Assembly: GCA_021780225.1 (NCBI GenBank)
Contig: JAJXZF010000055.1
Coordinates: 1-34,587, forward strand
From: Deltaproteobacteria bacterium
GTDB taxonomy: Bacteria; Desulfobacterota; Binatia; Binatales; Binataceae
Direction of reading: 5' to 3'
DNA length: 34,587 nt
The notes beneath the pieces are model-generated. The model worked only from the letters and a program-made list of their open reading frames with translations, did not search any database and was not told the DNA's origin. Shown here piece by piece: positions 1 to 34,587 of this stretch; position 1 is the stretch's first letter; the number at the start of each line of letters is the position of its first letter. The position numbers and the translations under genes are program-made.

Positions 1-26
1 GCGATGAAGCCGATGCTGCGCCGAAC

Positions 27-54
27 TTGACAATGGCGCGGCCCTTGCTAAATC
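27..54 (+). promoter_or_regulatory. Weak candidate promoter upstream of the CoA-transferase gene
   Basis: A perfect -35 hexamer TTGACA lies at 27-32, followed after 16 bases by TAAATC (49-54), which matches the -10 consensus poorly. The first 148 bases otherwise hold no gene I can support. The start codon at 149 has its own ribosome-binding site, GAGAGG, at 138-143. Confidence 0.2.
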
Positions 55-148
55 CGAGACCACGGCGCGCAGCCCCCGATATCCGCCGTTCGCCGGCGCG
101 CCGTGCGACGGCTATCCGCGTCTGCGGCGGAAATTTTGAGAGGCACCG

Positions 149-1369
149 ATGGCAGCTTCCCCACATATTCTGGACGCCTACAAGGTTCTCGACTTCACGC
201 AATATATCGCCGGACCCACGGCGTCCCGCATGATGGCGGAGATGGGCGCGGAAGTCATAAAAGTCGAAATCGCGCCCGACGGCGATCGCACGCGCGAATT
301 GCCCTACCTCAAGAACGGACGCAGCGGCTATTACGTTCAGCAAAATCGCGGGAAGCTCGGAATCTGCCTCGATATAAAACGGTCCGAAGCCTCGGCCATC
401 CTTCGCGAGCTCGTGACGAAAGTCGACGTCGTCGTGGAGAATTTCGCGCCGGGCGTAATCGGCCGGATGGGATTCGATTATCAGACGGTCGCGGAGCTGA
501 ATCCGCGCGCCGTGATGTGTTCAATTTCGACTTTCGGACAGAAAGGTCCGCTCGCCCATCTTCCCGGATACGACTTTATCGCGCAGGCCTATTCCGGCAT
601 TACCTCGATGATCGGCGAACCCGGCGGGCAGCCGTACTTTCCGATGGCGGCGGTGGGCGACGTCAGCACGGGCGTGCACGCGGCCCTCGCCATCGTCTCG
701 GCGCTGCTGCATCGGGAGCGCACCGGAACAGGACAATTCATCGATATCGCGCTGCTCGACGCCTATTTCAATTGCCACCACGCAGCCGTGCAGATGTACA
801 GTCTGAGCGGCGGGCAAATCAAGTTGACTCGCGCCGGGAAACACCTTTCGTACGGATCGCCGTGCAGCATCTTTCGCGGCCACAACCACTACATCGTGAT
901 TATGGGCGGCATCGAGCATCAGTGGCGGCAGTTGTGCGCGGCGATGGACCGGCGCGATCTCGCCGCAGATCCGCGGTTTCGCACGAATGCGGATCGCGTT
1001 CGCAACAACGACGTGCTTTTCGACATAATCCAGGGCTGGCTTTTGTCTCTGCCCGGCGACGACGCGATTATGGCGCGCCTGAATGAATATCGCGTGCCAT
1101 CGGCGCCGGTGCTGTCGATAGAGGAGGCGATCGAGCATCCGCACATGCGCGAACGCGGGACCATCGCGCGCGCGCACGATCGGATCCTTGGGGATCTCGA
1201 ACTTCCCGGATTCCCGCTGAAGTTTTCGGAATTTCCAGAAAATCACGATCTGGAAGCGCCGATGCTCGGCGAGCACAATGCGGACATCCTGGCGCGCTAT
1301 CTCGGCTACGACGCCGAGCGCATCGCCGGGCTTGAGCGCACGGGCGTTCTAATCAGCCGGCCAATATAG
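149..1369 (+). CDS. CaiB/BaiF-family CoA-transferase
   Basis: A 406-residue class III CoA-transferase, the usual length for the family. These cytosolic enzymes move CoA between a carboxylic acid and an acyl-CoA through an aspartyl-CoA anhydride. The N-terminal block VLDFTQYIAGPTASRMMAEM and the VVENFAPGVIGRMGFDY block (residues 95-111) are family hallmarks, and the catalytic aspartate is most likely D171 in AAVGDVSTG. The start at 149 is supported by GAGAGG five bases upstream. The gene converges on the amidohydrolase operon to its right with about 30 bases between the stops. Substrate cannot be read from sequence; carnitine-, formyl-, succinyl- or aromatic-acid-specific members look alike. 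Neighbouring acyl-CoA and amidohydrolase genes suggest a catabolic role, which is inference. Confidence 0.93.
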   Translation: MAASPHILDAYKVLDFTQYIAGPTASRMMAEMGAEVIKVEIAPDGDRTRELPYLKNGRSGYYVQQNRGKLGICLDIKRSEASAILRELVTKVDVVVENFAPGVIGRMGFDYQTVAELNPRAVMCSISTFGQKGPLAHLPGYDFIAQAYSGITSMIGEPGGQPYFPMAAVGDVSTGVHAALAIVSALLHRERTGTGQFIDIALLDAYFNCHHAAVQMYSLSGGQIKLTRAGKHLSYGSPCSIFRGHNHYIVIMGGIEHQWRQLCAAMDRRDLAADPRFRTNADRVRNNDVLFDIIQGWLLSLPGDDAIMARLNEYRVPSAPVLSIEEAIEHPHMRERGTIARAHDRILGDLELPGFPLKFSEFPENHDLEAPMLGEHNADILARYLGYDAERIAGLERTGVLISRPI

Positions 1370-1398
1370 GTCGCTTCCAGCGCCGGCGCGGCGCGATC

Positions 1399-2502
1399 TC
1401 AGTTGATATCGATTCCGTAAAGCAGCCGCGCATTGTCGAAGACTATTTTGCGCGTCACTTCCTCGGGCGCCCCGGCGAAGTTTTCCTCGATCACCTTCAA
1501 CGAATTCGGAAACGTCGAATCCGCGTGAGGAAAATCCGACGCCCACATGTAATTGTCGGCGCCGAAGAATTTCCAGGTCGCCGGGCCGAGCGGATCGTCC
1601 TGGAAAGTCGCCCATACGTTCCGCCGCACGTATTCGCTCGGCCGCAGAGGCAGCCGCCGGGAGCTTGGAATCTTGGTGTTCACGTGATCGAGGCGATGTA
1701 TCCAGTTGGGAATCCATCCCACGTCATTCTCGGCGCTGACGATTTTGAGCGTGGGAAACCGCTCGAAGACGCCGCCGTATGTGAGCCGCGTCACGCATTG
1801 TTCGACTACGTGAATCACATGGATCTGCAAGTCCGCCATGGTCGGCATCGCCGGCGTGAGCGGCATCCCCGACACCAGCGGCTTGTGCAAGGATATCGGC
1901 AGATTCGCGCCGGACGCGGCGCGCCAGAGCGGATCGAACCGCTCGTCCGAATAAGGCAGGTCGTTGCCGTCGGAAGCCAGTATCATGATTCCTTTCAGCC
2001 CCATCCGCGCGCATCGCTCGATTTCCGAAACGTCGGGCAGCGCGGCGAGCGAGTAGAGGCAGATCCCGATCAACCGTTTCGGATCGTGCGCGCAAAATTC
2101 GGCCAGCCAATCGTTGTACGCGCGCAAGCAGGCGAGTTGGAGTTCAACGTCCGGCATCGCGAACACCGCGATACCAAGCGTGGAGTAAAGAACTTCGGCG
2201 CGAACGCCGTCGAGGTCCTGGTCCTTCAGCCGCTCGACGGGATCCCATCCGCTTGGACGCGCCGCTTCGTAGCCGTGATTCATGTGCTCGCGCAGTTCGG
2301 CGCCGCCTTTGCCGGCCGCGAAAGCGGCGGCCACGGCCAGCGGATGGATTCCGGGGCCTACGAAGAGATAGGCCGCTCCGCTCTTGTCGTTCTTGACGAC
2401 GCGCGGCGCGCGGTCGCGGAATTTGCGGTCCAGCCTTTCGACCCAGAGATCGCCGGGTTCGGTCATATGGGAATCGGCGGAGATTACATTGTACGCGCTC
2501 AT
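1399..2502 (-). CDS. Amidohydrolase-related protein (amidohydrolase 2, ACMSD-like family)
   Basis: A 367-residue TIM-barrel hydrolase or decarboxylase of the amidohydrolase-2 family (PF04909). The N-terminus carries ISADSHMTEP, the family's D-x-H-x-x-E-P variant of the metal-binding motif. Further supporting blocks are SLHKP in the middle, DVGWIPNWIHRLDH, and ASDFPHADSTFP followed by KIVFDNARLLYGID at the C-terminus. All match family members that take aromatic carboxylates or lactones; the exact substrate is unknown. It is the second gene of a minus-strand pair, 46 bases downstream of the N-acyl-D-amino-acid deacylase-like gene, so the two are probably co-transcribed. Nothing is truncated. 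Sure of family, unsure of reaction. Confidence 0.92.
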   Translation of the reverse strand: MSAYNVISADSHMTEPGDLWVERLDRKFRDRAPRVVKNDKSGAAYLFVGPGIHPLAVAAAFAAGKGGAELREHMNHGYEAARPSGWDPVERLKDQDLDGVRAEVLYSTLGIAVFAMPDVELQLACLRAYNDWLAEFCAHDPKRLIGICLYSLAALPDVSEIERCARMGLKGIMILASDGNDLPYSDERFDPLWRAASGANLPISLHKPLVSGMPLTPAMPTMADLQIHVIHVVEQCVTRLTYGGVFERFPTLKIVSAENDVGWIPNWIHRLDHVNTKIPSSRRLPLRPSEYVRRNVWATFQDDPLGPATWKFFGADNYMWASDFPHADSTFPNSLKVIEENFAGAPEEVTRKIVFDNARLLYGIDIN

Positions 2503-2548
2503 TTTCTTCGTGCTCCCTCTCGTAAAATTTGCTTTCGGAGCCGCGGGC

Positions 2549-4237
2549 TCACGCCGCGATTCCGGGGCGCAGCACGCGGCCGGGCGTGGCGTCGCTATGA
2601 ACGCCGTTGGCGAAAAGTATTTCGCCGTTCACCAGCGTATAGCGCATTCCGCGCGCTTCGGTTACGAGCCGGCGGCCTCCGCCCGGCAAGTCGGCGCGCA
2701 CTTCGGGCAGTTCCTCGCATCCGATCGCCGCCAGATCGAAAATCGCCAAATCAGCCGCCATCCCTGGCTTGATCGCGCCGCGATCCGCGATTCCAAAAAA
2801 CGCGGCCGGTTCCGACGTGATTCGTTTGACGGCGTGCTCGAGGCTGAGCGCTCGGCGCTCACGCACATACTTCCCGATCAAATAGGTCGGATAGCCGGCG
2901 TTGCACAGCATATCGACGTGCGCGCCGCCGTCGGAAATTCCGATCATCGTGCGCGGATCGCTGAATTTCGCCGCCACGCGCGCCTCGTCTGTGTCGAGCA
3001 GCGGGATCATGAAATCGGTCGCAAGGCCGTCTTCGATCGCGAGATCGAAAAACAGGTCGAGCGGCTCCACGCCGCGCTCGCGCGCCGCTTCCGCGATCGT
3101 CCGCCACTGCAACGACTGGAAGCGCGGATCGCGCACCTCTTTGATTTGCGTGCGCTCCCACAGATCGTGAAAGACGGCGCGCCGGCCGAGCTCTTCCGCG
3201 AATTTGCGGCGGAAATCCGGGTCCGCGTAATGCCGCGTTTGCGCTTGCGCCGATTTGTCGCCGAAGGCCGGCTTCATCGAATTCATGCTCGCGAACAAAA
3301 ACGGATTGCGCAGATTGAACTCGACGATCAACGGACGCACCGCGACCTGCGGCGCGCATCCGCGGCGCAGCAACGGCTCGGCGCGCTCGAGCGTCTCCGT
3401 CCACGCGGTCGGCGCGTCGTTGCGATCGCGCAGATTGAGCCAGGTCACCGGCCGGCCGCTCGATTCCGAGAGCAGGTCGAGCAGTTGATATTCGCGATCG
3501 GAAAGGCCGCTCGGCTGTTTGGTCAGCGCGATTTCGATCACGCCGCGGCCAGACGCGCCGAGCGCCCGCGCGTAGCTCCGCAGCTCGTCGTCGCTCGCCA
3601 TCCGGCAGGCCAGCGGCTTGGCTTTGTACCCCAGATGCTGCGGCATGACGGTCAGCGAAAATCCGAAGGCGCCGGCCGCGAACGCCTCGCCCAGCAGGCC
3701 GGCGATCCGTTCGGTTTCCGCGGGCGTCGCCGCGCGTTCCATCGCCTCGTCGCCCATCACCCAATGCCGAAACGGCGAAAGCGGGGCCAGGAACCCGGCG
3801 TTGATTCCAAGCCCGCGCCGCGCCGCCGCCGACATATATTCGGGAAAGGTCTCCCAATCCCACGTGATTCCGCGCATCAGCACGTCATGCGGAATCGCCT
3901 CGACATGCACGAGGTTCCAGGTCGCGACCTCGCGTTCGGCGGGCTTGCAGGGCGCCAGCCCGACGCCGCAATTGCCCATGATGACCGTCGTTACGCCGTG
4001 CCACGACGAACACGAAACCAGCGGATCCCAGCAGATTTGCGCATCGTAATGGGTATGCGGATCGATAAATCCGGGCGCGACGATCAGGCCCGATGCGTCG
4101 ATTTCACGCGCCGCGTCGCCGTTCGCTTCGCCGCACGCCGCGATTCGCCCTTGGACGATTCCAACGTCGCCCCGGCAGGCCGGCGCTCCGGTTCCGTCAA
4201 CGATCGTCCCGTTGCGGATTATCGTGTCGTATCGCAT
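2549..4237 (-). CDS. D-aminoacylase/N-acyl-D-amino-acid deacylase-like amidohydrolase
   Basis: A 562-residue metal-dependent amidohydrolase (amidohydrolase family 3). It opens with the small beta-domain YDTIIRNGTIVDGTGAPA, followed by the zinc-ligand motif APGFIDPHTHYD and the MGNCGVG block typical of D-aminoacylases and N-acyl-D-amino-acid deacylases. GISDGGAHVDML near the C-terminal third carries the family's conserved aspartate, and the chain ends with GMAADLAIFD and LVNGEILFANGV closing the beta-domain. Members hydrolyse N-acyl-D-amino acids or related cyclic amides in the cytosol. It is first in a minus-strand pair with the amidohydrolase-2 gene and divergent from the HtrA-like gene. The specific substrate is not determinable; some soil homologues act on xenobiotic amides. 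Confidence 0.9.
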   Translation of the reverse strand: MRYDTIIRNGTIVDGTGAPACRGDVGIVQGRIAACGEANGDAAREIDASGLIVAPGFIDPHTHYDAQICWDPLVSCSSWHGVTTVIMGNCGVGLAPCKPAEREVATWNLVHVEAIPHDVLMRGITWDWETFPEYMSAAARRGLGINAGFLAPLSPFRHWVMGDEAMERAATPAETERIAGLLGEAFAAGAFGFSLTVMPQHLGYKAKPLACRMASDDELRSYARALGASGRGVIEIALTKQPSGLSDREYQLLDLLSESSGRPVTWLNLRDRNDAPTAWTETLERAEPLLRRGCAPQVAVRPLIVEFNLRNPFLFASMNSMKPAFGDKSAQAQTRHYADPDFRRKFAEELGRRAVFHDLWERTQIKEVRDPRFQSLQWRTIAEAARERGVEPLDLFFDLAIEDGLATDFMIPLLDTDEARVAAKFSDPRTMIGISDGGAHVDMLCNAGYPTYLIGKYVRERRALSLEHAVKRITSEPAAFFGIADRGAIKPGMAADLAIFDLAAIGCEELPEVRADLPGGGRRLVTEARGMRYTLVNGEILFANGVHSDATPGRVLRPGIAA

Positions 4238-4388
4238 CGTCCGCTGGACCTCCTGGCGGCGTTCAACCTCTTCGCTAGGACGGCGCCGCCAACGATGTCA
4301 AGCGCGCGATCCGCCGCGCTTTCGTTTGACGGGCGGCGCAGGAAGATTATTTTGAAGCAGGACGCCCGGACGTCGCCGGAGCCGCATC

Positions 4389-5297
4389 GTGAACGCTAAT
4401 CCCTTGCCGTTGCAGAAGGTCGCGCGTGCGACCGTCGCGATTCATTGTCAGGTTCCGCCCGCCCATCCTTCGGTCGCGATCGGACTCGGCGCCGATCGCC
4501 GCGGCACCGGCGCGATCGTCAGCGCCGACGGTCTTATCCTCACCGTAAATTACGTGGTCATGGGCGCGGAGAATGCGATCGTCACGCTTTCCGGCGGCGA
4601 ACAGGTTCCCGCGCGCATCGTCGCCCGCGATTTCACCACCAGTCTCGGCCTGCTCAAGATCGACGGGCGCGATTTTCCGCATCTCGAAGTCGTTTCCTCG
4701 GAAACCTGCAAGCTCGGCGACGAGGTCTTCATGGTGTCGAGCCTCGGCGGCGAAAAACGCTGCGGCGACACCGGGCTGATCACCTATCTGGGCCAATTCG
4801 ACGCGGCGTGGGAATTCGTGCTCGAACGATGCGTGTGCGTCACCGCGTCGGCGCTGAATATCGGCCTCAACGGCGGCCCGATTTGCAATTCGCGCGGCCA
4901 ATTAGTCGCGGTCAGCTATCTCACTTTCGCGGATCTGATTCGCCCGATCCTCGGCATTCCCGGCGAATGCTTCCTCTCCGGCCGCGACGAATTGATCCGC
5001 CACGGCCATCGCGTCAGCACGCCGCCGCGCCTGTGGCTGGGCCTGCTTTCCTACACCTTGCGCGAACACGTGGTGATCGCGGGCGTGATGCCGGGCAGTC
5101 CCGGCGAAAAGGCCGGGCTGCGCCAGGGCGATCTGGTGCTGACCGCGGACGGCGCCGAGATTCACGAACGCAAGGCGCTCTACGACGCCATCAACCGCCA
5201 TCGGCCCGGCGAATGCGTGCAGCTCCGCGTGATGCGCAACAACGAGGTCCACACGATCGACGTTCCGGCGATAGTCGTGGACGAGTTCCTCGGCTGA
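4389..5297 (+). CDS. HtrA-like S1C protein with PDZ domain, catalytic triad lost (pseudoprotease)
   Basis: A 302-residue DegP/HtrA-type fold. Residues 39-178 align with the trypsin-like core and about 214-290 with a PDZ domain (GVMPGSPGEKAGLRQGDLVL). All three catalytic positions are replaced. The HtrA histidine motif TNNHVV reads TVNYVV (Y55). The aspartate of the T-D-L-A-L-L-K-I block is S85 in TTSLGLLKI. The serine of GNSGGP is N161 in GLNGGP. Surrounding structural residues are kept, so this looks like a folded, non-proteolytic scaffold rather than a decayed gene. No signal peptide or membrane helix is visible, so it is probably cytosolic. The start is GTG at 4389, with CGGAG seven bases upstream. 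It is divergent from the amidohydrolases and convergent with ppdK. Binding of protein C-termini through the PDZ domain is inference. Confidence 0.87.
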   Translation: MNANPLPLQKVARATVAIHCQVPPAHPSVAIGLGADRRGTGAIVSADGLILTVNYVVMGAENAIVTLSGGEQVPARIVARDFTTSLGLLKIDGRDFPHLEVVSSETCKLGDEVFMVSSLGGEKRCGDTGLITYLGQFDAAWEFVLERCVCVTASALNIGLNGGPICNSRGQLVAVSYLTFADLIRPILGIPGECFLSGRDELIRHGHRVSTPPRLWLGLLSYTLREHVVIAGVMPGSPGEKAGLRQGDLVLTADGAEIHERKALYDAINRHRPGECVQLRVMRNNEVHTIDVPAIVVDEFLG

Positions 5298-5307
5298 CCG
5301 CCCGCCG

Positions 5308-8055
5308 CTACACGTCTTTGAATTCGCGTTTCGCCTTGCGCGCTTCGATCGCCGCCTGCGCCGCCGCGAGCCGCGCGACCGGCAGCCGGAACGGCGAGCA
5401 CGATACGTAATCGAGCCCGAGGCGATGGCACAGCTTGACGCTCGCCGGATCGCCGCCATGTTCGCCGCAGATGCCGATCTTGATTTTGCGGTTGGCTTTG
5501 CGGCCCCGCTCGATCGCGATCTCCATCAGGCCGGCGACGCCGCTCGCGTCGAGTTCCTGAAACGGATCTTTGCGGTACACGCCGCGCTCCAGATAGGCGT
5601 CGAGGAACTTGACCGAATCGTCGCGCGAAAGCCCGTAGGTCATCTGCGTCAGATCGTTGGTGCCGAAGGAGAAGAAGTCGGCCACCGCGCCGATTTCGCC
5701 GGCTTCGATACAGGCGCGCGGCACTTCGATCATCGTGCCGAGCAGAAACGTCATCCGGTTCTTGCCGTTGCCGCCGATCTCCTGCGCGACCGCGCGAATC
5801 TCCTTCGCCAGAAATTCAAATTCGCGGCGCTCGCCGATCAACGGCAGCATGATCTCCGGATCGACTTTGATCTTCTCGCGCTTCAATTCGAGCGCCGCCT
5901 CGAGGATCGCGCGCGCCTGCGCCCGGTAGATTTCCGGATGGCTGACGCCGAGGCGGGAGCCGCGATGGCCCAGCATCGGATTGAATTCATGCAGGTTGTC
6001 GCGCACGCGGCGCAGATGCTCGGGATCGACGCCCATGTCGGACGCGAGCTTGCGAATCTCGTCGTCGGTGTGCGGCAGGAATTCGTGCAGCGGCGGATCG
6101 AGCAGCCGAATTGTCACCGGCTTGCCCGCCATCTCGCGCAGAATTTCGACAAAATCCGCACGCTGCATCGGCACGATCTTCTCCAGCGCGCGCGCCCGCT
6201 GCTCTGCGGTTTCCGCGAGGATCATCTCGCGCACCGCCTCGATCCGGCCGGGACCGAAGAACATGTGCTCGGTGCGGCACAGCCCGATTCCCTCGGCGCC
6301 GTACTCGATCGCCGTGCGCGCGTCGCCGGGAGTGTCGGCGTTGGCGCGCACGCCAAGGCGCCGTTCCTGATCGGCCCATTTCATAAAGCGCCGGAAGTGA
6401 TCCGAAAGTTCCGGCGGCGCCGTCGGCACGCGCCCCGCGATTACTTCGCCGGTCGAGCCGTCGAGCGTCAGATGCTCGCCGCGCCGGATCACCTTGTCGC
6501 CCACCTTGAGCGCGCCCGCCGCGTAGTCGATTTCCAGCGCGCCGCATCCCGCGACGCAGCACTTGCCCATCCCGCGCGCGACCACGGCGGCGTGGCTGGT
6601 CATGCCGCCGCGCGCGGTGAGAATGCCCTCCGCCACCTGCATCCCATGGATGTCCTCGGGCGAGGTTTCGATCCGCACCAGGATTACTTTGTGCCCCGCC
6701 TGGCTCGCGGCCACCGCCTCGTCGGCGGAGAACACCGCTTCGCCCGCGACCGCGCCCGGCGAGGCCGGCAGTCCGCGCGCGATCACGTCCTTCGCCGCGT
6801 TTGGATCGAGCCGCGGATGCAGCAGTTGTTCGAGCTGCGCCGGCTCCACGCGCATCAGCGCCGCGCGCCGGTCGATCAGCCGCTCCTCGGCCATCTCGAC
6901 CGCCGCCCGCACCGCCGCCGCCGCGGTGCGCTTGCCGGTGCGCGTCTGCAGCATGAACAGGCGTTCGCGCTCGATCGTGAACTCCATGTCCTGCATGTCG
7001 CGGAAATGCTTTTCCAGCCGCCCGGAGATATTGAGCAGCTCTTTGTAAACTTTGGGGAAGCTCTCTTCGAGCGTGGCGTGGCCCGTCGCGCGCCCGGCTT
7101 CATCCACGGCGTTGCGCTTCGCCCACTCGCGTCCCGCGGCGAGACTGATCTGCCGGGGAGTGCGGATTCCCGCGACCACGTCTTCGCCCTGCGCGTTCGG
7201 CAGGAATTCGCCGTAGATTCCTTTCGCGCCGGTTGACGGATCGCGCGTGAAGGCGACGCCCGTCGCGCAATCGGAGCCAAGGTTGCCGAAGACCATCGAT
7301 TGCACGGTCACGGCCGTGCCCCAGTCGCCGGGGATATTGTTGATTTTGCGGTAGGTGACGGCGCGATCGTTGTTCCACGATCCGAACACCGCGCCGATCG
7401 CTTCCCACAACTGCTCGCGCGGATCCTGCGGCAGATCGCGGCCGGCCTTGCGGCGGATCAGGTCGCGGAATTCGTCCACTAGTTCCTTCAGATCGGCGAC
7501 GCCGAGATCGACGTCTTCATGCACGCCGCGCGCGGCCTTCTTGCGCTCGATTATCTCTTCAAACGGATCGCGATCGTTCTTGTCCTCGGGCTTGAGCTTC
7601 AGCACCACGTCGCCGTACATCTGGCAGAACCGCCGGTACGAATCCCAGGCGAAGCGCGGATTGCCGCTCACGGCTTCCAGACCCGCGACCGTCTTGTCGG
7701 TCAGGCCGAGGTTGAGGACGGTGTCCATCATGCCGGGCATCGAAACCCGCGCGCCCGAGCGCACCGAGACCAGCAGCGGATTTTTCGCGTCGCCGAACTT
7801 GCGGCCGAGCGCCCGTTCGATCCGCGCGACGCTTTTTTCGACGCCCTGCTCGAGCCCCTTCGGATACTTGCTCTTGTGTTCGTAAAAGTGGTTGCAGACG
7901 CGCGTCGAAATCGTGAAGCCCGGCGGCACCGGCAGCTTGAGCGACGCCATCTCGGCCAGGTTCGCGCCCTTTCCGCCCAGCAAATCGCGCATGCTCGCGC
8001 GTCCTTCGCTCACGCCCGCGCCAAAAAAATAAATCTCCGGATGAACCCGAGCCAT
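5308..8055 (-). CDS. ppdK: Pyruvate, phosphate dikinase
   Basis: A 915-residue enzyme interconverting pyruvate, ATP and phosphate with PEP, AMP and pyrophosphate. Domains appear in order: the N-terminal ATP-grasp region starting with GAGVSEGRASMRDLLGGKGA, the swivelling phosphohistidine domain with H488 in GGMTSHAAVVARGMGKCCV, and the C-terminal PEP/pyruvate barrel with FGTNDLTQMTYGLSRDD and the catalytic cysteine C863 in IGICGEHGGDP. Length is close to the usual 880-900. The ATG at 8055 has GGAG eleven bases upstream. It is the last gene of a minus-strand run behind the phosphoesterase and glyQS, 74 bases after glyQS. Direction in vivo, glycolytic or gluconeogenic, cannot be told. No ppdK regulatory kinase gene is seen nearby. 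Confidence 0.97.
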   Translation of the reverse strand: MARVHPEIYFFGAGVSEGRASMRDLLGGKGANLAEMASLKLPVPPGFTISTRVCNHFYEHKSKYPKGLEQGVEKSVARIERALGRKFGDAKNPLLVSVRSGARVSMPGMMDTVLNLGLTDKTVAGLEAVSGNPRFAWDSYRRFCQMYGDVVLKLKPEDKNDRDPFEEIIERKKAARGVHEDVDLGVADLKELVDEFRDLIRRKAGRDLPQDPREQLWEAIGAVFGSWNNDRAVTYRKINNIPGDWGTAVTVQSMVFGNLGSDCATGVAFTRDPSTGAKGIYGEFLPNAQGEDVVAGIRTPRQISLAAGREWAKRNAVDEAGRATGHATLEESFPKVYKELLNISGRLEKHFRDMQDMEFTIERERLFMLQTRTGKRTAAAAVRAAVEMAEERLIDRRAALMRVEPAQLEQLLHPRLDPNAAKDVIARGLPASPGAVAGEAVFSADEAVAASQAGHKVILVRIETSPEDIHGMQVAEGILTARGGMTSHAAVVARGMGKCCVAGCGALEIDYAAGALKVGDKVIRRGEHLTLDGSTGEVIAGRVPTAPPELSDHFRRFMKWADQERRLGVRANADTPGDARTAIEYGAEGIGLCRTEHMFFGPGRIEAVREMILAETAEQRARALEKIVPMQRADFVEILREMAGKPVTIRLLDPPLHEFLPHTDDEIRKLASDMGVDPEHLRRVRDNLHEFNPMLGHRGSRLGVSHPEIYRAQARAILEAALELKREKIKVDPEIMLPLIGERREFEFLAKEIRAVAQEIGGNGKNRMTFLLGTMIEVPRACIEAGEIGAVADFFSFGTNDLTQMTYGLSRDDSVKFLDAYLERGVYRKDPFQELDASGVAGLMEIAIERGRKANRKIKIGICGEHGGDPASVKLCHRLGLDYVSCSPFRLPVARLAAAQAAIEARKAKREFKDV

Positions 8056-8129
8056 CGCAGTTCAATCTCCAGTCCGTATGTTTGTCGGTTGAAAAAATCG
8101 CCGCGCATGGGCCGTTTCGGCCGCGCGCG

Positions 8130-9482
8130 CTAGCGATGCCATCCGATCCGTTCCGTCAATGTTTCGACCAGCTTCGCGATCGGCGCGCGCACCTGCTCGG
8201 TGGTGTCGCGATCGCGCAGCGTCACCGTGTCGTCTTCCATCGTCTGATGATCGATCGTCACGCCAAAGGGCGTGCCGACTTCGTCCTGGCGCCGGTAGCG
8301 CCGGCCGATCGATCCCGCCTGATCGTAAGTCGTGGTGAAATACGGCGCCAGCCGCGCCCGCACCTCGTGCGCCTTCTCCGGCTGTCCGCCCTTGCGCAGC
8401 AGCGGATAGACCGCGGCCTTGATCGGCGCGAGGCGCGGATCGAGCCGCAGCACGATTCGCGTCTCGTTTTCGACCACGTCCTCGTCGTACGCGTCGATCA
8501 GAAACGCCAGCATCGTGCGATCGACTCCCGCCGCCGGCTCGATCACCCATGGCCGGTAGCGGCTCTTCGCCTCTTCGTCGAAATAGGTCAGGTCCTTGCC
8601 GCTGTACTTCGCATGCTGGTCGAGGTCGAAGCTGCCGCGCCGCGCGATTCCCTCCAGCTCGCCCCATCCGAACGGATAGAGGAACTCCACGTCGGTGGTG
8701 CCGCGCGAATAGTGCGAGAGTTCGTCCTGGGCGTGCGGGCGCAGGCGGAGGTGGTCCTGCCGCACGCCGTATTTCACGTACCAGTTGAAGCGCTCGTTGA
8801 CCCAGTAGTCGAACCAGCCCTGCTCCTGCGCCGGATCGGGCTTGACGAAGAATTCCATCTCCATCTGTTCGAATTCGCGGGTGCGAAAAATGAAGTTGCC
8901 CGGCGTGATTTCGTTGCGGAAGGACTTGCCGGTCTGCGCCACGCCGAACGGCAGCTTCACGCGCTGGGTGTCGATGATATTCGCGAAGTTGGCGAAAATT
9001 CCCTGCGCCGTTTCGGGCCGCAGATAGATCGTGCTCGCGGTGTCCTCGACCGGCCCCATGAAGGTCTTGAACATCAGGTTGAACTGCCGCGCCTCGGTCA
9101 GTTCGCCGCCGCATTCGGGGCAGCGGTCGCCTTGAATGTGGTCGGCACGAAAACGCTGCTTGCAGTTTTTGCAATCCACCAGCGGGTCGGTGAAGTTCTG
9201 CAGATGGCCGGAGGCTTCCCAGGTGCGCGGATGCTGCAAAATGGCGCTGTCGAGGCCGAGCACGTCGATGCGGCGCTGCACCATGTCGCGCCACCACGCC
9301 TCTTTGACGTTGCGCTTAAGCTCGACGCCGAGGGGGCCGTAATCGAAGGTCGAACCGAGGCCGCCGTAAATATCGCTGGCCGGAAAAACGATTCCGCGGC
9401 GCTTGCACAGGTTGACGATTTTCTCCATCGTGACCGCGCGTTGCGGCGCGGTCTCGGCTTGAGGAGCGGTTTCCGCGGACAA
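8130..9482 (-). CDS. glyQS: Glycyl-tRNA synthetase, alpha2 (single-chain) type
   Basis: A class II aminoacyl-tRNA synthetase of 450 residues that charges tRNA-Gly, of the homodimeric type found in eukaryotes, archaea and many bacteria rather than the alpha2beta2 GlyQ/GlyS type. Visible marks are NLCKRRGIVFPASDIYGG, a zinc-binding pair C104/C107 and C121/C124, motif 2 GKSFRNEITP with FRTREFEQMEMEFF, and motif 3 GVDRTMLAFLIDAY. I choose the TTG start at 9482 because a perfect AGGAGG (complement of 9491-9496) lies eight bases upstream; the first in-frame ATG (9428) has no ribosome-binding site. This gives an Ala/Glu/Pro-rich 18-residue N-terminal extension. It lies between the phosphoesterase and ppdK genes and is probably co-transcribed with them. 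Confidence 0.96.
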   Translation of the reverse strand: MSAETAPQAETAPQRAVTMEKIVNLCKRRGIVFPASDIYGGLGSTFDYGPLGVELKRNVKEAWWRDMVQRRIDVLGLDSAILQHPRTWEASGHLQNFTDPLVDCKNCKQRFRADHIQGDRCPECGGELTEARQFNLMFKTFMGPVEDTASTIYLRPETAQGIFANFANIIDTQRVKLPFGVAQTGKSFRNEITPGNFIFRTREFEQMEMEFFVKPDPAQEQGWFDYWVNERFNWYVKYGVRQDHLRLRPHAQDELSHYSRGTTDVEFLYPFGWGELEGIARRGSFDLDQHAKYSGKDLTYFDEEAKSRYRPWVIEPAAGVDRTMLAFLIDAYDEDVVENETRIVLRLDPRLAPIKAAVYPLLRKGGQPEKAHEVRARLAPYFTTTYDQAGSIGRRYRRQDEVGTPFGVTIDHQTMEDDTVTLRDRDTTEQVRAPIAKLVETLTERIGWHR

Positions 9483-9490
9483 AAAGTCTT

Positions 9491-9496
9491 CCTCCT
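9491..9496 (-). promoter_or_regulatory. Perfect Shine-Dalgarno setting a TTG start for glyQS
   Basis: On the minus strand these bases read AGGAGG, followed by eight bases and TTG at 9482-9480. This decides the start of glyQS in favour of TTG, because the downstream ATG at 9428 lacks any such site. Confidence 0.75.
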
Positions 9497-9530
9497 GGAA
9501 GCATGCGCGCCGAGTCGGACGGGCGCGCCG

Positions 9531-10073
9531 CTAGACCTGATCCAGTCTGATTATTTCGGCGGCGACTTCGCCCGCCGCGCCGATTTCGAGAATCGCGACC
9601 GTGCCCGGCACGTCCACCAGATTGCCCGGCAGCGTGGCGCTGCCCGGGTTCACCACCAGCGTGGCGCCGTAGCGCGTCACGCCTTCCAGATGGCTGTGGC
9701 CCATCACCAGCACGTCGACCGGGCCGCCGAAATGACGCCGCATCGCCGCCTCGAACACTTCCTGCGAGGTCTCGTCCGGGGTCGGCAGCGCGTGGGCCAG
9801 CCCGATTCGCACTCCGCCAATCTCGAATAGATGCGCCGTGCGGGCGCGTTCGTCAGGCGCCAAGCGATGGCGATGGCCGTCCAACCCCTCGTCGCCGTTG
9901 CCGATCGCCGCGATTACCGGAGCGATCCGTTCCAGTTCGTCGAGCACGCGATTGACATAAACGTCGCCAGCATGCATTACGAGGTCAACGCCCGCCAGCG
10001 CGTCGAATACCGGCGGCGGAAGATGTTCGCACGCTTCGGGGATGTGGGTATCGGAAATAAGCCCGATTCGCAT
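9531..10073 (-). CDS. YfcE/MJ0936-like metallophosphoesterase
   Basis: A 180-residue calcineurin-like phosphoesterase with the family's metal-binding series in order: LISDTH at the N-terminus, VMHAGDV, AIGNGDE (the usual GNCD/GNHD position), GLAHA, VMGHSH and VNPGSATLP. Length and motif order match the YfcE/MJ0936 group of small phosphodiesterases, whose cellular substrate is generally unknown. The ATG at 10073 is chosen because the protein begins MRIGLISDTH exactly as in the family; longer reading upstream adds a Pro/Arg-rich stretch unlike a real N-terminus. It is 48 bases upstream of glyQS on the same strand and probably the first gene of the phosphoesterase-glyQS-ppdK operon. Confidence 0.9.
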   Translation of the reverse strand: MRIGLISDTHIPEACEHLPPPVFDALAGVDLVMHAGDVYVNRVLDELERIAPVIAAIGNGDEGLDGHRHRLAPDERARTAHLFEIGGVRIGLAHALPTPDETSQEVFEAAMRRHFGGPVDVLVMGHSHLEGVTRYGATLVVNPGSATLPGNLVDVPGTVAILEIGAAGEVAAEIIRLDQV

Positions 10074-10281
10074 TGGACCGGTTTCCGGGCATTTCCCGGA
10101 CAGATCCGACAAAGTATCATGCCTCGCGGGCGGCGGCAATTTGACCGCCCTGAACGCCATCGCGCATAATCCGGGTCGAATTCATGCGCCGATATGCGAG
10201 CCTTGGCCGCTTTTGGCGCGAATCAATCTGGACGCTCCGACGGCCGGCGCAAACGCTGATATAACCGGAGACTATCGCATC

Positions 10282-10614
10282 GTGAAAACCGTCAAACTGA
10301 TCGCGCCAGCGGTTCTCGCCGCCGCTCTGATGGCGCTGGCCGGATGCGGCCACAAGCTGGTCGCGCATGGCGGCGCCACGACGATCGCGGTCTATCCCGA
10401 CAAGGCGTCGTTCGATCGCATCAAATCGATGCAAAGCCAGGGCGGACCGGCGGGATTGATCGGCGGGATGGGCGCGAGCCTGGTCGCCAAGCGCGTCGAC
10501 AACGGCACGCCGATCAAAATCGACAACTGCGACGCTCAAGGCTGCCAAATCGAGGTGCTCGACGGCGCCCGCAAGGGGCTGATCGGCTACGTCGCCAAAG
10601 ACACCGTGGATTAG
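10282..10614 (+). CDS. Small lipoprotein with SH3-like C-terminal stretch
   Basis: A 110-residue protein of unknown function starting at GTG 10282 (VKTVKLIAPAVLAAALMALAGC). The N-terminus is a textbook lipoprotein signal: two lysines, a hydrophobic run, and lipobox LAGC with the lipidated cysteine near residue 22. Export and anchoring to a membrane follow from this. The mature part holds a short region with IKIDNCDAQGCQIEV, with two cysteines five residues apart, and ends KGLIGYVAKDTVD, a pattern like the last strands of bacterial SH3-type domains that bind peptidoglycan or peptides. A weak CCGGAG lies upstream of the start. The gene ends 26 bases before the convergent cysteine-cluster gene. 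The SH3 reading is inference. Confidence 0.72.
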   Translation: MKTVKLIAPAVLAAALMALAGCGHKLVAHGGATTIAVYPDKASFDRIKSMQSQGGPAGLIGGMGASLVAKRVDNGTPIKIDNCDAQGCQIEVLDGARKGLIGYVAKDTVD

Positions 10615-10640
10615 CTTCGGCTCCATTTCTGATTTTGCTT

Positions 10641-11372
10641 CTATCGAGCGCTTGCGACTTCAGCGGGGGAGTAGCCGAGGCTGACGGCGAGCAGAATCGC
10701 CGCGACCGCGAGTTCGGCGGGATTATTGGTGGCCGCGATCATTGCGTGAAGAATTGAAAGGTGTGCCGCGATCGTCGCCGCGATCGATGCGCACGCCGCG
10801 CCGACGCCGTCCGGGTCGAAGAGCGCGTCAATTAGCCGGTTGGCGTCGTAATTCGCCTCGCGCAACGCCTCCGCGACCGCGCGTCGCCAGAATTCGCGCG
10901 GTTCAACTTCATCAAAATCAACCAGCGTTTCAATTCGCTCGCGCATTGCTGCGATTAACGGGCGGTATCGGTCGGCTAACTCAAGCGCCGAATCGACGCC
11001 TTGGTCCGCCAGATAGTCGCTGACGGCGCCATCGACGCCGTAGCGGCCGACCGAATCCTGCGCCGGTTCCAGCCGGATAAAGCGATCGCCATCCGGCGTG
11101 CGTTCGAGGCCGAGCGGATAGAGCCGGCAGGCGAGCGGGCGTCCCGAATGAATCGAGCAACGCGTACCGTCCAATGCGGCGCATCCGCCGTCCGCCCGAA
11201 AGCGCAGCAGCGATCCGCGCCGCGCGGCATAGCGCTCCCGTGCGGCGCTCGTCGCGATTCCGGCGGCGCGGGCGATCGAAAGCAGTTCAGCCGGGCTGAG
11301 CGAAATGACTTGGTTGTGGCAGCAGCGCCCGCACGCGCCGCATCGGTACGAGAATGGGCTTCGCCGATCCAT
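10641..11372 (-). CDS. YkgJ-family cysteine-cluster protein
   Basis: A 243-residue protein whose N-terminal part has the YkgJ (PF03692) cysteine pattern: YRCGACGRCCHNQVISLSP (C11, C14, C17, C18), then CAALDGTRCSIHSGRPLACRLYPLG. Members are thought to bind zinc or an iron-sulphur cluster; their role is largely unknown, although some are linked to flagellin lysine methylation. The remaining two thirds are family-variable and end in an alanine-rich, possibly membrane-associated segment (AELAVAAILLAVSLGYSPAE). ATG 11372 is preferred over GTG 11390; neither has a clear ribosome-binding site. It is divergent from the acyl-CoA dehydrogenase, with 122 bases between the starts. Confidence 0.83.
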   Translation of the reverse strand: MDRRSPFSYRCGACGRCCHNQVISLSPAELLSIARAAGIATSAARERYAARRGSLLRFRADGGCAALDGTRCSIHSGRPLACRLYPLGLERTPDGDRFIRLEPAQDSVGRYGVDGAVSDYLADQGVDSALELADRYRPLIAAMRERIETLVDFDEVEPREFWRRAVAEALREANYDANRLIDALFDPDGVGAACASIAATIAAHLSILHAMIAATNNPAELAVAAILLAVSLGYSPAEVASAR

Positions 11373-11494
11373 CGGGTGGCGCCGCGGCACGAATCCGGGC
11401 GCGTCATTTTACGCTACCGAAAATCAGACGGCTGGGGTACGATTCTGGCGCCGAATCAGTCCAATCCGATTCGGGCAGGGAGCGGAGCGCATCG

Positions 11495-12679
11495 ATGGAT
11501 TTCAACTATTCGCCGGAACAGGAAGCTTATCGCCAGCAGGTCCGGGCCTGGCTGGAAGCCAACCAGCCGCCGCCGCTCACGCCTGAAGAAAAGGAGCGGA
11601 TCGACGAGGACTTGCTGTGGGAGCGCAACAAGCGCTGGCACAAAAAGCTCTACGAAGGCGGATGGGGCGGCCTGAGCTGGCCAAAGGAATACGGCGGACG
11701 CGGCGCGACGTTTATCGAGCAGCTTATCTTCCAGCAGGAGCTGGCCCGGCTAGGCCTGCCGATGGGCATCAATGTGCTCGGCATCATCATGACCGGCCCC
11801 GCCTTGATGCAGTGGGGCACGGACGAGCAGAAGACGCGCTATCTGAAGCCGATCCTGATGGCGGACGAAATCTGGTGCGAAGGGATGTCGGAGCCGGGCG
11901 CCGGTTCCGATCTCGCGTCGATTCAGACCCGCGCCGAACTGGTCGGCGACGAATTTATCGTCAACGGCCAGAAGGTCTGGACCACGCACGCGCATCGTTC
12001 GGACTTCTGCCAGCTTTTCGTTCGCACCGATCCGAACGCGCCGAAGCATAAGGGCATGAGCGCGCTGCTGGTCGATATGCACAGCCCGGGCGTGACCGTG
12101 CAGCCGCTCAAGCAAATCAGCGGCGACGCCGAGTTCAACGAAATCTTTTTCGAGGACGTGCGCGTGCCGAAGAACAATCTGCTCGGGCCGCTGAATCGCG
12201 GATGGGAGGTGCTGGTCTCGACGCTGATGCACGAGCGGTTCGGAATCAGCGAGACGATCGGCGGCGCCGACGTGATTCTGGCGCAACTGGTCGAGATGGC
12301 GAAGGCGATTCCGGTCAACGGCCATACGGCGGCTGAGGACGACGAGATCCGCCAGCAACTGGCGCAATTCGCGATCGAAGTCACGGCCAAGAAGTACAAC
12401 GGCCTGCGCGCGCTGACGCGCCGCCTGAAGGGGCTGCCGCCCAGCGCCGAATCCTCGATCGGCAAACTGGTCTCGACCGAGCTGTCGCAACGGATGACCA
12501 GATTCGCGGCGCGCATTCTTGGCGTTTATGTCACGCTCGAGCGCAAATCGCCGTTCGCGCCAGACGGCGATTGGATGCGGCGGATTCTGCAAGCGGAATC
12601 GTTGACGATCGCGGGCGGAACCTCGTCCGTCCAGAAGAACATGATCGGCGAGCGCATCTTGCAGCTTCCGAAAGGCTAG
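11495..12679 (+). CDS. Acyl-CoA dehydrogenase family protein
   Basis: A 394-residue FAD-dependent acyl-CoA dehydrogenase, normal in length. It has the three-part layout: an N-terminal helical domain starting MDFNYSPEQEAYRQQVRAWL, the central beta domain with GMSEPGAGSDLASIQTRAE and NGQKVWTTHAH (flavin contacts), and the C-terminal helical domain ending LTIAGGTSSVQKNMIGERIL. The ending, with G-G-T-S-S-V-Q-K-N and no glutamate there, is common in steroid- and branched- or aromatic-acyl-CoA-acting members; the catalytic base cannot be assigned without alignment. The ATG at 11495 is chosen over upstream alternatives because homologues begin M-x-F-x-x-S/T-x-E-Q and a purine-rich GGGAGCGGAG precedes it. 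Electron acceptor would be an ETF, not present in this window. Confidence 0.93.
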   Translation: MDFNYSPEQEAYRQQVRAWLEANQPPPLTPEEKERIDEDLLWERNKRWHKKLYEGGWGGLSWPKEYGGRGATFIEQLIFQQELARLGLPMGINVLGIIMTGPALMQWGTDEQKTRYLKPILMADEIWCEGMSEPGAGSDLASIQTRAELVGDEFIVNGQKVWTTHAHRSDFCQLFVRTDPNAPKHKGMSALLVDMHSPGVTVQPLKQISGDAEFNEIFFEDVRVPKNNLLGPLNRGWEVLVSTLMHERFGISETIGGADVILAQLVEMAKAIPVNGHTAAEDDEIRQQLAQFAIEVTAKKYNGLRALTRRLKGLPPSAESSIGKLVSTELSQRMTRFAARILGVYVTLERKSPFAPDGDWMRRILQAESLTIAGGTSSVQKNMIGERILQLPKG

Positions 12680-12733
12680 AGTGCCGTCCCCTAAATAAGT
12701 TTGCACTTTGCGTCTACCTTGCGCTCGGCGTGG

Positions 12734-12756
12734 ATGCCCGGATCAAGTCCGGGCAT
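12734..12756. repeat. REP-like palindrome 1
   Basis: ATGCCCGGA at 12734-12742 and its perfect complement TCCGGGCAT at 12748-12756 flank a five-base loop TCAAG. This matches the short extragenic palindromes (GATGCCCGG..CCGGGCATGAC type) scattered in many high-GC proteobacterial genomes. Confidence 0.75.
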
Positions 12757-12773
12757 GACCAATGTTGTGCGTC

Positions 12774-12797
12774 ATTGCCGGGCCCAGACCCGGCAAT
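12774..12797. repeat. REP-like palindrome 2
   Basis: ATTGCCGGG at 12774-12782 pairs perfectly with CCCGGCAAT at 12789-12797 over a six-base loop. It sits 17 bases after palindrome 1 and has a related GC core, so the two form a tandem unit like the paired REP elements known as BIMEs. Confidence 0.72.
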
Positions 12798-13099
12798 CCA
12801 TCCTTTGTCGCCCGGCGGTGGGAGACCTGCGTGCCGAGCTGATAGTGCATCCAGATGTAAGTTATTTGCGGGACGCCACACTAGAGTGCAAGCGAATTGG
12901 GCAGCAGCGCCCTCGCTATAGGCACGTATCCTGCTTCTCTTTGACTACTCTGCGAGCAGGCGGCGATTTCTTGAGCAAAACCGTCGCACTGCCTGCGGAC
13001 TGGTGCGCACAAAATGGGCGTTGCCTAACAAATGGGCGGCAGTTTGGCGCGCATCGCTGAACTCAAAATCTTCACAGCGAAAAGCTGGAGGTTTGCTTG

Positions 13100-14431
13100 A
13101 TGCGTTCGATCGGGCGCGGGACGGGTTTGCGTTTGTTTCCATTTATCGCCGGCGCGATGCTGCTGGCCGCGACGCCGGCGATGGCGGGCCAGAATCCGCC
13201 GATCAGCGCTGGCGATACGGCGTGGGTGTTGGCCTCGTCGGCTTTGGTGCTGCTGATGACCGCGCCGGGCCTGGCATTGTTTTACGGCGGCATGGTGCGG
13301 CGCAAGAACGTGCTGGCCACGTTGATGCACAGCTTCATCTTGACCGCGCTGATTTCGTTGCAATGGGCGATCTGCGGTTACAGCCTCGCGTTTTCGCCGC
13401 ATAACGCGCTGATTGGCGGGCTGAGCTGGCTTGGATTGAGCGGCGTCAGCGCGACGCAAGCGTATCCCGATTACGCCGCGACGATTCCGCATCAGGCGTA
13501 CATGGTCTTCCAATGCATGTTCGCGGTCATCACGCCGGCGCTAATCACGGGCGCGTTCGCCGAGCGGATTTCTTTTCGTGGCTTTTTGCTCTTTAGCCTG
13601 CTCTGGACGACCTTGATTTACGATCCGCTGGCCCATTGGGTGTGGGGCGTCGATGGCTGGATCCATCATCTGGGCGCGCTCGATTTCGCCGGCGGCACCG
13701 TCGTTCACATTTCGTCGGGAATCTCCGCGCTGGCCGCAGTGACAGTGATCGGCCGGCGCCGCGGCTATCCGCGCGAGCCGATGATTCCGCACAACCTCAC
13801 CTTGACCGTGATGGGCGCCGGATTGTTGTGGTTCGGATGGTTCGGATTCAACGCGGGCAGCGCGCTTGCCGCCAACGGGCTGGCGGTATCGGCTTTCGTC
13901 GCGACGCATCTGGGGGCGTCCGCCGCCGCCGTTTCGTGGATGGTCGTGGAATGGTGGAAGGCGGGCAAGCCCACCGTGCTCGGCGCGGCTAGCGGCGCCG
14001 TGGCCGGGTTGGTTGCGATTACGCCGGCGTCAGGATACGTCGAGCCAATATCCGCGATCGCGATCGGCGCGGGCGCGGGCGCGATTTGCTTTTTCGCGGT
14101 GCGGATGAAATCGCGCTTTGGCTACGACGACGCGCTCGACGTGGTGGGCGTGCACGGCGTTGGCGGAATCTGGGGCGCGCTCGCGACCGGATTGTTCGCC
14201 AGCGCGGCGGTCAACTCGGCGGGCGCGAACGGACTCTTTTTCGGCAATCCCGGCCAGTTGGGGATTCAGGCGATCGCCGTCGCTGCGAGCGTCGGGTTCG
14301 CCTTCGCCGGCAGCATGGTTCTGCTGAAAGTAACCGACGCGATCGTCGGTCTGCGCGTGGATGAGGAGTCGGAAGTGATGGGCCTCGACCTGAGCGAGCA
14401 CGACGAACACGCCTACGCGCTTGAGGCCTAG
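13100..14431 (+). CDS. amtB: Ammonium transporter (Amt family)
   Basis: A 443-residue inner-membrane ammonium channel. An N-terminal signal peptide (FIAGAMLLAATPAMA) probably is cleaved before GQNPP, as in E. coli AmtB. The first helix reads AWVLASSALVLLMTAPGLAL followed by FYGGMVRRKN, diagnostic of Amt proteins. The pore histidine pair is H203 in GTVVHISSG and H352 in VGVHGVGG, and the ammonium-binding aspartate is D195 in LDFAGG. I choose ATG 13100, with GGAGG eight bases upstream, over the TTG just before it. The usual partner glnK is not adjacent, so PII control would have to come from elsewhere. It is convergent with a small unknown gene. Confidence 0.96.
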   Translation: MRSIGRGTGLRLFPFIAGAMLLAATPAMAGQNPPISAGDTAWVLASSALVLLMTAPGLALFYGGMVRRKNVLATLMHSFILTALISLQWAICGYSLAFSPHNALIGGLSWLGLSGVSATQAYPDYAATIPHQAYMVFQCMFAVITPALITGAFAERISFRGFLLFSLLWTTLIYDPLAHWVWGVDGWIHHLGALDFAGGTVVHISSGISALAAVTVIGRRRGYPREPMIPHNLTLTVMGAGLLWFGWFGFNAGSALAANGLAVSAFVATHLGASAAAVSWMVVEWWKAGKPTVLGAASGAVAGLVAITPASGYVEPISAIAIGAGAGAICFFAVRMKSRFGYDDALDVVGVHGVGGIWGALATGLFASAAVNSAGANGLFFGNPGQLGIQAIAVAASVGFAFAGSMVLLKVTDAIVGLRVDEESEVMGLDLSEHDEHAYALEA

Positions 14432-14452
14432 GCGTTAGCGCGCGGCGTGCGG

Positions 14453-14698
14453 CTAACGCTGCATCGCCTGAAACAGCAGGGGCGCGGCCTCGGACATCAT
14501 TTCGCCGACGATTTCCGAAAGCGGTTTTCCCGGCACGGCGAGTTTTTCGGTGAGCGAGCGCAGCACGCGCAAGTAGTGCGCCTTGGTTTCATCGCTGATT
14601 GCGGAGAGCCGTTCGCCCTCCATCACGGCGAGATAGCGGCGGTGAATTTCGTATATTTCGCGATCGGTCGGATCGGCGGGTTTGGCGGTGCGCGGCAT
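14453..14698 (-). CDS. Small protein of unknown function
   Basis: An 81-residue acidic-to-neutral helical protein that I do not recognise. It starts at ATG 14698 (MPRTAKPADPTDREIYEIHR) and contains a likely long helix, RYLAVMEGERLSAISDETKA, with no cysteine pairs, signal or membrane segment. Composition and codon use resemble the neighbours, which supports a real gene; no strong ribosome-binding site is visible. It lies between the 3' ends of amtB and of rodA, on the rodA strand, and could be its own unit. Confidence 0.55.
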   Translation of the reverse strand: MPRTAKPADPTDREIYEIHRRYLAVMEGERLSAISDETKAHYLRVLRSLTEKLAVPGKPLSEIVGEMMSEAAPLLFQAMQR

Positions 14699-14800
14699 GG
14701 CTGAATCGTTCGCCGCGGGCAGCGAGCGTCGCGGCGGCCTCCGTTCGAGAGATGGGATCGAGTTTATGCCGCGCGCGGCGCCGTTCCAACGCGCGATCGC

Positions 14801-15907
14801 TCAGAACAGGTAGCGGCGCATATTGACGCTGATCATCACGCCCATCGCGATCATCATCGCAATCAAGGACGATCCGCCGTAACTCACCAGTGGCAGCGTG
14901 ATGCCGACGACGGGCAGCATCCCGGTCGCCATCCCGATATTGATCGCCACCTGCCAGAAGATTACGCCGGTGAAGCCTACGGCGAGCAGCGCGCCGAAGC
15001 GGTCGCGGGAGTGGCGCGCGATCCAGATGCCGCGCGCGATCAGCGCCGCATAAAGCCCCAGCAGCGTCATCGTGCCGATATAGCCGAATTCCTCCGCATA
15101 GGCGGCGAAGATGAAATCGGTCGTCTGTTCAGGCAGGAAATTAAGCCGCGCCTGCGTGCCTTTGAGAAAGCCCTTGCCCCATTTGCCGCCGGAGCCGATC
15201 GCGATTTCGGACTGGATGATGTGATAGCCCGAACCGAGCGGATCGGACTGGGGATTGATGAAGCTGACCAGCCGTTCGCGCTGGTAGGGTTTCATGAAGC
15301 GCCACGCCGCCGGCGCGGCGAGCATCGCGGCGAGTCCGAGCACGGCCATCACCCGCCAATTCAGGCCGCTGACGAAGATCAGCGTGGTCGTGATCAGCAT
15401 CAGGATGAGGCCGGTGCCAAGGTCGGGCTGTTTCAGCACCAGCGCGACCGGCACGGCGAGCAGCAGCGCGGGAATCACCAGATGCCTGGGGCCCCATCCG
15501 CCTTTGGGCGGGTCCTCGCGCAGATATCGCACCATCACCAAAACAACGGCGAGCTTCGCGATTTCGGAGGGTTCGAGGTTGAAGACGCCGAGGTTGATCC
15601 AGCGCCGCGAACCGCCGGTGCTGTGGCCGGCCACGGCGACGACGATCAGCATCGCCACGGCGAGGCCGTAGAACGGATAGGCGTAGGACGCCAGCACGCG
15701 ATAGTCGAGCAGCGCCGCGCCGATCATCAGCGCGGCTCCGGCGCCGACCCACACGAGCTGCCTGACCACCAGCGGATCGAGCGCGTGGCGGCTTCCGCCC
15801 CAGGTCGCGCTGACCACGCTCAGTACGCCGACGCCGCACAGCGCGAGCGCGAGCGAGAAAACCGTCCAGTCGAAATGATAAAGCAGGCGCCGATCAAACG
15901 TTGGCAT
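14801..15907 (-). CDS. rodA: Rod-shape peptidoglycan polymerase RodA (SEDS family)
   Basis: A 368-residue polytopic inner-membrane protein with about ten hydrophobic helices. The SEDS marks are GHSTGGSRRWINLGVFNLEPSE with IAKLAVVL in the first half and GMLPVVGITLPLVSYGGSSL near the C-terminus. RodA polymerises lipid II into glycan strands during side-wall growth, working with the PBP2 transpeptidase encoded directly upstream. The start at 15907 follows the mrdA stop by 21 bases, and the two were clearly kept as a pair. It is the last gene of the mre-mrd cluster. Confidence 0.96.
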   Translation of the reverse strand: MPTFDRRLLYHFDWTVFSLALALCGVGVLSVVSATWGGSRHALDPLVVRQLVWVGAGAALMIGAALLDYRVLASYAYPFYGLAVAMLIVVAVAGHSTGGSRRWINLGVFNLEPSEIAKLAVVLVMVRYLREDPPKGGWGPRHLVIPALLLAVPVALVLKQPDLGTGLILMLITTTLIFVSGLNWRVMAVLGLAAMLAAPAAWRFMKPYQRERLVSFINPQSDPLGSGYHIIQSEIAIGSGGKWGKGFLKGTQARLNFLPEQTTDFIFAAYAEEFGYIGTMTLLGLYAALIARGIWIARHSRDRFGALLAVGFTGVIFWQVAINIGMATGMLPVVGITLPLVSYGGSSLIAMMIAMGVMISVNMRRYLF

Positions 15908-15928
15908 CGGAAAGGGCGTGCGCGGGAC

Positions 15929-17827
15929 TCATTCGTCCAGCGGCTCCACGTGTTCGGAGACGGCGCGTTCCGCCGCTGACGCGGCCGGCTGTGCGTTCTG
16001 CGCCGGGTAGAGCTCGAAATATTTCTCCATCACCTGCTTGACCACCGGACCCGCCGACGATCCGCCGTGACCGGAGTGTTCGATGATGCAGGCGATAGCG
16101 ATTTTCGGATGGTCGGCGGGGGCGAACGCGATGAACCATCCGTGGTCGCGGTATTTCATCGGCAGCGCGGTTTCCTTGGTGCGAACGCCCTGCGCCTCCT
16201 TGACGACCTGCGCGGTGCCGGTTTTGCCGGCGACGATAATATTGTCGAGCCGGGCGGCATGGGCGGTGCCGTCGGGCGCATTGACGACGCCGATCATGCC
16301 GTCGCGCACTTCATCGAGAACTTTCGGATCGATGTGCAGTTCGCCGCGGACGATCGGCGGAAACTGCTTGACCACGGCGCCGTCAAGCGCATCGACTTCG
16401 CGCACGAACTGCGGCTGATAGAGCGTGCCGCCGTTGGCGACCGTCGCCGCCATCATCGCCAATTGCAGCGGCGTGACGGCGACGTAGCCCTGACCGATCG
16501 CGACCGAGAGCGTCTCCGCCGGATACCAGCGCTGATGAAAGCGGCGTTCTTTCCATTCGGTCGAAGGAATCACGCCCGCCCGCTCGTTGCTCAGCTCGAT
16601 TCCGCTCTTTCGTCCCAAGCCCAGCGCATGCGCCCACGCCGCGATTCGATCGACGCCGAGGTGTTCGCCGACGTCGTAGAAAAATACGTCGCAGGATTCG
16701 ACGATCGCGCGATGCAACTCGATGTGTCCATGGCCCTGCTTGCGCCAGCATCGGTACTCGCGATTGCCGAACCAGATTCCGCCCGGACAGAAGAAGCTGG
16801 TGTCCATGGTAATCGCGCGGTCCATCAGCGCCGCGATCGAATCGACGATTTTGAAGGTCGAGCCGGGCGGGTACGTGCCCTGGATGGCGCGGTTTTCGAG
16901 CGGATGGTTCGGATCGGTCGCCAGTTCCCGCCACGCGGCGGAGGAGATGCCTTCGGCGAAGATATTCGGATCGAAGGCCGGCTTGCTCGCCATCGCGAGG
17001 ATGTATCCGGTGTTCGGATCGACCGCGACCAGCGCGCCGGTGCGGTCGCCGATCGCCGCCTCGGCCGTCCGTTGCAGGTCGAGGTCGATGGTCATCACGA
17101 TGCTGTCGCCGGGCCGTTCGGGAATCTCGCGCAGCAGGCGCAGGCGGCGGCCGACCGCGTCAACTTCGATTTCCTGGCCGCCGGAGTCGCCGCGCAGAGT
17201 CGATTCGAGGCTGCGTTCGAGGCCGAATTTGCCGATTTCGTCGCCCATCCGGTAGTCGGGCAGCCGATCGAGGTCCTTGAGCGAGACTTCGCCGACATAG
17301 CCGAGCAGATGCGCCGCGAGCGAATCATAAAGGTAATGGCGCTGCGGACTGACTTGCAGATTAACGCCGGGCAATTCGAGCTGATGCGATTCGAGCGCCA
17401 CAACCTGCGGCCAATCGAGATGTTCCGCGACGATCACCGGTTCGAAGTCGGGCCGGCCTTGATCGTCGGCGTCATCGATTTTCTTCTCCAAGCCTTCGAC
17501 GCCGAGCAGTTTCTGCAGGTGCGCGATCGTGACCGGCAAATTGGGCGAATCTTCGGGCACGATCGCCGCTTCGAACGAGGGCTTGGTGTCAACCAGCGGC
17601 CGATGCCGCCGATCGAAAACGAGGCCGCGGAGCGCAGGCAGGCGGAGAATCCGGATGCGGTTGCGATCGGCCATCTGAGCCAGATCGCGATGCTTGATGA
17701 TTTGGAGGAAGTAGAGGCGTCCGGCGACGATTCCGAGCACAATGAAAATCATTGTGCCGAGCGCCGCGATGCGCGGACCGAGCCGCGGCGTTCCGCGTGT
17801 TCTTTCCCGAAGCGCAAATCTCTTCAT
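15929..17827 (-). CDS. mrdA: Penicillin-binding protein 2, elongation-specific transpeptidase
   Basis: A 632-residue class B penicillin-binding protein that cross-links peptidoglycan during elongation. After a short cytoplasmic N-terminus there is one membrane helix (AALGTMIFIVLGIVAGRLYF). The dimerisation region begins around LRLPALRGLVFDRRHRPLVD. Transpeptidase motifs are PPGSTFK with nucleophile S323 and K326, SCD at 378-380, and KTGTAQ with K535. The ATG at 17827 is chosen because the longer frame adds a low-complexity Arg-rich 60 residues that overlap mreD. It is 32 bases downstream of mreD and 21 upstream of rodA. The last ~50 residues are an Ala/Pro/Glu-rich tail (AQPAASAAERAVSEHVEPLD). 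Confidence 0.96.
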   Translation of the reverse strand: MKRFALRERTRGTPRLGPRIAALGTMIFIVLGIVAGRLYFLQIIKHRDLAQMADRNRIRILRLPALRGLVFDRRHRPLVDTKPSFEAAIVPEDSPNLPVTIAHLQKLLGVEGLEKKIDDADDQGRPDFEPVIVAEHLDWPQVVALESHQLELPGVNLQVSPQRHYLYDSLAAHLLGYVGEVSLKDLDRLPDYRMGDEIGKFGLERSLESTLRGDSGGQEIEVDAVGRRLRLLREIPERPGDSIVMTIDLDLQRTAEAAIGDRTGALVAVDPNTGYILAMASKPAFDPNIFAEGISSAAWRELATDPNHPLENRAIQGTYPPGSTFKIVDSIAALMDRAITMDTSFFCPGGIWFGNREYRCWRKQGHGHIELHRAIVESCDVFFYDVGEHLGVDRIAAWAHALGLGRKSGIELSNERAGVIPSTEWKERRFHQRWYPAETLSVAIGQGYVAVTPLQLAMMAATVANGGTLYQPQFVREVDALDGAVVKQFPPIVRGELHIDPKVLDEVRDGMIGVVNAPDGTAHAARLDNIIVAGKTGTAQVVKEAQGVRTKETALPMKYRDHGWFIAFAPADHPKIAIACIIEHSGHGGSSAGPVVKQVMEKYFELYPAQNAQPAASAAERAVSEHVEPLDE

Positions 17828-17859
17828 CAGCGATTCGGAGCCCCGCCCTGGATTAAAAT

Positions 17860-18366
17860 CTACTCGCGCACGGCATGCTGGCGCAATCCGATCATCCGCG
17901 CCGCGCCTTCCATCACTGCGAAAATCGACGGCGCCACGAGCGCGCTGGTCAGCGCGCGCCAGCCGATCGCCGGCAGCATCGCGACAAACCCGCCCGCGGA
18001 ATTCCATCCCGAGCTGGCCGCGTACTGCCCGACGCCGATCATGAATTCGCCGATTACGACGACCAGCACGCCGATCGCGGCGCTGGAGGAGATCAGATAA
18101 CGCGACAGCGCGTAGGCGATCAGGAACGCCAGCGTCAGCACAAAGGCTTCGATGCCGAGATGCGCGCCGGAGAACGAATCGGCCGCGTAACCCATCCCGA
18201 ACGCCATCAAGGCCGCTGTGGCCTGCTGATGCCGCAAGCCGAGATCGATGGCCAGCACCAGCACCAGATCGGGCATCAAGGGGCCGAGCGGCAGCCAGCG
18301 CGGAAGTGTGGTTTCGAGCGCCAGCGCGACGACCGTGGCGAGCGAAAACAGCGCGAACAGGCGCAC
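17860..18366 (-). CDS. mreD: Rod shape-determining protein MreD
   Basis: A 168-residue hydrophobic protein with five to six membrane helices, the family's usual length. It begins at GTG 18366 (RLFALFSLATVVALALETTL), keeps LGPLMPDLVLVLAIDLGLRH, and the LMAFGMGYAADSFSGAHLGI block typical of MreD. It is part of the inner-membrane elongasome with MreC. The start lies just two bases after the mreC stop codon (TGA-AT-GTG), so translation is likely coupled. No soluble domain is present. Confidence 0.92.
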   Translation of the reverse strand: MRLFALFSLATVVALALETTLPRWLPLGPLMPDLVLVLAIDLGLRHQQATAALMAFGMGYAADSFSGAHLGIEAFVLTLAFLIAYALSRYLISSSAAIGVLVVVIGEFMIGVGQYAASSGWNSAGGFVAMLPAIGWRALTSALVAPSIFAVMEGAARMIGLRQHAVRE

Positions 18367-18368
18367 AT

Positions 18369-19223
18369 TCAGCTCGGGCCGGCCGCCGGCGCCGGCTTTT
18401 GCGTCAGGACCAGCACCTGTTCGAGTTCGCGGAAATCGACCGCGGGCCGCACGGTGACATTGAGAAACAGTCCCGGACCTTCCTGCGAAACCTGCGCGAT
18501 CGTGCCGATCAACAGGCCGCCGGGGAAATTGCCGTCCATGCCGGAGGTTACGATGGCGTCGCCCGGACGCACGTCCTCGGTGCGATCGACGTATTTCATT
18601 TTCATCCCGGCGTCGAGTTCGCCCGAGACGATTCCGCGTGCGCGGCTGCGCTGGTCGAAGGCGTCGAGGCCCGAGTTGTGGTCGTCGATCAGCAGCACGC
18701 GCGAAGAATCGGGACCGACCGCGATCAGCTTGCCGACCACGCCGTCGGTCGAGATCACCGCGTCGTCGCGCCGCAAACCGCTGTCGCCGCCGCCGGAGAT
18801 GATCAAGGTATGCGAGATGCTGACTGGATCGACTCCAATCACCCGGGCCGCCACCGCTGACATCGCGAGCGCTTCGCGCAGCTCCAGCAGGTTCGCCAGA
18901 TGCCGATTTTCCACTTCGAGTTCGACCAGGCGGGTATGCTCGGCCTCGAGTTCGGCCACCTCGCGCTTGAGTTCGTCGTTCTGCTGGCGGACGTTAACCA
19001 GATCCAGATAGTCGTGAAAAAACCCGTGCGAATCCGAGGCGAACTCCGCGGCGGAATTCTGGAACGGGCGCAGCGCCCAAAGCAGTCCGAAACTTGGCTT
19101 CTCGGCGCGCGCACCCGGCCGATTGCCGGTAAAGAAGATATTGATGGCCAAGAGCAGCATGGCGCCGCCGGTCAGCAGCACGCGGTTGCGCCATAGGAAC
19201 GACCCTCTCAGCGTGCGCGCCAT
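18369..19223 (-). CDS. mreC: Rod shape-determining protein MreC
   Basis: A 284-residue bitopic inner-membrane protein with a periplasmic bulk. One transmembrane helix near residues 14-31 (VLLTGGAMLLLAINIFF) is followed by a coiled coil around residues 70-112 (QQNDELKREVAELEAEHTRL). The two beta-barrel domains carry VIGVDPVSISHTLIISGG, DDAVISTDGVVGKLI and DAIVTSGMDGNFPGGLLIG, characteristic of MreC. It links MreB filaments to PBP2 and RodA. It lies between mreB and mreD in the standard order. The C-terminal tail is Ala/Pro-rich, as in many homologues. Confidence 0.95.
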   Translation of the reverse strand: MARTLRGSFLWRNRVLLTGGAMLLLAINIFFTGNRPGARAEKPSFGLLWALRPFQNSAAEFASDSHGFFHDYLDLVNVRQQNDELKREVAELEAEHTRLVELEVENRHLANLLELREALAMSAVAARVIGVDPVSISHTLIISGGGDSGLRRDDAVISTDGVVGKLIAVGPDSSRVLLIDDHNSGLDAFDQRSRARGIVSGELDAGMKMKYVDRTEDVRPGDAIVTSGMDGNFPGGLLIGTIAQVSQEGPGLFLNVTVRPAVDFRELEQVLVLTQKPAPAAGPS

Positions 19224-19271
19224 CGCGATATATTTAACGTGGCCCGATGGGGCGGGCGCAATCCTCCGGCG

Positions 19272-20312
<1,041 letters not shown>

Positions 20313-20324
20313 TTAGCCCCTTGG

Positions 20325-20343
20325 ATGGCCCGAAACGGGCCAT
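20325..20343 (-). promoter_or_regulatory. Perfect hairpin in the mreB leader
   Basis: ATGGCCCG and its exact complement CGGGCCAT flank a three-base loop AAA, forming an 8-bp stem. It ends two bases before the AAGGGG ribosome-binding site of mreB. It could influence translation initiation or be a binding site; there is no T-run, so it is not a typical terminator. The rest of the 214-base gap between mreB and the PpiD-like gene shows no promoter I can assign with confidence. Confidence 0.5.
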
Positions 20344-20520
20344 GGTCCGCAGCTCCGCCTGCCCCTCGTATCCATCGCCGCTTTAGCTCGCGCGCACGTA
20401 GAATCACGTATGCGCGGAACGTTTTCCCAACCAAATCGAAGCTAACCGTATTTGACCATGGACGCAAGCAATCAAGACTAATTGCACGCATGAAATCCGC
20501 TAAACTATGATTGAGGCAGT

Positions 20521-22461
20521 ATGCTCGAAACGATTCGCGCCCATGCGTACACTTTTGGCACCCGCTTACTCCTTGTCTTCCTGGTCGTGGTGTTCGTATT
20601 TTTCTTTGGCGTCACCGGGTACTACCTGCGCGCCAAGCCGATCGCGACGGTCGGCTGCGGTTCGATTCCATTTCTGACGACCTCCGCATGCCGTCAGATA
20701 ATGCCGGACGATATCGACCGGGAGACCCGCAACCTGCGCAATATCTTCGCGAAAGTTTACGGGCAGAACGCCGATAACATCCTGCAGGCGATGAACCTGC
20801 GGCAGACCGCGGTCGAGCAGCTGATTCAGCAGGCGTTAATTCTGAATGAAGCGCATCGCATTGGATTGTCGATCAGCGACGACGCGCTCGCGAAAGCCAT
20901 ATCGTCGCAGACCGCCTTCCAGAGCGGCGGGCGCTTCGACGTCGATCGTTACCGGGAGATTTTGCGCGAGAACGATCTTTTGCCGGCCGCATACGAGCAA
21001 CAGACGCGCGACGAGATGCTGTCCGAGGAACTGCGCGCGATGGTATCGAACAGCGTGCAGGTGAGCGAGGCGCAAGCGCGTCAGGCGTTCAATATCGCCG
21101 CCGGCAGCGCCAACCTCTCCTATATCGAAGTTCCATACGCCAATTTCACGGCGGGCGTTAATCCGACCGATCGGGATGTCGCGGACTTTTACCATGAGAA
21201 CCATGAGGCTTTTCGCGAGCCGGCGCGGGTCAAACTGGTCTTTATCCGTTACAGCCCAAGTGCGCTGGAAGGCAATTACGTGCCGTCGGACGGCGAGATT
21301 CAGCAGTTCTACGACCAGAATGTGAAGACCCTGTTCGACCATCCGGCGCAAGTCCGCGCCCGGCATATTCTGCTCGCGGTTCCGTCCGACGCGACCTCCT
21401 CGGATAAGGCGGCGACGCGCGCCAAAGCTGAAGAAATCCTGAAGAAGCTGAAGGCCGGCGCGTCATTTGCCGCGATGGCCAAGCAGTATTCGGACGATCC
21501 GGGAACCAGGGACAAAGGCGGCGAAATCGGCTTCTTTCCGAGAGGCGAATTGGTCAAGCCGTTCGAAGATGCGGCTTTTTCGCTCAAGCCGGGCGAGTAC
21601 GCGATCGTGCAAAGTCAGTACGGGTTCCACATAATCGAGGTCGAAGCCCAAAAACCGGCCCATATCGATACGCCGGAGGAAGCGCGGCCGGCGATTATCG
21701 CCGATTTGAAACTAAAATCGGGCGAAGATGTCGCGAAGAACGACGTTCAGCAGGACCTTACGGCGGCGATCACTGGACACAAACTGGAGGAATTGGCGAA
21801 AGCGCGCGGCCTTGATGCGGTCGAGACGCCTTTCGTATCCAAGGGCGAGCGAATCAGCGAGGCGTCCGATTTTTCGCAGCTCAGCACGAAGGCGTTCGAT
21901 CTAAAGCCGGGCGAAGTGCGAGCTTTCACCGACGCGCCGGAGCCGTATCTGGTAAAATTGGAAGCCCTTACACCGTCGCATATTCCGCCGCTTGAGCAGA
22001 TCAAGGATGTTGTGCGCAAGACGCTGATTCGAGTAGCCGCGGAAGGTAAAGCGCGCGTCGCGGCTGAGGCGATGCTGAAGCGGATCAAAACGCCGGCGGA
22101 TTTGGCCAAGGTCGCCGCGGATAATCATCTGACGGTTGAATCGACCGGCGATTTCCCGAACTACAGCCGTGAAATTCCCGGCGTCGGTTCCGTTCCAGGC
22201 CTCGTTTCCGCAGCGCTTGCCGTGCCCGAACTGCCGGGAGTGATCGGCAAAGTGATGGAAAACGGCGGCAATTGCTACATCTTCGAAGTCGTCGGCCGGT
22301 CGGCGCCGTCCGAGGCCCAATGGAAAAGCGTAGGGCCGTCGTTTACCAACCAGATGATTGAACGGCAGCGCGCCCAAGCCTGGATGGATTTTGTCAATAC
22401 GCTCAAGGAGCGCGCCAACATCGTTATTCATCCCGAGCTTATCGGTACGACTTCAAGCTAG
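20521..22461 (+). CDS. PpiD/SurA-like membrane-anchored peptidyl-prolyl isomerase
   Basis: A 646-residue periplasmic folding factor. An N-terminal helix (FGTRLLLVFLVVVFVFFFGV, about residues 12-32) anchors it in the inner membrane, followed by a SurA-N-like chaperone region (LRQTAVEQLIQQALILNEAH). One parvulin rotamase domain spans about 278-376, from VRARHILLAV to YGFHIIEVEA, with the typical GGEIGFFPRGELVKPFEDAA. The C-terminal 250 residues resemble PpiD's second, degenerate parvulin and tail region. Cysteines C56 and C67 follow the membrane helix, which is unusual and could form a disulphide. GAGG lies four bases before ATG 20521. It is three bases upstream of an esterase gene, so the two are probably co-transcribed. 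It differs from E. coli PpiD enough that I leave the symbol empty. Confidence 0.9.
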   Translation: MLETIRAHAYTFGTRLLLVFLVVVFVFFFGVTGYYLRAKPIATVGCGSIPFLTTSACRQIMPDDIDRETRNLRNIFAKVYGQNADNILQAMNLRQTAVEQLIQQALILNEAHRIGLSISDDALAKAISSQTAFQSGGRFDVDRYREILRENDLLPAAYEQQTRDEMLSEELRAMVSNSVQVSEAQARQAFNIAAGSANLSYIEVPYANFTAGVNPTDRDVADFYHENHEAFREPARVKLVFIRYSPSALEGNYVPSDGEIQQFYDQNVKTLFDHPAQVRARHILLAVPSDATSSDKAATRAKAEEILKKLKAGASFAAMAKQYSDDPGTRDKGGEIGFFPRGELVKPFEDAAFSLKPGEYAIVQSQYGFHIIEVEAQKPAHIDTPEEARPAIIADLKLKSGEDVAKNDVQQDLTAAITGHKLEELAKARGLDAVETPFVSKGERISEASDFSQLSTKAFDLKPGEVRAFTDAPEPYLVKLEALTPSHIPPLEQIKDVVRKTLIRVAAEGKARVAAEAMLKRIKTPADLAKVAADNHLTVESTGDFPNYSREIPGVGSVPGLVSAALAVPELPGVIGKVMENGGNCYIFEVVGRSAPSEAQWKSVGPSFTNQMIERQRAQAWMDFVNTLKERANIVIHPELIGTTSS

Positions 22462-22464
22462 GCG

Positions 22465-23307
22465 ATGATCGACGGAATTTCGTTTATGACGCAGAACGAA
22501 GACGAACCCGACCAGTCGAACCCCGATACAGCAGAATTCTTTTTCCCCGGCCGCGGCGCGAGCGCGCTTTTGGTTCATGGTCTGAGCGGCACGCCGTTTG
22601 AAATGCGCTTTCTGGGCGAACGGCTCGCTGCCGCCGGCCTGCGCGTGCTTGGCGTGCGACTCGCCGGGCACGCCAGTACGCCCGAGGATTTGGCGGCGAC
22701 GGCCCATCCCCATTGGTACGAGAGCGTAGTCGAGGGCTTCGAGCGGCTGCTGGCCTTCGGCGACCCCAACGTCGTGGTTGGTCTTTCGATGGGCTCTTTG
22801 CTGGCGGCGCGGCTGGCCGCCGACCAGCGCGACGCGGTGGCCGGCGTCGTGATGCTGGCTCCGGCGTTTTTTCTGCCCACGCCGACCCGGCTGGCGCTCA
22901 GGCTGATGCGCCCGGCGCGGAACTTTCGCGACAAAATTTTCTTCCGCAAATCAAGCGGCTCGGATATCCATGACGCGGCCGCGCGCGAGCGTCATCCGGG
23001 AACCCGCCTGATGCCGCTTGGCGCGGCGATGAGTCTCCTTGAACTTTCCGATCAGACCCGGTTGCGATTGCCGGAGGTGAGTCAGCCCGCGCTGGTAATC
23101 CATAGCCGCCAGGACCATACCTGCCCGTATGATCTCAACGCGGACTTCGTGATGAGCCGGCTTGGAAGCGCGAGTAAACGGCTGATCGCGCTCGACGAAA
23201 GCTATCACGTGATTACGGTCGACAGCGAAAAGGAGCGGGTCGCCGTGGAGACGACCGAATTCATCCTCGGCTTACGCCATCTGGCCGCCACGCGGGCGAG
23301 CGGCTGA
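22465..23307 (+). CDS. Alpha/beta hydrolase, Est30-like carboxylesterase/lysophospholipase
   Basis: A 280-residue serine hydrolase. The nucleophile elbow is GLSMGS with S108. The acid is D217 in IHSRQDHTCPYD and the base is H248 in DESYHVIT, in the order and spacing of Est30-type carboxylesterases and monoacylglycerol lipases. The oxyanion-hole motif LLVHGLSGTPFEM is at residues 35-47. It has no signal peptide and should be cytosolic, acting on short or medium acyl esters. It starts three bases after the stop of the PpiD-like gene, so it is likely in the same transcript; a second possible start is M8. The physiological substrate is unknown. Confidence 0.9.
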   Translation: MIDGISFMTQNEDEPDQSNPDTAEFFFPGRGASALLVHGLSGTPFEMRFLGERLAAAGLRVLGVRLAGHASTPEDLAATAHPHWYESVVEGFERLLAFGDPNVVVGLSMGSLLAARLAADQRDAVAGVVMLAPAFFLPTPTRLALRLMRPARNFRDKIFFRKSSGSDIHDAAARERHPGTRLMPLGAAMSLLELSDQTRLRLPEVSQPALVIHSRQDHTCPYDLNADFVMSRLGSASKRLIALDESYHVITVDSEKERVAVETTEFILGLRHLAATRASG

Positions 23308-23342
23308 CCGCGCGCCGCCGCGCGCGGCAATCAGGCCGCGGA

Positions 23343-23987
23343 TCAGTTCAGAAACCATTCAAAGCCCACGACCATCCCGATCGGCGTATTGATGCTGTAA
23401 TTGTATTGGCTGCCGCCGTCCATTGAGCCGTTCGATACGTGCTGCGTGTGCAATCCCGCATACGCCGAAGCGCGCTCGCCGAAAAAATATGAGAAGCCGG
23501 CGCCGCCCTGGATCAAAGCCGCGAAAGGTCCTTTGAGCCGGGTCCCCTGATTCAGTTCGCCGATGTTTAAGTCCGTGCCGCCCGGCGCGATCGACGCCTG
23601 AATCCACGGCACGAGCCGTCCCCACGCGAAACGGGTCAGATAGTACCGCGCCTCGAAATCCAAACCGCCGAAATTCTGATGCTCCGTGCTGAATCGCTCG
23701 AAGACCGGCCCGGCGCCAAGCTGGAGGGCGCCGTCGAAGACGCCGTCAACGTGATGAAAATGAACCACGCCGAACGGAAGAATCGTGAAATGCGCCGCCA
23801 GATTCCACGCCTGAATCCATCCGGTTTGGTCAAGGCGCGGGCCGAAATGGGCGAATGAACCGTCCGCTTCCATCCCTATCCGCCAGCGGGCCAGCGTATC
23901 GTCCAAATCCGCCGCCAGCGTCCGCCGGGGCGTCCAGAGGGAAATCGCAATCAATAATCCGGTTACGATTGCAGCCGATTTACGCAT
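23343..23987 (-). CDS. PagL-like acyloxyacyl hydrolase (lipid A 3-O-deacylase family), outer membrane
   Basis: A 214-residue beta-barrel-like protein. The N-terminal signal peptide (AAIVTGLLIAISLWTP, cleavage probably after TLAA) exports it, and it ends in an aromatic residue-containing strand (VVGFEWFLN), as outer-membrane barrels do. The PagL hallmark H-x-S-N is present at H183-V-S185-N186 in HTQHVSNGS. In P. aeruginosa PagL a glutamate 12 residues after the serine completes the triad; here that position is not glutamate, so lipid A deacylase activity is uncertain. The ATG at 23987 is chosen over a TTG upstream because it starts a proper signal peptide. It is convergent with the esterase gene. 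Confidence 0.77.
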   Translation of the reverse strand: MRKSAAIVTGLLIAISLWTPRRTLAADLDDTLARWRIGMEADGSFAHFGPRLDQTGWIQAWNLAAHFTILPFGVVHFHHVDGVFDGALQLGAGPVFERFSTEHQNFGGLDFEARYYLTRFAWGRLVPWIQASIAPGGTDLNIGELNQGTRLKGPFAALIQGGAGFSYFFGERASAYAGLHTQHVSNGSMDGGSQYNYSINTPIGMVVGFEWFLN

Positions 23988-24059
23988 CGCAAAGCCACGA
24001 TTCCGCTCTTGTTCAGCAGGAGTCAAACGCGGCGGCGCGGAGCCGAAAACACGGGCGGC

Positions 24060-24434
24060 TTACTTCAAGGATTCCTGGTACTCCTCGAGCAGATAGCGCA
24101 CGTCGGGGCGGCCGAGCACTTCGATAAAGCAGATCTTTTCGTCGGCGTTCAGATCGATGATCAGATGACCTTCGAGCGCCTGCAATTCCACGACGTTCGC
24201 GACCTTGACCTCGGCGGCGGTGGCGAAACTGGCGCAATTTTCGTCGCCGCAATCGCACATCGATTCGATTCTGAGCGATCGCAGTTGCGCTTCGAGCGGC
24301 TCCGCGCTGCTGCCTTGCAACAGATGGACGACCTCTTCGAGAAAATCGGGCAGAACTTCGCTGATTAACGGCGCCGCCATAACGAAGGGGAAGCCTACCG
24401 TAATTCCGCCAATGATCAAGCTTGACGGAGACAT
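24060..24434 (-). CDS. Protein of unknown function with a Cys-x-Cys-Gly-x3-Cys cluster
   Basis: A 124-residue protein I do not recognise. It has a mixed helix N-terminal half (LPDFLEEVVHLLQGSSAEPL) and a striking CDCGDENCASF cluster near residue 60, which could bind metal with only three cysteines, followed by a strand-rich, acidic half ending VRYLLEEYQESLK. The ATG at 24434 has AGGA eight bases upstream; an internal ATG (24380) would remove a hydrophobic stretch and lacks a ribosome-binding site. It lies just downstream of the Abi_C gene on the same strand, 16 bases apart, but codon use is like the core genome rather than like that gene. No function is proposed. Confidence 0.6.
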   Translation of the reverse strand: MSPSSLIIGGITVGFPFVMAAPLISEVLPDFLEEVVHLLQGSSAEPLEAQLRSLRIESMCDCGDENCASFATAAEVKVANVVELQALEGHLIIDLNADEKICFIEVLGRPDVRYLLEEYQESLK

Positions 24435-24450
24435 CGGTCGTACCGTCCTG

Positions 24451-25257
24451 CTAGCCCAATTTTCGTTCGTTCCAGGTTTCTATGACGAAAACGGCTAAAG
24501 CCGATGCGGCGTTGGCTACGAGCCGCGCGTGACGCGGTTTCGGTCTATACATTTTTTGTCCATATCCATGTGCCGAGCCCGCGTGCGTTCGAAATGCTCC
24601 TAATCCATCCACAATCGATGTCAGTCCTGAGAGCACCTTCTTGAGGTCGTCATCTTCCATTGCAGCGGGATCGAAGCCAAGGTGCTTGCTGACGAGTCTC
24701 CAAAGCGGCTTTATCGTCTGCTCCGCCGGCATTTCTAAATTTTCGCTTTCGATGAATACCTTGCACAGTGATTCGATAAGTGCGCATGCGCCAGTGACGG
24801 CATCTTTCGGTTTCAATTCCGTGGAGTTGAAGATTCGCTCCAATTCTTCCGTTACCGTGGGCAGATCTCTTTTGCGCAGTATGTCGTTCAATGAGCACAT
24901 TGGAATCGAAGCGCCCATTTGGATGATTTTCCCGCCCTGATGATATTCTAGCCCGTTGTTCGTGAGTGCCTTCTCCACGCGGTCTCGTCCGCATTGCCAC
25001 GAATAGATATTTAAATTATCCGGAGCAATCTCAATTTCCATGTAATTTTCAAGTAGCTTGCCTAAAACGAATAGCGGCTCCGGTGACGCGCGGTCATTGA
25101 CGGTTCGCAGCCAATACCTGCACTTGTTTAATTTGTTGCCGACCGGAGGTTCGCCTGAGGTGCCAGACTCCACGAAGAGCTGATTCAACTCGGCGTGTGT
25201 ATAATGCTTTTCAAGTTCCTCCGCTACGACCGCGATAACTGGATTTGGAATTTTCAT
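24451..25257 (-). CDS. Abi_C domain (abortive infection C-terminus) protein
   Basis: A 268-residue protein whose C-terminal ~115 residues fit the Abi_C domain (PF14355). The segment KDAVTGACALIESLCKVFIE is followed by KKVLSGLTSIVDGLGAFRTH, AGSAHGYGQ and RHARLVANAASALAVFVIET. Family members are associated with phage-triggered abortive infection, though most are untested. The R-x6-H in FRTHAGSAHG resembles the Rx4-6H site of HEPN RNases; that link is inference. The N-terminal half (LFVESGTSGEPPVGNKLNKC) is shared with other Abi_C proteins but has no known activity. The gene is visibly richer in A/T than its neighbours, suggesting acquisition. The ATG at 25257 is used; the upstream TTG (25269) lacks a ribosome-binding site. 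It lies 31 bases after queE. Confidence 0.78.
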   Translation of the reverse strand: MKIPNPVIAVVAEELEKHYTHAELNQLFVESGTSGEPPVGNKLNKCRYWLRTVNDRASPEPLFVLGKLLENYMEIEIAPDNLNIYSWQCGRDRVEKALTNNGLEYHQGGKIIQMGASIPMCSLNDILRKRDLPTVTEELERIFNSTELKPKDAVTGACALIESLCKVFIESENLEMPAEQTIKPLWRLVSKHLGFDPAAMEDDDLKKVLSGLTSIVDGLGAFRTHAGSAHGYGQKMYRPKPRHARLVANAASALAVFVIETWNERKLG

Positions 25258-25288
25258 AAGGCCGAGCAATTTGCTTTAAAACGCATGC

Positions 25289-25936
25289 CTATACGGCGCG
25301 GGTGGTGGGGGACCAGATAAGTTTGTGCATCTGGAGTTGCATCCGCACCGGCAGCCGGTCTTCGAGAATCCAGCGCGCGAGGTTGGCCGGATCGATTTCG
25401 CCGAACACCGGACTCATCAACACCGCATTGACGCGATCCGCCAGCCGGCGTTCGTCGATCGCGGCGCGCGCCCATTCGTAGTCGCGTCGATCCGCGATCA
25501 CGAACTTGAGTTCGTCGCGCCGCGTCAGATGCTCGAGGTTGCTCCAGCGGATTCGTGCGGATTCGCCGCTGCCGGGGCATTTCAGATCCATGATTTTGAC
25601 CACGCGCGGATCGACGCGGGCAAGATCGCGTTCGCCCGACGTTTCGACCATCACAGTGAAACCGCGCGTCAACAGTGCGTCCATCAGGGGATAGACGCCT
25701 TGCTGGAGCAACGGTTCGCCGCCCGTGATTTCCACCAGCGGACATCCGAAGGCGGCGACGCGTTCGACGACGGCGCCGACTTCGGCGTGACGGCCTTCAT
25801 AGAATGCGTATTCGGTGTCGCACCATCGGCAGCGCAGATTGCATCCGGTAAGCCGCACAAACACGCACGGACGGCCGGCCCAGGTCGATTCGCCCTGGAT
25901 GCTGTGAAAAATCTCGTTGAGCCTGACCCGCGCCAT
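25289..25936 (-). CDS. queE: 7-carboxy-7-deazaguanine synthase (radical SAM)
   Basis: A 215-residue radical SAM enzyme that converts carboxytetrahydropterin to 7-carboxy-7-deazaguanine in queuosine (or deazaguanine) synthesis. The QueE start FHSIQGESTWAGRPCVFVRL is present, then the cluster motif GCNLRCRWCDTEYAF, C-x3-C-x2-C with C32, C36 and C39. The SAM-binding ITGGEPLLQ and the C-terminal VLMSPVFGEIDPA and LPVRMQLQMHKLIW blocks complete the match. ATG 25936 begins one base after the larC stop (TAA-G-ATG), implying coupling. Other que genes are absent from the window. Confidence 0.95.
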   Translation of the reverse strand: MARVRLNEIFHSIQGESTWAGRPCVFVRLTGCNLRCRWCDTEYAFYEGRHAEVGAVVERVAAFGCPLVEITGGEPLLQQGVYPLMDALLTRGFTVMVETSGERDLARVDPRVVKIMDLKCPGSGESARIRWSNLEHLTRRDELKFVIADRRDYEWARAAIDERRLADRVNAVLMSPVFGEIDPANLARWILEDRLPVRMQLQMHKLIWSPTTRAV

Positions 25937-25937
25937 C

Positions 25938-27119
25938 TTATCCGAGCATGCGCCGGGCCGCGTCAATCGCCTCTTCCATCACGACTTTCAGCGGGGCGCC
26001 ATGATCGATCGCCGCCTTGCGGCAATCGTCGAATTCGGGAGCAAGATTCAACGGCGCATCGGCGCCGCCGGCGCTTGCGATCTTCACGCGAATTTTGCCG
26101 AAGCGCGTTTCGACCGCTTCGATCCGGCGGTCAAGCTTCAGCCGGCTCACCAGATGGAAGCGCAGGCCGATCGTCGTCGTCTCTTCAAAGATCATCCGCG
26201 CCAAACGATCCCGCGCGGACGTTTCGGCGAGCACGGATAAAATCACGCCGGGCCGGCCTTTTTTCATGATGGTCGGCGTGAGCGTGACGTCGCGCGCGCC
26301 GGCCGCCAACAATCGTTCGCCCAGATGGCCGTAAATCTGCGGATTGAGGTCGTCGATATTGGCTGAGATTTCGACCATTTCGTCGGTTCCGAAACCGCCC
26401 GCCGCTTCGCCCAGAATCAGCCGCAACACGTTCGGCCGGTCGGCGAGCGTGCGAGTTCCGGCGCCGTAACCGATGCGTTCGGCCTGAAACGCGAACGGCG
26501 CCGGCGCCGGACGGCCCAGCGCGCGAACGAGCGCCGCGCCCGTCGGGGTAACCATCTCGGCCGCGCCGTCGCCGAGTCGAATTGGAAATCCGGCCAGCAG
26601 TTCGGCGGTCGCGGGCGCCGGCACGGGAATAACGCCGTGGCGCGAGCGGACGAAGCCGTTGCCCGCCGGCAGCGGCGACACGATCAGATCGGCGACGCCA
26701 AGATGATCGAGCGCCCACGCCGCGCCAACGATATCGATAATCGAATCGACCGCGCCGACTTCGTGGAAATGCACTTCGCCGGGGGTCGTGCGATGCACTT
26801 TGGCCTCGGCCTCGGCGAGCGCCCGGAAAGTCGCGGCCGCGGCGCGTTCGGCCCGCGCTGGAAGACCGGCTCGCTCGATCATCCTGAGAATTTCGCCGAG
26901 ATGGCGTTCCGGTTGCGGTTCGCTTACTTCGACGTCGAATTTGACCGCCGCGATTCCGCTCAATTCGCGCCGTCCGACCGCAATCCGGTAACCGCGCAGG
27001 CCGAGGGCGCCGACCGCCTGTTCAAGGGCCGCGGCGTCGGCGCCGGCGTCGATCAGCGCGCCGATCATCATGTCGCCGCTAACGCCGGAGAAGGCGTCGA
27101 CGTATGCCGACTTCACCAT
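25938..27119 (-). CDS. larC: LarC, nickel pincer cofactor biosynthesis nickel-insertion enzyme
   Basis: A 393-residue LarC-family (PF01969) protein. LarC uses CTP to put nickel into the pincer nucleotide cofactor of lactate racemase and relatives. Characteristic blocks are YVDAFSGVSGDMMIGALIDA at the start, FHEVGAVDSIIDIVGAAWAL, SPLPAGNGFVRSRHGVIPVP, the LVRALGRPAPAP area and TPTIMKKGRPGVILSVLAE near the end. In several genomes the gene is split by a programmed frameshift; here it is a single open frame. The start is ATG 27119 with AAAGG about 11 bases upstream. It is followed directly by queE. LarB, LarE and LarA are not in this window, so the target enzyme is unknown. Confidence 0.93.
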   Translation of the reverse strand: MVKSAYVDAFSGVSGDMMIGALIDAGADAAALEQAVGALGLRGYRIAVGRRELSGIAAVKFDVEVSEPQPERHLGEILRMIERAGLPARAERAAAATFRALAEAEAKVHRTTPGEVHFHEVGAVDSIIDIVGAAWALDHLGVADLIVSPLPAGNGFVRSRHGVIPVPAPATAELLAGFPIRLGDGAAEMVTPTGAALVRALGRPAPAPFAFQAERIGYGAGTRTLADRPNVLRLILGEAAGGFGTDEMVEISANIDDLNPQIYGHLGERLLAAGARDVTLTPTIMKKGRPGVILSVLAETSARDRLARMIFEETTTIGLRFHLVSRLKLDRRIEAVETRFGKIRVKIASAGGADAPLNLAPEFDDCRKAAIDHGAPLKVVMEEAIDAARRMLG

Positions 27120-27133
27120 AGACCAAAGCAACC

Positions 27134-27162
27134 TTTACTTAACGATACGCCGTCCATAATAT
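27134..27162 (+). promoter_or_regulatory. Candidate sigma70-type promoter for the DksA-like gene
   Basis: TTTACT (27134-27139), a 17-base spacer, and TAATAT (27157-27162) match four of six bases in each hexamer with ideal spacing. The region is conspicuously AT-rich against its surroundings and sits between divergent larC and dksA-like starts. It lies 33 bases upstream of ATG 27196. Confidence 0.35.
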
Positions 27163-27195
27163 AAATGTTTCAGCGGTACCGGTGAACGCGGGCGT

Positions 27196-27552
27196 ATGAG
27201 GCAGAGGGATCTCAAGTTTTTCCGCCGATTGCTGGAAAGTCGCAGAAGCGAACTGCTGGAAGAGGCCGGACGCGCCGTCGGCAGCATGAACAGCAAGCCG
27301 GGCGAGGCCTTTGCCGATCCCACGGACCGCGCGACGCTCGAATCGGATCGGGCGCTGCTGCTCAGGATGCGGGATCGGGAGCGCAAGCTGTTGACCAAGA
27401 TCAATGAAGCTTTCGCAAGAATCGACAGCGGGGTTTATGGGCGCTGCGAGGAATGCGGCGAGGAAATCGGGATCGAACGCCTGAAGGCGCGGCCGGTGAC
27501 CACGCTCTGCATCGCTTGCAAATCCGATCAGGAAGCGCGCGAACGGGCCTGA
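27196..27552 (+). CDS. DksA/TraR-family zinc-finger transcription factor
   Basis: A 118-residue DksA-type protein, which binds the RNA polymerase secondary channel and works with ppGpp. An N-terminal helical hairpin (FRRLLESRRSELLEEAGRAV) has the coiled-coil tip motif D-x-x-D-x-A at D41-P-T-D44-R-A46, needed for DksA activity. The four-cysteine zinc finger is C84/C87 and C105/C108, in GRCEECGEEIGIERL and TTLCIACKSDQE. Length is shorter than E. coli DksA (151) but usual for homologues in other phyla. It is upstream of galU, separated by a hairpin (27569-27587). I call it DksA-like because several paralogues may exist. Confidence 0.92.
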   Translation: MRQRDLKFFRRLLESRRSELLEEAGRAVGSMNSKPGEAFADPTDRATLESDRALLLRMRDRERKLLTKINEAFARIDSGVYGRCEECGEEIGIERLKARPVTTLCIACKSDQEARERA

Positions 27553-27568
27553 GAACCGGTTCGCATCA

Positions 27569-27587
27569 CGCCGGCCTTCCGCCGGCG
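27569..27587 (+). terminator. GC-rich hairpin between the DksA-like gene and galU
   Basis: CGCCGG (27569-27574) and CCGGCG (27582-27587) form a 6-bp stem around a seven-base loop, 17 bases after the DksA-like stop codon. There is no U-tract, so it would be a weak attenuator or a transcript-stabilising structure rather than a strong terminator. Confidence 0.3.
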
Positions 27588-27601
27588 CCAAAGTTCAGAA
27601 G

Positions 27602-28468
27602 ATGAAAGTTCGCAAGGCCGTTATCGTCGCCGCCGGGATGGGCACGCGGATGCTGCCGGCGTCCAAGGTGATTCCGAAAGAAATTTTGCCGGTGGTCGAC
27701 AAACCGGCGATTCAGATCGTTGTGGAAGAGGCGGTCGCGTCGGGAATCGGCGAAATCGTGCTGGTGCTGAGTCCGGAACGCACGACGGTGCTCGACCACT
27801 TCCGCTCGGCGCCGGAACTGGAACGCCTGCTGGAGCGGCGCTTGCGCCATGATTTGCTCGAGATCGTCCGCTACACCAACAACCTCGCGCGTTTCCACAC
27901 CGCCCATCAGCACGAACCGCTCGGCCTCGGGCACGCCGTACTGCAGGCGCGCGCGGTGGTCGGCGACGAACCTTTCGCGGTGATTTTGCCCGACGATATT
28001 TTTGACGGCGCGCGGCCCTGTCTGCGCCAATTGCTCGACGTGGCCGAGAGCAGGGATGCGCCGGTGGTCGCGCTGATGCGGGTCGCACAGAGCGAAATAC
28101 CGAAATACGGAATCGTTGCGGTCGAGTCGGCCGGCCCGAGGCTGCATCGGCTTACCGGGATGGTCGAAAAGCCCGCGATTCCCGACGCGCCAAGCGATCT
28201 TGCGATAATGGGCCGTTATGTTCTGACGCCGGACATCTTTCCGTTGCTCGCCGAAGGCAAACCGGGCGCCGGGGGCGAGATTCAACTTACCGACGGGTTG
28301 ATGGCGCTGTCGAAACGGCGCCCGCTCTATGGCTGCGAATTCGAGGGAGTTCGTTACGATCTCGGCGATCGGCTGGGCTTTCTTGAGGCGCAAATCGGGT
28401 TCGGCTTGAAACGTCCGGAACTGGCTGATAGATTGCGCGCCTATCTGAAAACGGTGCTATCCTCTTAA
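27602..28468 (+). CDS. galU: UTP-glucose-1-phosphate uridylyltransferase
   Basis: A 288-residue nucleotidyltransferase making UDP-glucose from UTP and glucose-1-phosphate for LPS, exopolysaccharide and other sugars. The N-terminal nucleotide-binding segment AVIVAAGMGTRMLPASKVIP with KEILPVVDKPAIQIVVEEAV is diagnostic, as are PLGLGHAVLQAR, VILPDDIFDG and the C-terminal GAGGEIQLTDGLMALSKRRP. Length is normal. The start follows a weak CAGAAG. It is likely co-transcribed with the DksA-like gene, though the hairpin in between may reduce read-through. tRNA-Ala follows 15 bases after its stop. Confidence 0.96.
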   Translation: MKVRKAVIVAAGMGTRMLPASKVIPKEILPVVDKPAIQIVVEEAVASGIGEIVLVLSPERTTVLDHFRSAPELERLLERRLRHDLLEIVRYTNNLARFHTAHQHEPLGLGHAVLQARAVVGDEPFAVILPDDIFDGARPCLRQLLDVAESRDAPVVALMRVAQSEIPKYGIVAVESAGPRLHRLTGMVEKPAIPDAPSDLAIMGRYVLTPDIFPLLAEGKPGAGGEIQLTDGLMALSKRRPLYGCEFEGVRYDLGDRLGFLEAQIGFGLKRPELADRLRAYLKTVLSS

Positions 28469-28483
28469 GGAACTTCAGGCGGT

Positions 28484-28559
28484 GGGGCAGTAGCTCAGCT
28501 GGGAGAGCACTACGTTCGCAACGTAGGGGTCGAGGGTTCAAATCCCTTCTGCTCCACCA
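28484..28559 (+). tRNA. tRNA-Ala, anticodon CGC
   Basis: A 76-base cloverleaf with an encoded CCA end. The acceptor stem GGGGCAG/CTGCTCC pairs fully with the wobble G3-U70, the identity element of tRNA-Ala. The D-stem is GCTC/GAGC, the anticodon stem CTACG/CGTAG, and the loop TTCGCAA, placing anticodon CGC at 28517-28519, which reads GCG. The T arm is GAGGG TTCAAAT CCCTT with one G-T pair. Its right side marks the boundary to the accessory RHS region. Confidence 0.97.
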
Positions 28560-28637
28560 AACAATTTCGCCGATCTAGGACATTGCGGAGCGTCGCGAAA
28601 AATCCGCGCGGCGTCGCGCGATTTCCGCGCGTCCGCT

Positions 28638-29100
28638 TCCTGGGATGCGCGGAATCAGCTCGCCGGCATCACGGGCGGCCCCGCGGGTACCTTCACCGGC
28701 GCCTATGACGCGCGGATGCGCCGGTATCAACAGGTCACCGGTTTCAACGGTACAACCACTTATCTGCACGATCGGCAGGATGTCGCGCAGTCAACGAACG
28801 TGCTGGGCGCTTCGTCCACCATCAACAACTATCTCACTGTACCCGGGTCCGGCGAGGTGCTGGCGTTCGATACCCTGACGCGCTACTACGACCCGGCGTT
28901 CGGGCGATTTTTGTCGGCGGACGCCGGTCTGCCGGCGAATCCATTCGCCTATGCCGGCGACGATCCGGCGAATGCGGTCGATCCGAGCGGTTTGAGTCCG
29001 GAGTTGGTCGCGGGCGAGACCGGTTCGAGTCCGCCGCCCGACGGCCCGGCCCGGCGGGCGGGCGGCGTCGAGTTGGCGCAATCGGATTCAGGAGCGTCGG
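28638..29100 (+). pseudogene. RHS-repeat protein fragment 1 (core region with internal deletion)
   Basis: Translation in one frame gives RHS text without a start codon: SWDARNQLAGITGG and YDARMRRYQQVTGFNG, then TTTYLHDRQDVAQS, NNYLTVPGSGEVLAF, and abruptly RYYDPAFGRFLSADAG, NPFAYAGDDPANAVDPSGL. In complete RHS proteins a stretch of dozens of residues lies between the VLA and RYYDP parts; here it is missing, so the core is internally deleted. Upstream of 28638, back to the tRNA, nothing similar is seen. The frame then shifts (about 29095) into the toxin-like frame starting at 29102. This is a remnant of a polymorphic-toxin RHS gene. Confidence 0.83.
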
Positions 29101-29101
29101 G

Positions 29102-29659
29102 ATGCCCGAAGGCGACTGCTCGATCGATCTCAATCTCTCCGACAACAACGGCGGCGGATGGCTTGGCGCCCTCATCAACTTCTTTTCAAGCCTGTTCGGC
29201 GGCGGCGGAAGCGGACCGAAGATCGTTCCCGCCGGCTATCGCCGCATCGCCCACTATCCGGCGATGCAATTCATCTCGGATTCGCCGGCGGACATCCAGC
29301 AATTCACGCCCGACATGAAAGAGAAGTCGCACGCCATCGAGATCATCGCCGCGGGTGTGAGTCGGCAGATGGGCCGTCTCATCTTTGCGCAGATGGAGGA
29401 CGATGAGGATCCTGAAGAAGAGGCTGTCGCCGAAGCAGAGTTTTTCCAAAGCGCCTTCGCTGGTCGTCCCACATTTTCTCCAACTGGGGGCGTCTGGTTG
29501 CGCTATGATGGAGGCGAATTTTTTCTACCCGGTGGCATTGAAGGCAAGCCCTCAGATAACGGGAAAGGGTTGATATTCGATTTAGGCGATAACATGTCTG
29601 TCAGAATTCAAGGACCGAAGACCGAAGGAAAGTACAAATATCCAACTGGCTATTTTTGA
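29102..29659 (+). CDS. RHS C-terminal toxin-like tip, with in-frame TGA
   Basis: A 185-residue reading of the variable tip after the RHS core. It starts MPEGDCSIDLNLSDNNGGGW, has a short hydrophobic glycine-rich segment (LGALINFFSSLFGGGGSG), and ends GLIFDLGDNMSVRIQGPKTE and YKYPTGYF before TGA at 29657. Continuing past this TGA in the same frame gives 27 more codons, VYRGPQPIDLSTDEPGSDED then THYGLIR, ending at 29743. The G/RxPIDL..DxPGSDxxTHY pattern is what many RHS tips end in, so the TGA is probably a premature stop (for example from a TGG Trp codon). The toxin activity is unknown. Base composition becomes A/T-rich along the frame, as in shuffled toxin tips. Its state as toxin, decayed or not, is inference. 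Confidence 0.6.
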   Translation: MPEGDCSIDLNLSDNNGGGWLGALINFFSSLFGGGGSGPKIVPAGYRRIAHYPAMQFISDSPADIQQFTPDMKEKSHAIEIIAAGVSRQMGRLIFAQMEDDEDPEEEAVAEAEFFQSAFAGRPTFSPTGGVWLRYDGGEFFLPGGIEGKPSDNGKGLIFDLGDNMSVRIQGPKTEGKYKYPTGYF

Positions 29660-29757
29660 GTGTATAGAGGGCCTCAACCAATTGATTTGAGCACAGATGA
29701 GCCAGGGTCTGACGAAGACACCCATTATGGATTAATTCGTTGACAACGGTGACAGCT

Positions 29758-30123
29758 ATGAGCCGACTAACTGAAGGATTGAGCGAACACTTAAGAGCCG
29801 TGATGGGAACTGGTAATCTGATACAGATTCAGTTTAGTCTTTATCAGGTAATTTTGGTGTTTAAGAAAATGCACATGGAAGTGTTCCAAAATTGCGAGAT
29901 ACATTGTCCCACCAAAGAGATATGGAAGTGGAATGCAGAGCGGATCAGCGACATGAGCGGCTTCGCTAGGCTTCTGAATTCGCGGCTCATTAGTTACGAG
30001 ATCCAGTATCCGGATACGGTCATTTTTCGTTTCTCAAATGGCTGTGAACTTATCCTGAATGACAATCATAGTGGGTTCGAAATATTTGTAATTCATATTG
30101 GCAGTAAAACGATAGTTGTTTAA
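29758..30123 (+). CDS. Probable immunity protein for the RHS tip
   Basis: A 121-residue, A/T-rich gene directly after the RHS tip. Its C-terminal half (YEIQYPDTVIFRFSNGCELI, then NDNHSGFEIFVIHIGSKTIV) alternates strands with a D/N-rich turn, in the style of small immunity-like families such as DUF6188; I cannot confirm the family by eye. ATG 29758 is used; an in-frame TTG at 29740 would overlap the read-through toxin stop (TTGA), the arrangement expected of a toxin-immunity pair. No signal peptide or membrane helix is visible, fitting a cytosolic inhibitor of the tip. Its role is inferred from position, size and composition. Confidence 0.6.
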   Translation: MSRLTEGLSEHLRAVMGTGNLIQIQFSLYQVILVFKKMHMEVFQNCEIHCPTKEIWKWNAERISDMSGFARLLNSRLISYEIQYPDTVIFRFSNGCELILNDNHSGFEIFVIHIGSKTIVV

Positions 30124-30276
30124 TTGAACTGTGGAGAGTGTGCGCGAGCGATCGAATGAAGTAGCGCGCGCATGTTTGTTCATAGCAATGACTCCGACGT
30201 CGATCGGCTCGATATATTGAGAGTTGTGGAGATGCCCTGCGGCCAAACTGCCACTCACAAATCCCGACTTGCTAGA

Positions 30277-30840
30277 GTTGTCCAGATCGACCACCGACCC
30301 CAAAGGCAACGTCAGCTACGACGCTGACGGGCGCATCGTGGGCGAGAGCGGGAGCCTGGCGGCGCTCAATCTGCCGCAATCCGAGGGTCCCAACAGTTAT
30401 TCCAACCTCAACCAGATCACGAGCTGGAACGGTCCAAAGAACGTGGCGACCGCCGATCTCAACGGCAATCTACTGACCGACCCCGTCAGCGGCGCGACTT
30501 ATTCCTGGGATTCGCGCAACCAGCTTGCGTCGATCGACGGCGAGCCGGCGGGATCGTTCAGCGCGGATTACGACGCGCTCACGCGGCGCTATGACCAGAC
30601 CACCGCCTACGGCGGCACGACCACCTATCTGCACGACGGGAAGACGGTGGCGCAGTCGTCGAACGGAGTTGCCACGAGCGGGTGCAATTCGTGCAATACT
30701 TATCTGACCATGCCGGGGACGGGCTCGGTGCTGGCGGCGTCGAATCGTGAACGGCGGGACGACCAGCGTCTATGTGTCGGTCAAGGACTTGACGGGTTCG
30801 ACCCTGGCGCTGGTGAATGCGTCCGGCGGCGTGGCGATAG
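30277..30840 (+). pseudogene. RHS-repeat protein fragment 2 (truncated, frameshifted)
   Basis: RHS-repeat text begins near 30277 with DPKGNVSYDADGRIVGESGS and continues NSYSNLNQITSWNG, ADLNGNLLTDPVSGATYSWD, SRNQLASIDGEPAGSFSADY, TTTYLHDGKTVAQS, YLTMPGTGSVLAAS. At about 30740 the frame shifts by one base into VNGGTTSVYVSVKDLTGSTL and ALVNASGGVAIVS. RHS homology stops there, right beside the stop codon of the opposite-strand aldehyde dehydrogenase (30841). The part equivalent to fragment 1 (SWD..VLA) is clearly diverged in DNA, so this is a different RHS gene, not a copy. The stretch 30124-30276 before it shows no gene. Confidence 0.82.
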
Positions 30841-32424
30841 TCAGCGTTGCTCGGGCAGCAGTGTGTACTCCGGAAAATTCCCGTACAGCCGCTCGTCGCC
30901 TTCGCCGCGGGTGAGGGCGTCAACCAGCAGCCGTCCGCCCACGAACGCCCCCTTCCACGACATCCCGAGTCCGCCGAACGTCTCGTCGCGATCTCCCCGC
31001 GAGCGCATCGTGTTGATGCCGACCTTGAACGATCGCAATTGCACCGCGATTTTTCCCGACAATGCGGGATCGTCGCACGCGATTGACGACACCAGCGATC
31101 CGTTCGACACGTTCATCTCGTGGATCAGTTCTTCGAGCCGATCGACCACCAGAATCGAATCCACCGGGCCAAAAGGCTCCAGATGGTACAACATGCAGGT
31201 CTTGGTGATATTGAGCAGCGATGCCGGCGCGAAGTACGCCGAACGATCCTGGCCCGGGATGAAAAGCGAATCGTCGAACTTCCCCTCGTAGAGCATCACC
31301 GCGCCGCGCTCGTGCGCCTCCTTCACGTCGGAGCGGAGTTCCGCGGCCTTGCCAGGGCTGATGAGCGGGCCGAAGTCGAGGTCGGCGGGTTCGTCAGCGG
31401 GCAGGTTGACGAGCGCCGGATGCCCGTAGCGAAGCGACTTCACCGCGCCAAGATATGCGTCGAGGAACTGCGGAAACAGCCTCCGCTGGACGACGAATCG
31501 CACGTACGCGGTGCATCGCTGCTTGCCGTACTCGAAGCCCTTCTTGATCTGCTTGGTCAGCTCCGGCCAGTTGGAGAATTCCCAGATGCCATACGGATTG
31601 ACGCCTTCCATCTCCAGCATGTAGCGGACCCCGCGATACGACAGGCGCTCGGCGATAGCGCCGCCGGTCTCCTTGCCGCCGACGAACGCGACGCATGCGA
31701 TCGCGGGATCGGAAACCAGCGCCTTGCTCAGATCACCTCCGGGTCCGCTGACGATCGATACCGGCAGGCCGCATCGCCGCGCGATCGCCGAGCATACCGA
31801 GAGCGCATACAGCCCGCCGTCGGTGGGCGTCTTCATGATCGCCGTGTTTCCCGCCAACACCTGTACGAGAACCGCATGGAACAGCGCCGAGAGCGGGTAG
31901 TTCCACGACGCGATATTCGACACGAGTCCGATCGGCGTGCGGTTTCCAAGCATCGGTTCGATTTTCTCGATGTACCATTCAACGCCCGAGATACAGCGGT
32001 CCACGTCGGCGGCGGCGAGCCGATGCGGTTTGCCGATTTCCCACATCAGGAGATAGATGAGAAGCTCGCGATGCTTCTTTATCCCGGCCAGGCAGTCGGC
32101 GACGCGACGGCGCCGCTCGTCGAGATCGATGCGCGACCACGCCGGATGCTCTTGCGCCTGATACGCAACGGCGCTCTGCGCGACTTCATAGGAGATGAAG
32201 GGCAGATTGCCCAGTTCCGTGCCGTCGTTGGGCGATCTGTACGGCCGATCGTAACCCGCGTCCTGCCATTTGCCGCCGATCAGATTCAGGATGCGTCTCT
32301 GCGAATCGAATGCCTCGGGTATCAGTCCTTGAACCTCGGACAGAAGCTGGCTCCATTGCGCCGCGGCGAGTATCTGAGGGTGAGCGTCGTGACGCGGATC
32401 GACGGTCTTAGCGACGGTTGCCAT
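30841..32424 (-). CDS. Aldehyde dehydrogenase family protein with variant active-site text
   Basis: A 527-residue NAD(P)-dependent aldehyde dehydrogenase-fold protein. Catalytic residues are recognisable: N175 in SNIASWNYPL, K198 in GNTAIMKTP, general base E271 in MLEMEGVNPYG and nucleophile C304 in YGKQRCTAYVRF, with normal spacing between the last two. The usual LELGGK and GQxC texts are altered to LEMEGV and GKQRC, which sets it apart from the common families. A long N-terminal part precedes the Rossmann domain (about residues 1-45 are unusual), and FGGLGMSWKGAFVGG is near the C-terminus. Substrate is unknown. It ends against RHS fragment 2 and starts 262 bases from the nitroreductase; a TTG/ATG choice is not an issue, as ATG 32424 fits. 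Confidence 0.9.
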   Translation of the reverse strand: MATVAKTVDPRHDAHPQILAAAQWSQLLSEVQGLIPEAFDSQRRILNLIGGKWQDAGYDRPYRSPNDGTELGNLPFISYEVAQSAVAYQAQEHPAWSRIDLDERRRRVADCLAGIKKHRELLIYLLMWEIGKPHRLAAADVDRCISGVEWYIEKIEPMLGNRTPIGLVSNIASWNYPLSALFHAVLVQVLAGNTAIMKTPTDGGLYALSVCSAIARRCGLPVSIVSGPGGDLSKALVSDPAIACVAFVGGKETGGAIAERLSYRGVRYMLEMEGVNPYGIWEFSNWPELTKQIKKGFEYGKQRCTAYVRFVVQRRLFPQFLDAYLGAVKSLRYGHPALVNLPADEPADLDFGPLISPGKAAELRSDVKEAHERGAVMLYEGKFDDSLFIPGQDRSAYFAPASLLNITKTCMLYHLEPFGPVDSILVVDRLEELIHEMNVSNGSLVSSIACDDPALSGKIAVQLRSFKVGINTMRSRGDRDETFGGLGMSWKGAFVGGRLLVDALTRGEGDERLYGNFPEYTLLPEQR

Positions 32425-32686
32425 GGCTTGCCTCCCGCAAGGACGACTTCGATGTAGATGTCGCGGACTGGAGATGAGAACGGCTCAAAACCTGTTTATT
32501 CATTCACAACAGTAACTGGTACTGTGCTCCACTCTGAAGCGCGATTACTTTTGGGTCTCCACCCTTCGAGACGCGCCTCCCAACAAGCGCAATTCGGCGG
32601 AGTCCGTTGTCAACGCCGATTTAATTCTGCCCGTACTTTGACACTTTGTCGATGAAGTAAAATTGCCCCGCCCTTATCACGGTCTA

Positions 32687-33352
32687 TCAGGTACAGCGGG
32701 AGGAGAACGGCCCATCTCGAAGCGAATTTGGCTGGCGCGGCGCTTCTATCGGTCGCTCGCTCCACTTCTCCCAGTGAATTACCTCCGAGATCGGCTTCCG
32801 CGTAACCTTGACGAAATCCTTCTGCGGCCAGCCAATCGGAATCATCACGCCGAATTTTATCTCTTTTGGAATTCCCAGCAGGTCGCGGAGCTCGCTTTCC
32901 ATGAACATGTGAAAGGTGGTGAAGGTCGTGCCCAAACCGAGCGCGCGAGCGGCGACGATCAGGTTCTGAGCCGCCGGGTAGAGCGCGGACCAGACAAATT
33001 GCTCCATCGGCGCGTTGGGGAGATACGCTACAGGACCACATACGAAGATGATGGCCGGAACTTCATTCAACATTTCCGCCAGATGCATGGCGCCGGCGAT
33101 CATTCGCCTGGTAACCTTCCCGGTCGTTGGCGCGCCCACGCCCATCGTCTTGAATCGCGGCGCGAGTAGATCGCGGATTTTTTGTTTTGTTTCAGGATTG
33201 CGTACAACTATGAAGTCCCACGCCTGGCTGTTGCCCGGACTCGATGCGCGAGTGGCGGCGTAGATTGCACGCTCAATAAGGTCCTGCGGCACCGGATCGG
33301 GCTTCAAGTAACGCGCCGCACTACACGTTTCCATCGCCTCGATGACATCCAT
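32687..33352 (-). CDS. Nitroreductase family protein (FMN-dependent oxidoreductase)
   Basis: A 221-residue nitroreductase-fold protein (PF00881). Family text includes CSAARYLKPDPVPQDLIERA (FMN-phosphate contacts normally R-S-x-R), ATRASSPGNSQAWDFIVV, ALYPAAQNLIVAARALGLGT with TTFHMF, and IPIGWPQKDFVKVTRKPISE near the C-terminus. Such proteins reduce nitroaromatics, quinones, enals or other acceptors with NAD(P)H; here the typical arginine pair is only partly kept (R14), so the activity is open. Length is normal and the start is ATG 33352. It is upstream of the aldehyde dehydrogenase on the same strand, 262 bases away; that gap shows no gene, with only an unrecognised A/T-richer segment at 32590-32670. 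Confidence 0.9.
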   Translation of the reverse strand: MDVIEAMETCSAARYLKPDPVPQDLIERAIYAATRASSPGNSQAWDFIVVRNPETKQKIRDLLAPRFKTMGVGAPTTGKVTRRMIAGAMHLAEMLNEVPAIIFVCGPVAYLPNAPMEQFVWSALYPAAQNLIVAARALGLGTTFTTFHMFMESELRDLLGIPKEIKFGVMIPIGWPQKDFVKVTRKPISEVIHWEKWSERPIEAPRQPNSLRDGPFSSRCT

Positions 33353-33890
33353 GGTCGTTTCCTATGGCCCGATCCCGGTTGGTGGTCCAACTTTTCAGAG
33401 AGAGTTGGGTGGTTGCAAGAGCAAGATGGCGGCAGGCGCGGGCGGCCGATGGCCGAGCGCGCTATGCGGCCGCACTTGTTGAAAGTGTTGCCGTCGGGCT
33501 TCGATGCTTCAAACAGTTGCCGGCGGCAAGACATTTGACGAGGCGGCAGTTTGCCGCGAAGTTAGAGAATACCGCTGGGTTCCCGTCGCCGGAGGCCAGG
33601 CAGTGCGTTGAGCGGGCAGGATTATGATGGTGATGGGGAAGGCTGGACGGACAGGCGTATGCAAGGACGCTGAAAACGAGGCCGGTTTCGCCGCGCTGGC
33701 GTTATAGGAAGGCCGACGCGGACTGACCGCTTGCCTCCTCGTGCTGAAAGCTCCCCTCCGCATCTTCAGCTTTCAATGTGCCGGGCGTTAACACAATGCC
33801 GCCGCAGAATCCAAAATGGCAATTTCGGTTTAGAAGCAGGTTTCGCCTATTGCCGCTCATTATTCTCGCACGTGCTGTGTCATTGCAAAG
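33353..33890. other. Gene-free stretch, possibly decayed mobile DNA
   Basis: These 538 bases lack a frame I can support as a gene. An inverted repeat TGAAAGCT/AGCTTTCA (33745-33752 and 33768-33775, loop 15) is present. The segment 33740-33880 has uneven composition, and its minus-strand reading (HFGFCGGIVLTPGTLKAEDA) reminds me of text seen beside insertion sequences, but I cannot confirm that. I see no intact element. Confidence 0.35.
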
Positions 33891-34463
33891 TTGCATTATT
33901 CTTGTTTATTCCGAAGACGGACCTCGTATGAAACGCGACGGGGTCGTAAGGCGGACGCCGCTGAACGCAAGTTGCTCTTGTGGCTGCTGGAGCCACTGCA
34001 GGATGTGCGCAGCGCCGTCGAGGTTGGTTGCGGAACGGGCCATTTCGCCGCGTTCCTGGCGCAAAACGGAATTTCAACGATCAGTCTTGATCGTGCGCCT
34101 GCAATGTTGATGGAGGCGCGGCGGCTATTCCCGTCGCTGCCGGTGGTCATGGGCGATGCGCATCGCTTGCTATTTAAGACCAACTCAGCGGATCTGGCTG
34201 TGTTTGTTGCAACGCTTGAGTTTCTGGAAGACCCACTGCTGGCGTTGCGCGCGGCAGTGCGCATTGCGCGTCGAGCCGCGGTCGCAATTGCGCTCAACCG
34301 GCGCAGCCTCGGCGGACTGTCGCGCCGATGGGGGCCGCAATCGCGCGGCGCGTTGCTCAGACATGCGCGCGACTATTCGACAGCGGAATTGCGGGCCGTC
34401 CTGGTTCAAGCCGCCGGGTCGCGCCTTGACGCTATAGCCTCCGCGAGCTCGCTATTTCCTTAG
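33891..34463 (+). pseudogene. Class I SAM-dependent methyltransferase fragment
   Basis: A methyltransferase core: SAM-binding motif I AVEVGCGTGHFAAFLAQNG, motif II SLDRAPAMLMEARRLFPSLP and VVMGDAHRLLF, with ADLAVFVATLEFLEDPLLAL as motif IV. The N-terminal YETRRGRKADAAERKLL corresponds to the middle of the usual Y-D-x-W-x-x-T-x-x-G-R start, yet no in-frame ATG lies before the core (only TTG 33891, without a ribosome-binding site) and the expected ~15 residues are missing. At the other end the text stops at ASASSLFP, where homologues go on, and the stop TAG (34461-34463) coincides with the left end of the insertion sequence. I therefore read it as broken on both sides. Confidence 0.68.
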
Positions 34464-34587
34464 AACCTATCTCATAAATGGTTTGGCTGGTATTTTTCCT
34501 GGGTGAGGTTGAGGTGGTGGAGGTGGAGATGAGTGAAGGATTTGAGCGACGAACAATGGCGGGCGATTGCGCCGCTGATTCCGAAGC
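34464..34587 (+). mobile_element. Left part of an IS5-type insertion sequence, running off the window
   Basis: The element seems to begin around AGAACCTATCTCATAAATGG (34462-34481), which looks like a terminal repeat, followed by a G-rich leader and a transposase start. The right end lies outside the window, so neither the inverted repeat nor the target duplication can be checked. It interrupts the 3' end of the methyltransferase fragment. Confidence 0.55.
34533..34587 (+). CDS. IS5-family transposase, N-terminal start only
   Basis: GTG 34533 begins KDLSDEQWRAIAPLIPK, the N-terminal signature of IS5-like transposases (LxDEQWxxIxPLxPxP, PF13340 region), and the frame is still open at the window edge. 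A GGAGG at 34519-34523 lies nine bases upstream. Only 18 residues are visible, so subgroup and integrity cannot be judged. Confidence 0.72.
   Translation, partial: MKDLSDEQWRAIAPLIPK

Follow-up and report, generated by a model that had tools for sequence, protein, structure and literature searches.

A decayed Rhs locus beside tRNA-Ala(CGC) in a genome of the Binataceae

Loci of rhs genes may carry GC-poor stretches in which a fragmentary core is followed by a tip, interrupted by frameshifts and stops, and may also carry core pieces with no obvious tip. Passages of Jackson et al. 2009 (PMC2935791) attribute both to the displacement of C-terminal tips, and describe arrays in which the cores that have become dissociated hardly differ from the parent gene and a full-length rhs gene lies upstream. 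The locus analyzed here resembles the tips described in those passages, because a core fragment and a tip reside in a GC-poor stretch, are frameshifted and stopped, and are accompanied by a tipless core piece. It differs from the arrays in that no full-length rhs gene with a nearly identical core is found upstream, the cores are 70% identical, and a tRNA gene stands beside the relic. A second term of comparison is provided by toxin/immunity modules that occur as orphans in CDI and Rhs loci, treated in sections of PMC3150448. As in those modules, a toxin piece lacking the gene start is followed by a small open frame; unlike in them, the toxin frame is stopped. Since, according to the same sections, one E. 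coli strain makes an immunity protein from an orphan gene, the small ORF of our locus might, by analogy, be active too. The third system is the HINT toxin/DUF6188 pair of Streptomyces sp. NBC_00690 (NZ_CP109010.1), which has the gene order of our locus and a C-terminal tip that may be similar, but has a different delivery protein, and a DUF6188 neighbour whose sequence does not match our small ORF.

The window, as we call the whole stretch of 34,587 nucleotides under analysis, corresponds to an entire contig (C23) of a draft genome of 3.8 Mb in 118 contigs. On the left, galU (27602-28468) lies beside tRNA-Ala(CGC) (28484-28559, plus strand), identified by ARAGORN. On the right, a convergent aldehyde dehydrogenase gene (30841-32424, minus strand; PF00171, 253.5 bits) lies outside the relic. 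Between them, all on the plus strand, a first Rhs core fragment (28637-29102), a tip, an open frame of 121 amino acids (29758-30123) and a second core fragment (from 30296) follow one another. A sequence-only reading of this DNA had described two diverged Rhs fragments bracketing an A/T-rich tip and a small gene, and the arrangement is confirmed, with the fragments placed at about 28637-29102 and 30296-30837. The G+C content falls from about 0.63 to 0.44 across the tip and the small ORF; GC3 is 0.77 in the first Rhs piece and 0.81 in the second, against 0.44 in the C-terminal part of the tip and 0.48 in the small ORF.

The region 28637-30837 probably represents the remains of a tandem Rhs array, made of displaced core-tip-immunity cassettes. 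In the ancestral Rhs protein, the C-terminal tip, presumably toxic, would have been carried into rival cells, the producer being shielded by a small protein. Recombination would have pushed old tips downstream together with a piece of core. Fragment 1, the tip and the 121-aa ORF would make up one displaced cassette, and fragment 2 would be the start of another, its tip gone; later deletions would have taken away the left-hand part and, on the right, the tip of the second cassette. We counted in favour of this history the match to the core model, the common Rhs frame of a relative onto which both fragments map, the apparent likeness of the tip to a polymorphic toxin along with the DUF6188 order, the trough in G+C content, the tandem cores found in relatives, and the precedent of the fragments described in PMC2935791. 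Counted against it were the lack of an upstream full-length Rhs gene, the 70% identity of the cores, the database E value of 0.2 for the tip, the lack of tip relatives at E 0.001, and an ORF not recognizable as DUF6188. The relic is an ordinary decay product of Rhs cassettes beside a tRNA which is hotspot-like in relatives, and provides, from an uncharacterized bacterial family, an example of decaying Rhs cassettes that is mapped in detail.

Fragment 1, read in the frame of 28638, matches the Rhs core model TIGR03696 (Rhs_assc_core) with 41.1 bits (cut-off 32.5), and is the one match above the core cut-off in the genome; a further match to the model, at 2047-2130 of the window (E 1.28), was taken as chance. 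Fragment 2 has no NCBIfam match, and with 18.8 bits stays below the cut-off of 22 of PF05593 (RHS_repeat). Its Rhs homology follows from direct comparison, and not from a curated model: it shares 59% of 141 aligned residues with an Rhs frame, open over 574 codons, in G022, a genome of a genus related to that of the window. The G022 frame is likewise under the PF05593 cut-off (19.2 bits), yet scores 65.8 bits for the Rhs core. Fragment 1 aligns with the same frame (contig C92 of G022) as two collinear halves, 60% and 65% identical, and skips, near 28866-28880, about 63 G022 residues (counted by eye) between the VLA and RYYDP stretches. Fragment 2 (30296-30748) maps onto an overlapping part of that frame; it matches the Rhs sequence of locus L086 from 30296 and the G022 frame from 30314. 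After 30748 the frame shifts, and a continuation at 30747-30837 matches Rhs pieces of loci L082, L055 and L086 (54-69% identity in tblastn) and runs up to just short of the aldehyde dehydrogenase stop. At the opposite end, the upstream part of fragment 1 is missing, and its neighbours are the tRNA and galU. A full-length Rhs polymorphic toxin gene, having an N-terminal delivery part and a frame open into the tip, is not found in this region, where frame changes and a stop occur; that one existed formerly is what we infer.

Aligned as DNA over 164 bases, the SWD..VLA stretches of the two fragments are 70% identical (E 2e-17). At this divergence the fragments must be two copies, and not a single gene split by error, and the objection that one gene had been broken in assembly does not hold. 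Over 50 aligned codons, differences number 10, 13 and 24 at first, second and third positions, and 14 of the 32 differing codons are synonymous, a pattern that fits divergence while coding and breakage at a later time. The sequence-only reading had called for contributions from two or more different Rhs genes. The core must indeed have been present in two copies, but a single array of tandem cassettes suffices to provide them, and tandem cores occur in relatives. Alternatively, two unrelated Rhs genes may have left one fragment each through separate events. The 70% identity would agree with such an origin, as would the five core matches spread over four contigs of G022, but the fragments are adjacent, lie on the same strand and map onto the same G022 frame, as cassettes of one array would, and we regard separate origins as rather unlikely.

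The tip lies in a frame different from that of fragment 1 (ORF 29102-29659), and includes a G+C-rich N-terminal part (29102-29398, GC3 0.80) and an A/T-rich, toxin-like C-terminal part (29399-29740), which contains an in-frame stop at 29657-29659. No curated family passes its cut-off over the tip. A tblastn search of plasmids, performed with the last 85 positions and an X at the stop, yielded three records, the best being the C-terminus of the Streptomyces HINT-type polymorphic toxin, with a database E of only 0.2. When the two tips were compared directly, after the match had been chosen, 36% of 69 columns were identical, with a pairwise E of 8e-8 and a score that none of 5000 shuffles reached. 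The apparent likeness covers the last 65 or so positions of the tip and continues past the stop, which is read as a lesion for this reason. In Streptomyces sp. NBC_00690 a DUF6188 gene starts 2 bases downstream of the toxin. A tip on an Aeromicrobium plasmid is 64% identical to the Streptomyces tip over 47 residues, and a DUF6188 ORF adjoins it as well. The remaining two plasmid records, Pantoea sequences of the DJ-1/PfpI type, have E 4.

When 394 other genomes of the phylum were searched with an 86-residue piece of the tip, none gave a match at E 0.001; matches of a longer piece in 21 other genomes of the phylum (E 0.0018 to 0.1, the best one 38% identical) were treated as noise. Neither a shorter piece searched against plasmids nor the tip searched against genome contigs found a relative. 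Among PDB sequences, the best of 23 matches was a lung surfactant lectin (E 0.0055; 0.13 for the best stretch), and was dismissed as chance. The AlphaFold2 model of the tip, built without alignment, is poor (mean pLDDT 36.2). The claim that decaying Rhs remains and a toxin-like tip reside here is borne out by the core match, the frame breaks, the apparent Streptomyces likeness and the comparison with G022. As read from its sequence, the toxin is dead as a gene, given the missing Rhs beginning, the frame changes and the in-frame stop.

The 121-aa ORF (29758-30123, inside a larger ORF at 29740-30123) is open and directly follows the tip, as DUF6188 follows the tip in Streptomyces and Aeromicrobium. 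It is immunity-like by position and size, and its product may still be made. The order of genes had suggested DUF6188 (PF19686) as its family, but the assignment found no support when tested. No match was seen between the ORF and the DUF6188 neighbour of Streptomyces, and 2359 of 5000 shuffles score as high. A DUF6188 profile of our own, made of 10 sequences, aligned in register with 2.7 bits (E 0.0079 in a one-sequence search; 22 of 2000 shuffles as high), and hhalign assigned a probability of 0.5% to the pair. A search of 395 genomes of the phylum did not find DUF6188, though its 14 controls gave no match either. No Pfam match and no curated family above cut-off was obtained for the ORF, nor any relative in genome contigs or plasmids; its best match among PDB sequences (E 0.98) is chance, and a Foldseek search of PDB with its AlphaFold2 model, a poor one built without alignment (mean pLDDT 54.4), returned nothing at E 0.001. 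The probable immunity gene of the sequence-only reading is thus retained for its position and size, while its identity found no backing. One may hypothesize that the ORF encodes an immunity protein which still functions, belongs to an undescribed family and has been maintained by selection although the toxin died, and that the tip, exchanged between phyla, forms a new branch within the Streptomyces/Aeromicrobium toxin type; we consider this scenario quite improbable.

The stretch immediately downstream of the tRNA (28560-28628) is probably ancestral. Its 68 or so bases align in one register with the post-tRNA flanks of seven loci, 7 of 7 giving local matches, although these loci had been picked for their similar-looking flanks. 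For five of the loci none of 500 shuffles scored as high, whereas 3 did for L056 and 2 for L062. Among 199 further 200-base stretches taken from the window, some overlapping the flank site itself, 1 scored as high for each of the five, 3 for L056 and 5 for L062. In two of the seven, L056 and L060, an ORF farther on was scanned and corresponds to a serine recombinase. Rhs similarity begins at 28637, and the left edge of the relic is therefore located about 68-77 bases beyond the tRNA. The genes scanned as far as the contig end include no integrase, the window contains no second copy of any 12-mer of 28521-28560, and short repeats revealed no insertion footprint. Because shared flank precedes the Rhs sequence, and neither an integrase nor a repeated tRNA 3' end was found, the relic presumably does not sit at the attachment site; it would have been joined inside the older flank by deletion or recombination, away from such a site. 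Promoter-like sites (2, shuffle mean 1.1) and terminator-like sites (3, shuffle mean 2.1) are in no clear excess.

The behaviour of the same tRNA in relatives differs from that of the window. galU was detected in 41 of 57 related genomes, tRNA-Ala(CGC) in 24 of the 29 galU loci scanned in other genomes, and a simple pattern locates the tRNA in 16 of 18 loci fetched with longer sequence. Just past the tRNA, Pfam recognizes a tyrosine integrase above its cut-off both in G003 (L055, 3.7e-11) and in G009 (L068, 9.6e-11); in G004 (L052) an integrase N-terminal domain (2.2e-4) is found at the same place with 21.8 bits, under the cut-off of 22.6. Serine recombinases occur farther along in the G002 and G020 loci, and three more chosen ORFs, in G024, G014 and G023, are not recombinases, that of G023 being a LysR regulator. 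These counts are a minimum, as only chosen ORFs were scanned. G003 and G009 belong to different genera, and their galU genes are 93% and 63% identical to that of the window, respectively; behind the tRNA their integrase regions are 92.4% identical over 675 bases. The galU/tRNA-Ala(CGC) pair is conserved in the family, mobile DNA seems to use the tRNA, and integrases seem to have moved between genera at this site. As terms, tRNA-Ala and "integration hotspot" occur in PMC2612704, and galU does not; no novelty is claimed for a galU/tRNA-Ala hotspot. G020 (L060) has two copies of the post-tRNA flank at a distance of about 2.55 kb, as though an insertion had duplicated it.

The relic could also be viewed as cargo of a genomic island targeted to tRNA-Ala, imported via an integrase and later deprived of integrase and ends. 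The integrases behind the same tRNA in G003 and G009, the weaker domain in G004, and the 92.4% identity of the G003 and G009 regions, set against galU genes 93% and 63% identical to that of the window, all speak for it, as do Rhs pieces of G003 found past the integrase, about 5.6 to 7.7 kb from the galU start. In the window, however, shared flank separates the tRNA from the Rhs sequence and no tRNA end is repeated, and the genes scanned to the right of the relic encode an aldehyde dehydrogenase, a nitroreductase and a methyltransferase. Even in G003 the tRNA end was not seen to recur, either with 12-mers in the first 15 kb or in the next 60 kb, save one 11-base match, near chance. We deem such an import unlikely. 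The insertion hotspot envisaged by the sequence-only reading may be accepted for the tRNA in relatives, but not for this relic. Adjacency to a tRNA alone is no evidence of tRNA-targeted insertion.

At E 1e-100, the aldehyde dehydrogenase is present in one of six genus mates, on a contig other than that of galU. Six genomes belonging to other genera have a nitroreductase 85-89% identical to that of the window (32687-33352), whereas in the three genus mates matching at E 1e-40 the identity is about 41%; the G014 copy also lies less than 5 kb from the galU of that genome.

Returning to the decayed array, Rhs core matches at E 0.001 were found in 21 of 41 genomes of the family, 19 of them above the cut-off, and several are in tandem (contigs C9 of G003, C130 of G029 and C319 of G001). 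In the five genus mates having galU (the sixth, G005, gave no galU match) similarity to the pieces of the window, over 1.5 to 11.3 kb of readable sequence per locus, revealed no Rhs sequence directly behind the tRNA, and revealed it farther on in G003 alone; other Rhs types would escape such a scan. Within these bounds the arrangement is not fixed in all relatives.

The quality of the draft has also to be weighed. The genome is split into 118 contigs, several relatives have their Rhs matches close to the ends of contigs, and another, short contig of the same bin, C106, points to mis-binning there, so that an artefact of assembly or binning might be suspected in the window too. Yet the galU of the window is 95% identical to that of G004, the shared post-tRNA flank is present, and the fragments are too divergent for a collapsed or duplicated repeat; an artefact is very improbable. 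C106 (locus L013) had been taken into account as a second, parallel Rhs relic of the genome, and was dropped since it is identical to a contig of another species. Its positions 1-2295 are 100% identical, over 2295 bases compared, to contig C247 of G001, a genome whose galU is 93% identical to that of the window. C106 is probably mis-binned, or the product of a very recent transfer. Beside its Rhs relic, on the minus strand at 905-1486, C106 carries a DUF6968 ORF (54.7 bits, cut-off 27), possibly another immunity-type gene.
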